From positions 699,501 to 763,500 of the forward strand of contig NZ_CP016757.1 in assembly GCF_001701045.1 (NCBI RefSeq): DNA of 64,000 nt. The letters run 5' to 3'. The position numbers and the translations under genes were made by a program. Shown piece by piece: positions 1 to 64,000 of this stretch (position 1 is the first letter of the stretch; each line of letters opens with the position of its first letter). A model generated the notes under the pieces. That model was not told where the DNA came from, did not search any database, and saw only the letters and a program-made list of their open reading frames with translations. Source of the stretch: Cloacibacillus porcorum (GTDB taxonomy: Bacteria > Synergistota > Synergistia > Synergistales > Synergistaceae).

Positions 1-739
1 AGTAAAAGATGGCTGCTACCGCTGCCTCTGTCGGCGTAAATATGCCGGTGTAAATGCCTCCGAGAATAAGAATCGGAACCATCAGGGCCCACGAAGATTC
101 TTTTAAGGCTTTTGGGAAGGCGATAGTTTCTTCTTTTCCCACATAACCGCGTTTTTTTGAGATAATATATCCGGTAATCATGATTGCCGCAGTGAATAGC
201 AGGCCTGGAATGATACCGGCTATGAACATGTCTCCGATAGATGTTCTTGCGACAACACTATAGACGACAAAAGGAATACTGGGAGGTATTAATACGCCAA
301 TTGTACCGGAGCAGGCGGCGACAGCCGTAGAAAAAGAAGATTTATAGCCGCGTTTTTTCATTTCTGGAATCATAATTGATCCAATGGCGGAAACCGTTGC
401 TGGTGCGGAACCTGAGATTGCGGCGAAAAATGCGCTTGCAAGCGTGGTGATCAAGGCTAGCCCACCTGCTATCGTACCAACGAGGCTGTCTGCTAAGTCG
501 ACCAAGCGGCGCGAGATGCCGCCAGAGCCCATCAGATTTCCGGCGAACATAAAGAAAGGTATGGCAAGCAAAGGAAATGACTCCAATGCGGTGATTGCTT
601 TTTGAGCTATAAGTTGTAGAGGAATATCCGGTGTGAATATAATCATGGACAGCGCAGTGGCGATCCCGGTTGAAATTCCTATAGGGAATCCGCTTAATAA
701 AAAGGCAAACAGCGTTGTTAAAAGGAAGATGGCGACCAT
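1..739 (-). CDS. dctM: TRAP transporter large permease DctM, cut by window edge
   Basis: This is the large membrane subunit of a TRAP transporter, which drives uptake of an organic acid with an ion gradient and works with the DctQ and DctP genes next to it. Only the first 246 or so residues are in the window. The translation starts MVAIFLLTTLFAFLLSGFP and is very hydrophobic, with the DctM-type segments FAGNLMGSGG and SGSAPATVSAIGS. The start ATG shares one base with the dctQ stop (TAATG), which indicates translational coupling. Another reading frame at 342-773 is open but gives no membrane protein. The substrate cannot be read from this part. Confidence 0.93.
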   Translation of the reverse strand, partial: MVAIFLLTTLFAFLLSGFPIGISTGIATALSMIIFTPDIPLQLIAQKAITALESFPLLAIPFFMFAGNLMGSGGISRRLVDLADSLVGTIAGGLALITTLASAFFAAISGSAPATVSAIGSIMIPEMKKRGYKSSFSTAVAACSGTIGVLIPPSIPFVVYSVVARTSIGDMFIAGIIPGLLFTAAIMITGYIISKKRGYVGKEETIAFPKALKESSWALMVPILILGGIYTGIFTPTEAAVAAIFY

Positions 740-1245
740 TATTTTCCCCCTCCAGACAGAGACTTATATTCAAAGTAACGTTTATGAATGGATGTTATTA
801 AACTGAGACACATTAATACACATCCTACTACAACAGAACTGTATATTAAGTACATAGGTATCTGCAGTGCAGGAGAGACTCTATATCCTGCGTATGACAT
901 CTTTACAACGCGTATTCCCATTACAACCATGTAAATTGAAAAAATCATCCAGATTACATCTATAAAGATATAGGCACAGTCTCGAATTTTACCATTTAAC
1001 ATGTCAATAAATATCGTTACACGCAGGTGCATGTTCTGCTTTACCCCATAGCTGGCACCGATCCATGTCATCCACATCATCAGGTATGTAGCTAGTTCTT
1101 CCGACCAGGAGAGGGAATTATTGAATACATATCTCATTATTATTTGTATAAAAACGACGGACGACATTATGAGCAGGAGGTAAGTGATAAAATATTCTTC
1201 AAATTTTTCAATTTTACTATTTATTTTGTCTAAAAAATAGAGCAT
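739..1245 (-). CDS. dctQ: TRAP transporter small permease DctQ
   Basis: Small membrane subunit of the TRAP transporter, 168 aa, normal for the family. Four hydrophobic segments are visible at about residues 20-40, 52-70, 93-113 and 130-150. The segment NNSLSWSEELATYLMMWMTW is typical of DctQ (aromatic residues and acidic pair before the second helix). It lies between dctP and dctM and couples to dctM through TAATG. An 83-base gap holding a hairpin separates it from dctP. Confidence 0.93.
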   Translation of the reverse strand: MLYFLDKINSKIEKFEEYFITYLLLIMSSVVFIQIIMRYVFNNSLSWSEELATYLMMWMTWIGASYGVKQNMHLRVTIFIDMLNGKIRDCAYIFIDVIWMIFSIYMVVMGIRVVKMSYAGYRVSPALQIPMYLIYSSVVVGCVLMCLSLITSIHKRYFEYKSLSGGGK

Positions 1246-1274
1246 ATATATCCTCCCCTATTGGATTTATTAAT

Positions 1275-1305
1275 GGGCAGGCTTTTGATATATAACAGCC
1301 TGCCC
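1275..1305 (-). other. Intercistronic hairpin between dctP and dctQ
   Basis: Arms GGGCAGGC and GCCTGCCC (8 bp) enclose a 15-base AT-rich loop, with no T-run on the minus strand. Hairpins here often protect the abundant binding-protein mRNA from decay and lower permease expression; that role is inferred from position. Confidence 0.5.
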
Positions 1306-1328
1306 TCTAATATCACTTCATGCAATAG

Positions 1329-2315
1329 TTACTTTGAAGAAGATATGGCCAGATTTACGAGATCTTCTCCGATGACATCCTTATAATCGCTGTATATAGG
1401 TGCAGACTTATCTTTAAATGCCTGATGTTGTTTATCGGTAAGCTCATTGATCTTTACGCCTGCTTTTCTCATTATGTCAAGGCAGGAGTTATCGTAATCA
1501 AAGTATAGCTTGACGTAGTTCTTCTCATACTCTTTTATTCCGTTATTAAATACCTTTTGAAGATCCTGTGGCAACGCGTCGTACCATTTTTTGCTTACGA
1601 GCAGGCAGATCATACTCTGCAGGTGACCGGTAAGAGAGTAGTATTTTTGTACCTCGTGCAGCTTAGCGTCAACTACCTGTGCGGGAGCGTTTTCCTGTCC
1701 GTCTACCACTCCCTGCTGAAGTGCCGTATAAAGCTCTGAGTAACTTAGAGGGGTGGGGTTGGCACCCAATGTTTTAAAAATCGCTATATGCATAGGGTTC
1801 TGCATTACCCGTATCTTTAGTCCTTTAAGATCTTCGGGGGTGTTTATCGGTCTTTTGCTGTTTGAGATATGGCGAGTACCGTTAGGAACGTATCCGAAAC
1901 ACTTAAAACCTTGAGATTCGTATATTTTTTCCATTTCTTTTCCTAAGGGGCCGTCGAGAGCCTTTCTCATACTGTTGAAGTCTTTAAATAAAAATGGTAG
2001 ATCCAAAACTTGAATTTTTTTACTGTAGCCGGCTAGGTCAGATGTTACTGGCATTGCCATCTGTACCACGCCCATTTGAATTGCTTCGAGCGTCTCTAGA
2101 ATTCCGCCTAACTGTCCATCTGTGTATCTTGAAGCTTTGATCCTTCCATTAGAGTTTGTATTCAAGTATTTTACAAAGTCCTCCAATGCCTTTTGTGGGG
2201 GAAAATTCGAAGACATGGCGGATGAAATTTTAAACTGATATTCCTCTGCGCCAAAAGCCGTCCCCGCAATAAGAAGCACCATAAAAATTACCATTAATCC
2301 CTTACCTATTTTCAT
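1329..2315 (-). CDS. dctP: TRAP transporter solute-binding protein DctP
   Basis: Exported binding protein of the TRAP transporter, about 328 aa. It catches a carboxylate substrate outside the membrane and hands it to DctQM. The N-terminus MKIGKGLMVIFMVLLIAG is a signal peptide. The family pattern is clear: LKGLKIRVMQNP, whose arginine normally binds the substrate carboxylate, then GANPTPLSYSELYTALQQG and VDGQENAP. I chose the ATG at 2315: an AGAGGA ribosome site fits it, while the upstream ATG at 2327 abuts the same site. It belongs to the leftward operon that begins with the M20 peptidase. The substrate is unknown; the neighbouring hydrolases suggest an acylated or guanidino-type acid (inference). 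Confidence 0.93.
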   Translation of the reverse strand: MKIGKGLMVIFMVLLIAGTAFGAEEYQFKISSAMSSNFPPQKALEDFVKYLNTNSNGRIKASRYTDGQLGGILETLEAIQMGVVQMAMPVTSDLAGYSKKIQVLDLPFLFKDFNSMRKALDGPLGKEMEKIYESQGFKCFGYVPNGTRHISNSKRPINTPEDLKGLKIRVMQNPMHIAIFKTLGANPTPLSYSELYTALQQGVVDGQENAPAQVVDAKLHEVQKYYSLTGHLQSMICLLVSKKWYDALPQDLQKVFNNGIKEYEKNYVKLYFDYDNSCLDIMRKAGVKINELTDKQHQAFKDKSAPIYSDYKDVIGEDLVNLAISSSK

Positions 2316-2385
2316 TATTAGACACATCCTCTCGCTAATATTATTAAATTATGAGCGTAATATTACAAAAAATTGAGGTATATAA

Positions 2386-3405
2386 CTATTTTTCATTCCT
2401 GATAAGTGGCAGTGTACCGCAGTGAATACCTCCTCCCTTTTTTCTGCATTCAATGTACTTAAGAGGAATGACATCAACGCCGTTTTTGTATAGACATTCC
2501 GCCGTCCATGGCGCGTCATCGTATGCGAGGACCCTGCCTGGTCTGGTGGCGAGGCAGTTTATTCCTAACGTACCGTCGCGGTAATCGGTGAAAATAGGCT
2601 TTATTCCAAGCTTTTTCAGATAGTCGAGGAACCAGAAGGGCAGTCTTTCAACGTTGACCAACGCTTTGTCGTGGTCCACCATGACAATCGCACCGTCCAA
2701 ATGCAGACTGAATCCAGTTAAAGGTACTTCAACTAGTTCTATATTCTGTATTGCCAGCACCTGCCGGACTTGCTCCGCCGCTGCCTTGTTTCCTCTATAG
2801 CTTAGGCCGATGGCGGCGTGTTTTTCATCCAAAAGACAAAAACTGCCTCCCTCCATCAATCCGTTTCCTTGAATAGTGTGCAGTATGGGCATGCCAATAT
2901 TTGCCACGGTACGGGTAACATACGCCTCTTCGCCTCGGCGTCCAGTGCCATATTTTTCCCCTACGATACCCATCCTCGTGATGATGATACCTCCATTTAT
3001 CACGATGCCGTTATCCCGCACGTTTATCGCGTCAGGGTCGGTCGGACTCCCATCCATATATACTACTTTGATATCCTCTGCTTCAAGGGTTCGTATCAGC
3101 GCGTCATGCTCTTCCTGCATAGCTGCGATGTCGGGGGCTTTGTCTGAGCGGAAGTACCATTGGTTTTCTTTGTCGATAAGGGCTTCTATCTGAGGATCAT
3201 ATTTATCCTCAGTAATTACACCAAGCTCTTTTCCGGGACGATGGACCAATATTGTCCTAATTTGGTCAACGTCATTTTTTACCCCCCATTGAGATCCCCA
3301 TACCCGTAGCTGCTCTTCATGTTCATGAAAGGCAGGTTCCGCTTTTGGTGTCATTTGGGAAAGTACCATATGATAATACTGACTGCTATTATTAAAAGGT
3401 CCCAT
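2386..3405 (-). CDS. Arginine deiminase-superfamily hydrolase/amidinotransferase
   Basis: 339-aa enzyme of the guanidine-group-modifying (amidinotransferase/arginine deiminase) fold. The catalytic set is visible: Glu in MEGGSF (~185), His in FSLHLDG (~235) and nucleophile Cys in GGGIHCGT (~329). Such enzymes act on arginine-like or methylarginine-like substrates through a thiouronium intermediate; which reaction applies here cannot be read. The start is the ATG at 3405, because a perfect AGGAGG lies six bases ahead; a longer TTG-started reading would translate that ribosome site as Arg-Arg. It follows the M20 peptidase gene by 14 bases and precedes dctP in one operon. The pairing suggests stepwise breakdown of an imported arginine derivative (inference). 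Confidence 0.87.
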   Translation of the reverse strand: MGPFNNSSQYYHMVLSQMTPKAEPAFHEHEEQLRVWGSQWGVKNDVDQIRTILVHRPGKELGVITEDKYDPQIEALIDKENQWYFRSDKAPDIAAMQEEHDALIRTLEAEDIKVVYMDGSPTDPDAINVRDNGIVINGGIIITRMGIVGEKYGTGRRGEEAYVTRTVANIGMPILHTIQGNGLMEGGSFCLLDEKHAAIGLSYRGNKAAAEQVRQVLAIQNIELVEVPLTGFSLHLDGAIVMVDHDKALVNVERLPFWFLDYLKKLGIKPIFTDYRDGTLGINCLATRPGRVLAYDDAPWTAECLYKNGVDVIPLKYIECRKKGGGIHCGTLPLIRNEK

Positions 3406-3419
3406 GTCACGCCTCCTGA

Positions 3420-4664
3420 TCAATTATTTTGATAGGTTAAATAACGCCACGCGGTCATTGCATGTACTTTAGAAACAAGAGGAAGTTCTTCGGCCATAAT
3501 ATATTCATCCGGCGACCCCATATTGTGATGATTCGGTCCGTATGTTATGGCTGGGATACCTTTTGCTCTCCATAAAACTGCCTCCGTGCCTCCAAGGCTA
3601 TAGTTTTCAAATACAGGATGGGCGCATACCTCGCAGGCAGTCGCTTTTGCAATTTTAACAAGCGGTTCTTCCACGGAGGTAATATGAGCGTCGCTGCTTT
3701 TGATGATTTTATAGTCTGAGTTTGAATGTTTTCTTATTTTATCGTCCAGCCATTTTTCAACAAAACGGCATGTCACCCCTGGTGGAAAACGGAAGTCAAT
3801 CTCTGCCTGACAACGTTCTGGCACCATATTGACCATGATTCCGCCTGTTATAGTTCCAATATTGAGTGTAGGCCTAAGAGCTTTGTCCATAGCCCCTTCG
3901 CACAGGACCCTATCGTAGGAAGTTCTTGCTCTTTCCATAAATAACCGGACCTCTTTATCTATTTCCGGTGCCTCGTTTTCGAAAGATAGCAACGATTCTA
4001 AAATATACACCATGTCGGTGATCGCGTTTGTTTTTAGCCCAGAGTAGGCTCCGTGTCCGCCGGCAGTGTTCACCGTTATCCGGGCCTGGAAGATCCCTTT
4101 TTCTCCGATTCTGATATGTTCTACGGAAGATGGCTCTCCGTTTATCAACGCATCACCGTACAATTCAGGATAGTGTTTCAGCAGATAATTTGTTCCCCAT
4201 GGACCGTTAACCTCTTCGTCAGATACACAGGTAAATGAAATCTTTCCAGGCAGCGTATCTTTTAACTGGTTTAAAATAAGTGCCGCCGTCATGCTGGCTG
4301 CGATGCCACCCTTCATGTCGGCGGCACCCCTTCCGTATAGTTTCCCATCTTTAATTTCTCCGCTAAATGGATCAACGCTCCATTTAGATATATCACCTAC
4401 GGGAAAGGTATCAATATGCCCGTTGAATATAAGGTGTTTTCCACTGCGTGACCCTCTGATCGTAGCTACAACGTTTGGCTTCTCAGGGTGCGGGGAGATA
4501 ACGTTATTCTCTATACCATGTTTTGTGAAGAATTTTTGTATGTATGACGCTACCGCGCGTGTGTCGCCGGCGGGATCTTCGGAGGGGCATTTTATCAATT
4601 CGCGGCAAATCTCTATCGACATACCTGCTTGTTGCTTGATTAGGGCTGTAATTAAATTTTGCAT
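3420..4664 (-). CDS. M20 family zinc peptidase/deacylase (ArgE/DapE type)
   Basis: 414-aa member of the M20 metallopeptidase family, which removes acyl or amino-acid groups with two metal ions. Metal ligands and catalytic residues are in place: HIDTFP (His83, Asp85), GRGAADMKGG (Asp116), SDEEVNG (catalytic Glu150, ligand Glu151), Glu177 in NGEPSS and a late His in GPNHHNMGSP. The bacterial dimerisation domain lies at about 190-300. The ATG is preceded by GGAGGGG. First gene of the leftward operon with the amidinotransferase and the TRAP transporter. A role in deacylating an imported N-acyl amino acid is plausible but not shown. Confidence 0.92.
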   Translation of the reverse strand: MQNLITALIKQQAGMSIEICRELIKCPSEDPAGDTRAVASYIQKFFTKHGIENNVISPHPEKPNVVATIRGSRSGKHLIFNGHIDTFPVGDISKWSVDPFSGEIKDGKLYGRGAADMKGGIAASMTAALILNQLKDTLPGKISFTCVSDEEVNGPWGTNYLLKHYPELYGDALINGEPSSVEHIRIGEKGIFQARITVNTAGGHGAYSGLKTNAITDMVYILESLLSFENEAPEIDKEVRLFMERARTSYDRVLCEGAMDKALRPTLNIGTITGGIMVNMVPERCQAEIDFRFPPGVTCRFVEKWLDDKIRKHSNSDYKIIKSSDAHITSVEEPLVKIAKATACEVCAHPVFENYSLGGTEAVLWRAKGIPAITYGPNHHNMGSPDEYIMAEELPLVSKVHAMTAWRYLTYQNN

Positions 4665-4735
4665 AAAATTTCCCCTCCATCCGCTTTATTGTTTATTTTT
4701 TATAAGACTATCATACATTTTTTTATTGTCAATAC

Positions 4736-4747
4736 TTTGTGTCCAAA
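4736..4747. promoter_or_regulatory. Operator candidate, copy 1
   Basis: The palindrome TTTG-TGTC-CAAA sits just downstream of a minus-strand TATAAT, ahead of the M20 operon. Copy 2 near the etf promoter has the same arms, inverted. GntR/FadR-type regulators bind sites of this size; the regulator is not identified. Confidence 0.55.
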
Positions 4748-4860
4748 AATATTATAAAAATCTTTGTTGCTTTTATAATATATTGGCAAAAAATATTATT
4801 ATATCTATTGTTTATGCAGGTTAATTAGGGTGTTAATGAAAATTATAAAAACTATAAAGA

Positions 4861-4888
4861 TTGACACTGATAGAAAATATGGTATTCT
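4861..4888 (+). promoter_or_regulatory. Sigma-70 promoter of the etfB-etfA operon
   Basis: TTGACA at 4861-4866 and TATTCT at 4883-4888 are 16 bases apart, about 100 bases ahead of etfB. The operator candidate starts five bases after the -10 box, so a bound repressor would cover the transcription start. Confidence 0.6.
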
Positions 4889-4892
4889 ATGT

Positions 4893-4904
4893 TTTGGATA
4901 CAAA
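4893..4904. promoter_or_regulatory. Operator candidate, copy 2
   Basis: TTTG-GATA-CAAA, matching copy 1 in inverted orientation, is placed at the expected transcription start of the etf operon. The shared motif suggests joint control of both divergent operons. Confidence 0.55.
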
Positions 4905-4991
4905 ATATAGAAATTTACAAAATAATACATCTGCATGGATTCATATTCTTATGAAAGTTAAAAAATATTTATATATTATGGAGGGGGATTT

Positions 4992-5777
4992 ATGAGAATA
5001 GCGGTTTTGATAAAACAGGTCCCAGATTCTGACGAAATAAAAATGGACCCAGATAAGGGAACAATGATCAGAGAGGGAAGTGGAAATATTGTCAACCCAC
5101 TTGACCTGAATGCGCTGCAGGCAGCGCTTGATGTGAAAAAAAAATGCGGAGCGGATATCTCTGTTATTTCGATGGGGCCTAAACAGGCGGATATTGCTTT
5201 AAGAGAGGCTCTTGCTCTTGGCGCTGACAATGCATATCTCGTTTCTGACAGGTTTTTTGCTGGAGCAGACAGTTGGGCTACCGCTCTTGCTTTGGCTGTT
5301 ACTATTATAAAAACAGGCCCTTACGATATTATTCTAGCCGGGGAAAAAGCAACAGACGGTGAGACGGGACAAGTTGGCCCGGAAATTGCCGCTATGCTGG
5401 ATATTCCATGTGCGACGTATGTGAGTTTCATGGATATAGACGATATGTTTGTGACGGTAAAGCGTACGGTAGAAGATGGCATTGAGACACAAAGGCTTTA
5501 TCTTCCTGCTCTTATTACGGTACTAAGTGATATAAACGATCCTGCTATGCCTACCTTGAGTGGTAAGAAACGGGCTCGAAGGTCCGATATCAGTGTTATA
5601 TCTGCGGCAGATATCGACCTTTCCAGTGAAGAGGTTGGGCTTGCGGGTTCTCCTACCAGAGTTGTAAAAATCGAACATCCAAAGATTACGCGACATACGG
5701 AATTTTATTGTGGCAAGGATATAGAACACGGTATTGAGCATGTCATGAAAGTTCTTAAGGAATTGGCCATACTTTAG
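4992..5777 (+). CDS. etfB: Electron transfer flavoprotein beta subunit
   Basis: 261-aa beta subunit of an electron transfer flavoprotein, which carries electrons between an FAD dehydrogenase and other redox partners in the cytoplasm. It starts MRIAVLIKQVPDSDEIKMD, typical of EtfB/FixA, and has the nucleotide-binding signature around AGEKATDGETGQVGPEIA (~115-132). GGAGGGGG precedes the ATG. It is the first gene of an operon with etfA and a glycolate-oxidase-type dehydrogenase, the layout of electron-bifurcating lactate dehydrogenase complexes such as LctBCD of Acetobacterium. Whether this ETF bifurcates cannot be decided by reading alone. Confidence 0.95.
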   Translation: MRIAVLIKQVPDSDEIKMDPDKGTMIREGSGNIVNPLDLNALQAALDVKKKCGADISVISMGPKQADIALREALALGADNAYLVSDRFFAGADSWATALALAVTIIKTGPYDIILAGEKATDGETGQVGPEIAAMLDIPCATYVSFMDIDDMFVTVKRTVEDGIETQRLYLPALITVLSDINDPAMPTLSGKKRARRSDISVISAADIDLSSEEVGLAGSPTRVVKIEHPKITRHTEFYCGKDIEHGIEHVMKVLKELAIL

Positions 5778-5787
5778 GAGTGGTATC

Positions 5788-6798
5788 ATGTTGAGAGATA
5801 AAAGTTGCGTCGACGGTATTCTTGTTTGTGGTGAAATTCGTCAAAATAAGATCCATTCTGTTACCAAAGAATTGCTTGGAAAAGCGCGTGAAATTGCTGG
5901 TAAAATGGCGACCAGGGTAACGTGTCTTCTGATATGCGGACAGTTGGACGATATGCCGGAAGAGCTGTTCTGTTTCGGCGCGGAACGCGTGATTGTGGCT
6001 TCGCATGATAAATTAGAATATTTTAATCAGGAGATTACCGCGAAGATTTTATCTTATGTTGTTGAAAAGTACCTACCTGAGGTAATCCTTGCTCCTGCTA
6101 CAACCTCAGGACGAACATATCTTCCATCTGTCGCTGCTATGCTGCATACTGGACTGACTGCGGATTGTACCAGTCTTGATATAGAGGATGGAAGTGGTCT
6201 GCTGCTGCAAACCAGGCCGGCAATAGGCGGAAATGTGATGGCTACAATAAAGACACCCAATCATGTGCCTCAAATGGCGACCGTTCGGCCTAAAACTTTT
6301 CGTATGCCTGAAAAACATGTGGATGGTAATGGTGAAATTATTTTTCTTGATATCCCGCCATCCTTACTGGAGAGTCGTATAGAAGTTATTGGTAAGGAAT
6401 ATGCCTCTGAAACGGTGTCCAACGTGCAGGATAAAGATGTGATTGTCTCTGGTGGTAAGGGGCTCAGGAAAGCGGAAAATTTTAATATGCTGCACGAACT
6501 TGCGGAGCTTCTTGGTGGAGGGGTAGGGGCTTCTCGGCCTACGGTTGAAGCAAAATGGATAGGATATCCCCATCAAATAGGACTTTCAGGCAGGGTGGTG
6601 TCTCCCAAATGTTATTTTGCTATAGGCATATCAGGTGCCATACAGCATCTTGCCGGAATGCAGACGGCACAGAAGATTATTGCTATCAATAAAGATCCAG
6701 AAGCGCCTATTTTTCAAATAGCGGATGTTGCTCTATGTGGAGATTTCAAAGATATCGTCCCTGTATTGATAAATAGGATTAGGCGGGAGGTTATCTGA
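5788..6798 (+). CDS. etfA: Electron transfer flavoprotein alpha subunit
   Basis: 336-aa alpha subunit that pairs with EtfB. The C-terminal FAD-binding domain (~205-330) is well conserved: the segments GGGVGASRPTVEAKW, HQIGLSGRVVSPK, IGISGAIQHLAGM and INKDPEAPIFQIAD all match the family. It starts ten bases after etfB and ends two bases before the dehydrogenase gene, so the three proteins are made together. There is no extra N-terminal ferredoxin domain, unlike some bifurcating EtfA proteins. Confidence 0.95.
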   Translation: MLRDKSCVDGILVCGEIRQNKIHSVTKELLGKAREIAGKMATRVTCLLICGQLDDMPEELFCFGAERVIVASHDKLEYFNQEITAKILSYVVEKYLPEVILAPATTSGRTYLPSVAAMLHTGLTADCTSLDIEDGSGLLLQTRPAIGGNVMATIKTPNHVPQMATVRPKTFRMPEKHVDGNGEIIFLDIPPSLLESRIEVIGKEYASETVSNVQDKDVIVSGGKGLRKAENFNMLHELAELLGGGVGASRPTVEAKWIGYPHQIGLSGRVVSPKCYFAIGISGAIQHLAGMQTAQKIIAINKDPEAPIFQIADVALCGDFKDIVPVLINRIRREVI

Positions 6799-6799
6799 T

Positions 6800-8239
6800 A
6801 TGATGACTGCCAAATTTGATTTTGCGCGTGTTACTCAGACAACGGTACGCGATCTAGTTGAAATTTTTGGTCCATCAGGAGTGTCTGTAGATAGGGAAAA
6901 GGTTACGGCATATTCAAAGGATGAAGTTGCGCTACATTTGTGGGATAAAGAATATACTGCTGATGTGGTATGTTTTGCCGAAAATACGGAACAGATATCT
7001 GATCTTATGAGGTATGCGAATGATAAAAAGATTCCTGTTACTCCGAGAGGGGCTGGTACAGGATTATCAGGGGGTGCTGTGCCCGCATTTTGTGGCATAG
7101 AACTTTCTTTGGAACGCATGAATAAAATATTGGAGTTCGATATGGAGAACCTGACGATTACCGTTGAACCAGGAGTAGTTACTGCTGAGATAAACAAAGC
7201 AGCTGCCGACCATGGTCTGCTCTATGCCGGTGACCCGTGCAGCGGTGATGCCTCTTTTATCGGTGGTAACGTGGCGGAAAATGCCGGCGGCAATAAGGTT
7301 GTAAAGTATGGTCCAACAGGTAATCATGTACTAGGTATGGAAGTTGTGTTGCCGGACGGATCCGTTACATGGTTTGGGGGCAAAAGAAGAAAAGATGTGA
7401 CAGGATATGATTTCGTTCATCTGATGGTAGGGTCGGAGGGTACCCTTGGGATTGTTACAAAGATAATACTTAGACTTTTGCCCAGCTCATCTTTTGTTGT
7501 AGACCTTTTGGTCCCTTTTGCAGATGTCAAGAGCGCAATAAAAGCGGTCCCTGCGATAATGACAGAGGGCAAGAGTATCCCCAGTTCTATAGAATTTATC
7601 GATAAGCAGTCGATGTTGCTTACAGAGGAATATCTACGGACAAAATTTCCATTTTCGAACGAAGCTGATGCGCATTTGATATTACAGTATGAGGGAAATG
7701 AAAGAGAGCGTCTTGCTGATGAAATTGAGAAAATAGGGGATATATGTCTAAAGCAGGGGGCTTTGGAGGTATTCGTTGCGGATAACAGAACGGTGAAGGA
7801 TAAGCTGTGGAAAGGGCGTAAAAGTGTTGCTGAAGCTGTATGGGCACATGCTCCAATTCAGGTGTCAAATGAGGATGTCGTCATTCCTGCAAGCGCTGTT
7901 GCAGATTTTATGCGGGAGTTGGATGACATATGTCACGGTGCGGGTGTGAAATATGCTGCTTATGGTCATCTTGGCGACGGTAATATGCATGTAACGTTAT
8001 ATCTGGAGGGGGAAACCCCTGGATGGCGCGAGATTATTGGGGACGTGCGGCAAAAGCTCTACACGATCGTTATAAAGCTTGAGGGGACGCTCACGGGAGA
8101 ACATGGCGTGGGGTTGAAGCGTGCCGCGTATATTTCGCAATTTCTTGATGATGCTCAAATAGATTTGATACGCAGGGTAAAACTTGCCTTCGATCCAAAC
8201 AATATACTCAATCCCGGTAAAATTGTTCCCTGGGAATAG
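6800..8239 (+). CDS. FAD-linked 2-hydroxyacid dehydrogenase (GlcD/LctD type)
   Basis: 479-aa flavoprotein of the FAD-binding PCMH / FAD-oxidase C family, which includes glycolate oxidase GlcD and D-lactate dehydrogenases. The FAD-binding loop TPRGAGTGLSG lies at ~81-91, followed by GDASFIGGNVAENAGG. The C-terminal catalytic half has the conserved YGHLGDGNMHV (~389) and GEHGVGLKR (~433). It oxidises a 2-hydroxyacid and probably passes electrons to the EtfAB encoded just before it. The substrate (lactate, glycolate, 2-hydroxyglutarate or other) is not visible. Two tandem ATGs follow the GGGAGG ribosome site; the first is used here. Confidence 0.9.
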   Translation: MMTAKFDFARVTQTTVRDLVEIFGPSGVSVDREKVTAYSKDEVALHLWDKEYTADVVCFAENTEQISDLMRYANDKKIPVTPRGAGTGLSGGAVPAFCGIELSLERMNKILEFDMENLTITVEPGVVTAEINKAAADHGLLYAGDPCSGDASFIGGNVAENAGGNKVVKYGPTGNHVLGMEVVLPDGSVTWFGGKRRKDVTGYDFVHLMVGSEGTLGIVTKIILRLLPSSSFVVDLLVPFADVKSAIKAVPAIMTEGKSIPSSIEFIDKQSMLLTEEYLRTKFPFSNEADAHLILQYEGNERERLADEIEKIGDICLKQGALEVFVADNRTVKDKLWKGRKSVAEAVWAHAPIQVSNEDVVIPASAVADFMRELDDICHGAGVKYAAYGHLGDGNMHVTLYLEGETPGWREIIGDVRQKLYTIVIKLEGTLTGEHGVGLKRAAYISQFLDDAQIDLIRRVKLAFDPNNILNPGKIVPWE

Positions 8240-8290
8240 GGTGTTGTATATTTAAAAAATACATCCCATTTTTTATATCAAATTTATTAT

Positions 8291-8330
8291 TGCAAAGGTA
8301 CCTCTTTAATTGTAGGTGCCTTTGCTTTTT
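8291..8330 (+). terminator. Rho-independent terminator after the etf operon
   Basis: Arms GCAAAGGTACC and GGTGCCTTTGC (one wobble) are followed by TTTTT. The next 185 bases hold no gene that I can recognise. Confidence 0.85.
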
Positions 8331-8515
8331 GTGATGGTGTGTTTGTTGGGTACGTTATTATGGCGGCTTCTAACTGCGGGAGTCCTTTTGTTTGATACGC
8401 TGGTGTTGAAGTAGTTCTGTAAAAGTATCCAATTTTCCAAATGAAACAATAATTTATTATATTGTGTCATTTTGTTGTCAACTGTGAAAATATGTAGCTG
8501 ATGCAGAAAAATAAC

Positions 8516-8544
8516 TTGACATTTATAAAACATGAGGATATAGT
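8516..8544 (+). promoter_or_regulatory. Promoter of the cobalamin riboswitch leader
   Basis: Consensus TTGACA and TATAGT stand 17 bases apart, about 17 bases before the riboswitch helix P1. So the RNA has its own start and is not a read-through leader. Confidence 0.75.
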
Positions 8545-8560
8545 GACGTTAACAAAAATA

Positions 8561-8703
8561 GCGGTGTAAAAGCAAGGGAATTTGGTTAAAAACCAAAGCG
8601 GCCCCGCCACTGTTGCCATGACGAAATCGCGGGATCACTGGACGTCTGTCTGGGAAGATGCGAAATTAGGATGAATGGAAGCCAGGAGACCTGCTTACAC
8701 CGT
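8561..8703 (+). promoter_or_regulatory. Cobalamin (vitamin B12) riboswitch
   Basis: An adenosylcobalamin-class aptamer. The closing helix P1 is formed by CGGTGTAA (8562-8569) and TTACACCG (8695-8702). Inside are AAGGGAA, the conserved core GCGGCCCCGCCACTG (8599-8613) and, near the 3' end, the B12 box with AGCCAGGAGACCTGC (8680-8694), close to consensus. These RNAs shut off downstream genes when cobalamin is abundant. The next gene on this strand is aconitase, some 360 bases away, which is not a usual target. Confidence 0.9.
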
Positions 8704-9063
8704 CGAGGGATAAATCTGCGCGGGCGGATATTGTTTCGTGAGCCATCGTCTTTAGATTGTACGGCGGCCATGTGATGTTGTCTGTGCGGTGTTTTTCTTT
8801 GCAGGCGGCATTTTTTTTACCCTCCGCTTGCTGGCATCTGTTGGTCTTGTAACTTGACAATAAAATAATATAACCAATAAAAGTAAATAATAAATATTTA
8901 CTGCAGTATATTTTACTGTCATTAGAGTGGACTTTTAGTTGTAAGGGACAATGTTGTATCTGCTGAGTTAAATGTCCTAAAGAGAATATAAGATAACTAT
9001 ATTTTAAATTTTACTATAAATTCTGAAAATATTAGAAAAACAAAAAGAAAAGAGGATGAGGAT
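8704..9063 (+). other. Gap between riboswitch and aconitase
   Basis: There is no open reading frame of note. Two structures are visible: a stem GCAGGCGG/CCGCTTGC at 8801-8831 without a T-run after it, and an inverted repeat GTAAATA-N5-TATTTAC at 8883-8901, followed by CAGTA-N5-TACTG. TTGACA occurs just upstream of the second, with no convincing -10. They could be an expression platform and an operator for the aconitase gene, but this is weak. A decayed B12-related gene is another explanation. Confidence 0.35.
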
Positions 9064-11397
9064 TTGATCAGGCTGATTGAAAAGGGTGTCTATCTGTTTA
9101 ACGGAAACGCGTTGGTGGAGGATGTTGAGAAAAAGGGGCTCACTGCGGTCAACGAGGAGATTCAGGCTGCGGGGATGAAGCCTCTGGAACGGCTGCCGGA
9201 GGACAGGGAGAGCGCCGCCGGAGGGACGATCGCGGCCAATATTATCGCGGCGCATAACGTCTCCGGCACGAAGAATAATTATCGCATACGCTTTGACAGC
9301 CTCGCCTCGCATGACATCACCTATGTGGGCATCATCCAGACCGCAATCGCCAGCGGCATGAAGCGCTTCCCGATCCCCTATGTCATGACTAACTGCCATA
9401 ATTCGCTCTGCGCCGTCGGCGGGACGATCAACGAGGACGATCATCTTTTCGGCCTCTCGGCCGCGAAGAGGTACGGCGGAGAGTTTGTCCCCGCGCATCT
9501 GGCGGTCATCCATTCCTATGTACGGGAGATGATGTCCGGCTGCGGACGGATGATCCTCGGCTCGGACAGCCATACGCGTTACGGTGCCCTGGGGACGATG
9601 GGCGTCGGCGAGGGTGGCCCGGAGCTTGTGAAACAGCTTGTCGGGCGCACCTATGATTTTCCGCGCGCCGACGTCGTCGCCGTATATCTCACCGGCGCCC
9701 CGCGTCCCGGAATCGGCCCGCAGGACGTCGCGCTGGCGATCATCGGTGCGGTCTTCAAAAACGGTTTTGTAAAGAACAAGGTGATGGAATTTGTCGGTCC
9801 CGGTGTCTCGAACCTTCCGGTGGAGTTCCGCAGCGGCATCGACGTGATGACTACGGAGACGGCCTGCTGGACCTCCGTCTGGCGCACCGATGAGAGGGTC
9901 GAGGAATATTTTCATATTCACGGACGCCCGGAGGCTTACAAGCGGCTCGAGCCTGCCGCCGCCGCCTGGTATGACGCGGCCATCGTGGTGGAGCTCGACA
10001 AGGTAAAGCCGATGATCGCCCTTCCCTTCCATCCCAGCAACGTCTATACGATAGAGGAGCTCAACGCGAACCCCTATGAGATATTGAAGCGGGTGGAGGA
10101 GGACGCCCGCAGCAAGCTGGAGAATCCGGAGCTGAAGCTCAACCTCACCGAAAAGATATCCAAGGAGGGAAAGATTCGCGTGGATCAGGGGATCATCGCC
10201 GGCTGCTCAGGCGGGACCTTCGACAATGTCGTCGCTGCGGCGCAGATTTTGCGCGGAGGCAGCGTCGGAAACGGCGAATTTTCGCTCAGCGTCTATCCCG
10301 GCAGCCAGCCGGCGATGCTTGAGCTCATCGGCAACGGTTCTGTCGGCGCCCTTATGGAGGCGGGCGCCGTCGTGAAGACGGCCTTCTGCGGCCCCTGTTT
10401 CGGCGCGGGCGATACGCCGTCAAACCACGGATTCAGCATCCGCCATACGACGAGGAACTTCCCTAACCGCGAGGGTTCAAAGCCTGGAGAGGGACAGATT
10501 TCCTCCGTCGCGCTGATGGACGCGCGCTCTATCGCCGCCACCGCGGCCAACGGCGGCGTGCTGACCTCGGCTGAGCGTTATGGGGAACTGCTTCACGACG
10601 AACCCTATAAGTTCCGCGGCGATCTCTATGAAAAGAAGGTCTATCACGGTTTTGGCAAAGCAGACGACAGCCAGGAGCTTATCTACGGGCCGAATATCAG
10701 GCCCTGGCCGAAGGTCTATCCTCTGGCGGATAACCTTCTGCTGAAGATGGCCTCCGTCATCACCGACCCCGTGACGACCACCGACGAGCTGATACCATCG
10801 GGAGAGACCTCTTCTCTGCGTTCCAACCCGCTTAAACTTGCGGAGTTCGCCCTCTCGCGCAAAGATCCGCTTTATGTGGGGCGCGCCAAAGCCGCCCAAG
10901 CTCTGGAAGACGACCGCCGCGCGGCCGTCGAGGGGGGCGTACCCGTCAGAGGCGAGGCGGAAAAACTGCTTGTCTCCGCCGGCATGGCCGATTCTGCGGC
11001 GCAGACCGCCATCGGCAGCGTCATCTTCGCCGTAAAGCCGGGCGACGGTTCGGCGCGCGAGCAGGCCGCCTCTTCGCAGAGGGTGCTGGGCGGACAGGCC
11101 AACTTCGCCGAGGAATACGCGACGAAGCGTTACCGCAGCAACCTTATAAATTGGGGAATGATCCCCTTTATCACCGACAGCGCCGACCGCGATAAGTTTA
11201 AGGCCGGCGAATGGCTCCTCATCCTCGATATCCGCGCCGCGATAGAGAGCGGAGCGGAGGAGGTCGGGGCGCGGCTTATCGGCCCCGGCGGCGAAGGCAA
11301 AAAGATAAGCCTCAAAATGCCGGGGCTTACGAAAGACGACAGGGCGATAATCCTTGCCGGCTGTCTTATGAATTTTTACGCGAACGAAAACAAATAG
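9064..11397 (+). CDS. acnA: Aconitate hydratase
   Basis: 777-aa [4Fe-4S] aconitase that interconverts citrate and isocitrate. The three cluster cysteines are Cys381 (GCSGGTFDN) and Cys442/Cys445 (FCGPCFGAGD). N-terminal substrate-site segments are clear, such as LGSDSHTRYGALGTMGVGEGG. The swivelling C-terminal domain lies at about 660-770. The start is TTG, behind AGAGG; a nearby ATG at 9056 is out of frame and stops at once. First of the aconitase-isocitrate dehydrogenase-citrate lyase run. The symbol is by family only; acnA and acnB are not resolved with certainty. Confidence 0.92.
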   Translation: MIRLIEKGVYLFNGNALVEDVEKKGLTAVNEEIQAAGMKPLERLPEDRESAAGGTIAANIIAAHNVSGTKNNYRIRFDSLASHDITYVGIIQTAIASGMKRFPIPYVMTNCHNSLCAVGGTINEDDHLFGLSAAKRYGGEFVPAHLAVIHSYVREMMSGCGRMILGSDSHTRYGALGTMGVGEGGPELVKQLVGRTYDFPRADVVAVYLTGAPRPGIGPQDVALAIIGAVFKNGFVKNKVMEFVGPGVSNLPVEFRSGIDVMTTETACWTSVWRTDERVEEYFHIHGRPEAYKRLEPAAAAWYDAAIVVELDKVKPMIALPFHPSNVYTIEELNANPYEILKRVEEDARSKLENPELKLNLTEKISKEGKIRVDQGIIAGCSGGTFDNVVAAAQILRGGSVGNGEFSLSVYPGSQPAMLELIGNGSVGALMEAGAVVKTAFCGPCFGAGDTPSNHGFSIRHTTRNFPNREGSKPGEGQISSVALMDARSIAATAANGGVLTSAERYGELLHDEPYKFRGDLYEKKVYHGFGKADDSQELIYGPNIRPWPKVYPLADNLLLKMASVITDPVTTTDELIPSGETSSLRSNPLKLAEFALSRKDPLYVGRAKAAQALEDDRRAAVEGGVPVRGEAEKLLVSAGMADSAAQTAIGSVIFAVKPGDGSAREQAASSQRVLGGQANFAEEYATKRYRSNLINWGMIPFITDSADRDKFKAGEWLLILDIRAAIESGAEEVGARLIGPGGEGKKISLKMPGLTKDDRAIILAGCLMNFYANENK

Positions 11398-11443
11398 ACG
11401 CATAAATAATTAATATAGAAGGAAAGCAGAGGGACTCAATCAC

Positions 11444-12649
11444 ATGGCAAAGATTCAAATGACCACTCCCCTCGTGGAGATGGACGGCGACGAAATGACA
11501 AGGATCATCTGGCGGCAGATAAAGGAGACTCTCATCCTGCCCCATGTGGAGCTGAAGACGGAATATTACGACCTCGGCCTCAAACACCGCGACGAGACGG
11601 ACGACCAGGTGACGGTGGACTCCGCCGAGGCGACGAAAAAATACGGCGTCGCCGTCAAGTGCGCGACCATCACCCCCAACGCGCAGCGTGTGGAGGAGTA
11701 CGGCCTTAAAAAGCAGTGGAAGAGCCCGAACGGGACGATCCGGGCGCTCCTTGACGGCACGGTATTCCGCGCGCCGATCATGGTGAAGGGCGTACGCCCC
11801 ACCGTCAGCACCTGGAAGAGGCCCATCACCATCGCCCGCCATGCCTACGGCGATATATATAAGGATGTCGAGATGAACATCCCCTGCGCCGGAACGCTGA
11901 AGATGATCTTCGAGCCAGCGGACGGCGATGCCGGCAAGCGCCAGGAGGAGACGGTTTTTGAATATAAGGGCCCCGGCGTGGCGATGGGGATGCACAACCT
12001 TGAAAAATCAATCTCCAGCTTTGCGCGCGCCTGCTTTAAATACGCACTGGATACCGGGCAGGATCTCTGGTTCTCGACAAAAGACACCATCTCCAAGAAA
12101 TACGACCAGACCTTCAAGCTGATCTTTGAGGATATCTATGAAAAAGAGTTCCGCGCCGAATTTGAAAAGGCGGGTATCACGTACTTCTATACGCTGATAG
12201 ACGACGCCGTGGCGCGCGTCGTCCGCTCCGAGGGCGGCTTTATCTGGGCCTGCAAAAACTATGACGGAGACGTGATGTCCGACATGGTGGCCACCGCCTT
12301 CGGAAGCCTCGCGATGATGACCTCCGTGCTTGTATCGCCGGATGGCGTCTACGAATACGAGGCGGCCCACGGTACGGTGACGCGCCATTACTACCAGCAT
12401 CTGGAGGGAAAGACGACCTCGACGAATCCCATGGCGACCATCTTCGCCTGGAGCGGCGCGCTCCGCAAGCGCGGTGAGCTGGACGGCAACGCCGCACTTC
12501 AGGAGTTCGCCGGACGTCTGGAGAGGGCCTCTATTGAAACGATTGAGAGCGGCGAAATGACGAAGGATATCTTCGCCATCTCCGAGGTGCCGAATAAGAA
12601 GATGCTGACGACTGAGGAATTTCTCCAGTCGATAGCCGGGAAGCTGTAA
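11444..12649 (+). CDS. icd: NADP-dependent isocitrate dehydrogenase
   Basis: 401-aa enzyme of the eukaryote-like NADP-IDH group (subfamily II), not the E. coli Icd type. It begins [20 protein letters not shown] and carries [19 protein letters not shown] (substrate loop) and [13 protein letters not shown] (NADP site, ~305-320). It interconverts isocitrate and 2-oxoglutarate plus CO2. It follows aconitase by 46 bases and precedes citrate lyase. In an amino-acid fermenter it may run in the reductive direction, from 2-oxoglutarate to isocitrate (inference). Confidence 0.95.
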
Positions 12650-12660
12650 AATATAATTAC

Positions 12661-12689
12661 AGAGGCGCGCTTATGTTAGAGGCGCCTCT
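12661..12689 (+). other. Hairpin between icd and citD
   Basis: Arms AGAGGCGC and GCGCCTCT, 13-base loop, no T-run. It may be a processing or mRNA-stabilising structure within the operon. It lies just before the chosen citD start, which argues against starting citD further upstream. Confidence 0.45.
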
Positions 12690-12717
12690 TAACCGTAACG
12701 AAAGGTGGTTTGCAGTT

Positions 12718-13080
12718 ATGAGGATTGTCCGTACCGCCAGTGCGGGTACGCTGGAATCGTCGGATTGTCAGGTAACGGTCTCCCCCGCGGAGACCACCGA
12801 GCTTGAATACGGCGGCGCAAACAGCGCCATCTTCGCGAATAGGACCAGGAGGCTTGTAGACGAAGTTCTGAAAGAGCACAATATAGGCGGCGTCAAGGTC
12901 TCCATCCATGACCAGGGAGCGATCGAAATAACGATACGGGCGCGTCTGGAAACGGCGCTGGAACGCGCGTCGGAGCCTGAACGTCCGGCGTGTGCCGAAC
13001 CTGATTCTGATGAGGGCAGTATCGCTCTCGCGTCGTGGTGGAAATCTGTGACATCCGACACCTCTAAGGAGGCGATGTGA
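12718..13080 (+). CDS. citD: Citrate lyase gamma subunit (acyl carrier protein)
   Basis: 120-aa acyl carrier of citrate lyase. The N-terminus MRIVRTASAGTLESSDCQVT matches CitD; a serine in the ESSD segment should carry the phosphoribosyl-dephospho-CoA group. The ATG at 12718 is preferred over an in-frame ATG at 12673, as it has AAAGGTGG ahead and gives the normal N-terminus. At 120 residues it is longer than the usual ~95-100, because of a C-terminal tail that ends ASWWKSVTSDTSKEAM. Coupled to citE by TGATG. Confidence 0.88.
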   Translation: MRIVRTASAGTLESSDCQVTVSPAETTELEYGGANSAIFANRTRRLVDEVLKEHNIGGVKVSIHDQGAIEITIRARLETALERASEPERPACAEPDSDEGSIALASWWKSVTSDTSKEAM

Positions 13081-13964
13081 TGAAGCCCAGCCGTTCGATG
13101 CTCTATATTCCAGGGGACTCCCCCGGGATGATACAGCACGCGCCGATCTTCGGAGCCGACAGCATCCTGCTGGACCTTGAGGACGCCGTCGCGCTCACGG
13201 AAAAGGACGCGGCGCGCCGGATGGTCGCGGTCTTTCTAAAGAGATTTGACTTCAAAGACCTGTTTGTGACCGTCAGGATAAACGGCGCTGATACCGAGTT
13301 TTTTGAGAAAGACCTGGAAGAGATAATCCCCTGCGCCCCAGAGGCCGTGCGCCTGCCGAAGTGCAACGGTCCCGAGGATGTGCTGCTCGCCGATAAAAAA
13401 ATAACGGAGATAGAAAACAGATGCGGCCTGCCCCTCGGTTCGGTCAAGATCCACGCGATGATCGAAACGGCGCTGGGCCTTGAGATGGCCTTCGCCATCG
13501 CCTCCGCCTCGCCGCGCGTCAGCGCGCTCACCATCGGAGGCCAGGACTTTACCGCGGATATGGGGGTTCAAAAAACGAAAGAGGGGCGCGAGCTATTCTA
13601 CGCCAGATGCCGGGTCGTCGCGGCGGCCCACGCCGCCGGCGTAGATTCATATGATACGGTGTGGGCTGACATAATGGACAACGAGGGGCTGCTGCGTGAG
13701 ACGAAAGAGATAGTCGGCCTCGGCTTCACTGGCAAGGCCTGCATCCATCCGAGCCAGATTGCGACGATACATAAGGCCTTTATGCCGGCGGAAAAAGATC
13801 TGCGCAAGGCGGAGCGCGTCGTGGAGGCCGCCGAAAGGGCGGAGCGCGAGGGTAAGGGCGTCGTCTCGGTAGACGACAAAATGGTCGACGCCCCCGTCGT
13901 TGCGAGGTCAAGACATCTGCTTGCCCTCGCGGAGCTTTATGGCTTAAAGAGAGGAGAACTTTAA
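13080..13964 (+). CDS. citE: Citrate lyase beta subunit (citryl-ACP lyase)
   Basis: 294-aa HpcH/HpaI-fold lyase that splits citryl-ACP to oxaloacetate and acetyl-ACP. It has RSMLYIPGDSPGM at the start, LDLEDAV with the Mg ligand region (~30-36), VRINGADT (~65) and the late GKACIHPSQI (~218). I start it at the ATG at 13080, seven bases behind AAGGAGG, rather than at the GTG one codon earlier. It overlaps the citD stop by one base and precedes citF by two bases. Confidence 0.93.
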   Translation: MKPSRSMLYIPGDSPGMIQHAPIFGADSILLDLEDAVALTEKDAARRMVAVFLKRFDFKDLFVTVRINGADTEFFEKDLEEIIPCAPEAVRLPKCNGPEDVLLADKKITEIENRCGLPLGSVKIHAMIETALGLEMAFAIASASPRVSALTIGGQDFTADMGVQKTKEGRELFYARCRVVAAAHAAGVDSYDTVWADIMDNEGLLRETKEIVGLGFTGKACIHPSQIATIHKAFMPAEKDLRKAERVVEAAERAEREGKGVVSVDDKMVDAPVVARSRHLLALAELYGLKRGEL

Positions 13965-13966
13965 CA

Positions 13967-15529
13967 ATGAAGAACGTGACAAACTCTCTTAACAGAATAG
14001 TCCCTGCGGAGATAGCGGGGGTAGGCTCTTTCGCGCCCTACCGGTCGCCCTTTTCAACGATAGCGGCGCTCGGCGGCCGGATGAGACCGGCGTCGCCAAT
14101 CAAGGCCGCGGTTCCGAGCAGAAATAAAGTCGTCCCCTCGCTGCGTACCGCCATCGAACGGTCCGGCCTCTGCGACGGCATGACGATATCCTTCCACCAC
14201 CACCTGCGTAACGGCGACGCCGTCATCCCGATGGTACTGGCGGAGCTAGAGGCGATGGGCTTCAAAAACCTCACCTTCGCGCCGAGCTCGATCCCCGACG
14301 CCCACGACTGCGTGGCGGACTACATAAAAAGCGGCCTCATTGGAAAACTCTACACCTCCGGCGTCCGCGGCAGATTGGGCAAACTCCTCTCCAGCGGCGA
14401 AGTCGACATCCCCGTAGTAATCCGCAGCCACGGCGGCCGCGCGCGCGCCATCGAAGAGGGCTCGATCAAAATAGACGTCGCCTTCCTCGCGGCCCCCGCC
14501 TGCGACTGCCTGGGAAACATAAACGGCATCTCCGGCCCCTCCGCCTGCGGCTCCCTCGGCTACGCGATCACAGACGCGAGAAACGCCGCGCACGTAATCG
14601 CGGTGACCGACAACCTCGTCGAATACCCGCTGTCGCCGAAAATATCAATTCCCCAATACCTCGTCGACCAGGTAGTAGTCGTAGACAGCATAGGCGACCC
14701 CGCGAAAATCGCCACCGGCGCGGCGCGCATCACGCGCAACCCTGTAGATTTGCGCATAGCGCAGGACTCCTTCCGCCTCATGAAGGCGGCGGGCATAATA
14801 GAGCCGGGCTTCTCCTTCCAGATGGGAGTAGGCGGTGCGAGCCTCGCGGCGGCCGTCTACCTTGAAGAATACATGTCGGAAAAGGGCATAGTCGGCAGCT
14901 TCGGCCTCGGCGGAGTAGGAGGATACCTGGCGGCGATGCACGACAAAGGCATGTTCAGGACAGTATTTGACGTCCAGTCCTTTGACGCGGTAGTGACTAA
15001 GTCTATGATTGCCAACCCGAGCCACATAGAAATAGACGCCTCGTGGTACGCGAACCCCTTCAACGCGGGGGCGCTCGTCAACAACCTTGACTGCGTGATC
15101 CTCGCGGCGCTGGAAGTTGACACAGACTTCAACGTCAACGTCCTGACGGGCAACGACGGGGTACTGCGCGGAGCCTCCGGAGGTCACCAGGACACGGCGG
15201 CTGGGGCGAAACTCTCGATAATAGTCTGCCCCTCCTTCCGTGGAGGAGTACCGTCGATAAAAGACAAAGTGACGACCGTCACGACGCCGGGCGAGACCGT
15301 GGGAGCGATAGTGACGGAGCGGGGAATATGCATCAACCCGCGCCGTCCGGAACTGCTGGAATCCGCGCTCAAGGCGAAACTTCCCGTAATGGAAATCGCC
15401 GCCCTTAAAAAAGAGGTGGAAAAACTGACGGGAGTGCCGGAGCCGATAGAATTCAACTATGACAAACTGCTTGCCGCGGTGGAATACCGCGACGGAACGC
15501 TGATAGACGGCGTATACGCCGCGAAATAA
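13967..15529 (+). CDS. citF: Citrate lyase alpha subunit (citrate:ACP transferase)
   Basis: 520-aa CoA-transferase-fold subunit that exchanges acetyl for citryl on CitD. The segment FHHHLRNGDAVIPMV (~72-86) and the later GASGGHQDTAAGAKL (~405) match CitF. It completes a citDEF set. The genes that charge and attach the prosthetic group (citC, citX, citG) are not in this window, so they must lie elsewhere if the enzyme is active. A terminator follows. Confidence 0.95.
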   Translation: MKNVTNSLNRIVPAEIAGVGSFAPYRSPFSTIAALGGRMRPASPIKAAVPSRNKVVPSLRTAIERSGLCDGMTISFHHHLRNGDAVIPMVLAELEAMGFKNLTFAPSSIPDAHDCVADYIKSGLIGKLYTSGVRGRLGKLLSSGEVDIPVVIRSHGGRARAIEEGSIKIDVAFLAAPACDCLGNINGISGPSACGSLGYAITDARNAAHVIAVTDNLVEYPLSPKISIPQYLVDQVVVVDSIGDPAKIATGAARITRNPVDLRIAQDSFRLMKAAGIIEPGFSFQMGVGGASLAAAVYLEEYMSEKGIVGSFGLGGVGGYLAAMHDKGMFRTVFDVQSFDAVVTKSMIANPSHIEIDASWYANPFNAGALVNNLDCVILAALEVDTDFNVNVLTGNDGVLRGASGGHQDTAAGAKLSIIVCPSFRGGVPSIKDKVTTVTTPGETVGAIVTERGICINPRRPELLESALKAKLPVMEIAALKKEVEKLTGVPEPIEFNYDKLLAAVEYRDGTLIDGVYAAK

Positions 15530-15537
15530 GACCAAAG

Positions 15538-15604
15538 GCCGGAGAACGGATGCGGACGGCTGAGCTTCTCCCCAGCCGCCGGCATTTATTCTCCGGCGAT
15601 TTTT
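15538..15604 (+). terminator. Terminator after citF
   Basis: Arms GCCGGAGAA (15538-15546) and TTCTCCGGC (15589-15597), an inner CGGCTG/CAGCCG stem, then ATTTTT. It ends the aconitase-citF transcript. Confidence 0.75.
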
Positions 15605-15911
15605 ACCGCCGTAATCTCCCTCTCTTCCCGCCCTCTAATGTTTATGGGGGGACCGCCTGAAAATAACCTGCCGCTAAGTAAATTATAAGATTTTTAAGGG
15701 AAAATTATCCCTAGATTGTTTATATTTTTTCGGATATGAGATATTATGTAGGGCGCTACACCGATGTGATATAGAATACCGTTTCTGCGGTGTAAAGAGG
15801 TAAACGGAGAAAGTACGATATCTTTGGCAAGAAAATGTCGTTTTGGAGACGTAGTTGACAATTGGAATAAACATCCCTAAATGTTGGGAATGAAATGGGA
15901 GGAAAGAGATC
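15605..15911 (+). promoter_or_regulatory. Leader and promoter region of nifJ
   Basis: This gap holds no gene. It has an inverted pair TACACCG (15757-15763) and CGGTGTA (15788-15794), and TTGACA at 15855-15860 with a poor -10 (TAAATG) 17 bases on. The start of nifJ is 50 bases further. Promoter assignment is tentative. Confidence 0.4.
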
Positions 15912-18900
15912 ATGTCAGAGAAAAAGATGGTAACGCTGGATGGTAACGAGGGAGCGGCGCACTGCGCGCACGCCCTTAACGAAGTAATCTCCATCTATCC
16001 AATCACGCCGTCGTCGCCTATGGGCGAATGGTCGGATCAGTGGTCCGCGGAGGAGCGTCCGAACATCTGGGGCACGGTGCCGCTGGTGGAGGAGATGCAG
16101 AGCGAGGCGGGAGCCTCGGGAGCCTACCACGGAGCGCTGCAGGCGGGAGCCCTTGGCACCACCTTCACCGCCTCGCAGGGGCTGCTTCTCATGATCCCCA
16201 ACATGTACAAGATCGCGGGCGAACTGACGAGCACGGTAATGCACGTGACGGCCAGAAGCGTGGCGACCCACGCGCTCTCCATCTTCGGAGACCACTCCGA
16301 CGTTATGGCGGTGCGCAACACCGGCTGGGCGATGCTCTGCTCGGCGACCGTCCAGGAGTCTATGGACAACGCCCTCATCGCGCAGATGGCGACCCTCGAG
16401 GGCAAAGTCCCCGTACTTCACTTCTTCGACGGCTTCCGCACCAGCCATGAGGAGATGAAGATAGAAGAGGTCTCCTACGACACCATGCGCGCCTGCATAG
16501 ACGACGAGCTTGTGCGCGAGCACAGATACAGCCGCCTCTCGCCCGACGCGCCATTCGTGCGCGGCACGGCGCAGAACCCCGACGTCTTCTTCCAGTCCAG
16601 AGAGGGAGCCAACCGCTACTACGCCGACATGCCCGACATCTTCCAGAGCGCGATGGACAAATTCGCCAGAGAGACGGGCCGCCAGTACCACCTCTTCGAC
16701 TACTACGGAGCCGAAGAGGCCGAGCGCGTCATCGTCATCATGGGCTCCGGCGCCGCCGTGGCGCGTGAGACCGTCGAACACCTCGTCAAACAGGGAGAAA
16801 AAGTCGGCCTGCTCATCGTGCGCCTCTTCCGTCCCTTCGACGTCAAACGCTTCCTGGGAGCGCTTCCCGGCACCGTGAAGAGAATAGCCGTCCTTGACCG
16901 CTGCAAAGACCCGGCGGCCATCTGCGAGCCGCTCTGCGCCGACGTAAGAGAGGCCCTAAAAGGCAGAGACATCACCGTCGTCGGAGGCCGCTACGGACTC
17001 TCCTCCAAAGACTTCACCCCGGCCATGGTCAAAGGAGTCTACGACGAACTCAAAAAACTCGCCCCCAAAGACAGCTTCACCATCGGCATAGAAGACGACG
17101 TCACCTTCACCAGCCTCGCCTACGACCCCGCCTTCGACACCGAAAACCCCAAAACAGTCCGCTGCCTCTTCTACGGCCTCGGCTCCGACGGCACCGTGGG
17201 CGCCAACAAAAACTCCATCAAAATCATCGGCCAGGAGACCGACCTCTACGCCCAGGGCTACTACAGCTACGACTCCAAAAAATCCGGCGGCATAACCGTA
17301 AGCCACCTGCGCTTCGGTCCCGACCCCATATACGCGAGCTACCTCATAAACAAAGCCAACTTCCTCGCCTGCCACGTATACAGCTTCCTCGAAAAACTCG
17401 ACATCCTCAAAAACGCGGCAGACGGCGGCACCTTCCTCCTCAACAGCCCCTTCGGCCCCGAAGAGATCTGGGACAAGCTGCCCTACACCTACCAGCGTCA
17501 GATAATCGACAAAAAACTCAAATTCTACGTCATAGACGCCGTAAAAATAGCGAAACAGACCGGCATGGGCTCGCGCACCAACACCATCATGCAGACCTGC
17601 TTCTTCGCCATCAGCGGCATCCTGCCCCAGGACAAAGCGATAGAGGCCATCAAAAACTCCATCGTCAAAAGCTACACCAAAAAAGGACAGGCCATAGTAG
17701 ACAAAAACATCAAAGCCGTCGACGAGACCCTCGCCAACCTCTACGAAGTCAAAGTGCCCGAAAAAGCCACCGCGGCCTTCGACATCCTGCCGCCCGTCGC
17801 CGACGACGCCCCCGAATTCGTCAAACAGGTCCTCGGCCCCATGATGGTCATGGAGGGAGACAGCCTTCCCGTCTCCGCCCTGCCCGAAGACGGCACCTTC
17901 CCCAGCGCCACCACACAATACGAAAAAAGAAACATCGCCATAGACATCCCCGTATGGGACCCCTCACTCTGCATCCAGTGCGGCAAATGCGTCCTCGTCT
18001 GCCCCCATGCGGCCATACGCTCCAAAGTCTACGACAAAGAATGCCTCAAAGAGGCCCCCGCGGCATTCAAACACGCGGAAGCCAAATTCCCCAACTTCAA
18101 AGGCTGTGACTTCACCGTCCAGATAGCCCCCGAAGACTGCACCGGCTGCGGGCTCTGCGCGCACAACTGCCCCATAAACAAAACCAAGCCAGAAGATCCG
18201 CACCGTCCGCTCATCATGCAGCCCCAGATGCCCCTGCGCGAACAAGAGCGCAAAAACTGGAACTACTTCCTCGAACTGCCCGAGGCGGACAAAACCAAAC
18301 TCAACACCGCGACAGTCAAAGACGTCCAGCTCCTGCGTCCGCTCTTTGAATTCTCGGGAGCCTGCGCGGGCTGCGGAGAAACCCCCTACCTCAAACTCCT
18401 CTCCCAGCTCTTCGGAGACCGCGCTCTGATAGCCAACGCCACCGGCTGCTCCTCCATCTACGGAGGCAACCTGCCCACCACCCCGTGGTGCGTCAACGAC
18501 GACGGCAGAGGCCCTGCGTGGAGCAACTCCCTCTTTGAAGACGCGGCAGAATTCGGCCTCGGCTTCCGCCTCACCATAGACAAACACAAACAATACGCCG
18601 AAGAACTCCTCCGGAAAATGACCCCCGTCATCGGAGAAGAGACAGTCAAACAAATACTTGAGGCGCCCCAGACCAACGGCACAGAAATCAAAGCCGTCAT
18701 GGACAAAATAGAGACCCTCAAAGAACAGCTCCACTACATGGGGACCGAAGAGGCAGAAGAACTAGAGTCCGTAATAGACAACCTGGCCAAAAAATCAGTC
18801 TGGTGCGTGGGAGGAGACGGCTGGGCCTACGACATCGGCTACGGCGGACTCGACCACGTCATCGCCTCCGGCAAAAACGTCAACATCCTTGTGCTTGACA

Positions 18901-19445
18901 CCGAAGTCTACTCCAACACCGGAGGACAGGCCTCCAAATCCACGCCTCGCGGTGCGGTGGCCAAATTCGCGGCGGCCGGCAAACGCATGGGCAAAAAAGA
19001 CCTTGCCATGATGGCCATGAGCTACGGCAACGTCTACGTCGGCAAAGTGGCGCTGGGAGCCAACGACGCGCACACCGTCAAAGTATTTGAAGAGGCTGAG
19101 GCCTACGAAGGTCCGTCCATAATCATCGCCTACTGCCACTGCATAGCGCACGGCATAGACATGGTCAAGGGACTGGACCAGCAGAAAAAGGCCGTTGAGT
19201 CGGGCCACTGGATGCTAATGCGCTACAACCCCGACCTTGCGAAAGAGGGCAAAAACCCGCTCATAATAGACAGCAAAGACCCGACGCTGCCGCTTGAAGA
19301 CTACATCTACAACGAAGTGAGATACAAGAGCCTCAAAGCAGCCAATCCGGAAGAGGCCGCCATACTCCTCAAAGAAGAGGAAAAGTCCATCAAAGACAGG
19401 TGGCGCTTCTACAGGCATATGGCTGATATGAAGATGGAAGGGTAA
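15912..19445 (+). CDS. nifJ: Pyruvate:ferredoxin (flavodoxin) oxidoreductase
   Basis: 1177-aa single-chain PFOR that converts pyruvate and CoA to acetyl-CoA, CO2 and reduced ferredoxin. Domains in order: pyrimidine-binding domain (1-~250), transketolase-like C-terminal domain and gamma domain (to ~660), two [4Fe-4S] clusters (Cys687/690/693 with Cys697; Cys743/746/749 with Cys753), then the TPP domain with CAGCGETPYLKL and GDGWAYDIGYGGLDHV (~968). Length is normal. Codon choice is strongly biased (AAA for Lys, mostly C-ending elsewhere), as expected for an abundant enzyme. Start behind GGGAGG. The carboxyltransferase gene follows eight bases later. Confidence 0.97.
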   Translation: MSEKKMVTLDGNEGAAHCAHALNEVISIYPITPSSPMGEWSDQWSAEERPNIWGTVPLVEEMQSEAGASGAYHGALQAGALGTTFTASQGLLLMIPNMYKIAGELTSTVMHVTARSVATHALSIFGDHSDVMAVRNTGWAMLCSATVQESMDNALIAQMATLEGKVPVLHFFDGFRTSHEEMKIEEVSYDTMRACIDDELVREHRYSRLSPDAPFVRGTAQNPDVFFQSREGANRYYADMPDIFQSAMDKFARETGRQYHLFDYYGAEEAERVIVIMGSGAAVARETVEHLVKQGEKVGLLIVRLFRPFDVKRFLGALPGTVKRIAVLDRCKDPAAICEPLCADVREALKGRDITVVGGRYGLSSKDFTPAMVKGVYDELKKLAPKDSFTIGIEDDVTFTSLAYDPAFDTENPKTVRCLFYGLGSDGTVGANKNSIKIIGQETDLYAQGYYSYDSKKSGGITVSHLRFGPDPIYASYLINKANFLACHVYSFLEKLDILKNAADGGTFLLNSPFGPEEIWDKLPYTYQRQIIDKKLKFYVIDAVKIAKQTGMGSRTNTIMQTCFFAISGILPQDKAIEAIKNSIVKSYTKKGQAIVDKNIKAVDETLANLYEVKVPEKATAAFDILPPVADDAPEFVKQVLGPMMVMEGDSLPVSALPEDGTFPSATTQYEKRNIAIDIPVWDPSLCIQCGKCVLVCPHAAIRSKVYDKECLKEAPAAFKHAEAKFPNFKGCDFTVQIAPEDCTGCGLCAHNCPINKTKPEDPHRPLIMQPQMPLREQERKNWNYFLELPEADKTKLNTATVKDVQLLRPLFEFSGACAGCGETPYLKLLSQLFGDRALIANATGCSSIYGGNLPTTPWCVNDDGRGPAWSNSLFEDAAEFGLGFRLTIDKHKQYAEELLRKMTPVIGEETVKQILEAPQTNGTEIKAVMDKIETLKEQLHYMGTEEAEELESVIDNLAKKSVWCVGGDGWAYDIGYGGLDHVIASGKNVNILVLDTEVYSNTGGQASKSTPRGAVAKFAAAGKRMGKKDLAMMAMSYGNVYVGKVALGANDAHTVKVFEEAEAYEGPSIIIAYCHCIAHGIDMVKGLDQQKKAVESGHWMLMRYNPDLAKEGKNPLIIDSKDPTLPLEDYIYNEVRYKSLKAANPEEAAILLKEEEKSIKDRWRFYRHMADMKMEG

Positions 19446-19453
19446 GGTTATCG

Positions 19454-21016
19454 ATGTCTGAAATCGAGATCAAAAAAGAGATCAAGGACTGCAACGGTAA
19501 GGTAATTGCCACCAAGATAACGACGGGAGCCGCTTCGGCGGCCCCCGCCTCGGAACCGGCGGCGAAGGCTGAGCTGATCACCGTGACGGAAAACAAGAAG
19601 ACGGAGGCCCCCGCGGCGAAGGCAAAGCCGCGCGTCGGCATAATGGAGACCGCCTTCCGCGACGCGCACCAGTCGATCATGGCGACGCGCCTGCGCACGG
19701 ACGACATGCTTCCCATCTGCGAGGCGATGGACGAGGTTGGCTACCACTCGATAGAGATGTGGGGCGGCGCGACCTTCGACTCGGCGATGCGCTTTCTCAA
19801 CGAAGACCCGTGGGACAGGCTGCGCCAGATAAAGAAGCGCCTGAAGAAGACCAAGACCCAGATGCTTCTGCGCGGCCAGAATATCGTCGGCTACCGCCAT
19901 TACTCGGACGAAGTGGTGCGCGAGTTCGTTAAACGCGCCATCGGCAACGGCATAGACATCATCCGTGTCTTCGACGCGCTGAACGACCTGCGCAACATGT
20001 CGATCGCCGCCGAGGCCGTCAAGAAAGAGGGCGGCGAGCTTCAGATGACGATCTCTTATACGATCTCCCCGGTGCATACGCTCGACCTCTTTGCGAAGCA
20101 GGCGCGCGACATGGCCGACATGGGGGCCGATTCCATCTGCATCAAGGACATGGCGGGGCTTCTCTCGCCCGTCGCGGCCTCGGCGCTTGTGAAGGCGATC
20201 AAGAAAAAGGTCAATCTGCCGGTGCAGATACACAGCCATTACACGAGCGGCATGGCGGCGATGAGCTACATGGCGGCGCTCGAGGCCGGCGCGGACGTCG
20301 TCGACTGCGCGATCTCGCCCTTCGCGATGGGCACGAGCCAGCCCGCGACGGAGACGATGGTCGCGGCGCTTGCTGGCGGCCCGCTCGATACGGGGCTTTC
20401 GCTTGAGAAACTGCTGCCGGTCGCGAAGCACTACCAGATGCTGCATGAAAAATACAAGGATCTGATAATGGGCGTGAGCGGAGTCAACGTTAATATCCTC
20501 CTCTACCAGATACCGGGCGGTATGTATTCCAACCTCCAGAGCCAGCTCAAAGAGGGCGGCTGCCTTGAAAAATTCAAGGAGGTCATGGAAGAGGTACCGC
20601 GTGTGCGTAAGGAGATGGGCTATCCGCCGCTCGTCACGCCGACAAGCCAGATCGTCGGCACCCAGGCGGCGATGAACGTCATCTCCGGCCAGCGCTGGAA
20701 GATGGTGCCGAACGAGGTACGCCAGTATTTCCGCGGCTACTACGGAAAGACGCCCGCCCCCGTGGACCCGGAGATACAGAAGCTGGTCCTCGGAGACGAG
20801 GAGCCGATAACCTGCCGCCCCGGCGAGAAGATCGCCCCCGAGCTAGAGCAGGCGAAAAAAGAGATCGGCGTGTGGTGCACGCAGCCGGAGGATCTGCTCT
20901 CCTACATCCTCTTCCCGCAGGTGGCTAAGGACTTCCTGCCCAACAAGTTCGCGAAGGAGACCCTCGTGAACATCGGACAGGAGCCGCAGGACGACCCCGA
21001 AGCCTACGCGGTCTAA
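19454..21016 (+). CDS. Biotin-dependent carboxyltransferase subunit (OadA/PycB/5S type), no biotin domain
   Basis: 520-aa carboxyltransferase of the oxaloacetate decarboxylase alpha / pyruvate carboxylase B / transcarboxylase 5S family. The TIM-barrel active site is present: METAFRDAHQSIMATRLRT (~65-83), the carbamylated Lys in ICIKDMAGL, and metal-binding HSH in VQIHSHYTSGMAA. The conserved carboxylase region follows to ~500. There is no C-terminal biotinyl domain and no MKM motif. The first ~58 residues are an Ala/Lys/Pro/Glu-rich extension that resembles the linker normally placed before a biotin domain. A separate biotin carrier must exist. It probably moves CO2 between oxaloacetate and another acceptor, or decarboxylates oxaloacetate to feed nifJ. 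Confidence 0.9.
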   Translation: MSEIEIKKEIKDCNGKVIATKITTGAASAAPASEPAAKAELITVTENKKTEAPAAKAKPRVGIMETAFRDAHQSIMATRLRTDDMLPICEAMDEVGYHSIEMWGGATFDSAMRFLNEDPWDRLRQIKKRLKKTKTQMLLRGQNIVGYRHYSDEVVREFVKRAIGNGIDIIRVFDALNDLRNMSIAAEAVKKEGGELQMTISYTISPVHTLDLFAKQARDMADMGADSICIKDMAGLLSPVAASALVKAIKKKVNLPVQIHSHYTSGMAAMSYMAALEAGADVVDCAISPFAMGTSQPATETMVAALAGGPLDTGLSLEKLLPVAKHYQMLHEKYKDLIMGVSGVNVNILLYQIPGGMYSNLQSQLKEGGCLEKFKEVMEEVPRVRKEMGYPPLVTPTSQIVGTQAAMNVISGQRWKMVPNEVRQYFRGYYGKTPAPVDPEIQKLVLGDEEPITCRPGEKIAPELEQAKKEIGVWCTQPEDLLSYILFPQVAKDFLPNKFAKETLVNIGQEPQDDPEAYAV

Positions 21017-21051
21017 GGGAAAATAAAGATACCCATCGGTAAAACGAACGT

Positions 21052-21080
21052 AGGCGGCCTCTTGGGGCCGCCTGCGCTTT
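21052..21080. terminator. Terminator between convergent genes
   Basis: AGGCGGCC and GGCCGCCT with a six-base loop, then GCGCTTT. It can serve the rightward carboxyltransferase and perhaps the leftward pilin gene. Confidence 0.7.
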
Positions 21081-21106
21081 CAGTTATGAGAATTGGGAAA
21101 CTCAGA

Positions 21107-24007
21107 TTATTTGTTGTTATATTTTCTGTAGGTTTTGTAGGCTTTGTAGGCTTCGCACATCGGACAGCCGCATAATGCGCTGTCATCTTTTGGCGGCGAG
21201 GTGTGCTGGAGGGACATTACACAGGGCTGCGGTTCGCCACCGTTCGCATTTGTAAAGCGTTTGGCATAGGCGTTGGCGTTGCCTGAGTTGTTACCTTTCC
21301 CGTCGCTTTTGCGTGATATGCCGAAGAGATCGCGGTTCCACTTGGCGGCCGTGTCCTTATCCGCCGAATATTCGGCGAGGCCGGTGGGGAAACTGCCGTT
21401 CGTCTCATCCATGCCGAAAACCCGCGCGCCTTTTTCCATTATCGATCGCAGCTCTCCCGCGTCGAAGCCGGGGGCGATCGTCATGTCGTAGATCTCCACG
21501 CTGCTTCTATTTCCCAATTGTCCGCCCCAGATCGCGAGGCCGATCCAGCGGTAACGATCCGGTTTAAGATTCCCAAGATTATTGTCCTCCTTGTCATCGC
21601 TGCCGAGCTCTTCGCGTGGAGCGAGTCTCTGCGCCTTATATACGCCGCCGTTGAAGGTTTTTTTAATTGTTTGTTCTTGTTGTTTTTTTCCCTGCCAAAC
21701 CCACCATGTTTTTTCCCTGAAGAAGCCATTCCGATAACGGGATTTATCACCGTTGACGTTAGGCGTCTGCACAGCATAGTAGCTTGGCGTGTCTTCGTAA
21801 TATTTATTGTTGTTGTTTCGGTTAATATCGTTATCTTTTTTTTCATCGTTATTATCGGTGATCGTCCTGTCGAATTTAACTTCACCTTCGGTTCCAACTC
21901 CAGCCCTTTTTACTTTAAACGTATACGTCTGGCTACTATTGCCTTTTTTTGAAAATGCCGGTTTTTGCCCGACGAAATTCCCGTACCACGCCGGTTCGGA
22001 ATAGTAGAACTTCGGGCCGCAGAGGAAGGGGTCCTCCGCACGCAGCTGCTTTTCAGTCATTTTGTATTCTGCCATAGCCTCGCCGAGGTTTTTCAACAGC
22101 CTCATGCGCACGAGCAGCCTCGGGTTTTCCTCATCGCCGGTGTGGTATTCGAGGATCGTAACCATATAGCGGCGGCGAGGCTGCATAACTTTGCATTCAT
22201 TCGTGAAGTCCCCTTTGGTTCCCTGTAAGGTTTGTTCGTCTGACTCTTTCCCTTTTGTTTTGAAAAATTCGTTTTGCAGCGCGGCATTTACATACTGTGG
22301 GTTATAATAATTATCGTAAAATGTCCCGCCTGAGCCTCCCGAAATCGATCCAATAGCGGTGGTATTGTTTATGACCGATTCTATCGGGGAATCGATCTCC
22401 TGGACGCCGTAGCGCTGATAACTATTGACATTACCTGTAGTATTTTGCAGGCGTATCGGATAACCGTTTGCGCCAGGGTCGTAGTATAGGCAATAACCGC
22501 TGGTAGCGTCATTGTTCCGATAGCCGTTGAGGAGCAGTGCGAGCCCCGCCGTCGTAGTCCCGGCCTCCGCGTCTACAATGATTGAATAGTTGGTGATGTT
22601 TGTGTAGCTTTCGTTAAATATCTTCTTTTCATATCTTCTCGCGTCGCCGATATCTTCGGGTAGCAGGGCGCCCCCTATCTGTATATGGTTGTTTCCCGAG
22701 TGGTACTCCATTTTTACGCGGTATTCGCCGGTTTCCGGGTTGATGTAGCCGACTGCTGCAAAATTACTGTCATTACTGTCAAGAAATATATTATTGGGTA
22801 CTCGGTCTACCTGATGCTGCGTAAACCTACGGAACCATGGCTGTCCGTCGGGATTTGATTGTAGTATCCTCACGCGTACGCTCCACTGCTCGTATCCTTT
22901 GGGGCGCACGAAGCCGCCGCCGTCGGCGTCGCTGTAGGCCGGAACTACCCAGGCGCGGAGGTAGCCGAAGGAGCCGAATTTTTTTGCACTTGTTATTTTC
23001 TCTTTCTTCAATTTTCCCTCGCCGTCAAAATCAGAGTCATTTCCATAGAGATGTTTGCCGGTGTATACATAGAACGTGCCGGAGGTTGGTATCTTGAGAA
23101 ATTCATCCTCTTTGCCGGAGGCCTTTTTGTACTGGTCGCCCGCGAGGTAATATTCGTCGCCGGATGTTATCAGCAGCGGCCAGCAGTAGTTGCTTCTAAT
23201 CTCTTCGTTGTTGTAGTCAGGGAAGGCCGACTTTCCGTCCTCCCAGTAGCCGGCGCTCTTTTTCAACGAAGCCTTGTTCTCCGAGCTTATGTAGTAGAGC
23301 GTCTTAGTCGCGTCCCTGTTGCCGGAGGGGACGATGATGTCGTAGCGGAGCTGGATCACGCTGTCCTTTTCCACCGTCTCCTCGTTTTGCAGGATTTTGT
23401 TGTCGTCGGAGAGGTTACGCAGCTGCAGCTCACGGAAGTCGAAGATGTTGAAGTGGAGCACCGGGCCGCCGTAGGCGGAGGCCTTCGTCGCGGAGCCTCT
23501 CTTCGCGGGCCTGTTGATAAGCGCCGAGTCGATGTCCAGCGTTACGTGGGCCGACTTGACCTTGGGAGCCTGTGCCTCCACGCGCATTTTGAGGATGAAG
23601 TTTTCCGCCAGGTCCTTGGATGCGGTGGGAACGCTGAAATCGAGCGAGGTGATGAATTCCGAGCCGGCCAGTGGTTCGTCCCTGTCGCCTATCCTGTATT
23701 TCACGCACTGCTCCGATTCGTCGAGGTAGACATAGCAGTCCTCGGAGTCGCTGACGACTGTATCCGGGAGGTTGGGAAGTATCTCGACGATCGAGGCCCG
23801 GCTCATCATCGGCCATATCTTATGTTTGAAGGAGGCGGCGGTGAATCTAGCCCCGTTCGTCACCTTGCCGTTGGCCTCCGCGCGCCCGTAGAGACGCAGT
23901 CCCATACTGAGCCCGGTGATGATGCCGCCCATGACGATCACCATCATTACCATGCCGATTATCAGTTCAACCAGGGTGAAGGCGCGTCTGCATTTTTGTG
24001 TTCTCAT
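21107..24007 (-). CDS. Very large prepilin-like protein with N-methylation signal
   Basis: 966-aa protein with a type IV pilin/type II secretion N-terminus: CRRAFTLVELIIGMVMMVI, where cleavage falls before Phe and Glu5 is present. Pseudopilins of this type (PilW/GspJ-like) are usually 200-350 aa; here over 900 residues follow the helix. The body is rich in Gly, Asn, Tyr and charged residues and has no domain I can name; it looks like an exported surface or tip domain. The ATG overlaps the stop of the preceding gene (ATGA), so it is the third gene of a coupled pilin operon. Confidence 0.8.
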   Translation of the reverse strand: MRTQKCRRAFTLVELIIGMVMMVIVMGGIITGLSMGLRLYGRAEANGKVTNGARFTAASFKHKIWPMMSRASIVEILPNLPDTVVSDSEDCYVYLDESEQCVKYRIGDRDEPLAGSEFITSLDFSVPTASKDLAENFILKMRVEAQAPKVKSAHVTLDIDSALINRPAKRGSATKASAYGGPVLHFNIFDFRELQLRNLSDDNKILQNEETVEKDSVIQLRYDIIVPSGNRDATKTLYYISSENKASLKKSAGYWEDGKSAFPDYNNEEIRSNYCWPLLITSGDEYYLAGDQYKKASGKEDEFLKIPTSGTFYVYTGKHLYGNDSDFDGEGKLKKEKITSAKKFGSFGYLRAWVVPAYSDADGGGFVRPKGYEQWSVRVRILQSNPDGQPWFRRFTQHQVDRVPNNIFLDSNDSNFAAVGYINPETGEYRVKMEYHSGNNHIQIGGALLPEDIGDARRYEKKIFNESYTNITNYSIIVDAEAGTTTAGLALLLNGYRNNDATSGYCLYYDPGANGYPIRLQNTTGNVNSYQRYGVQEIDSPIESVINNTTAIGSISGGSGGTFYDNYYNPQYVNAALQNEFFKTKGKESDEQTLQGTKGDFTNECKVMQPRRRYMVTILEYHTGDEENPRLLVRMRLLKNLGEAMAEYKMTEKQLRAEDPFLCGPKFYYSEPAWYGNFVGQKPAFSKKGNSSQTYTFKVKRAGVGTEGEVKFDRTITDNNDEKKDNDINRNNNNKYYEDTPSYYAVQTPNVNGDKSRYRNGFFREKTWWVWQGKKQQEQTIKKTFNGGVYKAQRLAPREELGSDDKEDNNLGNLKPDRYRWIGLAIWGGQLGNRSSVEIYDMTIAPGFDAGELRSIMEKGARVFGMDETNGSFPTGLAEYSADKDTAAKWNRDLFGISRKSDGKGNNSGNANAYAKRFTNANGGEPQPCVMSLQHTSPPKDDSALCGCPMCEAYKAYKTYRKYNNK

Positions 24008-24381
24008 GGTTTCTCCCTCTGCAGGAGATAGAAGGCCGTCCCGCGTCTTTTGCCGCTCTCATATTCGTAGAGGTAGAGGCCGCAAGTCAGCGGGATCACT
24101 TTAAGGTCCTTGTCGCCGCTCTGCGGAGCGAGAGTGGCGGCTACGGTCCCGCTAGGTGTGCCGGACAGTTCTATGGCGCCGATATCCGGCGAAATGGTGA
24201 GTCGCATCGCGTCCCTCTCCGTCATGTTCGTTATTTCCATGTCGCCGCTGATATCCTCCCGCGATTTCACGATGGAGCCGACGCTGTAGGTGATGGCTCC
24301 GATAAGCGCCATTAGGCCGATAATGAATATCGTGATCGATATGAGGACCTCCACCAGAAGAGAGCCTGAATGCTTCGTCAT
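24004..24381 (-). CDS. Minor pseudopilin (PilV/GspI-like)
   Basis: 125-aa protein starting MTKHSGSLLVEVLISITIFI. It has Glu at the fifth position after the expected cleavage point and a single hydrophobic helix (~8-35), as in minor pilins. The ATG at 24381 overlaps the previous stop (ATGA) and has GGTGGG ahead, so an in-frame ATG four codons earlier is not preferred. It would join the pseudopilus tip complex with its two neighbours. Confidence 0.78.
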   Translation of the reverse strand: MTKHSGSLLVEVLISITIFIIGLMALIGAITYSVGSIVKSREDISGDMEITNMTERDAMRLTISPDIGAIELSGTPSGTVAATLAPQSGDKDLKVIPLTCGLYLYEYESGKRRGTAFYLLQREKP

Positions 24382-24827
24382 TTGATGTCCCACCCGTAAA
24401 TTTCCCCGTTGTCCCTGCCGTAGCGGCAGGAGGCGGAGACGCTTTTCCCACCCGCGCCGCGGGCCGTGACCTTTATCCGCATGTAGCTTGCGTTGGCGTC
24501 TGCGCTGACCGCCAGGTCAAGGCTCGCCGCGAAGCCGCGCGCAGCGTCGGTGACATTTATGACGCCGCTCTTATTTATCTCTTCGCCATTGTCAGCCTTC
24601 CAGTATTCTTTTTTCAGCTGGGAGCCAAGCGCCGCGGCGCCGGAGCGCGCGAGGAAGAGCAGCTGCTGTTCCTCGTAATGCTCAGTCTGCCATTCCTCTA
24701 TGCGCAGCGTCCCGACCGTGATGTTAAAGGCCACGAGGCTCAGCACGGAGAGCAGGATGAAACTGATGAGCACTGTAACGATAAGGGTGGCCCCGCGTCT
24801 TTTTGACGAAGGGAAAAACATATTCAT
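24378..24827 (-). CDS. Pilus-assembly protein, PilX/GspK-like N-terminus
   Basis: 149-aa protein starting MNMFFPSSKRRGATLIVTVLI, with one N-terminal membrane helix (~14-38) and a short polar domain. The RGATLIVTVLISFILLS segment resembles PilX/GspK N-termini, which lack the usual FTLIE signature. First gene of the three-gene pilin operon. The remainder shows no recognisable domain. Confidence 0.7.
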   Translation of the reverse strand: MNMFFPSSKRRGATLIVTVLISFILLSVLSLVAFNITVGTLRIEEWQTEHYEEQQLLFLARSGAAALGSQLKKEYWKADNGEEINKSGVINVTDAARGFAASLDLAVSADANASYMRIKVTARGAGGKSVSASCRYGRDNGEIYGWDIK

Positions 24828-24938
24828 AAGATCACATCCTGTTAATATCTATCTTAAGTTTGTAGCGCGTCCGTGAAAATAAAAGCTGCGTAAACAGACC
24901 AAACTCGAGGCCGCTATTATGCCTATGATGCAGATAAT

Positions 24939-24967
24939 ACTATAAGTTATTTGGAAATATAATTCAA
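24939..24967 (-). promoter_or_regulatory. Promoter of the pilin operon
   Basis: On the minus strand, TTGAAT and TATAGT stand 17 bases apart, about 110 bases upstream of the first pilin gene. The rest of the AT-rich gap 24828-25272 shows no gene or strong structure. Confidence 0.6.
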
Positions 24968-25272
24968 GTCTATAACATTAATAAAATATTACTTAAAATT
25001 ATCGTTAATATTGATAAAATAGTCTTAATTGTAAATACATATGTCGTCTGGTGCCGGACAGTAGCTTTATTGCTCTCCTTATTTACGCTACACTTCGGTT
25101 ATTTTTCAGGAGTACCTGCCGCCGTTTTGTCTTCGACGCAGCTGTATGTAGTATTGATTTTTTGTGTTTTACCTCTGAAACGGCCGTTTTTTGAGAAAAA
25201 TGCCGTGCAAAAAACACTATCTCATTATAAAATTGTCATTAGTTTCAATACAGGACAGGGGAGGAACTCCGC

Positions 25273-25644
25273 ATGCTTCACGATTTTGCCGCTGTATCGA
25301 GAACCATCATCGAATTTATCAGTATTCTTATTATCATGTGCGGCGTGGCGGTCGCCATCTTCCGCGGGTGCCAGCTCTTCTTCACCTCCCGCTCCGGCCA
25401 CAGCCTGCCGCGCGACGCCTGGATTCAGCTGCGGCTCTCCTTTGAAGATACGCTGATGCTCGGCCTTCAATTCCTGATGGCGGCGGATATCATCGGCACG
25501 ATCAGCGACCCGGATCTTCAGGGGGTTATCGTACTCTCTGTCATAGTTCTGCTGCGGGTGATCCTGAGCTTCACGCTCAGCCGTGAGGTGGCGGAGATGG
25601 ACCGGCAGAAACGTGAGAACGCCGCCGCGCGGCATGACGGTTAA
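25273..25644 (+). CDS. DUF1622 family membrane protein
   Basis: 123-aa protein with three hydrophobic segments (~12-32, 58-78 and 85-105). The middle part LRLSFEDTLMLGLQFLMAADIIGTI and the following LSVIVLLRVILSFTLSREV match DUF1622, a family of inner-membrane proteins without known function. GGGAGG precedes the ATG. The transaldolase gene follows 72 bases later; no functional link is evident. Confidence 0.75.
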   Translation: MLHDFAAVSRTIIEFISILIIMCGVAVAIFRGCQLFFTSRSGHSLPRDAWIQLRLSFEDTLMLGLQFLMAADIIGTISDPDLQGVIVLSVIVLLRVILSFTLSREVAEMDRQKRENAAARHDG

Positions 25645-25716
25645 AATCTTCAAAGAACGGCAGTAAAGAACCGTAAAGCGAATAGAAAATCAAATAATTG
25701 AAAGGAAGTCCGCGTC

Positions 25717-26370
25717 ATGAAATTTTTTCTCGATACCGCAAACCTTGAGGATATAAAGACGGCCCACTCCTGGGGCGTCATCGCCGGGGTCACGACAAAT
25801 CCCACCCTTGTATCAAAAGAGGGCGATATAGATTTTCACACCCGCGTGCGCGAGATCGCGGAGACGGTAAACGGACCCGTCAGCGCCGAGGCCGTCTCTC
25901 TGGAAAAGAGCAGGCTGATCGAAGAGGCGAAGGTGCTCGCCGGTATCCACCCGCAGGTCGTCGTGAAGGTGCCGCTATGTCCCGATGGCCTAGGCGCAGT
26001 GAAGGAGCTTACGGCGCTGGGGATCAAAACGAACGTGACGCTCGTCTTCAGCGCCAATCAGGCGGTGCTTGCCGCCGCCGCCGGCGCGACATATGTCAGC
26101 CCCTTCGTCGGACGTCTCGACGACATCGGCGAGGACGGCATGAAGCTGATATACGACGTGGTGGAGATATTCGACCTCTACGGTATAGAGACGAAGGTGA
26201 TCGCGGCGAGCCTGCGCCATCCGGCGCATGTCCTCGAATGCGCGAAGGCCGGAGCCGACTACGCGACGGTGCCCTTCAAGGTCCTTAAGATGCTCTTTGA
26301 CCACCCGCTCACAAAGAAGGGGATCGATCAGTTCAACGCCGACTGGGCAAAGTATTTGGCGAATAAATAA
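25717..26370 (+). CDS. Transaldolase / fructose-6-phosphate aldolase (TalC type)
   Basis: 217-aa short transaldolase-family enzyme. It begins [20 protein letters not shown] and has [13 protein letters not shown], then the Schiff-base Lys in VVVKVPLC (~84) and [14 protein letters not shown] (~127-140). It moves a dihydroxyacetone unit between sugar phosphates in the non-oxidative pentose phosphate pathway, or acts as a fructose-6-phosphate aldolase. The two activities cannot be told apart by eye. A strong terminator follows. Confidence 0.93.
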
Positions 26371-26392
26371 GATTTGTAATAACAACGGCGGA

Positions 26393-26418
26393 GAGCGGTC
26401 GGAGGACCGCTCTTTTTT
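26393..26418 (+). terminator. Terminator after transaldolase gene
   Basis: GAGCGGTC-GGAG-GACCGCTC followed by TTTTTT. Confidence 0.92.
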
Positions 26419-26540
26419 GATGCTGTTACGTGAGGGTAAAAAATGAATACTTTGGGGCTTGTATTATTTTTAGTTTTCTGCTTATATATCAAGTATAAAT
26501 TATTATGTATTACAATGCCTTGTTGAAAAGGGAGAATGGT

Positions 26541-27251
26541 ATGAACACCAATAATCCGTTTAGCTCGTTAAGCCAATATGCGCCAAGCGCCGCCTTCAAT
26601 ACCAGTGTTGAGACTTTGGTACTGCAGACGCTGCGCTCCGCGATCACGCAGGGAGCGTTTTATCCGGGACAGGAGATAGACGAGGCCGCGATCGCCGAAG
26701 GCCTTCAGATCAGCAAGATGCCGGTGAGGCAGGCGATCGCCGCCTTGGAGGTCGAGGGGCTGGTCACGAAGGTCCCGCGGAAAAAGGTCTATGTCACCAG
26801 CCTCGACAGCCATGACATCGAGGAGATATACACCACGCGAATCGCCCTCGAAGAGGTGGCGATCAGGGCGGCGGTGAAGAAGGCCACGCAAAGGGACTAT
26901 GAGATGCTGGAAAAAAATCTTGCCATCCCTCTGTCGCAGATGGAGGGCTACGTGGGCTTTCTCGAAGTCGACAAGGAATTTCATTCGTTGCTCTACGCCC
27001 CGTCGGGTTGGCAGCGCGTTATGAAATATTTGCAGCAGCTGCGCAACAATACCGCGATGTATAGGATCTTAAGAGAGCCGCTGCCGCCGGAAAAGCTTCA
27101 AGTTTCACTCGATGAACACCGGGCGATATATGAGGCCTACAGAAGCGCCGATGAGGAGTTGACGGCAAGACTTTTAAGGGAACACACATTGAGGACCGTT
27201 CCGAGTCTGAAGGACATTGACATGGCGAACGAAGCGGTCACGCAGCAATAG
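26541..27251 (+). CDS. GntR-family regulator, FCD (FadR) type
   Basis: 236-aa DNA-binding regulator. The winged helix-turn-helix is at ~18-80, with IAEGLQISKMPVRQAIAALEVEGLV. The C-terminal FCD ligand domain (~95-220) has the metal/ligand residues in EVDKEFHSLL, DEHRAIYEA and LLREHTLR. Start ATG at 26541 has GGGAG ahead; an earlier in-frame ATG at 26505 has no ribosome site. It sits just before the tripartite tricarboxylate transporter operon and is the natural candidate to bind the palindrome in that promoter. The effector is unknown. Confidence 0.88.
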   Translation: MNTNNPFSSLSQYAPSAAFNTSVETLVLQTLRSAITQGAFYPGQEIDEAAIAEGLQISKMPVRQAIAALEVEGLVTKVPRKKVYVTSLDSHDIEEIYTTRIALEEVAIRAAVKKATQRDYEMLEKNLAIPLSQMEGYVGFLEVDKEFHSLLYAPSGWQRVMKYLQQLRNNTAMYRILREPLPPEKLQVSLDEHRAIYEAYRSADEELTARLLREHTLRTVPSLKDIDMANEAVTQQ

Positions 27252-27270
27252 ATAACGCTAAAATTAAATA

Positions 27271-27315
27271 AAGCGGAGGTGTCTTTGTACAAAAGGACGC
27301 CTCCGCTTTTCTTTT
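27271..27315 (+). terminator. Terminator after the GntR gene
   Basis: AAGCGGAGGTGTC pairs with GACGCCTCCGCTT, followed by TTCTTTT. It separates the regulator from the tct operon. Confidence 0.88.
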
Positions 27316-27335
27316 GTAAAGGGGGAATTACGCGC

Positions 27336-27363
27336 TTGACATTATCTCAGATAATGATATAAA
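27336..27363 (+). promoter_or_regulatory. tctBAC promoter with embedded operator
   Basis: TTGACA (27336-27341) and TATAAA (27358-27363) are 16 bases apart. The spacer holds the perfect palindrome ATTATCT-C-AGATAAT (27341-27355), so a bound repressor would block polymerase. The GntR protein encoded just upstream is the likely binder. Confidence 0.7.
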
Positions 27364-27489
27364 TAATCTAATATAAAAAATCATAAATACAATTTATATA
27401 CAATCTAACTACAGCGACGGAGGGAGGACGGAAGTTTACCACGATATAGACCTTACGATATGTAAGCTGGAAGAAAACGAGGTGTAAAA

Positions 27490-27978
27490 ATGAGCAGCGC
27501 AAGAAGCTACAAGGAAGATCTCGCGGCGGGGCTGGTATGTTTTGCCGGCGGTCTGGTGTTTTATATTAATGTGCATTTCCAGGAGATGATGAAGTTTGAC
27601 CTGCTGGGCTCAAAATTCTTCCCGAAGCTGGCATGTGCGGGAATAATGTTCTTTGGCGGTCTCCTTGTCTTACAGTCGCTTTCCAGGATAAGAGCCTTAA
27701 AAGCGGAGAAGGAAGCAGAAGCCGCCCATGAGGGAGAATGCTTTTTTAATAGAAAGAAGCTCCTTTTTGTCGCCTACTCAATTATCTATTTTGCCGCGCT
27801 GGAATTCTCAGTTGGATTCCTCTACGCGACTCCGGTATATATGTTTCTGAATATGCTGTTACTGGACGCGGCAAAGCCGCCGGCGTCGAAGATAGTAAAG
27901 TATATAGCCTTTTCCCTTGCGGTGACCGCGGCGACCTATCTCTTCTTTAACAGAGTTCTCTACCTACTCCTTCCGTAA
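27490..27978 (+). CDS. tctB: Tripartite tricarboxylate transporter small subunit TctB
   Basis: 162-aa membrane protein with about four hydrophobic segments (~12-30, 45-62, 90-112 and 130-160). Its sequence is weakly conserved, as usual for TctB; position before tctA and length identify it. It forms the membrane complex that imports carboxylates with TctA and the binding protein TctC. The AAGxxxE-rich loop at ~66-85 is cytoplasmic. Confidence 0.88.
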   Translation: MSSARSYKEDLAAGLVCFAGGLVFYINVHFQEMMKFDLLGSKFFPKLACAGIMFFGGLLVLQSLSRIRALKAEKEAEAAHEGECFFNRKKLLFVAYSIIYFAALEFSVGFLYATPVYMFLNMLLLDAAKPPASKIVKYIAFSLAVTAATYLFFNRVLYLLLP

Positions 27979-27991
27979 TGAGGTGCAGAAA

Positions 27992-29491
27992 ATGAATCCA
28001 GAGATCATTCAGGGTATTATCAGTATCTTTTCTCCCTTTCCATTCATGCTACTGCTTATTGGGACGTTTGCCGGAATAATTTTCGGCGCTATTCCCGGCA
28101 TGACGGCGACGATGGGCATCGTGCTTTTCCTGCCTCTCACCTTTAAGATAGATCCCGTATCTTCAATATGCCTCCTGCTTGGCATATACACAGGAGGAAT
28201 ATCCGGCGGCCTTGTTTCGGCGGCGCTCTTAAGGATGCCGGGAACCCCATCCTCCGTGGCCACCACCTTCGACGCCTATCCGATGGCGCAGAAGGGCGAG
28301 CCTGGACGGGCCCTCGGCATAGGGATATTTGCCTCTTTCATCGGCGGTCTGTTCAGCTCCGTCGCTCTGATATTCGTCGCTCCCCAGGTGGCGAAGATCG
28401 CCCTGACCTTCGGGAATTTTGAATATTTCTCGGTGTCGATCCTCGCGCTGAGCATCGTCGTCGTACTCTCGAAAAAATCGATGACCAAAGGTCTGCTGGC
28501 GACATTTATCGGTCTTTTCTTCGCGACGGTGGGAAGTTCGGAGATAGATATGGTGCCGCGCTTTACTTTTGGTTTTGAGGACCTTGAGGGCGGAGTCAAT
28601 ATAATGCCCTATCTGATCGGCCTTTACGCCATATCGCAGATAATTTCCGACATGGGCTCCGACAACAGCGTCCTTGTGCCGAAGGTGCCAATAAAAAATG
28701 TGTGGATCGGCTTCCGGAATTTCTTCAAAGGTGATCTTTCCAATGTGATCCAAAGCACTATCATCGGGTTTTTCATCGGCCTTCTGCCGGGCATCGGCGG
28801 TGCGACGGCGAATGTAGTGTCGTATGGAAACGCCAAGTCTCACTCAAAGCATCCCGAACTCTTTGGAACTGGATATAAAAGCGGAATAATCGCCTCGGAG
28901 GCATCAAACAACGCGGTGATCGCGGGAGCGCTGGTACCGATGCTGACGATGGGCATTCCCGGTGACGCGACGACCGCAGTTCTCGTGGGAGCGCTGATGA
29001 TACACGGCCTTCAGCCTGGGCCGATGCTCTTTAATAACAACGCGATGTTTGTCTACAGCACCTTCTCCGCAGTATTTTTCGCGAACCTGGCGATGTTTAT
29101 TATGATGCTCGTCGCAATCAAAGTTTTCATAAGGGCGCTGAGTACCCCAAAAGCGTACCTGCTACCCTTTATTGTGGTGATGTGTGTGGTAGGAGCTTAC
29201 GCGCTGAATAACAGGATTTTTGACATTTGGCTCCTGCTCTTCTTCGGTCTGGTCGGCTACTGTATGGAGAGGCTCGAATTCCCCATGACTCCCGCGATCC
29301 TCGGCTTTGTCCTGGCGCCGCTCATTGAGAATAATCTGCGTCAGGGGCTCATGTCGAGCAATGGCAGCTATATGCCGCTGTTTGAAGGAAAAATATCCCT
29401 CTGCTGCCTGATCCTGACCGTGATATCCCTTGCCTGGCCGCTGGTGAGCGGCGCGCTCAAAAAACGCAAAATAAGAGTTGATTCACAATAG
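27992..29491 (+). CDS. tctA: Tripartite tricarboxylate transporter large subunit TctA
   Basis: 499-aa membrane protein with about twelve helices. TctA signatures are clear: FGAIPGMTATMGIVLFLPLT near residue 35, the second GLLPGIGGATANVVSYG (~265) and TMGIPGDATTAVLVGALMIHGLQPGP (~325-350). The ATG at 27992 has GAGGTG six bases ahead, so it is preferred over a GTG three codons upstream. It is the main substrate pore and is coupled with tctB. Confidence 0.95.
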   Translation: MNPEIIQGIISIFSPFPFMLLLIGTFAGIIFGAIPGMTATMGIVLFLPLTFKIDPVSSICLLLGIYTGGISGGLVSAALLRMPGTPSSVATTFDAYPMAQKGEPGRALGIGIFASFIGGLFSSVALIFVAPQVAKIALTFGNFEYFSVSILALSIVVVLSKKSMTKGLLATFIGLFFATVGSSEIDMVPRFTFGFEDLEGGVNIMPYLIGLYAISQIISDMGSDNSVLVPKVPIKNVWIGFRNFFKGDLSNVIQSTIIGFFIGLLPGIGGATANVVSYGNAKSHSKHPELFGTGYKSGIIASEASNNAVIAGALVPMLTMGIPGDATTAVLVGALMIHGLQPGPMLFNNNAMFVYSTFSAVFFANLAMFIMMLVAIKVFIRALSTPKAYLLPFIVVMCVVGAYALNNRIFDIWLLLFFGLVGYCMERLEFPMTPAILGFVLAPLIENNLRQGLMSSNGSYMPLFEGKISLCCLILTVISLAWPLVSGALKKRKIRVDSQ

Positions 29492-29524
29492 TGGTAAATC
29501 CAAATATCAAGGAGGCTACATCTT

Positions 29525-30493
29525 ATGTTTAAGAAGTTTGCAGCGGTTTGTTTAGTGGTCATGTCTATCTTTGCCTTTACGGGCCTGCCGGCCTGTGCGG
29601 CGGACAAATATCCCTCGAAGCCGATCAAAATGATTGTCGGATATGCGCCAGGAGGCGGAGTCGATACGACGGCCAGAATATTTGCCAAGTACGCGGAGGA
29701 GTTCCTCGGTCAGCCTGTCGTCATCACCAATATCACCGGAGGCGGCGGAAGTATCGGTGCGCGCGAGGTGCTCAAGGCCAGGCCCGACGGCTACACGCTC
29801 CTTTGGATGCACGAGGCGATCCTCGCGGGTTACGTGACGGGCGTTGCGAAGTTCAACTGGGACGAATTCACACCGGTTGGCAGGGCTGTCGCGACCTGCG
29901 ATGCCATCACAGTGAAGGCGGATTCGCCGTGGAAGACGATCGATGATTTTATGGCCTACCTTAAAGACAATCCCGGAAAGGTGAAGATGCCCGTGGAGAT
30001 CGGCTCCACCAGCCAGCTTGAACTCGCGGCGATCGACAACGCCGCCGGTGGGGGAAGGATAGTCGCCGTCAGCGGCGGAGGCGGGGCGACGCGCATACCG
30101 AAGCTGCTCGGCGGCTTTCTTGACGCGGCCTCACTGAACGCCCCCTCTATCCCTCAGTATGTCAAAGACGGCTCTCTGCGCCCGCTGGCCGTATGTACCC
30201 CCGAGCGCAGCCCCTTCTTCCCCGAACTTCCCACTCTGTTGGAGAAGGGATATGACGTAAGGAAACCCTTTAATATGTATGTATTTGGTCCCCAAGGACT
30301 GTCAAAAGATGTCGTCGCCAGGGTGAACGAAGCCCTGAAAAAGTTTAGCGAGGATCCGAGAGTCGAAAAAGACCTTGCCGCGATACTCGCCGTACCGAGC
30401 TATATGACCCCGGATGAACAGGCGAAGTATCTGACGGATATGACAGTCTACTTCCAGGGAGTCGCGAAAAAGGCCGGTATAAACCAGAAATAA
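29525..30493 (+). CDS. tctC: Tripartite tricarboxylate transporter binding protein TctC (Bug family)
   Basis: 322-aa exported solute-binding protein. Signal peptide ~1-25 (ends PACAAD); family segments YPSKPIKMIVGYAPGGGVDTTARI, GGGGSIGAREVLKARPDGYTL and FGPQGLSKDVVARVNEALKK are present. It binds a carboxylate outside the membrane for TctAB. The dehydratase and tautomerase genes downstream suggest a sugar acid or hydroxyacid substrate (inference). Confidence 0.94.
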   Translation: MFKKFAAVCLVVMSIFAFTGLPACAADKYPSKPIKMIVGYAPGGGVDTTARIFAKYAEEFLGQPVVITNITGGGGSIGAREVLKARPDGYTLLWMHEAILAGYVTGVAKFNWDEFTPVGRAVATCDAITVKADSPWKTIDDFMAYLKDNPGKVKMPVEIGSTSQLELAAIDNAAGGGRIVAVSGGGGATRIPKLLGGFLDAASLNAPSIPQYVKDGSLRPLAVCTPERSPFFPELPTLLEKGYDVRKPFNMYVFGPQGLSKDVVARVNEALKKFSEDPRVEKDLAAILAVPSYMTPDEQAKYLTDMTVYFQGVAKKAGINQK

Positions 30494-30504
30494 GAAATAC
30501 AGCT

Positions 30505-30545
30505 CCGGCAGCCTCCGCTTAGCTTCACTGTCATGAGGCTGCCGG
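30505..30545 (+). other. Hairpin between tctC and the dehydratase gene
   Basis: Eleven-base arms CCGGCAGCCTC and GAGGCTGCCGG, weak T-run. Perhaps a partial terminator or a 3' end stabiliser of the transporter mRNA. Confidence 0.5.
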
Positions 30546-30573
30546 AAAATTCTATCCCCCAAGGAGCTTGCTC

Positions 30574-32268
30574 ATGAACAATTCAACGGATGAAATTATA
30601 AAGGCCAAAGGACTGCCCAGCGACGCGGTGGTGTGCGGTATCGACCGCGGTGGACACCGGTCGCTGTTATATTCACTCGGCATAGAAAAGGAAGAGATGT
30701 CGCGTCCCTTCATCGCCGTGGTAAACAGCTGGAATGAGATCGTTCCCGGATGCGCTCCCTTGAGGGAGATAGCCTCCTTTGTAAAGAGGGGGATATCCGA
30801 GGCGGGGGGACTTCCCTTTGAGTTCTGCACCATCGGCGTCTGCGACGGGTTGGCCCAGGGCCACAGGGGGATGTCCTATTCTCTTCCCAGCCGTGAGGTG
30901 ATCGCCGACTCGATAGAGATAATGCTGAAGGCTCACTGTTTCGACGGGGCGGTATTCCTCGGCAGCTGCGACAAGATAATTCCCGGCATGCTGATGGCGG
31001 CGCTTCGCGTCAACATCCCCTCGATCTTTGTACAGAGCGGCCCCATGCAGAATGGCTGCTATAAGGGGCAGAAGCTCTCCATGCCCTCGCTGCGCGAGTA
31101 TACGGGAAAATACTTCGAGGCGGAGATCACCAGGGCGGAGCTGGAGAAGATCGAAAGATGCACGATGCCCACGCAGGGCAGCTGCGCGATGCTGGGAACG
31201 GCAAACTCGATGAGCTGCGTCGTCGAAACGCTGGGGCTGGGCCTGCCGATGACGGCGACGACCCCGCCCTTTACATCGCAGAAACGGCAGGAGGCGGTTA
31301 CGGCGGGCAGAATAATCGTCGGCTTGACGCGTGAGGGAAGGCGGCCGCGGGACTATGTCAATAAAAATTCCATAGAAAACGCCCTGAAGGTCGGCTTCGC
31401 TATCGGCTCTTCGACAAACCTCGTACTGCATATGAGCGAGATAGCGAGAGAGGCCGGCATCGACATCTCCCTTGCGGAGATGGACGAGATAAGCGCCGCC
31501 ACCCCCTACATATCAAAGGTACATCCCTCCGGCACGGTCCCCTTCAACGACCTTAACGCCGCCGGTGGCGTGCCCGCGATCCTGCAGTCGCTGGGGGACC
31601 TGCTGCATGGCGAAGAGCGCACCGTGAGCGGAAAGAGCATAAAGGAGATCGCGGAGGCCGCCGACTGGGAGGACAAGAATATCATCCGCCCACGGGAAAA
31701 TCCCTTCCACAGCAGCGGCTCGTTAAAGGTTCTCTGGGGCAGCCTGGCTCCTGACGGCGCGGTGGTGAAGCAGTCTGGCGTGGCGGAAAATATGCGCGTA
31801 CATCGGGGACCGGCCGTCGTCTTTGAAAACATGGAAGAGGCGGTGGAGGCTGTCGAACATGGTCGGATAGAGAAGGGCTCCGTCGTCGTGATTCGCAACG
31901 AAGGGCCCATCGGCGGTCCGGGCATGAGAGAGATGCAGCTGGTGACGACGCTGATGGTGGGCACGGGGTTATCCGACACGACGGCCCTGGTCACGGACGG
32001 GCGTTTTTCCGGGGCGACAAGAGGCCCCTGCATCGGACACATATCCCCGGAGGCGGCTCTCGGCGGCCCTATCGCCTATGTCCGCGATGGAGATATAATA
32101 TCAATTGATTTGAACAAAGGGACGCTGGATATAGAGGTTGACGGGGACGAACTGCGGCAGAGGGCCTCCGCGTCCGCGCGCAAAAGCCGCCCTGCCGCCG
32201 ACGGCGTATTGGGAAGCTTCGTTGAACATTATCTGAGAAAAAGTGAGGAGAAAGAAAGATGCCTATAG
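30574..32268 (+). CDS. IlvD/Edd family Fe-S dehydratase
   Basis: 564-aa dehydratase of the family that contains dihydroxy-acid dehydratase, phosphogluconate dehydratase and sugar-acid dehydratases. Cluster-region cysteines lie in VCDGLAQGHRGM, GSCDKIIPGMLM and QGSCAMLGTANSM; the C-terminal DGRFSGATRGPCIGH is also typical. It removes water from a 2,3-dihydroxyacid to give a 2-keto acid. Since it sits behind a tripartite carboxylate transporter and not in a branched-chain amino-acid operon, a catabolic sugar-acid role is more likely than ilvD. The ATG at 30574 follows AAGGAG by seven bases. Confidence 0.85.
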   Translation: MNNSTDEIIKAKGLPSDAVVCGIDRGGHRSLLYSLGIEKEEMSRPFIAVVNSWNEIVPGCAPLREIASFVKRGISEAGGLPFEFCTIGVCDGLAQGHRGMSYSLPSREVIADSIEIMLKAHCFDGAVFLGSCDKIIPGMLMAALRVNIPSIFVQSGPMQNGCYKGQKLSMPSLREYTGKYFEAEITRAELEKIERCTMPTQGSCAMLGTANSMSCVVETLGLGLPMTATTPPFTSQKRQEAVTAGRIIVGLTREGRRPRDYVNKNSIENALKVGFAIGSSTNLVLHMSEIAREAGIDISLAEMDEISAATPYISKVHPSGTVPFNDLNAAGGVPAILQSLGDLLHGEERTVSGKSIKEIAEAADWEDKNIIRPRENPFHSSGSLKVLWGSLAPDGAVVKQSGVAENMRVHRGPAVVFENMEEAVEAVEHGRIEKGSVVVIRNEGPIGGPGMREMQLVTTLMVGTGLSDTTALVTDGRFSGATRGPCIGHISPEAALGGPIAYVRDGDIISIDLNKGTLDIEVDGDELRQRASASARKSRPAADGVLGSFVEHYLRKSEEKERCL

Positions 32269-32459
32269 CGATCTTGAATATCATCGAGGGAAGAGATCTG
32301 GAAAAGAAAAGGGCCCTTACCAATGCGGTCACCGAGGCGATCTGCAAATCGCTTGACGCGCCGGTGCAGTCCGTGCGGGTCATAATCAACGAGATGCCGA
32401 AGGAGAACTACGCGATCGCTGGAGAGCTGATCTGCGACAGGGAGGCGGCAAAACATTAA
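32259..32459 (+). CDS. 4-oxalocrotonate tautomerase family protein
   Basis: 66-aa protein with the catalytic proline directly after Met (MPIAILNIIEGRDLEKKRAL). It has the usual 4-OT length and the conserved Arg-rich middle. Such enzymes tautomerise enol/keto acids. It overlaps the end of the dehydratase gene by ten bases, so it may act on the keto-acid made there. Confidence 0.87.
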   Translation: MPIAILNIIEGRDLEKKRALTNAVTEAICKSLDAPVQSVRVIINEMPKENYAIAGELICDREAAKH

Positions 32460-32536
32460 TCTCCGTCTTGTATTAATATGAAATATATCATATAGTGGAG
32501 ATAAGTATTAAACGTTTCTTCTAAAAGGGTGATTAT

Positions 32537-33184
32537 ATGAATACATCTGAGGCAAAGAAGGCCAGCAACCGGAAGCTTGGCGAGAGTGTATGCAAAGCGC
32601 TTGAGGCGCGCGGATTCTCCGCGCAGTACGCTGAAAGCGCGGAGGCCGCCTGCGAGCGGGCTCTTGAAATGATCGAGGAAGGCGCGACAGTCGGCATCCC
32701 CGGGACGGTTACGGTGCGTGAGATCGGTCTGATGGAGCGGCTTGAGGAGAAGGGCTGCAAGATATCCGAGCACTGGCTGCCGGATATGAGCCCCGCGGAG
32801 CGTACGGCGGCGCTGCTCGGCGAACTGCAGGCCGACTGGTTTGTGACCAGCGCGAACGCGCTGTCGATGGACGGCACGATCGTGAATATCGACGGGGCGG
32901 GCAACCGGGTTGCCGTGATGTCCTGGGCGCCCGGAAAAATCATCTACATCGTCGGCATCAACAAGATCAGCTCCGACGTCCATTCGGCGATAAAACGCGC
33001 GCGCGATATCGCCTCCCCGCCCAACGCGCTTCGTCTCGCGAGAAAGACCCCCTGTACGGCGACCGGCCACTGCATGGACTGCAACAGCCCGGAGCGGATA
33101 TGCCGCGTCGTGACCCTGATAGAGCGGGCGCCGCTGGGCCGCGAATGCCACGTGATAATAGTCGGTGAAGAGCTGGGGTATTAA
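32537..33184 (+). CDS. LUD-domain protein (LutC/YkgG type)
   Basis: 215-aa protein of the lactate-utilisation (LUD) family. It starts with a helix-rich part and has the NAG-type fold segments ATVGIPGTVTVREIGL and ADWFVTSANALSMDGTIVNIDGAG. The C-terminal TGHCMDCNSPERICR is a cysteine cluster common in anaerobic LUD proteins and may bind a metal. Members take part in lactate or other acid oxidation, but single LUD proteins like this one have no proven role. Probably the last gene of the tct operon. Confidence 0.87.
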   Translation: MNTSEAKKASNRKLGESVCKALEARGFSAQYAESAEAACERALEMIEEGATVGIPGTVTVREIGLMERLEEKGCKISEHWLPDMSPAERTAALLGELQADWFVTSANALSMDGTIVNIDGAGNRVAVMSWAPGKIIYIVGINKISSDVHSAIKRARDIASPPNALRLARKTPCTATGHCMDCNSPERICRVVTLIERAPLGRECHVIIVGEELGY

Positions 33185-33223
33185 GCTTACTTAAAGGTAT
33201 GTAGGAATATCGGTCTTTTGAAT

Positions 33224-33266
33224 GTCAACGCTTTGCGCGGCTCAATGCCTCAAAGCGTTGACGTTT
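33224..33266 (+). terminator. Terminator after the LUD gene
   Basis: Twelve-base arms GTCAACGCTTTG and CAAAGCGTTGAC, 15-base loop, then GTTTG. The T-run is weak. Confidence 0.65.
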
Positions 33267-33278
33267 GTATATAAGGGG

Positions 33279-33479
33279 TTATATAAGCCCGGCGTTATGA
33301 CCGGCTTCGCCGATGACGTACAGCAGCTTGTCGGCCTCCGCCTCGATGTCGACGACGACCTCTTTGCTCTTTAGGTCAAGGGATTTTACTCTGCCGCCTG
33401 CCTTTGAGACTGCCTCGCGTATCCTCTTTTCGCAGTGTTCGCAGCTCATATCGGGTATCTTCAGTTTGAATTCAGCCAT
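33279..33479 (-). CDS. Heavy-metal-associated domain protein (CopZ-like)
   Basis: 66-aa HMA domain with metal-binding PDMSCEHCEKRI (MxCxxC, residues ~10-15). The ferredoxin-like fold carries copper or another soft metal ion to an exporter. The open frame continues upstream to 33632, but the ATG at 33479 has GAGAGGATGG ahead and gives the standard length. The upstream 44 codons look like a shared frame rather than protein, though a longer form is not excluded. Confidence 0.88.
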   Translation of the reverse strand: MAEFKLKIPDMSCEHCEKRIREAVSKAGGRVKSLDLKSKEVVVDIEAEADKLLYVIGEAGHNAGLI

Positions 33480-33683
33480 GATTATCCATCCTCTCTCTTC
33501 ATTTTCCGCGGCGCATCCTGTTCTCAATAGGGGCGCCCTTATTATCACGACGTCCGCGTTGCCGAAGGTGAAGCTATGCCGCCGCAGCTTTATCTCTTCC
33601 ATTATCAACATCTCTCGGGTGTATTCTAACAAACGCCAGCTTGCATTAATAGAAAAAATCCCTTATAATTCACTACCGTAATT

Positions 33684-33771
33684 GGAGAGTTGTCCGAGTG
33701 GTCTATGGTGATTGACTTGAAATCAATTGGGTGTCACAGCCCCGGGGGTTCGAATCCTCCACTCTCCGCCA
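33684..33771 (+). tRNA. tRNA-Ser (anticodon TGA)
   Basis: GGAGAGT pairs with ACTCTCC; the anticodon loop is CTTGAAA with TGA; a long variable arm typical of serine tRNA and the T-loop GGTTCGAATCC follow, then G-CCA encoded. The prophage integrase gene starts 200 bases downstream, so the 3' end of this gene is the probable attachment site. Confidence 0.95.
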
Positions 33772-33800
33772 TTCTGCTTTCTCTAGCTTGCTATAAGCTA

Positions 33801-33958
33801 TTGCGTAATATTTGAGACCCCTGCTATAATCAGTCTGGCAGGGGTTTTTCTTGTGTATGGGGTGCTCTGGGCTGCTCTTGATTTCTCGCTCCTGCTTTTG
33901 TAAATGTGTTACTCAAATTGCTGTTTTGCGTTACGCAATTATTTTTTGAGTTACGCAA
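33801..33958. repeat. Repeated TTACGCAA motifs upstream of integrase
   Basis: TTGCGTAAT at 33801-33809, GTTACTCAA at 33908-33916, GTTACGCAA at 33930-33938 (inside the palindrome TTGCGT-T-ACGCAA at 33926-33938) and GTTACGCAA at 33950-33958. They lie between the tRNA and integrase gene, where integrase arm sites or an excisionase site would be. Confidence 0.55.
33818..33850 (+). terminator. Terminator after tRNA-Ser
   Basis: CCCCTGC and GCAGGGG with a 13-base loop, then TTTTTC. Confidence 0.85.
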
Positions 33959-33971
33959 AGGGGGAGTCGAA

Positions 33972-35159
33972 TTGCTTACGGAGATTTCTATACGGAGTTT
34001 TAAGCCCGGAGAGGTCCGGTATATGCGCGCCGACGGCGGAGGGCTTTATCTTGAGGTGCTGCCGAATGGTTCGCGGTATTGGTGGCTGATTGTTCGCGGG
34101 GCTAACAAGAAAACAAAGAAGTATAAGCTCGGCGATTATCCGGAGGTTGGCATTAAGACGGCCCGCGAGCTGTGTGTTTTGAAGCGGCGCGAGATTGGCC
34201 TGTCTGTGGGCAAGCCGCCGTCTGATTTACGGTTTGAGGAGCTTGCATGGGATTGGTATAACACAAAGATTATGCCGCTGCGTGAGAGTTACCGTAAGGA
34301 CGTCAAGGGACGGCTTGAGAATCATGTATTGCCGCCGTTTATCGGCCGGCTTGCGGCTTCTATCACCGCTTTTGATATTTTGCCGGTGGTGAAGGGATTG
34401 GATAATGCGGGGTTTCATGATTCGGCGCGGAAGATTTTAGGGATTTACGGCCAGATTTTTCGTTACGGGATGCCGCCTATGGGGCCGATTATGGCGGATC
34501 CTACGGCGGGGATCGTGAAGCACCTGGCGCCTAAGAGTAAGAAGCACTTTGCCAGTCTCACGGACAGGCGCGATGTGGCTAAACTTATGAGGGAGATAAC
34601 GATTTATCGCTCCGGACGCGTGCGCTACGCGCTGCTTTTTTCCGTCTATACTTTCTGCCGTCCCGGCGAGGTGGCGGAAGCGCGGTGGTCTGAGATCGAT
34701 TTTACGCGCGCGGAGTGGCGTAAGCCCGGGGAGAAGATGAAGAACGGCGAGCCGCATATTGTGCCTCTTTCCAAGCAGGCGGTAGAGGCGCTTCGCGGCG
34801 AGGAGCGGCTGCTTGCCGCCTGCGGCGTGTCTTCGCCGTATGTGTTCCCTAATACCAGGAATCCGGAGAAGCATATGACTAAGGATACGGTGCGTGTTGC
34901 GCTGCGGTCGATAGGGTACTCGAAGGAGGAGCTGACGAGCCACGGGCTTCGCGCCATGGCGAGCACGCTGCTGAATGAGAGCGGCCTGTGGTCGATAGAC
35001 GCTATAGAATTGCAGCTGGCTCATACGGATAAGGATCATGTGCGCGCGGATTATAATTTCGCCTCGAAGCTGCCGGAGCGGACGCGGATGATGCAGTGGT
35101 GGGCCGATGAGCTGGATCGGCTGCGGAGTAATGTTAAGGAAAAGGTTAAGAAGGATTGA
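33972..35159 (+). CDS. int: Tyrosine-recombinase prophage integrase (P4 type)
   Basis: 395-aa integrase with an N-terminal DUF4102-like domain (RSFKPGEVRYMRADGGGLYLEV), a core-binding domain (~85-185) and a catalytic domain. Catalytic residues: Arg230 (FCRPGEVAEARW), His324/Arg327 (SHGLRAM), His351 (QLAHTDK) and Tyr361 (RADYNF). The TTG at 33972 is chosen because GGGGGAG lies five bases ahead; the frame is open for 22 more codons. It inserts the phage at tRNA-Ser. Part of its 3' end is repeated 1.2 kb downstream. Confidence 0.93.
   Translation: MLTEISIRSFKPGEVRYMRADGGGLYLEVLPNGSRYWWLIVRGANKKTKKYKLGDYPEVGIKTARELCVLKRREIGLSVGKPPSDLRFEELAWDWYNTKIMPLRESYRKDVKGRLENHVLPPFIGRLAASITAFDILPVVKGLDNAGFHDSARKILGIYGQIFRYGMPPMGPIMADPTAGIVKHLAPKSKKHFASLTDRRDVAKLMREITIYRSGRVRYALLFSVYTFCRPGEVAEARWSEIDFTRAEWRKPGEKMKNGEPHIVPLSKQAVEALRGEERLLAACGVSSPYVFPNTRNPEKHMTKDTVRVALRSIGYSKEELTSHGLRAMASTLLNESGLWSIDAIELQLAHTDKDHVRADYNFASKLPERTRMMQWWADELDRLRSNVKEKVKKD
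35080..35126 (+). repeat. 47-bp direct repeat, copy 1 (integrase 3' end)
   Basis: It matches 36310-36356 at 46 of 47 bases. This copy lies within the functional integrase gene. Confidence 0.92.
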
Positions 35160-35164
35160 CTTTC

Positions 35165-36175
35165 ATGTTAACTAAAATCAAAATAAAATCTATAACCTTG
35201 CTTAAGTGTGACATTAATAAAGTATTATTAACGGCGTTAATCATCGTTTTCTGCTTTCTATTTGTAGTCTATTGTTCGAATATTGAATTATTTGAAAAAA
35301 AGGAATTTTTGACCGTAGCAGTCATTCCTTTTTTTATTGGGGTTTTTTCTTCCCTTTTATTAGCAATTTTTATAAATTGGGGGCATGCACGGATAGAGAA
35401 TAGCCGTTTAGTCTTAATACGGAATGAAGTACTACATCCAATTTTTTTCAGCCTTTCGTCGTTTTTCGCAGGAGTCGCAGATTGTGTTCTTTGTGAGAAA
35501 AAAAATCAAGGGATAATACCTGAAAAGGGAAAATATAATTGGATGGAGTGGTTCCAAGCCTTCTATGAGTTAAACGATAAAACTAATTTTGAATTTCACG
35601 GAGTTTTTGAGCGTAAAGAAAAATATATGGAAAATCTGAATGGCAAAGCCAGCGCTGTTGTATCTGAAATAAATGGAATTTTAATACAGAAAGAATCGTT
35701 ATATTTGTCTTCGATTCTTACGCGTGATGAAATGCACCATTTAGAATGGATGAAAAATATATTTGGAGACAGAGGCAAATGTTTTCATGATGCAATGGAT
35801 TATCATCATGAGATAAGTGCAATGAAAGAGTCCTTATATCTTATAATCAATAAATTTCCGGATCTTAATAAACTGAACGACATCAAGTTTGATAGTTATG
35901 GTATTTTATGGGAAGAGGAAAAATCGATGACTGTGATTGAAAAAATTAAAAGTATTAATCTTCACAATCATCGCAAAAAAGTAAAAAAGTATATAACAAA
36001 TATTTTTCAGCCATTATTAAATTTGTCAATTGCACCTGTAACATTATCTGAAATTACTATTGCACGGCCTTATTTGGGCACATATTGCGGTTATGGAGTC
36101 TGTTTTTTGCTTGGTTGGTTTTTTTGTTTTGTTACCTTGAAAGTTATGTTAGTGCTTGAAAATTTATGTAGGTGA
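35165..36175 (+). CDS. Unknown membrane protein, prophage cargo
   Basis: 336-aa protein I do not recognise. Two N-terminal membrane helices (~20-40, ~50-72), a charged cytoplasmic middle of about 230 residues, and a C-terminal helix (~310-332). GC content is far below that of the integrase, so it was acquired separately. It lies between the integrase gene and a second, broken copy of the integrase 3' end. The ATG at 35165 follows AAGGA; a TTG three codons upstream overlaps the integrase stop. Superinfection exclusion or phage defence is a reasonable guess from position, nothing more. Confidence 0.75.
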   Translation: MLTKIKIKSITLLKCDINKVLLTALIIVFCFLFVVYCSNIELFEKKEFLTVAVIPFFIGVFSSLLLAIFINWGHARIENSRLVLIRNEVLHPIFFSLSSFFAGVADCVLCEKKNQGIIPEKGKYNWMEWFQAFYELNDKTNFEFHGVFERKEKYMENLNGKASAVVSEINGILIQKESLYLSSILTRDEMHHLEWMKNIFGDRGKCFHDAMDYHHEISAMKESLYLIINKFPDLNKLNDIKFDSYGILWEEEKSMTVIEKIKSINLHNHRKKVKKYITNIFQPLLNLSIAPVTLSEITIARPYLGTYCGYGVCFLLGWFFCFVTLKVMLVLENLCR

Positions 36176-36259
36176 TTATTTTGTTATCTGGATATAGAAT
36201 GGCCCAAATTTGCTGGAGTTTTTTTGTCTTTTCTTCTGAGCGATAGGGCGAATTGTTGT

Positions 36260-36398
36260 ATGAGCGAGAATACGGTACGGCTTGTGGTGCGTGCGATGGG
36301 CTTTGGGGAGGACGCGGATGATGCAGTGGTAGGCCGATGAGCTGGATCGGCTGCGGGACGCGAAGGCTGAGGAGGATATAAAGGAAGAGCCGTGTTAG
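36260..36398 (+). pseudogene. Remnant of a second integrase gene, 3' end
   Basis: Reads SENTVRLVVRAMGFG, like the functional integrase segment TKDTVRVALRSIGYS. It then jumps with a frame change to RTRMMQW-stop-ADELDRLR, identical to the integrase C-terminus apart from the stop, and continues to DAKAEEDIKEEPC. About 55 codons are missing at the join. A decayed paralogue or leftover of an older integrase. Confidence 0.85.
36310..36356 (+). repeat. 47-bp direct repeat, copy 2
   Basis: Second copy of the integrase 3' segment, inside the integrase remnant. The single difference creates an in-frame TAG. Confidence 0.92.
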
Positions 36399-36955
36399 AT
36401 ATCCCTGCCAAACCATTTATCACGCGTGTCTTTTTTAGTATTTAAAGAAGTGGAGTATATGTTTTTTCTTTTTTCTTTGATATCTAGCCGTTCAAGAACT
36501 TTCATTACCATAAAATAGTAGCAAATGAAGAGTATGATCTGTATAATCAAAAATATAAATAGAGTTATAATTATAATGTTGTCTTTAAAGAAAGTATAAA
36601 TCACTGCAAGAGAAATAACAAAAATAATTACCGAGCCTATTCCTATCGTTGAGAATTCAAAAAGCCAGGAAAATAAATCATCCCCTAATTCTTTTATATT
36701 CGCTATGTTAAGGGGGCCTTTTACACTTTTATTAATCGTATTAAGATCTTTCCGCGCGATAAGACCAACAATAAGGAAGGACGCGAGGATAGTCATAAGG
36801 AGGCAATATACGGTAACCTTATCATCTTTTAAGTTTGTGTACACATATCCAAATACAGCTATCAAACCAAACACTAAGTTTACATATCTGTTTATGACAG
36901 TGTTTCTTAGTTCTATCAAACGCAGGTATATATTGATATCGTTTTGATCTTTCAT
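36395..36955 (-). CDS. Unknown four-helix membrane protein, lysogeny operon
   Basis: 186-aa protein, no family recognised. Four hydrophobic helices (~22-42, 48-68, 103-125 and 127-150) and short charged ends. AGGAG lies seven bases before the ATG. It starts ten bases after the stop of the 419-aa membrane-anchored protein, and the repressor lies ahead of both, so it should be made in the lysogen. AT-rich compared with the phage body. Candidate partner of the upstream protein in an exclusion or defence function (inference). Confidence 0.75.
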   Translation of the reverse strand: MKDQNDINIYLRLIELRNTVINRYVNLVFGLIAVFGYVYTNLKDDKVTVYCLLMTILASFLIVGLIARKDLNTINKSVKGPLNIANIKELGDDLFSWLFEFSTIGIGSVIIFVISLAVIYTFFKDNIIIITLFIFLIIQIILFICYYFMVMKVLERLDIKEKRKNIYSTSLNTKKDTRDKWFGRDI

Positions 36956-36965
36956 AGCTGCTCTC

Positions 36966-38225
36966 CTATCCGATTTTCTTGAGTTCTTCTTCTAGGTATT
37001 TGGAGTTGTCGTCTGCGGTTTCTTTGGTGATGTAGCCTAATCGTTGTTGTTTTCTGTTTATGTGTAAAAATAATTTTTTTAGATCTCGACCTTCCATGTT
37101 TAACGTCCCTCTGTATATGCAATATCGGCCAGAGAGAATAAAATCCAACGCGAGCGAAGTCATTTGTGCATACATGAATTTTTTAGGTGTTATTTTTTCT
37201 TCTTTTATAATTTTGCATGCTTCATCTTGCTGTCTATTAATTATATTTTTTATTCTCTCAAAGAACCAATCTAAATCTGTAAACTCCGCCAATCGAGTAA
37301 ATTCTTCATGTGTCTTTTGTGTAACCTCGTGACATTGTTTTATTATTTCATGTCTGGATGTGTGTGTTATATTTGTTGTTTCTGTTTTCGACGATGGAGA
37401 GCGGTGAGGAACGCCGTTAGAAGTCAATAGTTGAGAATATTTTTCATTCTCAGACGGTTGATCGTTTGCTGTGTCTTTTGTCGTGTTTGCGTCTTGTGAA
37501 ATTACAGCACACGCAGAAACCGATTTTATAGCATTTACATATAAAAGAAGTTCAGATACGGCAACAATATCTCCTTTTCTGTCGATGCCGTTTTCTGCTC
37601 TAAATTTTAAGTATGTGGTACAAAAACTTATAACTAATTGACAAGCATAGTTGTCGATATCAAGGTGTTTTTGGATAATTTCTCCTGCTATTTCAAATGT
37701 TCTATCACAAATATAATCAGTGATGTCTCTAAATATAAAATCGCATTTTGAAAAATCCTTGGCCTTTTTAATTTTGAATATGCATTCGTTTAGGTCAAAT
37801 AAAACCTGCATGCACATAATTTCATATTTAAACTCAGGATTGCCCTCTATGATGATATTACTGTATTTTGTTGGAGATGAAAATCTATTGGGATCCAATA
37901 GCCCGTCTTTTTTTATAAAGTGCGGGTCTAGATCCTTGTGTACATCCCAAAGAGTTGCTTTTTCTCCAGCTTTAATTTTTCTCATTACATGACTGTTGAT
38001 TGAAAGCCCATCACATTCCAGGCTATTGCAACGTTGGTATATACAAGACGGATTGTTTTTACTTATTTTCTTGGGGATGCCTCCTTCTGTAAGCACATCC
38101 TCTGGTCTGGCGGTAGACTTGGATATGTTTTCGCGGTGGAGATTTTTTTCTTTTTCTGTTGCTCTCTTGTTGTTGTATATTATTAAAGCGATTACCACTC
38201 CTGCAAGTATAACAAGATAGAGCAT
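36966..38225 (-). CDS. Unknown membrane-anchored protein, lysogeny operon
   Basis: 419-aa protein, no family recognised. One N-terminal helix (LYLVILAGVVIALIIYN, ~2-18) anchors a large soluble domain. A cysteine cluster follows at ~55-70 (CIYQRC, LECDG), with several more cysteines up to ~150; a low-complexity Ser/Thr/Asn linker at ~235-275 splits the domain in two. The ATG at 38225 has GAGGTG six bases ahead; a GTG three codons upstream is less likely. It sits 33 bases after the repressor and ten before the four-helix protein in one operon. Confidence 0.75.
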   Translation of the reverse strand: MLYLVILAGVVIALIIYNNKRATEKEKNLHRENISKSTARPEDVLTEGGIPKKISKNNPSCIYQRCNSLECDGLSINSHVMRKIKAGEKATLWDVHKDLDPHFIKKDGLLDPNRFSSPTKYSNIIIEGNPEFKYEIMCMQVLFDLNECIFKIKKAKDFSKCDFIFRDITDYICDRTFEIAGEIIQKHLDIDNYACQLVISFCTTYLKFRAENGIDRKGDIVAVSELLLYVNAIKSVSACAVISQDANTTKDTANDQPSENEKYSQLLTSNGVPHRSPSSKTETTNITHTSRHEIIKQCHEVTQKTHEEFTRLAEFTDLDWFFERIKNIINRQQDEACKIIKEEKITPKKFMYAQMTSLALDFILSGRYCIYRGTLNMEGRDLKKLFLHINRKQQRLGYITKETADDNSKYLEEELKKIG

Positions 38226-38258
38226 TTTATACACCTCATTTATATTGATAGATGTAGA

Positions 38259-39017
38259 TTATGCCGTCTTCGCCGATTCTATATCTTTGGGACTTTCTTT
38301 CTCAAGCGTTTTTATGCAGCGCTTGAGGATGGATATTACTATGTCTTTTTCATCATCATCAAAGCACCAGGCTGTCTGGTCTAAAAGTTTGTTAAACCGT
38401 GCCAGTTCTTCGATGACTTCTCCTGGCAGAACTTCTGGGCTACCTTGTGATATTGTGTTGGATATAGCTTCCTGTCTCTGGTGGCATTTCTTCATTAAGG
38501 GCATGCCCATTCTCCTTATTTGTTCTCGCTGTTTTATTTCCTCTGGAGAAAGTGTTTTTTCTGGGATGAAACCGCAGAGTAGAGAATATTCGCCAGGGCC
38601 AGGGGCTATTCCCTTATCTAACAGTTCCTCAAGTTTTGGGGAGAGGAGGTTCATTTTTTTTAGTTGTTCTTTTGTTGGTATTTTTATCCCCGCTTCCCAA
38701 TCCCTTACTGTCTCTGGCGATACTCCTATATCTACAGCGAGTTGTTCTATGGTGTTATGAAAAAGTTGGCGGCGCTCTTTTATGACGTCTTTTAGTTCCT
38801 TTTGGTTTGGCAACATTTTCGATGTTTCTCCCATTAGGTATGCGACAGAAACCCCCAAGACCAAAGCAAGCTTTGCGAGATCTTCTGCTCGGGGCATCCG
38901 TTTACCTGTTTCCCAGCGCGATACGGTATCTAAGGAAACGCTTATCTTTTCTGCTAATTCTCCTTGGTTCATTCCGTAACGCTTTCTTGCTTCTCTTATT
39001 TGTTCTCCTACATTCAT
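38259..39017 (-). CDS. Phage repressor with two XRE helix-turn-helix domains
   Basis: 252-aa repressor-like protein. First HTH at ~5-60 (GMNQGELAEKISVSLDTVSRWETGKRMP). A second Cro/C1-like HTH follows at ~80-125 (IEQLAVDIGVSPETVRDWEAGIKIP), which is unusual. The C-terminal half is helical and has no LexA-type Ser/Lys protease motif, so induction is probably not by RecA cleavage. Start at 39017 has AGGTG ahead. It reads away from a Cro-like gene across a divergent promoter region with a 24-bp operator. Confidence 0.88.
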   Translation of the reverse strand: MNVGEQIREARKRYGMNQGELAEKISVSLDTVSRWETGKRMPRAEDLAKLALVLGVSVAYLMGETSKMLPNQKELKDVIKERRQLFHNTIEQLAVDIGVSPETVRDWEAGIKIPTKEQLKKMNLLSPKLEELLDKGIAPGPGEYSLLCGFIPEKTLSPEEIKQREQIRRMGMPLMKKCHQRQEAISNTISQGSPEVLPGEVIEELARFNKLLDQTAWCFDDDEKDIVISILKRCIKTLEKESPKDIESAKTA

Positions 39018-39041
39018 TGTTATCACCTTTTCTGTAATTTA

Positions 39042-39069
39042 ATTCTACCAAATGGCAGGCCTACTTCAA
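39042..39069 (-). promoter_or_regulatory. Repressor-operon promoter
   Basis: On the minus strand, TTGAAG and TAGAAT stand 16 bases apart, 25 bases before the repressor ATG. The operator begins 8 bases behind its -35 box. Confidence 0.6.
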
Positions 39070-39076
39070 TGCGCAC

Positions 39077-39100
39077 TATAGTCTAATTTATTAGACTATA
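39077..39100. promoter_or_regulatory. Phage operator between divergent promoters
   Basis: Perfect inverted repeat: arms TATAGTCTAAT and ATTAGACTATA with a TT spacer. It lies between the -35 boxes of the leftward and rightward promoters, the expected site for repressor and Cro. Confidence 0.82.
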
Positions 39101-39105
39101 TAGCC

Positions 39106-39134
39106 TTGACGGATATAAAAAATCTGTGTATTAT
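39106..39134 (+). promoter_or_regulatory. Early rightward phage promoter
   Basis: TTGACG and TATTAT are 17 bases apart, about 30 bases ahead of the Cro-like gene. Confidence 0.65.
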
Positions 39135-39163
39135 TCGATCATATAGCATAAATAGAGGTGATG

Positions 39164-39421
39164 ATGGTGTCATGTATTAAATTTTATCGCAAAAAAGCAG
39201 GACTTACGCAAGGACAGCTTGCAAAATCTATGGGGGTCTCTCTTGATACAATTTCAAGATACGAGACAAATAAGAGAGAGCCACGTGTTTCTGATTTACG
39301 CCGAATGGCCGATATCCTCGGTTGTACGCCGATTGAGCTTATGATGGAGTCGGAGGCAAACCCTCCTATCCCCCGGAAGGTGGCGAAGATGCGGGGGTCC
39401 GGGATGGCGGCGGTGGCGTAG
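39164..39421 (+). CDS. Cro-like XRE regulator
   Basis: About 85-aa single-domain HTH protein: KKAGLTQGQLAKSMGVSLDTISRYETNKREP (~10-40) is a clear XRE/Cro fold. Several starts are possible (GTG, two ATG, GTG in a row at 39158-39169); the AGAGGTG site best fits 39164 or 39167. As first gene of the rightward early transcript, it probably opposes the two-HTH repressor at the shared operator. Confidence 0.85.
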   Translation: MVSCIKFYRKKAGLTQGQLAKSMGVSLDTISRYETNKREPRVSDLRRMADILGCTPIELMMESEANPPIPRKVAKMRGSGMAAVA

Positions 39422-39519
39422 GGATTCAAGATGCGGAATGCCGGCCCGGAGCCCGGTTTGACGAAAAAGAGGTTATTAGGCTGGAGCTGGTGATCCGGCG
39501 GGAAGGAGGAGTAGAGGTT

Positions 39520-39723
39520 ATGAACGGTAATAATATGTACGGCAATGTGGATCAAGGCGGGATTCGTGTAACAAAGCTGGTTTATCCGGATAAGAGCGTG
39601 GCTTTTGAGATCGCGGGGCGTTCGGCTGCCGTGAGTTCACGGCGCGAGCTTGAGGAGTTTCTGGCTAGGGTGTTCGAGGAGACTATGGATACGTTCAGGT
39701 TTAAGGACGACGAGGTTTTGTAA
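39520..39723 (+). CDS. Small early phage protein, unknown
   Basis: 67-aa protein with an acidic C-terminal helix (RRELEEFLARVFEETMDTF). No family is recognised. The start could also be GTG at 39490. The next gene starts five bases after its stop. The 98 bases before it carry no clear gene. Confidence 0.55.
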   Translation: MNGNNMYGNVDQGGIRVTKLVYPDKSVAFEIAGRSAAVSSRRELEEFLARVFEETMDTFRFKDDEVL

Positions 39724-39728
39724 AAGAG

Positions 39729-39932
39729 ATGGCAGATGTGTTGGTATCAGATAAGTGCATGTTGACGACGGAACAGATAGCGGCGGCGGAGCGGGTGCGT
39801 GACCGTTTGCTGGATCTCAAAGACGAGATGGACGAGGATTATGCGCGTACTAAAGCGATGTTTCAGGCGGTACGGCTGTTCGACTCGCTGGGGCTGCGTG
39901 ATGTGGCCGACGCTTTGGAGGAGTTTGCTTAA
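39729..39932 (+). CDS. Small early phage protein, unknown
   Basis: 67-aa helical, acidic protein (LTTEQIAAAERVRDRLLDLKDEMDEDYARTKAM). Likely a short coiled coil. No family is recognised. It is closely packed between its neighbours, with only one base to the next ATG. Confidence 0.6.
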   Translation: MADVLVSDKCMLTTEQIAAAERVRDRLLDLKDEMDEDYARTKAMFQAVRLFDSLGLRDVADALEEFA

Positions 39933-39933
39933 G

Positions 39934-40152
39934 ATGATGACACAGGCAGAGTTCAATTCTTTAGGGGTTGTGACAAAGGCGGTTCTAAGGGCGATGGCCG
40001 CCACCGAAGGTGATGCGAAGCTGTCAGCCGCAATGACCGGATCTTCTGTGCGGAGCGTGCAGAGTATTATGTGCAGGATGCGCAAGCGTTTTAGCATGTC
40101 ACAGGCCGATTTGCTCGACGCGGTGAGGAACAGGACGGAGCTTGAGGATTGA
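39934..40152 (+). CDS. Small HTH protein, early phage region
   Basis: 72-aa protein whose second half, LSAAMTGSSVRSVQSIMCRMRKRF, looks like a helix-turn-helix similar to LuxR-type DNA-binding segments. The ATG at 39934 follows the stop of the previous gene. It may be a phage transcription regulator; no closer assignment. Confidence 0.6.
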   Translation: MMTQAEFNSLGVVTKAVLRAMAATEGDAKLSAAMTGSSVRSVQSIMCRMRKRFSMSQADLLDAVRNRTELED

Positions 40153-40202
40153 GCTGTTTCCCTATGTCGTATTCGCAGTACGACATAGGGAGTTTCAACA
40201 GC
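40153..40202. other. Long two-part hairpin in the early region
   Basis: A perfect 12-bp stem CCCTATGTCGTA / TACGACATAGGG with a seven-base loop (40160-40190) is embraced by GCTGTT / AACAGC (40153-40158, 40197-40202), with a small bulge. No T-run. It lies between two small genes and could be an antitermination, processing or protein-binding element. Confidence 0.75.
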
Positions 40203-40256
40203 TTTGAAAGTATGTGTCCTAACATTCTATCACGATTTTGGATTGGAGGCGTTGTT

Positions 40257-40481
40257 TTGAGCACTGTTTGCCGGATGGTCGCTTTTTGCAGCGGTGATTT
40301 TCACGAGAAGAAGCATGTTTTTGAGGAGCGGCTTAGTTGCGCGCCTGCCAGCGAGCTGCGCGCCATGGCGCAGATAAAGCTTGGCTGTAATTTTTGTCTT
40401 GAAAAGGAGCTGGACGATAAGGGGTTATGCCGTTGGCTGAAGGTGCATTATGCACCGCTAAGAAAGGTTACCAGGGGGTGA
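40257..40481 (+). CDS. Cysteine-rich small phage protein, unknown
   Basis: 74-aa protein with the C-terminal cysteine group LGCNFCLEKELDDKGLCRWL, possibly zinc-binding. The TTG at 40257 is six or so bases behind GGAGG; the frame is open further upstream but covers the large hairpin there. No family is recognised. Confidence 0.55.
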   Translation: MSTVCRMVAFCSGDFHEKKHVFEERLSCAPASELRAMAQIKLGCNFCLEKELDDKGLCRWLKVHYAPLRKVTRG

Positions 40482-40486
40482 AGTAG

Positions 40487-40966
40487 GTGGGCGCAAGTTT
40501 TACTTATAATCCCAGTTTTGGGGTGAAGATCACGGTCGGGCTGCCGAGGCATGTCGGCCGTGATGTCGGATTTGAGATTTGCGACGCCATTGACGCTTTG
40601 ATTGAAGAACGGTGGGGGCAAGGTCAGCGATCTTCAATCAGGCCCAGCGAGACGGCGTCTTACCCCAGTATTGAGCCAGAGACGACGAAGTCGCCGGCGG
40701 AGAGAACGGCGCTTAAGGGTGGCGCCATGCCTGAGATGCGGTTTGTTCCGTGGCCGGAGTCTGGCCCCGTGACGCTGAATATGGTGGTGAAGGCCTGGGA
40801 TATCGGCAAGAGTACGTTTCGCAAGCGGGTCGCTGAGGGGCGGATCGCGATGCCGGAGGTTATTGAGGGGCGCAGCGGCTCGGACGAGAATGTCTGGGCG
40901 GCGGAGAAGATCACCAGCCAGCTTAAGGCGCTCGGCATCATAAGGCGTTACGAGGCGATTGATTAG
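40487..40966 (+). CDS. Phage protein with possible helix-turn-helix, unknown
   Basis: 159-aa protein starting with GTG behind AGGGGGTGA. The C-terminal part, LNMVVKAWDIGKSTFRKRVAEGRIAMPEVI, resembles an excisionase/MerR-like DNA-binding segment; the N-terminal half is basic and unassigned. Located in the early region before the replication genes. Confidence 0.6.
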   Translation: MGASFTYNPSFGVKITVGLPRHVGRDVGFEICDAIDALIEERWGQGQRSSIRPSETASYPSIEPETTKSPAERTALKGGAMPEMRFVPWPESGPVTLNMVVKAWDIGKSTFRKRVAEGRIAMPEVIEGRSGSDENVWAAEKITSQLKALGIIRRYEAID

Positions 40967-41006
40967 GACTGTTGGGCGATGTATGGCCAGGAGGAGTTTT
41001 TGGGTG

Positions 41007-41657
41007 ATGTTTGATTTTAAATTTGATTTTCTCACTCCGGAGCAGAATAAGCAGCTCTCGGAATCTATAGAGTTTCTTGTCGGGTTGGAGATAGACAAAC
41101 TCCGCAGTGATAATGACGCGCTGCAAAAGCGGTGTGCGGAACTCGACGTGCGTTGTTCACAGTTGAAGAGGGCCGAACGCGAACGCGAGGCGCAGCTTGA
41201 AGTGGCGAAGGAACGAATATCGGAGATGAATCTCGAGCTTATAGATTCATACCGCGCCAATGTGACGTTGCGCGAATCTCTTGAGAAGGAACGCGAGCAC
41301 GTAGTGAAGCTTTCGGCCCCGCGCCCGTCCGAGGTCGATGCGCAGGAGCTGAAATCCCAGAACAAGGTGATGGCCGGGGTGATCGAGAAGCTGAAAGAAG
41401 AGCTACGCGCGGCGAATTGCAAGGCCAACTGTGTGCCAGCTCCGACGGACGACCGTGAAAACGCCATTGCCGCCGGTATAGCCAAATACAGAAAGCTCGC
41501 GTATGGCACAAACAATGAGTTGCGCGAATATAAGGATTTTACCAAACGGCTGATAAGGACCATGGAGACGGCTCCGGAATCCGCGAAAAAGGCAGATACG
41601 AAAGAGTGGTCGATGCTTAAGCCGGAAGCCGTGGGAGACATTGGAGGCCCCGCGTGA
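41007..41657 (+). CDS. Coiled-coil phage protein, unknown
   Basis: 216-aa protein with a long coiled coil at ~20-135, rich in Glu, Lys, Arg and Leu. It begins MFDFKFDFLTPEQNKQL. The ATG follows AGGAGG by about 15 bases and GGGTG more closely. It overlaps the next ATG by one base (TGATG). No family is recognised. Confidence 0.65.
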   Translation: MFDFKFDFLTPEQNKQLSESIEFLVGLEIDKLRSDNDALQKRCAELDVRCSQLKRAEREREAQLEVAKERISEMNLELIDSYRANVTLRESLEKEREHVVKLSAPRPSEVDAQELKSQNKVMAGVIEKLKEELRAANCKANCVPAPTDDRENAIAAGIAKYRKLAYGTNNELREYKDFTKRLIRTMETAPESAKKADTKEWSMLKPEAVGDIGGPA

Positions 41658-41869
41658 TGAGAGGCCATAAACTGCGAATGAAGATCGCCGGTATTCTGCG
41701 GCGGGTGTTGTCCGGCGAGCCAGCGTTTTTCGCGGTGTGCTGCTGTTATAACCGTGAGGCGTATGTCGGGCGGGAGCGTCCGGATGTACGCCCGCTCGGT
41801 GTGCTGCCTTGCCGGCGCTGCCATAAATACGCTCACGGCTGCTGGGGGCCGAGGGTGGAGGTACGGTAG
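41657..41869 (+). CDS. Small cysteine-rich phage protein
   Basis: 70-aa basic protein with CCCY and CRRCHKYAHGC, a likely zinc site. Coupled to the coiled-coil gene by TGATG, with GGAGG nine bases ahead. No named family. Confidence 0.55.
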   Translation: MRGHKLRMKIAGILRRVLSGEPAFFAVCCCYNREAYVGRERPDVRPLGVLPCRRCHKYAHGCWGPRVEVR

Positions 41870-41870
41870 G

Positions 41871-42065
41871 TTGCCTGCGCCTGAATATGCTCTGTACCAC
41901 GGAGATATTTTTATCGACATCGGTACGATCCCACAACTGGCAAGACGGCAAGGCGTAAGTCCTCATACTATTCGCTTTTATAAGGCGCCGTCATATTTGA
42001 AGCGCATCGAGCAGCGCAATGCTCTGGATACGGCGATGATACTGGTTAAGATCGAGGAGGATTGA
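41871..42065 (+). CDS. Small phage protein, HTH-like
   Basis: 64-aa protein containing IGTIPQLARRQGVSPHTIRFYKAPSYLKR, a helix-turn-helix-like stretch of a type common in small phage genes. TTG start behind GGTGGAGG. It starts one base after the previous stop and ends one base before the next gene. Confidence 0.6.
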   Translation: MPAPEYALYHGDIFIDIGTIPQLARRQGVSPHTIRFYKAPSYLKRIEQRNALDTAMILVKIEED

Positions 42066-42066
42066 C

Positions 42067-42344
42067 ATGCCGATAGGTAAACGAAGGAAGAAAGGTACAA
42101 CATCGTCCGGCTCCACCGGCGGGGCTGAAAAGGGCGCCAAGCGGATATCAAAACGGGGGGGGCGAGGAAGGAGCCTCCTGTACGGCTGCCTGTGCGGCAT
42201 GATATGTGTCCCGTCGGCTGCTCCAAGTTGCTGTTGGGTGGCACGGAAGACGGCTGCGGTTTTGTCTGCCGTGATTACGGCCAGCTTAAGACGCACGAGG
42301 ACGGCGGTCCTGTGATGAGTGTCAGGTGCGATGACAATTCTTAG
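42067..42344 (+). pseudogene. Cysteine-rich phage gene split at a run of eight G
   Basis: The ATG at 42067 opens a basic N-terminus (MPIGKRRKKGTTSSGS). At the G8 tract (42155-42162) the frame leaves good coding. A -1 shift there continues into ARKEPPVRLPVRHDMCPVGC and CGFVCRDYGQLKTHEDGG, a plausible zinc-binding protein ending at 42344. Without the shift the frame stops at 42315 after unlikely sequence. The cause may be a mutation, phase variation, programmed slippage or a sequencing slip. The 3' part might also start alone at ATG 42204. Confidence 0.6.
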
Positions 42345-43197
42345 GGTGTTCCCCCGTGCGACGTCTTTCACGCCGGTCCCTACGGAAGAGGACAGACATG
42401 TTTTTATCGGTGATCCTCCATTGGATTGTTTTATTCCTGAGGATGTCTCCGAGATCCATGTAAGTGTCTCTTTTAGCTGGGATATCCCTGAGGGCGAACG
42501 TCTTGCGAAAGCATGGGAGGCAAAGAGGATCGCGCCTGTGCATTTAGGCGGTCCCGCCATAAGCGGTTATCCCTCAGGAGACGAGTTTATTCCAGGGCGG
42601 TATCTGCGCCATGGCGTCACTATAACGTCCCGCGGCTGTCCGAATCATTGTTGGTTTTGCATGGTTCCGCGTATAAGTCCCGGCGGGCTGCGTGAATTGG
42701 AGATTAAGCCCGGAAATATCGTCCAGGACGATAATCTGCTGGCGTGCAGCGAGCAGCATGTCCGCGCGGTTTTTAAGATGCTTGAATCTCAGGCGAAGGT
42801 GATCCTCTCCGGAGGGTTGGAGGCGGCCAGATTAAAGCTATGGCATATGCCGCTCTTTGAGGCGGCGAAGGTTAAGGAGGCGTTTTTCGCCTATGACCGC
42901 CCGGAGGAATATGATGCCCTTGTCTACGCCTCATATGTATTACGGTCGTCAAGCTGGTACAGGCCCGGTAAGGCTAGATGTTATATCCTCGTTGGTTTTA
43001 GTGGAGATAGTTGTGAGAAGGCGGAAAAGCGCTGCATCGATGCGCTTAGGCTTGGATTTTATCCATTCGCGATGTTTTATCGCGACCAGGAGGGCCGCCA
43101 GGTGAAGGATGTCGAGTGGCGTCGATTCATGCACACCTGGTGTCGCCCGGCGGCGATCGCAGCTACCGCGAAAAGGCTTGGTATTGGCAGTAAATAG
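42331..43197 (+). CDS. Phage-encoded radical SAM-like protein
   Basis: 288-aa protein with the radical SAM motif CPNHCWFC (CxxxCxxC, ~87-94) in TITSRGCPNHCWFCMVP. These three Cys bind a [4Fe-4S] cluster that splits S-adenosylmethionine. A TIM-barrel-like part follows, with a late Cys pair. Reaction and substrate are unknown. It lies directly before the primase-helicase gene, so DNA or nucleotide modification, or tRNA modification, is possible (inference). ATG at 42331; a GTG four codons upstream is the alternative. It overlaps the end of the previous gene. Confidence 0.82.
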   Translation: MTILRVFPRATSFTPVPTEEDRHVFIGDPPLDCFIPEDVSEIHVSVSFSWDIPEGERLAKAWEAKRIAPVHLGGPAISGYPSGDEFIPGRYLRHGVTITSRGCPNHCWFCMVPRISPGGLRELEIKPGNIVQDDNLLACSEQHVRAVFKMLESQAKVILSGGLEAARLKLWHMPLFEAAKVKEAFFAYDRPEEYDALVYASYVLRSSSWYRPGKARCYILVGFSGDSCEKAEKRCIDALRLGFYPFAMFYRDQEGRQVKDVEWRRFMHTWCRPAAIAATAKRLGIGSK

Positions 43198-43203
43198 AGG
43201 CAG

Positions 43204-45498
43204 GTGAGGGCGCTGGATTACAGCGTAAGCGATATAGAGAGGGATTTTTTGGATTTCCTCGGCTCAGAGGGGATTTATCTCGCGGATAATAAGGGGCTGA
43301 AGATCGACGGCCGCAAGCACCGCGTTACGCTTTCCGGCGACAAGCGCGGCTCTAATAACGGCGAGTATAAGGTCTTTGCCGACGAGTGGTTTCGCGGCTG
43401 GCTGCATAATTGGAAGACGGACGAGTGGTATATGTGGGATCCGCATAAGGACGGAGGCGTCTCTTCCGGCTCTATGTCCGCCGAGGAGAAGCGGGCGCTG
43501 GCTGAGAGGTGGGAGGCGGAGAGGGCCGAGCGTAAGCGGCAGGAGGCTCTCTCCCGCGCCCAGGCTTCGGAGCTCGCACGCCGGAAGTGGGAGGCGTCTA
43601 CACCGGCCGACGTCACGCACGGTTACGCGGCCAAGAAGGGGCTCGGTGATGTTTTTGGAGCGCGCCTGCTGGGCAGCGAGCTTGTTTATCCGCTCTTTGA
43701 CCCCAGCGGCGAGATCGTCAATATCCAGACTATTACCGCGCAGGGTGTGAAGCGTCCGCAGACTGGCGCGCCTATTGCCGGCAATTTTGGCCTGCTTGTC
43801 GCGCGGGGGGAGGTATTTAAAGGGGTAGAAGAGCTTCCCCTTGCGGAGAAAGAGAGCTTTTTTCAGACGGAGCTGCGAAGGCTCACCGCCCGCGTCTGGA
43901 TCGTCGAGGGTTGGGCGACGGGCTGCACCGTAGCGGAGGCCACGGGAGAGAGCATAGTAATTGCCCTTAACTGCGGCAATTTGCTGCCGGTGGTGCAAAA
44001 TGTCCGCCATCTTTTTCCGGAGCGCGAGTTTGTCATAGCGGCGGATAATGACCACCGCTCGCGCGGCAATCCCGGTCTGCACGCGGCGCTGCGGGTTTTT
44101 GAGGAGACCGGCGTCCCCTATGTTTATCCAGATTTTGACGAGGATGACGCAGGTACGGACTGGAATGACTACGCGGCGAAGCACGGCCTTAAAAGATGCC
44201 GCGCTGTGATGCTGCGTAAGCTGGCGGCCTTCAAGGATAAGGGGCTTTATAAGCTGAAGCATTCGGAGCCTCAGTTTGTGGATCTCTCAGAGAGCGGCCG
44301 GCCTTTGGGTACGGTGGAAAATTTGCGGGCGCTTTTAGCCTTCGCGGGCATGTCGGTGGAATATGACGAGATCAAGAAGGAGGAGGTCTTTACGATGCCT
44401 GGGCGTGTCTGGTGCGGCGATAACGCCAAGAACGCCGCGATCGGCGAGATACTCTCTCTCTGTTCGCGCTGGCGGATGCCGAAGAGCGATATTGAACCTC
44501 TCATCTCGAACATCGGCTCGCAGAATATCAGCAATCCCGTCAAGGACTGGATACTCTCCGAGCCCTGGGACGGCATGAATCGTATCCAGAATGTCTATGA
44601 CTCGCTTGTAGAGGAGAAGGATTTTCCGCGCCCCTTCAAAGAGACGCTGGTGCGCCGCTGGCTCATCTCCGGAGTGGCCGCCGTCTTTATGAAGCGCGGC
44701 TTCCGCTGCCGTGGCGTGCTGACCTTCGTCGGCGGACAAGGGATAGGCAAGACGACCTGGTTTCGCACGCTCTTTGGCAGGGATGATTTTTTTTCGGAGG
44801 GTGTCGGCCTCAACCTTAAGGATAAGGACAGCGTAAAGGCCGCCATCTCTGCCTGGGGGGTGGAATACGGCGAGCTGGAGGGGACTTTCAACCGCTCCGA
44901 GCTGCCGATCCTCAAGGCGTTTCTCACTCGCGGTTCGGATAAGATGCGTATGCCCTGGAGCCGCAAGGAGTCGGATTTCCAGCGTCGTACGATTTACGGT
45001 GCGACGGTGAACCAGAGGCAGTTTCTTATCGACGATACGGGCAACGCGCGCTGGTGGTGTATCCCGCTGGCGAGGATCACGGCGCTGGACCGCGGCGAGA
45101 TGCAGCAGATGTGGCGCGAGGTCTATGAGCGCTATTACCTTATGTACCTCAAAGAGCCTAAAAACGAGGATTGTCAATGGTGGCTGACGAAAGAGGAGGA
45201 CGCGCTGCTTGCGGAACGCAACCGCGAGTTCGAGGTTCCCTCCAGCGTCGAGGAGATAATCGCCTCACGCCTTGAGTGGGAATGTATGCGCGAACTGTGG
45301 GAGCTGAAGACGACGACGCAGATCCTGCACGAGTGCGGCTATCCTCCGGGAGACATAAAGACCGGGACTTTGATCAAGGCGGGCAAGGTGCTGGCGAAGC
45401 TCACCGGCGAAACTTCAAAGCCGATGGGGCACGCCAATGCGAGGATGTGGCGCGTGCCGCCAAAGAAGACTGTCTTTGCGGATATTGTCAAATTATGA
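43204..45498 (+). CDS. Phage primase-helicase (Toprim + VirE-like P-loop)
   Basis: 764-aa replication protein. Domains: N-terminal DNA-binding region (~1-140, long Arg/Glu helix at ~95-130), Toprim domain (~225-310, RVWIVEGWATGCTVAEAT and FVIAADND) and a VirE/superfamily-3-like ATPase with Walker A VGGQGIGKTTW (~509-519). It probably primes and unwinds DNA at the phage origin. GTG start behind GAGG. A cluster of TGTTCGC repeats follows directly, which suggests that the origin lies there. Confidence 0.88.
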   Translation: MRALDYSVSDIERDFLDFLGSEGIYLADNKGLKIDGRKHRVTLSGDKRGSNNGEYKVFADEWFRGWLHNWKTDEWYMWDPHKDGGVSSGSMSAEEKRALAERWEAERAERKRQEALSRAQASELARRKWEASTPADVTHGYAAKKGLGDVFGARLLGSELVYPLFDPSGEIVNIQTITAQGVKRPQTGAPIAGNFGLLVARGEVFKGVEELPLAEKESFFQTELRRLTARVWIVEGWATGCTVAEATGESIVIALNCGNLLPVVQNVRHLFPEREFVIAADNDHRSRGNPGLHAALRVFEETGVPYVYPDFDEDDAGTDWNDYAAKHGLKRCRAVMLRKLAAFKDKGLYKLKHSEPQFVDLSESGRPLGTVENLRALLAFAGMSVEYDEIKKEEVFTMPGRVWCGDNAKNAAIGEILSLCSRWRMPKSDIEPLISNIGSQNISNPVKDWILSEPWDGMNRIQNVYDSLVEEKDFPRPFKETLVRRWLISGVAAVFMKRGFRCRGVLTFVGGQGIGKTTWFRTLFGRDDFFSEGVGLNLKDKDSVKAAISAWGVEYGELEGTFNRSELPILKAFLTRGSDKMRMPWSRKESDFQRRTIYGATVNQRQFLIDDTGNARWWCIPLARITALDRGEMQQMWREVYERYYLMYLKEPKNEDCQWWLTKEEDALLAERNREFEVPSSVEEIIASRLEWECMRELWELKTTTQILHECGYPPGDIKTGTLIKAGKVLAKLTGETSKPMGHANARMWRVPPKKTVFADIVKL

Positions 45499-45514
45499 TG
45501 TGAGCACATAAGCC

Positions 45515-45831
45515 GCGAACACTTTAAATAGTAAGTTAAGAATGTTCGCACGAGAAAAGACGGTAATAGCAATGGCGCGCCGCGGGGTGCGCGAGCAGAT
45601 GGATAATCTGTTCGCAAATGTGTTCGCACAAAAAAATCTTTGCTATCAGAGGGGATAACTGTACCCTGCGAACATGTGACACGAAAAAAGCGCTATAAAT
45701 AGAATTTTTTACCTTTTAAATGTTTTTCTAAAATCAAGGGGTTTGTGTGTTCGCAATGTTCGCAGTCAGGTTTTTATCAGCAATGGCAAGGATTGAGGGG
45801 CGCGAACATATTTGCGAGCATATCGCGAACA
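45515..45831. repeat. Iteron-like TGTTCGC array, candidate phage origin
   Basis: Nine exact copies of a 7-mer in a 317-base gap. TGTTCGC at 45543, 45609, 45621, 45748 and 45757; the complement GCGAACA at 45515, 45668, 45802 and 45825; plus a variant GCGAGCA at 45814. Two copies at 45748 and 45757 repeat every nine bases. An AT-rich stretch (45690-45735) lies between the groups, as a melting region would. No gene fits in 45499-45854. Confidence 0.75.
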
Positions 45832-45854
45832 AATAGAGGCGGGGAGGCAAGAAG

Positions 45855-46301
45855 ATGAGCTCATATAAGCACCGGATGGCCGAAGGAGCTATCAAGGATT
45901 TTCCGAAGATCAAGCAGGACTATGACAGCTATAAGCTTATGCTGGACGCCAGGGCGCTTGCCGGCGGCGGCTGTATTTTCGACGAACGGGTGGACGGCGG
46001 CGGAGTTTCCGACAGCGCCGGCGAGAGGTATATGGATCGGTATAACGATCCTGTGCTGCGGAAGCTTCAGGCTCTTGTGGAGGGAATCTATACGGCTTAT
46101 TACGAACTGCCGCCTGCCGAACGCAGAGTGATTGCCTTACGCTACTGGCAAAATCTTGATGTCCCCGATGTCGCACATGAACTTATGTTCAGCGAAAGTA
46201 ATGTTTACAGGTACACCCGCAGCGCGCTCAGCTATCTTTATCGGCAGATTTTAAGCGTTCAGCCATTACTTGAAGACTGGAGAACGGGCGGGTTAAAATG
46301 A
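45855..46301 (+). CDS. Sigma-like late transcription regulator (ArpU/RinA type)
   Basis: 148-aa protein with a sigma-70 region-4-like C-terminus: LPPAERRVIALRYWQNLDVPDVAHELMFSESNVYRYTRSAL (~80-120). Phage proteins of this build (ArpU, RinA) activate the late genes and sit just before terminase, as here. GGGGAGG precedes the ATG. The gap after it contains direct repeats that could be its binding sites. Confidence 0.8.
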   Translation: MSSYKHRMAEGAIKDFPKIKQDYDSYKLMLDARALAGGGCIFDERVDGGGVSDSAGERYMDRYNDPVLRKLQALVEGIYTAYYELPPAERRVIALRYWQNLDVPDVAHELMFSESNVYRYTRSALSYLYRQILSVQPLLEDWRTGGLK

Positions 46302-46314
46302 ACTCCAACCGCTA

Positions 46315-46448
46315 TTGTTGAGAAATTGTTGAGAATTTTTTCTCAAGTTATCCACATTGGTCAAAGTTTTGTGCTGCTGTTATGCCCGCGTTTTTTTGAG
46401 TTCTCTAGTGTGTTTTTCTGTACATTGGTCAAAAAGTCAAAGGTCAAA
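46315..46448. promoter_or_regulatory. Repeats in the late control region
   Basis: TTGTTGAGAA occurs twice (46315-46324, 46326-46335); TTGAGAA-TTTT-TTCTCAA forms a palindrome at 46329-46346. ACATTGGTCAAA occurs at 46354-46365 and 46422-46433, and GTCAAA again at 46436 and 46443. Possible activator sites for the late promoter. Confidence 0.5.
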
Positions 46449-46487
46449 TTGTGTCTGAATTGTTGCAAATTTTTTCGCAGGATTTTC

Positions 46488-46496
46488 TGCTATACT
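46488..46496 (+). promoter_or_regulatory. Late promoter, extended -10
   Basis: TGC-TATACT, an extended -10 without a good -35 box, which fits an activator-dependent promoter. Terminase begins 108 bases downstream. Confidence 0.5.
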
Positions 46497-46603
46497 TCTC
46501 TATAGTGGCATAAACAGATATGGCGAACAGAGAGCTGCTTCTCATCTGAGAGGTGGCTCTTTTTGTTTGCCTTAGATCATCTTGCAGAAAGGAGGCGGTA
46601 CGG

Positions 46604-47233
46604 ATGGCGCTTAGCGAGATGCAGGAGCGTTTTTGTCAGTTTTATGTCGGTGAATGCCGGGGCAACGGCACTGAGGCAGTCGTCCGCGCCGGGTATACTG
46701 AGAATAGAAGTTCTGCCGCTGTTATTGCCAGCCAGAACTTAAGGAAGCTTAATATTATCAGTCGTATCAAGGATTTAAGACGTGAAGCACTCGAAGCCTC
46801 CGGCTTTGATAAGGAGCGGGTTCGTGAGGCGATAATGCGGCGAATGATGGGGATCGTGAGCACGAGCCTGACGGATATCGTGCATATTTCACCCAGCAGG
46901 GACGATCCTCACCGCAGAGAGATCTTAAAAGAGCTTGCCGAGAAGAACGGCGGCCAGCAGATACTTGATTTCGGCGAGCTGCTTTTTGTGCCGACGACGG
47001 GGCTGACCGATGAGGCGGACGGCGCGATCAAGAAGTTTAAGGCGATTCAGCCGACGGAGCATTCCGACGGCGGTCTTGAGGTGGAGATGCACGACCCCAT
47101 TGCCGCCGCGCGTCTGTTGGCGGAGATATCGGGGCTCAAACAGCCGGATACGGAGGTAAACGTGAATGTCTCTCCGGCGGTGATTTTACAGCAGGTGGAG
47201 GCCCGCCAGGCGGGGGCGAGCGCCAATGGATAA
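46604..47233 (+). CDS. Terminase small subunit
   Basis: 209-aa DNA-recognition subunit of the packaging motor. N-terminal HTH region: LSEMQERFCQFYVGECRGNGTEAVVRAGY and the following NLRKLNIISRIKDLRRE are typical of the terminase_2 family. The ATG at 46604 sits behind AAAGGAGG; the frame is open a little upstream. The end overlaps the large-subunit gene by eight bases. Confidence 0.92.
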   Translation: MALSEMQERFCQFYVGECRGNGTEAVVRAGYTENRSSAAVIASQNLRKLNIISRIKDLRREALEASGFDKERVREAIMRRMMGIVSTSLTDIVHISPSRDDPHRREILKELAEKNGGQQILDFGELLFVPTTGLTDEADGAIKKFKAIQPTEHSDGGLEVEMHDPIAAARLLAEISGLKQPDTEVNVNVSPAVILQQVEARQAGASANG

Positions 47234-48608
47234 CGGTCTTGTAGAACTGGTGGAGCGCTGGCGTGATTCCCCTCGCGATTTTGTGATCGAGTGTCTTGGC
47301 GCAACGCCTACGGAGCAGCAGCGGGCTGTGCTTGATACGCTTGCAAGCCCGGGCGCTAAGATTACGATTCGTTCCGGGCACGGAACTGGAAAGAGTACGC
47401 TGTTTGCCTGGACTGCTTTGTGGGCGCTTTGCTGTTTTTTAGATGTTAAGGTTCCGGTTACGGCTCCTACGGCGCACCAGCTGTCGGATATTTTATGGGC
47501 GGAAATTAAGAAATGGCACGGGAGTATGCTTGAGCCGTGGAAGAGCGCTATTAAGTTTAAAGCAGATAAGATTATTATGGAGAATTCGCCTGGGTTTGTG
47601 GCGGCACGTACCGGAAGGAAGGAAACGCCGGAAGCTTTGCAGGGGTTTCACGCGAAGAATTTAATTTTCCTCATAGATGAAGCGTCCGGCATTCCGGAGC
47701 AGGTTTTTGAGACTGCAAGAGGTTCTCTTTCGACGCCTGGGGCACGTATCTTAATGGCGGCGAATCCTACACGTCTGACTGGATATTTTTACAATTCGCA
47801 TCACAAGAACCGTGACTTATGGTCGCGGTTTGTTTTTTCGTGTATCAACAGTCCCAACGTGGATGCTGAATATGTGAAGCAGATTGCCGAGGAGTACGGG
47901 GAGGACAGCGATATGTACCGCGTGCGCGTGCTGGGGGAGTTTCCGCACGCCTCTGTCTCGCAGTTTATGCCCGGTGACGTCGTAGAGGCAGCGATGGGGA
48001 AGCATCTGCGGGAGGATATGTATGGTTTTGCGCCCGTCGTCATCGGCGTCGATGTGGCGATGTTTGGCGGCGACCGCAGCGTTATCATGCTTCGCCAGGG
48101 GTTATATTCAAATATTCTCTATCAGGTGCGTGGGAATACGCCGGAGACGCTGGCGGCTCATGCGGCCAGGCTATATGACGAGCACAAGGCCGACGCGCTC
48201 ATCGTGGACGCGACTGGCGTTGGCGAGGCGGTTATGTCGAGCCTCCGTCTGATGAACCGCTCTCCCATCGCCTTTTACGCCGGCGAGAAGTCTCTTTTGC
48301 CGAACTGTGTGAACCGGCGCGCGGAGGTTTGGTACAAGATGCGCGAGTGGTTTAAGTTGGGCGGGGCTATACCGGATAATTCGGATTTACGCGACGACCT
48401 GGTCGGCCCGGAGTTTCAGTACACCGCCGGCAGCAGCAAGATTCAGCTGGAACGCAAGCAGGATATGGCGAAGCGCGGACTTGCCAGTCCGGATCTTGCC
48501 GACGCGCTGGCGATAACTTTTGCCGCCGACGTGCTGCCCAGGTCGTCGCACAGCGGCACCGGAGACGGCGGCGGGTGGGCCGACGATGATTATGACGTTT
48601 ACAGTTAG
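47226..48608 (+). CDS. terL: Terminase large subunit
   Basis: 460-aa packaging ATPase and nuclease. Walker A SGHGTGKST (~50-58), Walker B with LIFLIDEASG (Asp151, Glu152), and an RNase H-like nuclease with Asp276 (IGVDVAMFGGD), Asp328 (LIVDATGVG) and late SPDLADALAI. It cuts and pumps phage DNA into the head through the portal encoded downstream. Length and order are normal. Confidence 0.96.
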   Translation: MDNGLVELVERWRDSPRDFVIECLGATPTEQQRAVLDTLASPGAKITIRSGHGTGKSTLFAWTALWALCCFLDVKVPVTAPTAHQLSDILWAEIKKWHGSMLEPWKSAIKFKADKIIMENSPGFVAARTGRKETPEALQGFHAKNLIFLIDEASGIPEQVFETARGSLSTPGARILMAANPTRLTGYFYNSHHKNRDLWSRFVFSCINSPNVDAEYVKQIAEEYGEDSDMYRVRVLGEFPHASVSQFMPGDVVEAAMGKHLREDMYGFAPVVIGVDVAMFGGDRSVIMLRQGLYSNILYQVRGNTPETLAAHAARLYDEHKADALIVDATGVGEAVMSSLRLMNRSPIAFYAGEKSLLPNCVNRRAEVWYKMREWFKLGGAIPDNSDLRDDLVGPEFQYTAGSSKIQLERKQDMAKRGLASPDLADALAITFAADVLPRSSHSGTGDGGGWADDDYDVYS

Positions 48609-48620
48609 GAGGCGGCGAGG

Positions 48621-48791
48621 TTGTATGAAGAGACAAAGGGAGCCGACGTCAAGGCTGAAGCGGAAACGGTGCGGTGTTATAACGGCAGGATGATGGGCTT
48701 TCGGCTGCCGGGGCCAGAGGAGATGGCAGGGGTGGAGGCCTCCGCGCTGGATAGGAGGCTGGCGGATGAGGATTTCGATTTTTATTTGTAG
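48621..48791 (+). CDS. Small phage protein, unknown
   Basis: 56-aa acidic protein from a TTG start eight bases after AGGAGG; ends RLADEDFDFYL. It fits exactly between terminase and the next gene. No family is recognised. Confidence 0.55.
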   Translation: MYEETKGADVKAEAETVRCYNGRMMGFRLPGPEEMAGVEASALDRRLADEDFDFYL

Positions 48792-48808
48792 GAAAGGAAG
48801 TGAGCGGC

Positions 48809-49033
48809 ATGTGTTCAGGAGGAGGCGGGAGTTACGAGCCTACCCCGGTCCCGAAGGTGGTTCCGGGCGCGACGAGCGTGGCTACCGGCGAGACGGCGGA
48901 TTCCGGTCTGGCTCTTTCAAAGGCGCTGGAGCGTCAGCGCCGACGCAAGGGGGCGGCCTCTACGGTCAGGAATGAGGGCGGAGCCGGAGGTCTTACGGAC
49001 TCTTCGGGCGGGAAGAGGCTGTTCGGGGAATGA
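48809..49033 (+). CDS. Gly/Pro-rich small protein before portal
   Basis: 74-aa protein starting MCSGGGGSYEPTPVPKV and ending with SSGGKRLFGE. Short proteins of this style, with a CGGGG start and a basic ALERQRRRK-type middle, are regularly found next to the portal gene in podovirus-type phages. The role is unknown. A GTG three codons upstream is an alternative start. Confidence 0.65.
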   Translation: MCSGGGGSYEPTPVPKVVPGATSVATGETADSGLALSKALERQRRRKGAASTVRNEGGAGGLTDSSGGKRLFGE

Positions 49034-49045
49034 CGGTGGTGTGTG

Positions 49046-50713
49046 ATGGAGTATACGGCGGAGCTTAGGAAGGGGCTGGATCAGCGGCGAGCGGCGCTGC
49101 GGAATGACGCCTCTTATATTGAACCTCTCTGGCAGGAGCTGCGGGATTATATTCATCCCTTTCGCGGGCGTTTCGCCGGCGAGAAGAATGACAGGCTGCC
49201 GGATATGCTTAAGGTGCTCTCTTCGGTTCCCGGGAAGGCGCGTTCCACGCTGGTAGCAGGAATGCAGTCCGGTCTTACTTCGCCCTCGCGGCAGTGGTTT
49301 ATGCTTTCCACGCATAACGCCGAGCTCTCGGACGACTGGGAGGTGCGCTGCTGGCTGGATGATGTGCACGACCGCATGATGCGCGTGATGCAGGGGAGTA
49401 ATTTTTATCACGCGCTGCATAATGTCTATGAGGAGCTGGTCACTTTCGGCACCGGCGTGATGGTTATTGTGCCGGATTATAGTAATGTGATCCGCTGTAC
49501 GACGCTTACGTGCGGCCGCTATTGGCTGGGCGCCTCGAACGGTTATGACATCGACTGTATTTATCGGGATTTCGACCTGACGGCGAAGCAGATCGTCTCT
49601 ATGTTTGGTGAGAAGAATGTCTCGGACGGCGTAAGGCTGGCGGCTGTGAGCAGCCCTTTTACCCGTTTTGAGGTGCATCAGGCGATTGAGCCGGATTATG
49701 AGAGGGTCACGCGTATGCCGTTCCGCTCCTGTTATTGGGAGAGCGGCGGCGACGCGGAGCGGGTGCTTTCTGTGCGCGGTTATCATGGTTTTCCCGCGAT
49801 GACTCCGCGCTGGCACTGTATTGACAACGATGTTTATGGTTACGGCCCGGGGGCGGAGGCTCTGCCGGACGCAAAGGAGCTGCGGATTCAGATCCGCGAC
49901 CGGGCGGTGGCGATCCGCAAGCAGGTGGCCCCGCCTCTGGTGGCTCCGGAGGGGCTGCGCCGTTCGGGGGTGCGTTCGATGCCGAACGGGATCACTTATG
50001 TGCCGGACGGGCAGATGCAGCAGATTCAGCAGCTGTATAATGTTCAGCTGAATTTGCCCGGGCTGCAGCAGATTATTCAGGAGACGGCGGATTCGATTCG
50101 TTCGACGATGTACGCGGATCTTTTTCTTATGCTGCAGCAGTCCGGCGGTCCGCAGATGACGGCCAGGGAGATCATCGAGCGCCACGAGGAGAAGATGCTG
50201 GTGCTGGGCCCGGTGCTGGGCAGGCTTGAGAGGGAGCTGCTTTCCCCCGCCATTGAACGTATTTACAGCGTCATGTATGAGGCGGGGCTTATTCCCGAAG
50301 CTCCCGAAGCTTTGCGCGGCACGACGGATATAAATATAGAGTTTGTCTCTATTTTGGCGCAGGCCCAGAAGATGCAGGGGATGAAGCCAATCGAGCAGAG
50401 TGTGTCGTTTATCGGTTCGCTGGCCGCCTCGTTCCCAGAAGCGGCGGACGCTCTGGATGTAGATGCAGGTATCCGCGAGTATTGTAAGTTGTCGGGCGCT
50501 CCCGCCAAGCTGCTGCGCGATCCCAGGGCGGTGGAGGAGATACGGGCCCGCCGCGCGCAGGCGGCCCGTGAGCAGGAGCAGTTGGCGCAGATGCAGGCGG
50601 CTATCCAGAGCGGACAGCAGGCGGCCCAGGGCGCGGAGGCGCTGGCGAATACGGATGTGAGGCCCGGCTCGGCGCTTTCGGCGGTCGGCGATCTGCTTAG
50701 GAACGGGATGTGA
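49046..50713 (+). CDS. Portal / head-tail connector protein (podovirus type)
   Basis: 555-aa head-to-tail connecting protein, the ring through which DNA enters the capsid. The segments IEPLWQELRDYIHPFRGRF, GMQSGLTSPSRQWF and YGYGPGAEALPDAKELR match the T7-like/BPP-1-like connector family. A long Gln/Ala-rich helix closes the C-terminus. It marks the phage as a short-tailed type. Confidence 0.93.
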   Translation: MEYTAELRKGLDQRRAALRNDASYIEPLWQELRDYIHPFRGRFAGEKNDRLPDMLKVLSSVPGKARSTLVAGMQSGLTSPSRQWFMLSTHNAELSDDWEVRCWLDDVHDRMMRVMQGSNFYHALHNVYEELVTFGTGVMVIVPDYSNVIRCTTLTCGRYWLGASNGYDIDCIYRDFDLTAKQIVSMFGEKNVSDGVRLAAVSSPFTRFEVHQAIEPDYERVTRMPFRSCYWESGGDAERVLSVRGYHGFPAMTPRWHCIDNDVYGYGPGAEALPDAKELRIQIRDRAVAIRKQVAPPLVAPEGLRRSGVRSMPNGITYVPDGQMQQIQQLYNVQLNLPGLQQIIQETADSIRSTMYADLFLMLQQSGGPQMTAREIIERHEEKMLVLGPVLGRLERELLSPAIERIYSVMYEAGLIPEAPEALRGTTDINIEFVSILAQAQKMQGMKPIEQSVSFIGSLAASFPEAADALDVDAGIREYCKLSGAPAKLLRDPRAVEEIRARRAQAAREQEQLAQMQAAIQSGQQAAQGAEALANTDVRPGSALSAVGDLLRNGM

Positions 50714-50724
50714 GAGGACGGTGG

Positions 50725-51054
50725 ATGATGGATAGTAGAACTGAATCTGAACGGCGCTTGATGTCCGCCCTTCTGGCTTTTGCCGAGGGGCGGATTTTTG
50801 TCGGGCTGCTTATCGAGGAGACGGGGTTTTTAAGGAGTTCCGCGCGTGATTCCCCTACCGCCGAGGATACTTATTACCGCGAGGGCGAGCGTAATGTCGG
50901 GCAGCGCGTCTTTGAGATGGCCGTGAGCAGCGGCGCGGATCCCTTGAGGTGTATGAGGGAGCACGGGCGGTGGTGCGAGGAGATAGCGCTGCGGGAGAGG
51001 GGCCTTCCCGCGGATGAAGAGGAGGAGGATTTGAGTTATGCAGAACGAAAATGA
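50725..51054 (+). CDS. Bbp19-like phage protein
   Basis: 109-aa protein with FVGLLIEETGFLRSSAR and YYREGERNVGQRVFEMA, the pattern of the Bbp19 family from Bordetella phage BPP-1. Its role is not established. AGAGG lies seven bases before the ATG at 50725. It overlaps the next gene by 17 bases. Confidence 0.78.
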   Translation: MMDSRTESERRLMSALLAFAEGRIFVGLLIEETGFLRSSARDSPTAEDTYYREGERNVGQRVFEMAVSSGADPLRCMREHGRWCEEIALRERGLPADEEEEDLSYAERK

Positions 51055-51334
51055 CGCCACCAGCGCGGCGTCGATGATTTTCCCCGGTGTGTCAAAGGAG
51101 GACGAGATCGCAAAGCTTTATGAGGTGACTTGTATGCCTCCGGAGGAGAAGCTCAATAAGGAGGAGAAGGAGGATACCTGGTCCGCCAGGCGGTCGGTGA
51201 TTGTCCGCTCGGCAGATGCCGGAGATGCCTCTTCAAAGGCTGAGGCTTTTCTTTATAGGGAGGAAAAACGGGAGTATAGGGCGATAGAGATCAATCTTTG
51301 GGGACCTGTACTAATGACAGCGATGTTTTTATGA
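51038..51334 (+). CDS. Small phage structural-region protein, unknown
   Basis: 98-aa charged protein behind a GAGGAGG site. Acidic, Lys/Glu-rich middle; no family recognised. Placed between the Bbp19-like and scaffold genes. Confidence 0.6.
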   Translation: MQNENDATSAASMIFPGVSKEDEIAKLYEVTCMPPEEKLNKEEKEDTWSARRSVIVRSADAGDASSKAEAFLYREEKREYRAIEINLWGPVLMTAMFL

Positions 51335-51357
51335 GACAGAGGTAAGGAGCGATTTGT

Positions 51358-52053
51358 ATGACGGATGAAACAGCAGTAACACAGAATACCGAGGGCACGC
51401 CGCCTGCGGATCCGGCGGCGGCGCAGACGGCTGATAACACTGCAGGCGGTGAACTTGAACGTACCCTGCTCACTGATGGAATAGGGACGGAAACGGCGGC
51501 GAAGGCGGGTGGTGCGGATAGGGACGATCTGGACAAGGACTCTAAGGAGGGCGACGAGGGCGATAAGGGTAAGGAGCCCTCCGTGCCGGAGAGGTATGAG
51601 CTTACTATGCTGGAGGGCTGGGGGCTCGACGAGGATGGGCTGGCCGAGCTAACGCCGATCATGCAGGGGCTGGGGGCGTCCAACGAGCAGGTGCAGGCGA
51701 TAGCCGATCTTTATGTGAGGCGTCTGTCGGCGGCGCGCGAGGCGCAGCTTGCGGCGGACGCGGCGACGGTGAAGGCGTGGCAGGATGAGATTGTGCAGGA
51801 TCCGGAGATCGGCGGCCCCGCTTTGGAGGAGAATCTCGCAGCGGTGAGCCGGGTGCTGGCGAGGTATGCCGGCGATGAGTTTGTCGGTTGGATGAAGGAT
51901 ACGAATCTCGGGAATTATCCGCCGTTTGTAAAGGCGATGGTGAAGATGGCGAAGGATCTTTCCGACGACAGTTTTATCCCAGGTGGACGCGGCGGCGGTA
52001 TGGGCGGCGACCCGATGAAGGAAGCCGCGAATCTTATTTACGGAAAAATTTAA
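51358..52053 (+). CDS. Probable capsid scaffold protein
   Basis: 231-aa acidic protein. A disordered N-terminus (~1-75, rich in Asp, Gly, Ala, Thr) is followed by a helical part with LGASNEQVQAIADLYVRRLSAAREAQL, as in phage scaffolds. It lies directly before the coat gene, the standard place. It would fill the procapsid and guide coat assembly, then leave. Confidence 0.8.
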   Translation: MTDETAVTQNTEGTPPADPAAAQTADNTAGGELERTLLTDGIGTETAAKAGGADRDDLDKDSKEGDEGDKGKEPSVPERYELTMLEGWGLDEDGLAELTPIMQGLGASNEQVQAIADLYVRRLSAAREAQLAADAATVKAWQDEIVQDPEIGGPALEENLAAVSRVLARYAGDEFVGWMKDTNLGNYPPFVKAMVKMAKDLSDDSFIPGGRGGGMGGDPMKEAANLIYGKI

Positions 52054-52065
52054 GGAGGGGTATAG

Positions 52066-53073
52066 ATGGGTATTTTGGGCGGAAATAATCCGACGCTTAT
52101 GGATATAGCCCGTCGCACGGACGGGAACGGGAAGATCGCAAAGATCGTCGAGATGCTTTCGGAGCAGAATTCTATTCTCGACGATATGATGTTCGAGCAG
52201 TGTAACAGCGGCAGCTCGCACAGGACCACGGTGAGGACGGGGCTGCCGGAGGCGGTCTGGCGCAAGCTCTACGAAGGCGTGCCGTCGTCGAAGAGCGAGA
52301 CGGAGCAGATTATGGATTCCTGTGGAATGCTGGAGACGTACAGCGAGATAGATAAGGCGCTGGCCGATATGGCTCCGGATAAGGGAGCTTTTCTGCTTTC
52401 GGAGAGCGCGTCGTTCCTTGAGAGTATGAATAATGAGATGGCCGATACGCTGATTTACGGCAATGAGAAGAAGGATAAGGCGAAGTTCACCGGGCTTGCG
52501 GCGCGTTACGGTGCTATTTCCGACGATGAGAAGAAGATCGGCTTTAATGTCATCTCCGGCGGCGGCACGGGGGTGGATAATACGTCGATTTATGTCCTCA
52601 ACTGGGGACCGCAGACGATGCACGGCCTTTATCCGCGCGGGAGCAAGGCCGGGGTTTCGGTCGATTTCCGCGGTCAGCAGACGGTGCGCGATTCAAGCGG
52701 CAATAAGTTTGAGGCTTATGTGACTCATTATAAATGGGATATGGGTTTTACTTTGCGCGACTGGCGTTACGGGGTGCGGATCGCGAATATTGACGTCTCT
52801 GATCTCTCGACTTCAGGGGAATCCAGCTCTTCGGCGGCGGATATTATCAATCTGCTGATCAGGGCGTTCGGAAAGTTCCCGAAGGCCGATATGGGCCGGC
52901 GCGTGATTTACTGTAACCGCAGGGTTATGACGGCGCTGAATTTGCAGGCGGCGAATCGTTCAACGCTCGCGCTTAAGGTTGACGAGGTCGGCGGCAAGCC
53001 TGTGACTTCTTTCTGGGGCGTGCCGATTCGCCAGGTGGACGCGATTAAGAACGACGAAGCAAAGGTAGTATAG
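52066..53073 (+). CDS. Major capsid protein
   Basis: 335-aa coat protein of the BPP-1-like type. Recognisable by LMDIARRTDGNGKIAKIVEML, the middle RYGAISDDEKKIGFNVISGGG, and the end with FWGVPIRQVDAI. It has AAGGAGG ahead and the scaffold and cement genes on either side. It forms the icosahedral shell. Confidence 0.9.
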   Translation: MGILGGNNPTLMDIARRTDGNGKIAKIVEMLSEQNSILDDMMFEQCNSGSSHRTTVRTGLPEAVWRKLYEGVPSSKSETEQIMDSCGMLETYSEIDKALADMAPDKGAFLLSESASFLESMNNEMADTLIYGNEKKDKAKFTGLAARYGAISDDEKKIGFNVISGGGTGVDNTSIYVLNWGPQTMHGLYPRGSKAGVSVDFRGQQTVRDSSGNKFEAYVTHYKWDMGFTLRDWRYGVRIANIDVSDLSTSGESSSSAADIINLLIRAFGKFPKADMGRRVIYCNRRVMTALNLQAANRSTLALKVDEVGGKPVTSFWGVPIRQVDAIKNDEAKVV

Positions 53074-53084
53074 GAGGGACGGAT

Positions 53085-53486
53085 ATGATACTTGAGAAGG
53101 ATCTGATTTTTTGCGAGGGGCAGGCGCTTTCGGGCGGAGACGGGGCGTCGGCCGACGTCATAGATCTTGTGAAGGGCGGCGACGCGATCGGCGATGAGAT
53201 GTATTTCGTCGGTCTCTGCACGGTGGCGGGAGCCGGCGGCACTTCGGCCGTTTTTTCGCTTGAGACTTCGGACGTAAGCGATTTTTCGGCGAAGACGGTG
53301 CTTTATAGGAGCGGCGAGATTTTGCTTGCCGCTCTTACTGCCGGAAGAAAGCTTTTTGCGGTGCGCGTCCCTCGCGGCTGTAAACGCTATCTGCGCGGGT
53401 ATATCGACGTGACGGGGACTTTTACGGCGGGCAAGGTGGATTTGTTCTTGGTGACGGGCGATCATCACTCTTATGAGGATGTGTAG
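53085..53486 (+). CDS. Capsid cement/decoration protein (Bbp16 type)
   Basis: 133-aa protein after the coat gene, matching the Bbp16-like cement family in length, position and pattern (VIDLVKGGDAIGDEMYFVGLC; YLRGYIDVTGTFTAGKVDLFLV). These proteins clamp coat subunits together on the outer surface. Confidence 0.78.
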   Translation: MILEKDLIFCEGQALSGGDGASADVIDLVKGGDAIGDEMYFVGLCTVAGAGGTSAVFSLETSDVSDFSAKTVLYRSGEILLAALTAGRKLFAVRVPRGCKRYLRGYIDVTGTFTAGKVDLFLVTGDHHSYEDV

Positions 53487-53489
53487 GCC

Positions 53490-53813
53490 GTGAGCGATTT
53501 TAACGTCGAGGTTTTCGCCGCAGACGCATCGGCAGGCTTGTCTCCTGAGGAGGTTTTTAAGGTCCGCGCTTCGTGCGAACAGGAGACGGCGCTCGCGAAG
53601 CTGCTTCATGAGGCGGGGGCGTCGGCGGTGAAGAACGGCGCCTCCGTGAATCCTTACGGGGACTGTTATGACGGCTGGGAGGATATCACAGAGGCGGCCC
53701 GCGAGGGGCGGCGTATGCAGGCGCGCTGGCTTATGGAGCGCGGTATAGGGCTTGTCGGCAGGGCGAGCCCTAAGGCTGTTCCTCCGCGTATTGACGTCAG
53801 CGAGAAGAAATAG
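53490..53813 (+). CDS. Phage structural-region protein, unknown
   Basis: 107-aa protein from GTG, three bases after the cement gene. Contains YGDCYDGWEDITEAAREGRRMQARWLM. No family is recognised; the place suggests a minor head or head-completion part. A terminator follows. Confidence 0.6.
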   Translation: MSDFNVEVFAADASAGLSPEEVFKVRASCEQETALAKLLHEAGASAVKNGASVNPYGDCYDGWEDITEAAREGRRMQARWLMERGIGLVGRASPKAVPPRIDVSEKK

Positions 53814-53844
53814 ACGGCTGGCAAACGCTGTCTGTGTTCAGCAA

Positions 53845-53869
53845 GGCGGGGCTTTTGCCCCGTCTTTTT
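53845..53869 (+). terminator. Terminator after head genes
   Basis: GGCGGGGC-TTTT-GCCCCGTC and TTTTT. It splits head from tail transcription, perhaps partially. Confidence 0.85.
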
Positions 53870-53871
53870 CT

Positions 53872-53912
53872 TTTATCGTAAGGGGTTAAGGGGCTTAAGT
53901 TTTTACGATAAA
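53872..53912. other. Second hairpin behind the head terminator
   Basis: TTTATCGTAA (53872-53881) pairs with TTACGATAAA (53903-53912) around a purine-rich loop. It ends just before the ribosome site of the tail gene, so it could affect its translation. Confidence 0.6.
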
Positions 53913-53932
53913 GGAAGAAGGAGGCCGTGAGT

Positions 53933-54523
53933 ATGGGCGAAACTGATATTTGTAACAGGGCTTTGGTGTTGGCCGGCTGTTCGCGCGGTATTACCTCTAT
54001 GGGAGAGGGCAGCACGGAGGCCGCTATTTGCCGCCGGGTCTATCTGCCGGCGCTGCGGTCGCTGCTTTCGGAGTATCCGTGGCGCTGGGCGACTCGGATC
54101 GTCGCGCCGGCTGAAATGGAGGTCTCTGTGCCGGGCTGGCGGCGGCTTTATGATTTGCCGGAGGATTGCCTGGTGGTAACCCGGATTTTTAATGAGGCTG
54201 AGGCGAATGCGCCTTTTACGGTGCTTATGGCGGAGGATCTCGGCAATTATGTGAAGGCGGTCGCCACGGATCTTTATCAGGCAAGTATGGAGTATGTCTC
54301 AAGCGCGGCGTCGGCGGATATGCCTGAGCTTTTTGCGGAGGCTTTGGCGTATCGGATCGCGATGGAGGTCTGTGTCGCGCTTAAGGGCGGGGATATTAAT
54401 ATGCGCGAGCATTTGGCTAAGTTTTATAACGAGGCGGTACGCCGCGCGGCATGGAATGACGCGAATGAGTGTGTGGTTACCTGCGATGAGTGGGGGGATG
54501 AGTATTTGAGGGCCCGCTCATGA
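53933..54523 (+). CDS. Tail adaptor / tubular protein A (T7 gp11-like)
   Basis: 196-aa protein linking portal to tail. The pattern TDICNRALVLAGCSRGITSMGEGSTEAAICRR and SLLSEYPWRWATR is that of the T7 gp11-like tail tubular family. The ATG at 53933 has AGGAGG eight bases ahead. Overlaps the next ATG (ATGA). Confidence 0.88.
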   Translation: MGETDICNRALVLAGCSRGITSMGEGSTEAAICRRVYLPALRSLLSEYPWRWATRIVAPAEMEVSVPGWRRLYDLPEDCLVVTRIFNEAEANAPFTVLMAEDLGNYVKAVATDLYQASMEYVSSAASADMPELFAEALAYRIAMEVCVALKGGDINMREHLAKFYNEAVRRAAWNDANECVVTCDEWGDEYLRARS

Positions 54524-57129
54524 GTATCCATACGATTCAGACGTCTTTTGCCTCCGGCGAGATTTCTCCGTCGCTTTTCGGGCGCCCCGATCTTGCGAAG
54601 TACGGCTCAGGGCTGCGGCGATGCGAGAATTTTGTCATTCATCCGCACGGTGGGATTTCTAAGCGTTCGGGGATGCGGTTTGTCGCGAGGGCAAAGGGAA
54701 GATGTCGGCTGGTGGAGTTTGAGTATAATCTCGGGCAGACGTATGTGTTGGAGTTTGGCGACCGGTATGTCCGTTTTTACCGCGACGGCGCGCAGATTCA
54801 GGTTTCCGGCGCTCCTTACGAGGTGGCTACGCCTTACGCGGGCGCCGATATCGACGGGCTTTCTTTTACGCAGTCGGCCGATGTTTTGTATATCGTTCAT
54901 AAGTCTTATCGGCCGAAGGAACTGTATCGCGTGAATGATACGAATTGGGTGTTGGCGGATTTCGCTTTCAGAGACGGCCCCTTTCGCCCGCATGGAACGG
55001 ATCAGGAGGATATCGCTGTCGGACTCTCGGGTAAGACGGGTACGGTTACGCTTACGGCCTCCGCCCCGCTTTTTAAGGCCGGTCATGCGGGCGGGCTTTT
55101 TTCGGTGGTCCATCATGTGGACGAGGTGACTGTCAGCACCTCCGGCGACGCCGGCGGCGCTTATGTGAGCTCTTATGTGGTGGGCGGCAGCGAAGATTAT
55201 GAGTCCGGCGAACAGACGCATACGAGGCGTTTTTTTACTGTCCCGGCGTCGGAGGCGTCGAAGTTCACCGCCGGGCGCAGGGTCAAGTTCGGAGAGACGC
55301 TGACGGAGGTGGCCTCCGTCAGCGGCGGCAGGGTGACTTTTAAACCGGCTCCGGCCTGGAGCGCCGGGACGATCAGCTGCGCGGTCTTTATGCCCTCTTC
55401 AGCGGACGACTGGAGCCGGGAGGTTACGGCTTTTAAGGGCTGGCGGGTGGAGTCCGGCGGTTTTTGGGGCGGCACGGTGGTTCTGGAGTATTGGGACGAG
55501 GATGAATCGGTCTGGGTAAAGTATAAGACTTATAGGTCGGAGGTTTATGCCGAGGGGACTACCAGCAGCTGCGGGAACGCAAAGAATTATTCGGATCAGG
55601 ATACGGTGGATACGCCGACGCGGATCCGTGTGCGCGCGGAGTCTTTTAGGTCTTTTGTTCCGGAGGGCAACAGCGAGGAGGACCGCGGTTATTTTCAGCT
55701 TTCGGCGAATGCCGCGGAGCACCGCGCGGTGTTGCGGATCACGGCGGTCTATTCCCCCACTTCGGCCTCCGCGCTGGTGCTTACGGAGGCGGCGGCGACG
55801 AAGGCGACGGTGAATTGGGAGGAGGGCGCTTGGAGCGATGTCAATGGCTGGCCGTCGTCGGCTGGGTTTTATCAGGAGCGGCTCGTGATGGGGGCGACGC
55901 GGGAGCAGCCGCAAAGTTGGTGGATGTCGAGGTCGGGCGATTATTATGATTTCGGCACGTCGTTTGAGGTGCTTGACGACGAGGCGGTCTCCGGCTCTCT
56001 GGTCTCGCGGAAGATGTTTGATCTGAAGTATTTTGTCTCTCTCGGCGATTTGCTGATTATGACTTCGGGCGGCGAGTGGAAGCTTTCGTCCGGCGCCGCC
56101 GGCGGTGCGGTGACGCCGACGAATGTGGATGTCGGGCTGCAGGGGAATAGGGGCTGCGCGGATATCGAGCCGGTGGTGATCGGCAATATGATTCTTTTCG
56201 TGCAGTCCCGCGGTCTTCGGATACGCGACCTCGGGTATGAGTATGCCTCGGACAGTTATACGGGCAGCGATCTTACTGTTTTAGCCAGGCATCTTTTTGA
56301 GGGGCATGAGATCGTGGACTGGGCCTTCGCGCTGGAGCCGGATTCTATGGCTTGGCTGGTGCGCGAGGACGGGCTGCTTATTGGACTGACTTATATCCGC
56401 GAGCATGAGGTGGTCGCCTGGGCGCGTTATCCGACGGACGGCGTGGTGGAGCGTGTGGCTTCGGTGATTTCCCGCGGGGCGGATTTGGTTTATCTCTGTG
56501 TGAGGCGCGGCGGTGAGCGGTTTATCGAGGTGATGGAGCCGCGGTCTGTTGAGAGCGCCGCGGAGGCTTTTATGGTGGACGCCGGAGTCACACAGCGATT
56601 TAGTACGGAGACGGCGGTGATCGCGGGTCTTGAGCATTTGAATGGACGAACGGTCTGCGCGCTGGCGGACGGCGATGTTATCGAGGGGCTGGTGGTCGAG
56701 GACGGCCATGTGACGCTGCCGTATGGCGCGAGGGCGGCGCATGTCGGACTGCCTTACGCGGCGGTGGCGGAGACGCTGGATCTTGCCTATGCGCGTCAGG
56801 ACGGCACGCAGCTGACAAGGCGGTCGCGGGTGGCTTCGGTGACGGCGCGTGTGGAAAAAACTCGCGGGCTGTTTGTCGGTTCCGCCCTGAGGAGCGCCGG
56901 TAATGAGGTGTTTGCCGGTCCCGGTATCCCGGATTCTCAGTTTGCGCTGCTGTCGGAGGTCCCGGAACGCTCGGACGAGGAGGCGGGCGAATCTACTCGG
57001 CTTTTTTCTAGCGATCATCTTTTTTATCTCAGCTCTGGTTTTGACGAGGGACGGGTCGTGATGTACGCCCCTTATCCCCTGCCCTGTTCGGTGCTGGCGC
57101 TGGTGGCGGAGGTCGAGACGGTTTCGTGA
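54520..57129 (+). CDS. Tail tubular protein B / nozzle
   Basis: 869-aa tail nozzle protein. The N-terminus TIQTSFASGEISPSLFGRPDLAKY and CENFVIHPHGGISKRSGMRFV are characteristic, as are GFYQERLVMGATREQPQSWW (~450) and TNVDVGLQGNRGCADIEPVV (~540). It forms the tube end below the adaptor. Normal length for the family. Confidence 0.92.
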   Translation: MSIHTIQTSFASGEISPSLFGRPDLAKYGSGLRRCENFVIHPHGGISKRSGMRFVARAKGRCRLVEFEYNLGQTYVLEFGDRYVRFYRDGAQIQVSGAPYEVATPYAGADIDGLSFTQSADVLYIVHKSYRPKELYRVNDTNWVLADFAFRDGPFRPHGTDQEDIAVGLSGKTGTVTLTASAPLFKAGHAGGLFSVVHHVDEVTVSTSGDAGGAYVSSYVVGGSEDYESGEQTHTRRFFTVPASEASKFTAGRRVKFGETLTEVASVSGGRVTFKPAPAWSAGTISCAVFMPSSADDWSREVTAFKGWRVESGGFWGGTVVLEYWDEDESVWVKYKTYRSEVYAEGTTSSCGNAKNYSDQDTVDTPTRIRVRAESFRSFVPEGNSEEDRGYFQLSANAAEHRAVLRITAVYSPTSASALVLTEAAATKATVNWEEGAWSDVNGWPSSAGFYQERLVMGATREQPQSWWMSRSGDYYDFGTSFEVLDDEAVSGSLVSRKMFDLKYFVSLGDLLIMTSGGEWKLSSGAAGGAVTPTNVDVGLQGNRGCADIEPVVIGNMILFVQSRGLRIRDLGYEYASDSYTGSDLTVLARHLFEGHEIVDWAFALEPDSMAWLVREDGLLIGLTYIREHEVVAWARYPTDGVVERVASVISRGADLVYLCVRRGGERFIEVMEPRSVESAAEAFMVDAGVTQRFSTETAVIAGLEHLNGRTVCALADGDVIEGLVVEDGHVTLPYGARAAHVGLPYAAVAETLDLAYARQDGTQLTRRSRVASVTARVEKTRGLFVGSALRSAGNEVFAGPGIPDSQFALLSEVPERSDEEAGESTRLFSSDHLFYLSSGFDEGRVVMYAPYPLPCSVLALVAEVETVS

Positions 57130-57142
57130 AGGAGGTGATGGT

Positions 57143-58147
57143 ATGAGTGTATATGTAGAGAGCTGTAAGAAGGTTTATCTTGGCAACGGTCTGACGCGCG
57201 AGTGGAGTTATGATTTTCCGCTGCCGGATGTCTCGTATATGGAGGTCTATGTTAAAGCGCCTGGCGGAACGCCTGAACTGCTGACTTCCGGCTATTTGGT
57301 GGATATGGTTGGCAAGAAGGTCACGTATCCGGCCTCGGCGGCCTCCCCCGCTCTCGCGGAGGGCTGGATGCTGGTGCTCCGGCGGGAGGTTCCGGCGACG
57401 CAGCCGATGGAGCTGCCGAACCAGCAGGGACGTTTCCTGGCGAAGAATACGGAAGCGGCGCTGGACCGCGCGACAATGCAGATTCAGCAGCTGCGCGAGA
57501 TACTTTCCCGCGCGGTGGTCGGCCCGGTTGATCAGACGGATTCCGGGGTGGCTTATCAGACGCTTTTAGAAGCGGTTGAGGAGGCTAGGCGGATCCGCGA
57601 CGAGACGGCGGCGTTGGTGGAGGGGATTTCGCAGGATTATGCGGACGCGCTGGCGGCGGCTCTGGCTCGGTTGGACACCGAGTTGGCGGCGGCTCTGATA
57701 GAGCTGAAGGCGAAGACGGACGCTGATGTGGCTGCCGCGCGTTCGGCGGCGGAGGCCGCATTAAGGGAGGCGGATCGGGCTTTCGCTCAAGCTGGAGCCG
57801 CCGAGGATTGGGCGGATGCCTCCTGCACCTGTGCGAAGACCGCCGGCGAGCTGGGGCGAGAGTTTGTCGCGGTGATGCAGTCTTATAAGGGGCTGTATAC
57901 GGAGATCTCCGTCGTAGACGGCGGGGACGCGATGGCTTTTGCCGGGATATTGCTCATTAACGACGGCAGCGACACGGCGGGGTGGGGCTCAGTATCCGAA
58001 ATACGCGACGGGCAGACGAGCCACGCGGGGAGCTGGTATGTGATTGATCCGCTGGTTTTACAGGCGCTCAATCCCAAGGGAATTAAGGATGTCTCCGAGA
58101 TAAACGAAAACGGAGAGATAACTATCACCATAGACAATACTATGTAA
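57143..58147 (+). CDS. Tail fibre protein with T7 gp17-like N-terminus
   Basis: 334-aa protein. N-terminal ~1-140 is the T7 tail-fibre attachment domain (DRATMQIQQLREILSRAVVG near its end). An Ala/Glu-rich coiled coil follows (~145-230), then a small C-terminal domain ending VSEINENGEITITIDNTM. It anchors the fibre to the tail. Host binding is likely carried by downstream fibre genes, as it lacks a large tip. Confidence 0.87.
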   Translation: MSVYVESCKKVYLGNGLTREWSYDFPLPDVSYMEVYVKAPGGTPELLTSGYLVDMVGKKVTYPASAASPALAEGWMLVLRREVPATQPMELPNQQGRFLAKNTEAALDRATMQIQQLREILSRAVVGPVDQTDSGVAYQTLLEAVEEARRIRDETAALVEGISQDYADALAAALARLDTELAAALIELKAKTDADVAAARSAAEAALREADRAFAQAGAAEDWADASCTCAKTAGELGREFVAVMQSYKGLYTEISVVDGGDAMAFAGILLINDGSDTAGWGSVSEIRDGQTSHAGSWYVIDPLVLQALNPKGIKDVSEINENGEITITIDNTM

Positions 58148-58163
58148 GAGGAGGATGTAAATC

Positions 58164-58631
58164 ATGGCTACAACTTATGTAAGACGTATCGCACCAGTAC
58201 CAAAGGGCGTATTTTCCGCAGCTTCAACTTACGCAGCCCTTGACGTTGTTAAATATAATGGCAAGTCCTATATCTGCAAGATCGCCGTTACCACGGCCGG
58301 CGCGTGGAACGCCGCGAACTGGATGGAGATATGCTCCGATGGGGCGAACGGAACAAACGGAGCGCAGGGCTCACCCGGAGCCGCGGCAACTATTTCAGTT
58401 GGTACGGTGGTAACTGGCGCGGAGGGGGCTGACGCTTCGGTTGAAAATGTCGGAACTACCAGCGCCGCCATATTTAATATCACCATTCCGCGGGGCGCTA
58501 CCGGGCAAACTGGCAGCAAGGGCGATCCTGGAGAAAGAGGAGTCACTGGCCCTACCGGAGCCACCGGCGCGGGGATAACGAGCATTTCGGCGGTGGATGC
58601 CAACGGTGAAATCACCATCACCGTAGGCTAG
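58164..58631 (+). CDS. Collagen-like fibre protein
   Basis: 155-aa protein with a small domain at ~1-55 (TYVRRIAPVPKGVFSAASTY and YNGKSYICK, chitin/carbohydrate-binding-like), a Gly-X-Y stretch (~60-75 and ~112-138), and an ending that resembles the previous gene (ISAVDANGEITITVG). Probably a trimeric fibre segment. Its N-terminal domain is repeated in the next gene. Confidence 0.8.
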   Translation: MATTYVRRIAPVPKGVFSAASTYAALDVVKYNGKSYICKIAVTTAGAWNAANWMEICSDGANGTNGAQGSPGAAATISVGTVVTGAEGADASVENVGTTSAAIFNITIPRGATGQTGSKGDPGERGVTGPTGATGAGITSISAVDANGEITITVG

Positions 58632-58640
58632 GCCGAGGCG

Positions 58641-58862
58641 ATGTCTACCAGCTATAAAGTCCGCGTGGCCCCCGTACCCAAGGGGGCCTTTTCCACGACT
58701 GCGGCCTATAAGAAAAACGACATCGTGCGCTACGGCACAGCCAGCTATATCTTCACCGCCGATAAAACTGCCGGGGCATGGAACGCCGCCATAGTCCAGC
58801 TTGTATGTCAGGACGGGATCGGAGCGGAGATCATGGACGGCGGAAACAGCGCCGGAATCTAA
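58641..58862 (+). CDS. Short paralogue of the fibre N-terminal domain
   Basis: 73-aa protein. It repeats the first domain of the previous gene (YKVRVAPVPKGAFSTTAAY, TAGAWNAA) without the collagen part. It may be a small fibre cap or a leftover of domain duplication. Confidence 0.72.
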   Translation: MSTSYKVRVAPVPKGAFSTTAAYKKNDIVRYGTASYIFTADKTAGAWNAAIVQLVCQDGIGAEIMDGGNSAGI

Positions 58863-58879
58863 TTTTAGGAGGAATCAAA

Positions 58880-59449
58880 ATGACGGAACATACGAGAACG
58901 GCGGTCATGACCGCCCCGACGCGCGACACTCACACGAACTGGGCGGCAAACAACCCGATACTTCCCGAGGGCGTGCTGGGAGTGGTTTTCAGCCGCCTTT
59001 ACAGCGGCAGCGTGGAGTTCTTTGTCGGGGACGGTACGCACACATATGCCGAACTGGAGAAGTCGGGCGATGTACTCAGCGGATATGTCACCAATACTGC
59101 GCTTGAGGCCAAAGGCTTTCTTAAAGAAAATAACCTCACTGTGCAGACAGTACAGAATGTAGTCGAGCAGGTGCAGGATTTAGGTTCTATTTCTAGCGCA
59201 GTCGCGCTCAACCCCGCTGCGGGAAACATCATAAAAGCCACCGTGGCGGGAGCCGTTACGTTTACGTTAAACGCGGCGGAGACCGGCTGCCGCGTGCTGA
59301 CGCTGATGCTGACAAACGCCGGGGCCTACACGATAACATGGCCCGCCGCGGTAAAATGGCCGGGCGGCGACGCTCCGACATTCGAGGCCACCGGGACAAG
59401 CCTCGTCAACCTCGTGGTACACGGCGGCGTCGTCTACGGAGCTGACCTC
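58880..59449 (+). pseudogene. Tail fibre/tip gene, 5' part, cut by IS
   Basis: 190 codons from ATG (behind GGAGG) with MTEHTRTAVMTAPTRDTHTNW and a phage tail-fibre-like NPILPEGVLGVVFSRLYSG, then VSGAVTFTLNA-type beta repeats. The frame runs into the IS and stops at 59479. Removing the IS and one ACCTC copy fuses it in frame to 60887-61576, giving a 419-aa protein. The truncated form may still be made. Confidence 0.85.
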
Positions 59450-59513
59450 TGCACTAGTCAACAAAACCTGGACAGTTGACTTGCTTAACTCTGTATAGTA
59501 GGGGGGTATCTCG

Positions 59514-60344
59514 TTACGTCCTACTCCTAAAACTGCCGTTTCCGCTATACGCCTCCTTATACTGTTTCGGCGTCATGTATCCCAAAGCATAGGCCGGACG
59601 CTCTTCATTGAAGAATTTTATGTATTCCTCTATCTCCCGCTCTATGTTTTCTTTGCCTGTTACATGAAAGTCTGTAAACAGCTCCGCTTTCAGCCAGCCG
59701 TTTATCGCTTCCATCGCCGCATTGTCCGTAGGAGTTCCGCTTCTGGACATGGAGTGGGCTATATGGTTCAGTTCCAAGATGTCGTTGTATTTCTTGGAGG
59801 CGTATACCGCGCCCTGGTCTGTGTGCAGTATCGTCTGCCATTCCGTTTTTTTATCTTTATTCATTATCAGTCCTTCCAGCCCGTCTATGTATGTCATTCT
59901 GTCTCCGCGCCTTGAAGACAACGCATGGCTTACTATTTCGTTGTTCCATAGGTCCATATACAGTGTCAGCTCATAGTACGTACCTTTGAAGCAGAATGCC
60001 GTCATATCGCTCGCTATGTACTGCATCGGTGAGTATACCGGCAGGCCTGCAAGAAGCAGGTTGGGGAATAATCTGTACGGATTGCCTGGTTTTTTATAAC
60101 GGTAGTGTTTTGCCTTGCTCTTTATACCGGCAGCCCTGCAACATTTATAGGCGTACGGATCTGAATGGACTATTCCGGTGTCAAGGCGTATCTTCGCGTT
60201 AAGCCATCTGTATCCGTGCGACGGATATCTTTTATGATATTCCATAAAGAGCATTACGCTTCTAGCAAAATCCCTCGCTCTTTTGGACGGTTCAAACAGG
60301 CTGCGTTTCCAGTTATAGAAGCTGCTTCTGGGAATCCCCGTCAC
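59514..60344 (-). CDS. IS3-family transposase OrfB
   Basis: 276-aa integrase-core transposase. DDE residues: Asp in YIASDMTAFCF, Asp in HTDQGAVYASKKY and Glu in AAMEAINGWLKAEL. The frame runs upstream to about 60398, overlapping orfA, and the family usually makes OrfAB by -1 frameshift. No defect seen, so the element may be active. Confidence 0.92.
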   Translation of the reverse strand: MTGIPRSSFYNWKRSLFEPSKRARDFARSVMLFMEYHKRYPSHGYRWLNAKIRLDTGIVHSDPYAYKCCRAAGIKSKAKHYRYKKPGNPYRLFPNLLLAGLPVYSPMQYIASDMTAFCFKGTYYELTLYMDLWNNEIVSHALSSRRGDRMTYIDGLEGLIMNKDKKTEWQTILHTDQGAVYASKKYNDILELNHIAHSMSRSGTPTDNAAMEAINGWLKAELFTDFHVTGKENIEREIEEYIKFFNEERPAYALGYMTPKQYKEAYSGNGSFRSRT

Positions 60345-60388
60345 ACGGCACAGGATGACTACAGGAAAATACTCGGATAGTTCCAGAA

Positions 60389-60754
60389 TTACTTGGTATT
60401 CGAGCTGTCTAAAAGGATATATTCCTTTACCGGACCATCTCCTTTCACCTCGTAGCCTTTTTTTAATCTTGCTTCCGCTACTTTCGCTTTAATCAACTCA
60501 ACAATGAGTTCTTTTTTTGTCATGGACTCATAATCTGATAGGTCAGGCTGTCTTTCGGAAGGCTTGTAAACATAACTGTCCGAACCGTTTCCGGAAGACT
60601 TGGGCGGCAGACTGTTGGAATCACGATACATCCGCATATAGTCCCTAGCCGTGTCGTCGCTGATGCCGTAGGCTTCGGCAGCCTCGTAACGTGTCATTAT
60701 CCCCTCATAAACTTTTCGTCCGATTTCAAGACGCTCTTCTTTCGTGTATCGCAT
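60389..60754 (-). CDS. IS3-family OrfA (helix-turn-helix)
   Basis: 121-aa protein from MRYTKEERLEIGRKVYEG with HTH ATRYEAAEAYGISDDTARDY-like pattern, and a Lys/Glu-rich C-terminal helix that is usual before the OrfA/OrfB frameshift. AGGAGG lies six bases ahead of the ATG at 60754. Confidence 0.88.
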   Translation of the reverse strand: MRYTKEERLEIGRKVYEGIMTRYEAAEAYGISDDTARDYMRMYRDSNSLPPKSSGNGSDSYVYKPSERQPDLSDYESMTKKELIVELIKAKVAEARLKKGYEVKGDGPVKEYILLDSSNTK

Positions 60755-60886
60755 TACAGGCCTCCTGTGCATATAAACATGGCTCTTGTGCCACAAGATA
60801 TTATTGTCATGTATAAAAGACAATTATATCTTGTCTCACTTTTACCCCCTATATGTACAGGATTAGTTTAGCAGTGCACCTACCTC

Positions 60887-61576
60887 GGATATACGAGTGT
60901 CCCACAAACGCGCGCTCCTGCTCCAATAGATGGCTATGATAATTTCGCGGTGAAACTATACCCTGTAAACAGCAGAAACCGAAGCGTAGTTTATACTTAT
61001 TATTCCGGTGGCGAGCACCACCAAGATATAATAGCCCCGAATAATAACGGAGAATGCCTCATATCAATACCCGTTGGTGAAGGATACCCTTATGCTTCTA
61101 CAGATGAATATAAAGTCGCAAGTGTGGCTGAGCCAAAGATAACGCCGTTTATCTTCAATTTTTTATCCGAAGGCTCTCTGCAAGGGGCCTCATGGTGGTA
61201 TGAGGACAACACGGTCATTTACGATTACTCGCTGGGAGGGCCAAAGATAACCTCGCTGAGTATTCAGCCGAATGAAGGTTTTTGGCACATCGAATCTATG
61301 GGGCTGTCAGCCCCAAACGGATACCTTACCCCCGTCGTCACCGCAGAGCCGGGCTTTGATATCGGCAGGTTAAGCGGCAAGCTGCGGTGGAGTTTTATAC
61401 CAACAGCTTCCGAACACTATGCAGATGTCCAGTTAAAAATTGATAATACCGGCGGCGCAACCTTTACTGAGATATCTCACCGCTATCGAGGGGAGTGGTG
61501 TTTCATTTGTTCAACGACTGATGGATCGAATCTGTCTGCCACAATAAGTGGGTACTTTACTCAGATGTCAGGTTAA
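60887..61576 (+). pseudogene. Tail fibre/tip gene, 3' part, cut by IS
   Basis: 229 codons continuing the interrupted fibre gene: GYTSVPQTRAPAPIDGYDN and then KLYPVNSRNRSVVYTYYSGG to a TAA stop. It is likely the receptor-binding end. Translation could restart at ATG 60950, though no good ribosome site is seen. No family recognised for this tip. Confidence 0.8.
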
Positions 61577-61593
61577 AAGAAAGGTTATCAATA

Positions 61594-61941
61594 ATGATGC
61601 TAAAAATAATAATAAGTATTCTCGCGGCCTGCCTCATTCACGAGGCGGGCCATTATTTTACGGTGCTGTGCTTCGGCGGGCGGATTGTTTTCCGGTTCGC
61701 CTGGGGTAAGCTCTGGGGCAAGGTGCCGATACCGCGCGGTATCTGGTACATGCCGGAAGGTTTTTCGCTGCGGCAGAAAAAGATTACAGCCTTAGCCGGG
61801 TTCGGAGCGGAGTTTTTCGCCGCTCCGATTTTTTACGTCGTCGGGCTGGAAGCGTATATATTCGTCGTGCTGCTGCACCTTATCCTCTACCGTTTTTACG
61901 CGGGCGAGGCGAGCGATTTTCAGTGGTTTAAGGGGGCGTAA
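61594..61941 (+). CDS. Small membrane protein with M50-like HEAGH
   Basis: 115-aa protein. The first helix contains HEAGH (16-20), the zinc motif of site-2/M50 metalloproteases, followed by a FGGRI loop and two more helices (~62-80, 85-105). True M50 proteases are longer and need a later Asp; a candidate is seen at the C-end (SDFQW). It sits between fibre and lysis genes. A function is not known. Confidence 0.72.
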   Translation: MMLKIIISILAACLIHEAGHYFTVLCFGGRIVFRFAWGKLWGKVPIPRGIWYMPEGFSLRQKKITALAGFGAEFFAAPIFYVVGLEAYIFVVLLHLILYRFYAGEASDFQWFKGA

Positions 61942-61943
61942 TT

Positions 61944-62495
61944 ATGTGGGCGCCAAGCGAAAAGATAGTCCGCTGGCTTGCGCCGGCGCAGAGGTGGAGC
62001 CGCCAGACGGGATGTCCGCCCGAGCTGATTTTGGCTGTGATTCAGCAGGAATCCGGCGGAGATCCGGAGGTTACAAGGTATGAGCCGGAATATGAGGAAA
62101 GATATAAGGCGCGGTGCGAGGAGATCGCCCGCGCCTGTCGTTTGTCTCCCGAAGTTGTGGCAACTAGCTACGGGCTGATGCAGTTGATGTTGCCTCTTGC
62201 TTGGGGGTATATGGGGCCGGATGTGCGCCGTGGCGATGTGGTTGCGGCGCTGCTGGATCCTGAGCAGAATATTCGCCTTGGGGCGGCGCATTTGGGTGTG
62301 CTTGTAAGTAAAGAGCTGGCACGGCACAACGACGCAATGAGCCTTGCTCTGGGGCTTAGGAAGGAGATTGACGCCGCAGTTGTCCGTGTGGTCGCGGGTC
62401 GTTATAACGGCGGCGGGAGCGGATCAGCTTATGCGCGTAACGTCTGCGCCTTATGGCAGCGGTATGAAAGATATCTGAAGGAGGCCGGTGCTTGA
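61944..62495 (+). CDS. Lytic transglycosylase (SLT domain)
   Basis: 183-aa enzyme with catalytic Glu in ILAVIQQESGGDP (~30) and the SLT signature TSYGLMQLM (~72). It cuts peptidoglycan glycan strands. With no signal peptide, it is an endolysin needing a holin, or a virion entry enzyme. It overlaps the M15 gene by TGATG. Confidence 0.9.
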   Translation: MWAPSEKIVRWLAPAQRWSRQTGCPPELILAVIQQESGGDPEVTRYEPEYEERYKARCEEIARACRLSPEVVATSYGLMQLMLPLAWGYMGPDVRRGDVVAALLDPEQNIRLGAAHLGVLVSKELARHNDAMSLALGLRKEIDAAVVRVVAGRYNGGGSGSAYARNVCALWQRYERYLKEAGA

Positions 62496-62869
62496 TGGCG
62501 ATGGCTCATGACACGAGGAATTTCAAGGCTGCTGAGTTCTCCTGTCGGTGCGGGCGTTTTGATTGTCCGCATCATGCTGTCGATCAGCGTCTTATGGATG
62601 CGCTTCAGCAGCTGCGGGATTTAATTGGCGTGCCTATACACGTTAATTCGGGATACCGTTGCCCATTTTGGAATAAACGTGTCGGCGGAGTCAGGAACAG
62701 CACTCATGTGCGTGGGATTGCCGCCGATATCAGGTGCGGGGAGCTTACGCCGGCGGAGCTGGCTAGGTTTGCCGAGGAGGTCCCGGCGTTCGCTAACGGC
62801 GGGATTGGCGTCTATAAGAGTTGGGTGCATGTGGATGTTCGCGGCAAGCGGGCGCGTTGGAGAGGGTGA
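62495..62869 (+). CDS. M15 peptidase (D-Ala carboxypeptidase-like endolysin)
   Basis: 124-aa zinc peptidase: HVNSGYRCPFWNKRVGG, NSTHVRGIAADI and SWVHVDV hold the expected zinc His/Asp ligands. It cuts peptide links of peptidoglycan. An early CRCGRFDC resembles a zinc site as in related phage enzymes. Start ATG or the TTG one codon before (GGAGG). Confidence 0.92.
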   Translation: MAMAHDTRNFKAAEFSCRCGRFDCPHHAVDQRLMDALQQLRDLIGVPIHVNSGYRCPFWNKRVGGVRNSTHVRGIAADIRCGELTPAELARFAEEVPAFANGGIGVYKSWVHVDVRGKRARWRG

Positions 62870-62873
62870 TGTC

Positions 62874-63218
62874 ATGTCGCAGACAGAGGTCCGCGATGCC
62901 TTTGATTCGCTGAAGGCTATTTTTATGCTCATGATGCCCGGGCTGATTGCTGCCTGTATCACTTCGTCGGTGGATTTTCTGAATAAGCACTGGCTGAAGG
63001 ATAAGTTTTCCTGGAACCGTTTTATCGTCGGACATATTTCTGATATTACGCTCGGAGGGGCAGTCTATTTGGGGCTGTGCGAGATGGGAGTCGGCGAAGC
63101 GGGGAGGCTTGCGGCGGTTTATGTGGCGGTTTCCGCCGGTCGGCCCTGGGTGCGGCGGGTGATCGACGAGAGGCTGGGGGTGAATCACCGGGATGACGGA
63201 AGGAAGGATGTCCGGTGA
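62874..63218 (+). CDS. Holin-like membrane protein
   Basis: 114-aa protein with hydrophobic parts at ~15-35 and ~50-75 and a charged C-terminal tail (RRVIDERLGVNHRDDGRKD). The lysis context suggests a holin or antiholin. No closer family match by eye. Confidence 0.65.
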   Translation: MSQTEVRDAFDSLKAIFMLMMPGLIAACITSSVDFLNKHWLKDKFSWNRFIVGHISDITLGGAVYLGLCEMGVGEAGRLAAVYVAVSAGRPWVRRVIDERLGVNHRDDGRKDVR

Positions 63219-63481
63219 ACCGGGTGTTTTCATATTTAAACGCTATGCCCTGGACGAAGCCTCTGGCGATTTTAACGTGGGCGGTTAATTTGTCGGTTTT
63301 TGTTCTGGCGTTTGGTTTGGGGCGCGACATTCCTCCGAATGCGAAGGAGCTGGGGATTTATTTCGGCGGCGTGGTTTTTGCGGCGGCGGCCGGCAAGTCT
63401 GGCTACGAAGCCGTGCGCAGCCCTAGGTCACGACGCTATGAAGGAGAGGGAGTGCTGGATGGAGCTGAAAACGATGTTTAA
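63215..63481 (+). CDS. Small membrane protein, holin candidate
   Basis: 88-aa protein from GTG with two hydrophobic helices (~16-36, 46-62). AAGGAAGGA precedes it. Two-helix build and position fit a second holin/antiholin. It overlaps the gene before by four bases and the next by 23. Confidence 0.6.
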   Translation: MNRVFSYLNAMPWTKPLAILTWAVNLSVFVLAFGLGRDIPPNAKELGIYFGGVVFAAAAGKSGYEAVRSPRSRRYEGEGVLDGAENDV

Positions 63482-63830
63482 AAGCCGCTGGCGCTGGTGG
63501 GCGCTGCTGATCGCGGCGATTTTGCTGTTGGCTGCCGGATTTTATCTTTGGCGTTGGGGGCGGGCGCGGATTTATGGGACTGGTGTGCCGGATTTGCCGC
63601 GAGATGAGATGACTGCCGTAGATAACGTTACTGAAAAGTTGAAAAGTGTTATTGAAATGGCTCAAGTTGAGAGAAGCAAACTACCGGAGGTGGTTAAAGG
63701 TGCGAAAGATGATATCAGGCGTGATGTGGCTGGTCTTGGCGATAATGGTATTGCTGGCCGCTGGAACGGTCTGCTGGGGCGATACCGGGAAGATAGAGCT
63801 GCGGCCGAAGGGGTACGCTCTGACGACTGA
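63459..63830 (+). CDS. Inner-membrane spanin-like protein (Rz type)
   Basis: 123-aa protein with one N-terminal helix (WWALLIAAILLLAAGFYLW, ~12-32) and a charged periplasmic part, the layout of i-spanins. GGGAG six bases before the ATG. A second gene starts inside it in the +1 frame, as in Rz/Rz1 pairs. Confidence 0.6.
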   Translation: MELKTMFKSRWRWWALLIAAILLLAAGFYLWRWGRARIYGTGVPDLPRDEMTAVDNVTEKLKSVIEMAQVERSKLPEVVKGAKDDIRRDVAGLGDNGIAGRWNGLLGRYREDRAAAEGVRSDD

Positions 63831-64000
63831 GGCGTATGTGGTGCCTCTTCGGGATGGGCGCGATACGGTGGAGATGATGGAGTCGCAGGCGGCTGAGCTC
63901 AGGGTCATCAGGAGGTACGTCACTTCGCAGGACGTGGCCTTGGATGCCATTAACGCCGAAATCGCGGCTCTTGAGGCTGCCCAGGCGAAGGAACGGGCGG
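63709..64000 (+). CDS. Exported coiled-coil protein nested in the spanin gene, cut by window edge
   Basis: 97 codons visible: an N-terminal signal or anchor (MISGVMWLVLAIMVLLAAGT), then a Glu/Ala-rich coiled coil. It overlaps the Rz-like gene by 122 bases in another frame, as o-spanins do. A Cys (~22) follows the hydrophobic part, but the lipobox is not ideal, so lipidation is uncertain. Confidence 0.6.
   Translation, partial: MISGVMWLVLAIMVLLAAGTVCWGDTGKIELRPKGYALTTEAYVVPLRDGRDTVEMMESQAAELRVIRRYVTSQDVALDAINAEIAALEAAQAKERA

What the first reader, a model, noticed from the sequence alone, without database searches (positions are those of the whole stretch)
45499..45854. Iteron-like array behind the primase-helicase: candidate phage origin
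Nine exact TGTTCGC/GCGAACA copies and one variant occur within 317 bases, some with 9-base spacing, around an AT-rich block. The array directly follows the replication gene. This matches how iteron origins are built. The half-site also resembles a Gram-positive LexA half-box, but I do not see the CGAAC-N4-GTTCG pairing.
Basis: partly seen in the sequence, partly recalled or inferred. Interest (0 to 1): 0.75.

Follow-up and report, generated by a model that had tools for sequence, protein, structure and literature searches.

The report
P4-type replication origin in a prophage
Just behind its DNA-copying enzyme gene, this dormant phage carries a cluster of short repeated DNA words that is most likely where copying of the phage starts, and related phages keep the same layout but swap the word in step with one amino acid of the enzyme's DNA-reading tip.

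Summary
In detail: nine exact TGTTCGC words (plus two one-mismatch copies) lie at 45515-45831, against a maximum of 4 in 2000 shuffles. They form two sets around an AT-rich block (45680-45749, 28% GC), 17 nt after the stop of a Toprim/VapE-type (SF3) primase-helicase. This is the layout of P4 and PICI/SaPI origins; P4's own annotated repeat is TGTTCACC. Related phages keep the array in the same place but change the word: TGTTCGC, TGCTCGC, TGTCCGC, TGTCAGCC, TGTTCACT and others. In 155 primase-helicase loci, 66 have at least 5 copies of one 7-mer after the stop, against 22 of 2010 control windows. Among 13 relatives, exactly one of 707 protein columns predicts the word class. It is the wing residue of the C-terminal winged helix (window N745): Asn gives TC, Arg gives CC, Gly gives CA. 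A fourteenth protein, fetched after the rule was fixed, obeyed it. The downstream sigma-like gene is not constant, and LexA and repressor-operator readings fail. Best reading: a P4/PICI-style origin on a complete prophage, read by the primase-helicase itself. No binding or replication was measured.

The parts
43204..45498 (+). Primase-helicase gene (GTG start, 764 aa): Toprim_3 primase domain (231-328), VapE-like SF3 helicase (454-677), C-terminal winged-helix domain
   Evidence: AlphaFold2 model pLDDT 85; best PDB fold match PriRep1 with dsDNA 7pds, E 7e-18
45232..45462 (+). Coding region of the C-terminal winged-helix domain (about residues 677-753), proposed origin-binding domain
   Evidence: helices 681-689, 704-710, 720-734 and wing strands 739-741/746-751 in the model; covariation with the repeat word
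45436..45438 (+). Codon of wing residue N745, the only one of 707 aligned columns that perfectly predicts the word class among 13 relatives
   Evidence: later case L295
45499..45854 (.). Proposed replication origin: two iteron sets around an AT-rich block, between primase-helicase and sigma-like gene
   Evidence: conserved layout in relatives
45515..45521 (-). iteron TGTTCGC
45543..45549 (+). iteron TGTTCGC
45591..45597 (-). variant iteron TGCTCGC (exact TGTTCGC at the same place in L006 and L007)
45609..45615 (+). iteron TGTTCGC (pair with the next, 12 apart)
45621..45627 (+). iteron TGTTCGC
45668..45674 (-). iteron TGTTCGC
45680..45749 (.). AT-rich block (28% GC), proposed melting site; its core CTTTTAAATGTTTTTCTAAAA is strongly conserved in L006/L007
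45748..45754 (+). iteron TGTTCGC (pair with the next, 9 apart; a closely spaced direct pair sits here in all six aligned relatives)
45757..45763 (+). iteron TGTTCGC
45802..45808 (-). iteron TGTTCGC
45814..45820 (-). variant iteron TGCTCGC (exact in L006, L007)
45825..45831 (-). iteron TGTTCGC
45561..45575 (-). second conserved element (reads CCATTGCTATTACCG); similar CCTTGATATGACTGG-like copies at the same place in L008-L010 although their iteron word differs; role unknown
45640..45665 (+). second element, forward copy (TTGCTATCAGAGGGGATAACTGTACC)
45775..45791 (-). second element, probable third copy (CCTTGCCATTGCTGATA)
   Evidence: sequence, alignment

Best explanation
The array is the replication origin of this prophage and works like the P4 and PICI/SaPI origins. 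The C-terminal winged helix of the phage's own Toprim/VapE-type primase-helicase binds the TGTTCGC words in the two flanking sets. The protein assembles there as a helicase, melts the AT-rich block between the sets, and its primase domain starts synthesis. The word's start (mostly TGT) is common to relatives; its variable half is read, at least partly, by the wing around N745, so relatives with another wing residue carry another word. Shown by sequence: the array, its layout, its conserved place behind the primase-helicase gene, and the one-column covariation. Inferred: binding, hexamer assembly, melting and initiation.
For: (1) Array real, found once in the window, directly 3' of the gene; genome-wide, close TGTTCGC pairs occur only here plus one isolated pair elsewhere. 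(2) Two iteron sets flank an AT-rich block, the organisation described for PICI origins, which lie immediately 3' of the replication initiation gene (PMC6092414); [quoted passage not shown] (3) Positive control: the same scan on P4 finds GTGAACA x7 right after the alpha gene; P4's annotated type 1 repeats read TGTTCACC, with a 9-spaced pair as here. (4) Relatives keep the place and change the word as a set; 66 of 155 primase-helicase loci against 22 of 2010 control windows. (5) Wing code: Asn gives TC (window, L006-L008), Arg gives CC (L009, L011, L093, L095, L189), Gly gives CA (L010, L051, L094, L097); the only perfect column of 707; 7 of 1260 block-preserving relabelings do as well. L295, fetched later, obeys: Arg, TGGTCCGCC. 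L008 and L009 are 99% alike in the helicase but 78% in the C-terminus and differ in word. (6) Best PDB fold match is PriRep1 with dsDNA; SaPI5 PriRep1 is the SaPI protein of that name (PMC10516667).
Against: No binding or replication data. 89 of 155 loci, mostly distant lineages, lack a countable array there, and the lytic relatives ep3, KA2-1 and Mano have none after the gene. Word classes were defined after seeing 11 of the 13 cases; L031 (Gly) has a degenerate word GTC[A/T/G]G. The C-terminal domain alone gives only weak winged-helix matches and no Pfam match. In the L008/L009 contrast the linked downstream gene differs as well. The partial Mantel test on the whole C-terminus is weak (r 0.15, p 0.03).
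Confidence: 0.86

Rival explanations
1. The array is a regulatory region of the late genes: the words are operators for the phage's sigma-like/ArpU-like protein encoded next to it (45855-46301) or for another phage regulator.
For: The array lies between the early and late gene blocks, upstream of the sigma70-r4-like gene; a promoter-like site lies at 45676-45705.
Against: Arrays persist when that gene is absent or different: transposase in L011, other genes in L013, L053, L096/L098/L131, L195, L203. The word tracks a residue of the primase-helicase across these backgrounds. The promoter count is at chance (3 found, 1.7 expected). Words in both orientations on both sides of an AT-rich block are not operator-like.
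Confidence: 0.06
2. The array is a centromere-like or packaging-related site (partition, or terminase recognition next to the terminase genes).
For: Repeat clusters can serve such roles; terminase genes start 0.7 kb downstream (46553 on).
Against: No partition gene was recognised among the proteins scanned. In other relatives the gene after the array is not a terminase. The link is to the primase-helicase, and P4's equivalent site is annotated as a cis-required replication region.
Confidence: 0.03
3. The words are SOS (LexA) half-sites or operators of the phage CI-type repressor.
For: GAACA/TGTTC resembles Gram-positive LexA half-boxes.
Against: No CGAAC-N4-GTTCG in the array even with one mismatch. 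In the host genome the pattern has 3 places (each found on both strands), fewer than its read-backwards control, which has 7. No TGTTCGC lies near the repressor/cro genes 38259-39421. The word differs in relatives.
Confidence: 0.02

Closest known systems
Phage P4 alpha protein with ori and crr
   Same: Toprim primase and helicase in one protein; crr lies directly behind the alpha gene; 8-nt type 1 repeats TGTTCACC in both orientations, including a 9-spaced pair. The window word TGTTCGC shares TGTTC.
   Different: P4 alpha has Zn_Ribbon_Prim, D5_N and Pox_D5 domains, none matched by the window protein, which has VapE-like instead. P4 has a separate ori plus crr; only one array is found here. 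P4 is a satellite, this is a complete prophage.
SaPI/PICI pri-rep-ori replicons (including PriRep1)
   Same: Origin immediately 3' of the initiator gene, two iteron sets flanking an AT-rich region, C-terminal DNA-binding domain (PMC6092414, PMC7581432). Best structural match is PriRep1.
   Different: PICIs are phage-dependent islands; this element carries its own terminase, portal and tail genes. [quoted passage not shown] here and in many viral contigs it sits on phages.
SCCmec Cch2 and its putative origin
   Same: Self-loading helicase whose C-terminal domain binds short repeats downstream of its own gene (PMC7581432).
   Different: Only three AAGTG iterons, separate primase-polymerase, different element type.
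Toprim plus RecA-like (AAA_25) primase-helicases with a downstream array (L019-L029 and others)
   Same: Same place and kind of array (words such as TTGCACG, TTGTCGT, TTGTCAG), same Toprim domain.
   Different: Unrelated helicase fold and different C-terminal HTH; likely a parallel case.

Membership tests
PICI/SaPI-type origin (initiator gene followed by ori) | origin region immediately 3' of the initiator gene | tested here: met
   array starts 17 nt after the stop; same in relatives
[quoted passage not shown]
   criterion from PMC6092414
PICI/SaPI-type origin (initiator gene followed by ori) | initiator binds the iterons through its C-terminal domain | tested here: inconclusive
   covariation at one wing residue supports it; binding not measured
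PICI/SaPI-type origin (initiator gene followed by ori) | initiator plus ori drive autonomous replication | not testable with these tools
   needs a plasmid replication assay
PICI element as a whole | satellite that lacks most capsid and tail genes of its own | tested here: not met
   terminase small and large subunits and head-tail connector/portal, tail-region ORFs and SLT transglycosylase
P4 alpha protein family | Zn_Ribbon_Prim, D5_N and Pox_D5 (origin-binding) domains | tested here: not met
   P4 alpha matches them, window protein matches only Toprim_3 and VapE-like
P4-type iteron | short (about 8-nt) word of the TGTTCACC kind, in both orientations, partly 9 apart | tested here: met
   met in form, with a related but different word: TGTTCGC(A), both orientations, one 9-spaced pair
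Plasmid iteron origins (Rep with long direct iterons) | direct repeats of about 18-22 bp at helical spacing and a plasmid-type Rep gene | tested here: not met
   7-9 nt words in both orientations, irregular spacing; adjacent replication gene is VapE-type
LexA/SOS box | palindrome CGAAC-N4-GTTCG | tested here: not met
Repressor (CI) operators | word present in the repressor/cro intergenic region | tested here: not met
   no TGTTCGC at 38-40 kb

The most novel reading that the evidence does not exclude
Phages of this kind carry an evolvable origin code: a fixed start of the word plus a variable half read by a few wing residues of the primase-helicase C-terminus, so that one residue change (Asn, Arg or Gly at the N745 position) goes with wholesale replacement of the word in the array. 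This would insulate co-resident prophages and satellites from each other: genome G169 holds two such genes with different words (L006, L031), and the window's own genome holds a second Toprim-type gene whose downstream word is TGTCCCG (L296).
Probability: 0.45. Interest if true: 0.75.

Novelty: new variant of a known kind. Interest (0 to 1): 0.6.

Why it matters
It puts a P4/PICI-style origin, described as unique to those islands, on complete phages of a phylum (Synergistota) with little phage biology. It gives a way to find phage origins in raw sequence: look behind the primase-helicase gene for a multiply repeated word. The one-residue covariation makes a specific protein-DNA recognition rule testable with natural proteins and natural DNA, and suggests how phage replicons become mutually exclusive or compatible.

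Tried and rejected
Single-protein scans of genome contigs and viral contigs found no relatives; alignments did. GC skew was uninformative: positive across nearly the whole prophage with no change of sign at the array. Foldseek with the C-terminal domain alone gave only weak winged-helix matches (best E 0.14). The profile search of the C-terminal domain against PDB sequences returned WD40/designed-repeat hits with no separate stretch passing, judged artefacts. A C-terminal alignment of 12 rows was too variable for a collection scan. Whole-domain partial Mantel was weak, because the signal is local to the wing. Promoter and terminator scans were at chance. The LexA reading was rejected. Lytic jilinvirus-type relatives were checked and have no array behind the gene. 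The SaPI helicase structure paper (PMC9371898) was not in the library. From memory only, not verified here (search empty): Streptococcus thermophilus phage Sfi21 has a replication origin near its primase gene.

Full report
WHAT IS THERE. The window is G000:C1:699501-763500 of a 3.585-Mb single-contig genome. The phylum is Synergistota: relatives fetched by name include Fretibacterium fastidiosum, Candidatus Caccocola and Synergistaceae MAGs. The region is a complete-looking prophage: tyrosine integrase 33906-35159, HTH repressor 38259-39026(-) and a Cro-like gene 39158-39421, primase-helicase 43204-45498, sigma70-r4/ArpU-like gene 45855-46301, terminase 46553-48608, head-tail connector/portal 49043-50713, then tail-region ORFs and an SLT transglycosylase. 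The array lies between primase-helicase and sigma-like gene.

THE OBSERVATION. Nine exact TGTTCGC words and two one-mismatch copies occupy 45515-45831. The best 7-mer count of 9 compares with at most 4 in 2000 dinucleotide shuffles, and no window elsewhere in the 64 kb exceeds 4 once windows overlapping the array are set aside. The words run in both orientations, in two sets around a 28% GC block. In the host genome, close pairs of TGTTCGC occur at this locus and at one other place only.

THE PROTEIN NEXT DOOR. The 764-aa protein has Toprim_3 and VapE-like domains. Its AlphaFold2 model (mean pLDDT 85) ends in a winged-helix topology: helices 681-689, 704-710 and 720-734, then a wing made of strands 739-741 and 746-751. 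The best PDB fold match of the whole model is PriRep1 bound to dsDNA (7pds, E 7e-18). SaPI5 PriRep1 is named in PMC10516667. The C-terminal part alone gives only weak winged-helix matches, so the domain call rests on topology.

RELATIVES KEEP THE PLACE BUT CHANGE THE WORD. Phylum relatives with 86% to 41% identity all have an array in the same place: TGTTCGC in L006 and L007, TGCTCGC in L008, TGTCCGC in L009, CTGTCAGCC in L010, TTTGTCCGCC in L011. The layout is collinear: single inverted word, direct pair 12 apart, AT-rich block, direct pair 9 apart, inverted cluster. Across 155 primase-helicase loci, 66 have at least 5 copies of one 7-mer in the 450 nt after the stop, against 22 of 2010 control windows from the same loci (the loci are partly related, so the p-value is not literal). 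The array is found with several initiator types: Toprim plus VapE-like, BT4734-like plus VapE-like (L044), Toprim plus RecA-like AAA_25 (L019, L014, L069), and Prim-Pol plus AAA_25 (L089). Phage P4, used as positive control, gives GTGAACA x7 directly behind alpha; its annotated type 1 repeats read TGTTCACC.

THE WING CODE. In relatives whose wing reads G-[K/H/R/A]-x-X-x-[R/K], residue X tracks two bases of the word. Asn goes with TC (window, L006, L007, L008), Arg with CC (L009, L011, L093, L095, L189), Gly with CA (L010, L051, L094, L097). Of 707 aligned columns of the whole protein, only this one predicts the class perfectly (the script's '748' is offset, the residue is N745 of the window protein, codon 45436-45438). 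None of 3000 random relabelings gives such a three-type column. When close relatives are kept together as blocks, 7 of 1260 do, so about 0.006. The contrasts cut across the tree: L008 and L009 are 99% identical in the helicase but differ in wing and word; L011 and L051 (68% overall) differ in both; L093, L094 and L097 likewise. The rule was first seen in 11 cases. L095 and L189 were read afterwards and agree, and L295, fetched after the rule was fixed, agrees (Arg; TGGTCCGCC). L031 (Gly, GTC[A/T/G]G) agrees only in part, and L013 has a wing of another length and another word.

RIVALS. The sigma-like neighbour is not the constant partner: the array persists next to a transposase (L011), an unrelated gene (L013), tail-protein-like genes (L096, L098, L131) and others. 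LexA boxes are absent. The word does not occur at the repressor/cro region. Promoter-like sites are at chance.

COMPARISON. [quoted passage not shown] PMC7581432 reports that SaPI Rep recognises a downstream origin with its C-terminal domain and shows that the Cch2 C-terminal domain binds its repeats. The window feature meets the layout criteria. The element is not a PICI (full structural genes), and the protein is not in the P4 alpha domain family (no Zn_Ribbon_Prim, D5_N or Pox_D5). So it works like a P4/PICI origin, as a new variant on a complete phage.

LIMITS. Nothing was measured. Distant lineages, including lytic jilinvirus-type phages, lack a countable array behind the gene. Word alignment between relatives was done by eye on the GT core. 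The code covers one wing geometry only. A second conserved element (about CCTTGNTATNACTGG, two to three copies, conserved in L006-L010 although the iteron word differs) has no assigned function.

Noticed in passing
window 46348-46356 (+): The only exact DnaA-box consensus TTATCCACA in the window, in the intergenic stretch between the sigma-like gene and terminase small subunit; near-matches in the window are at chance.
   Followed up: partly
window 59514-60344 (-): IS3-type transposase (rve domains) lying inside the prophage tail region.
   Followed up: partly
window 42319-43197 (+): Radical-SAM-like phage gene (phrog_9298) directly upstream of the primase-helicase; function unknown.
   Followed up: no
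L296 (G000:C1:2335000-2339500): The same host genome has a second Toprim-type primase-helicase gene followed by a different word (TGTCCCG x5), so two co-resident elements would have different origin words.
   Followed up: partly
L006 and L031 (both genome G169): Two primase-helicase genes in one genome with different words, TGTTCGC and AGGTGTC.
   Followed up: partly
L202-L224 (viral contigs): A family with word GTTGCACT; L203, with His instead of Asn in the wing (KRSHG against RRSNG/RRTNG), has GTTGCACC, a possible second instance of wing-word covariation.
   Followed up: partly
L058 about +983 and L060 about +529 after the stop: Second repeat clusters (GTGTAAC x9, AACCTTG x8) further downstream of the primase-helicase.
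   Followed up: no
L061-L063, about 270-320 nt upstream of the gene start: Repeat clusters (CTGTAAC, 7-8 copies) in front of, rather than behind, the primase-helicase gene.
   Followed up: no
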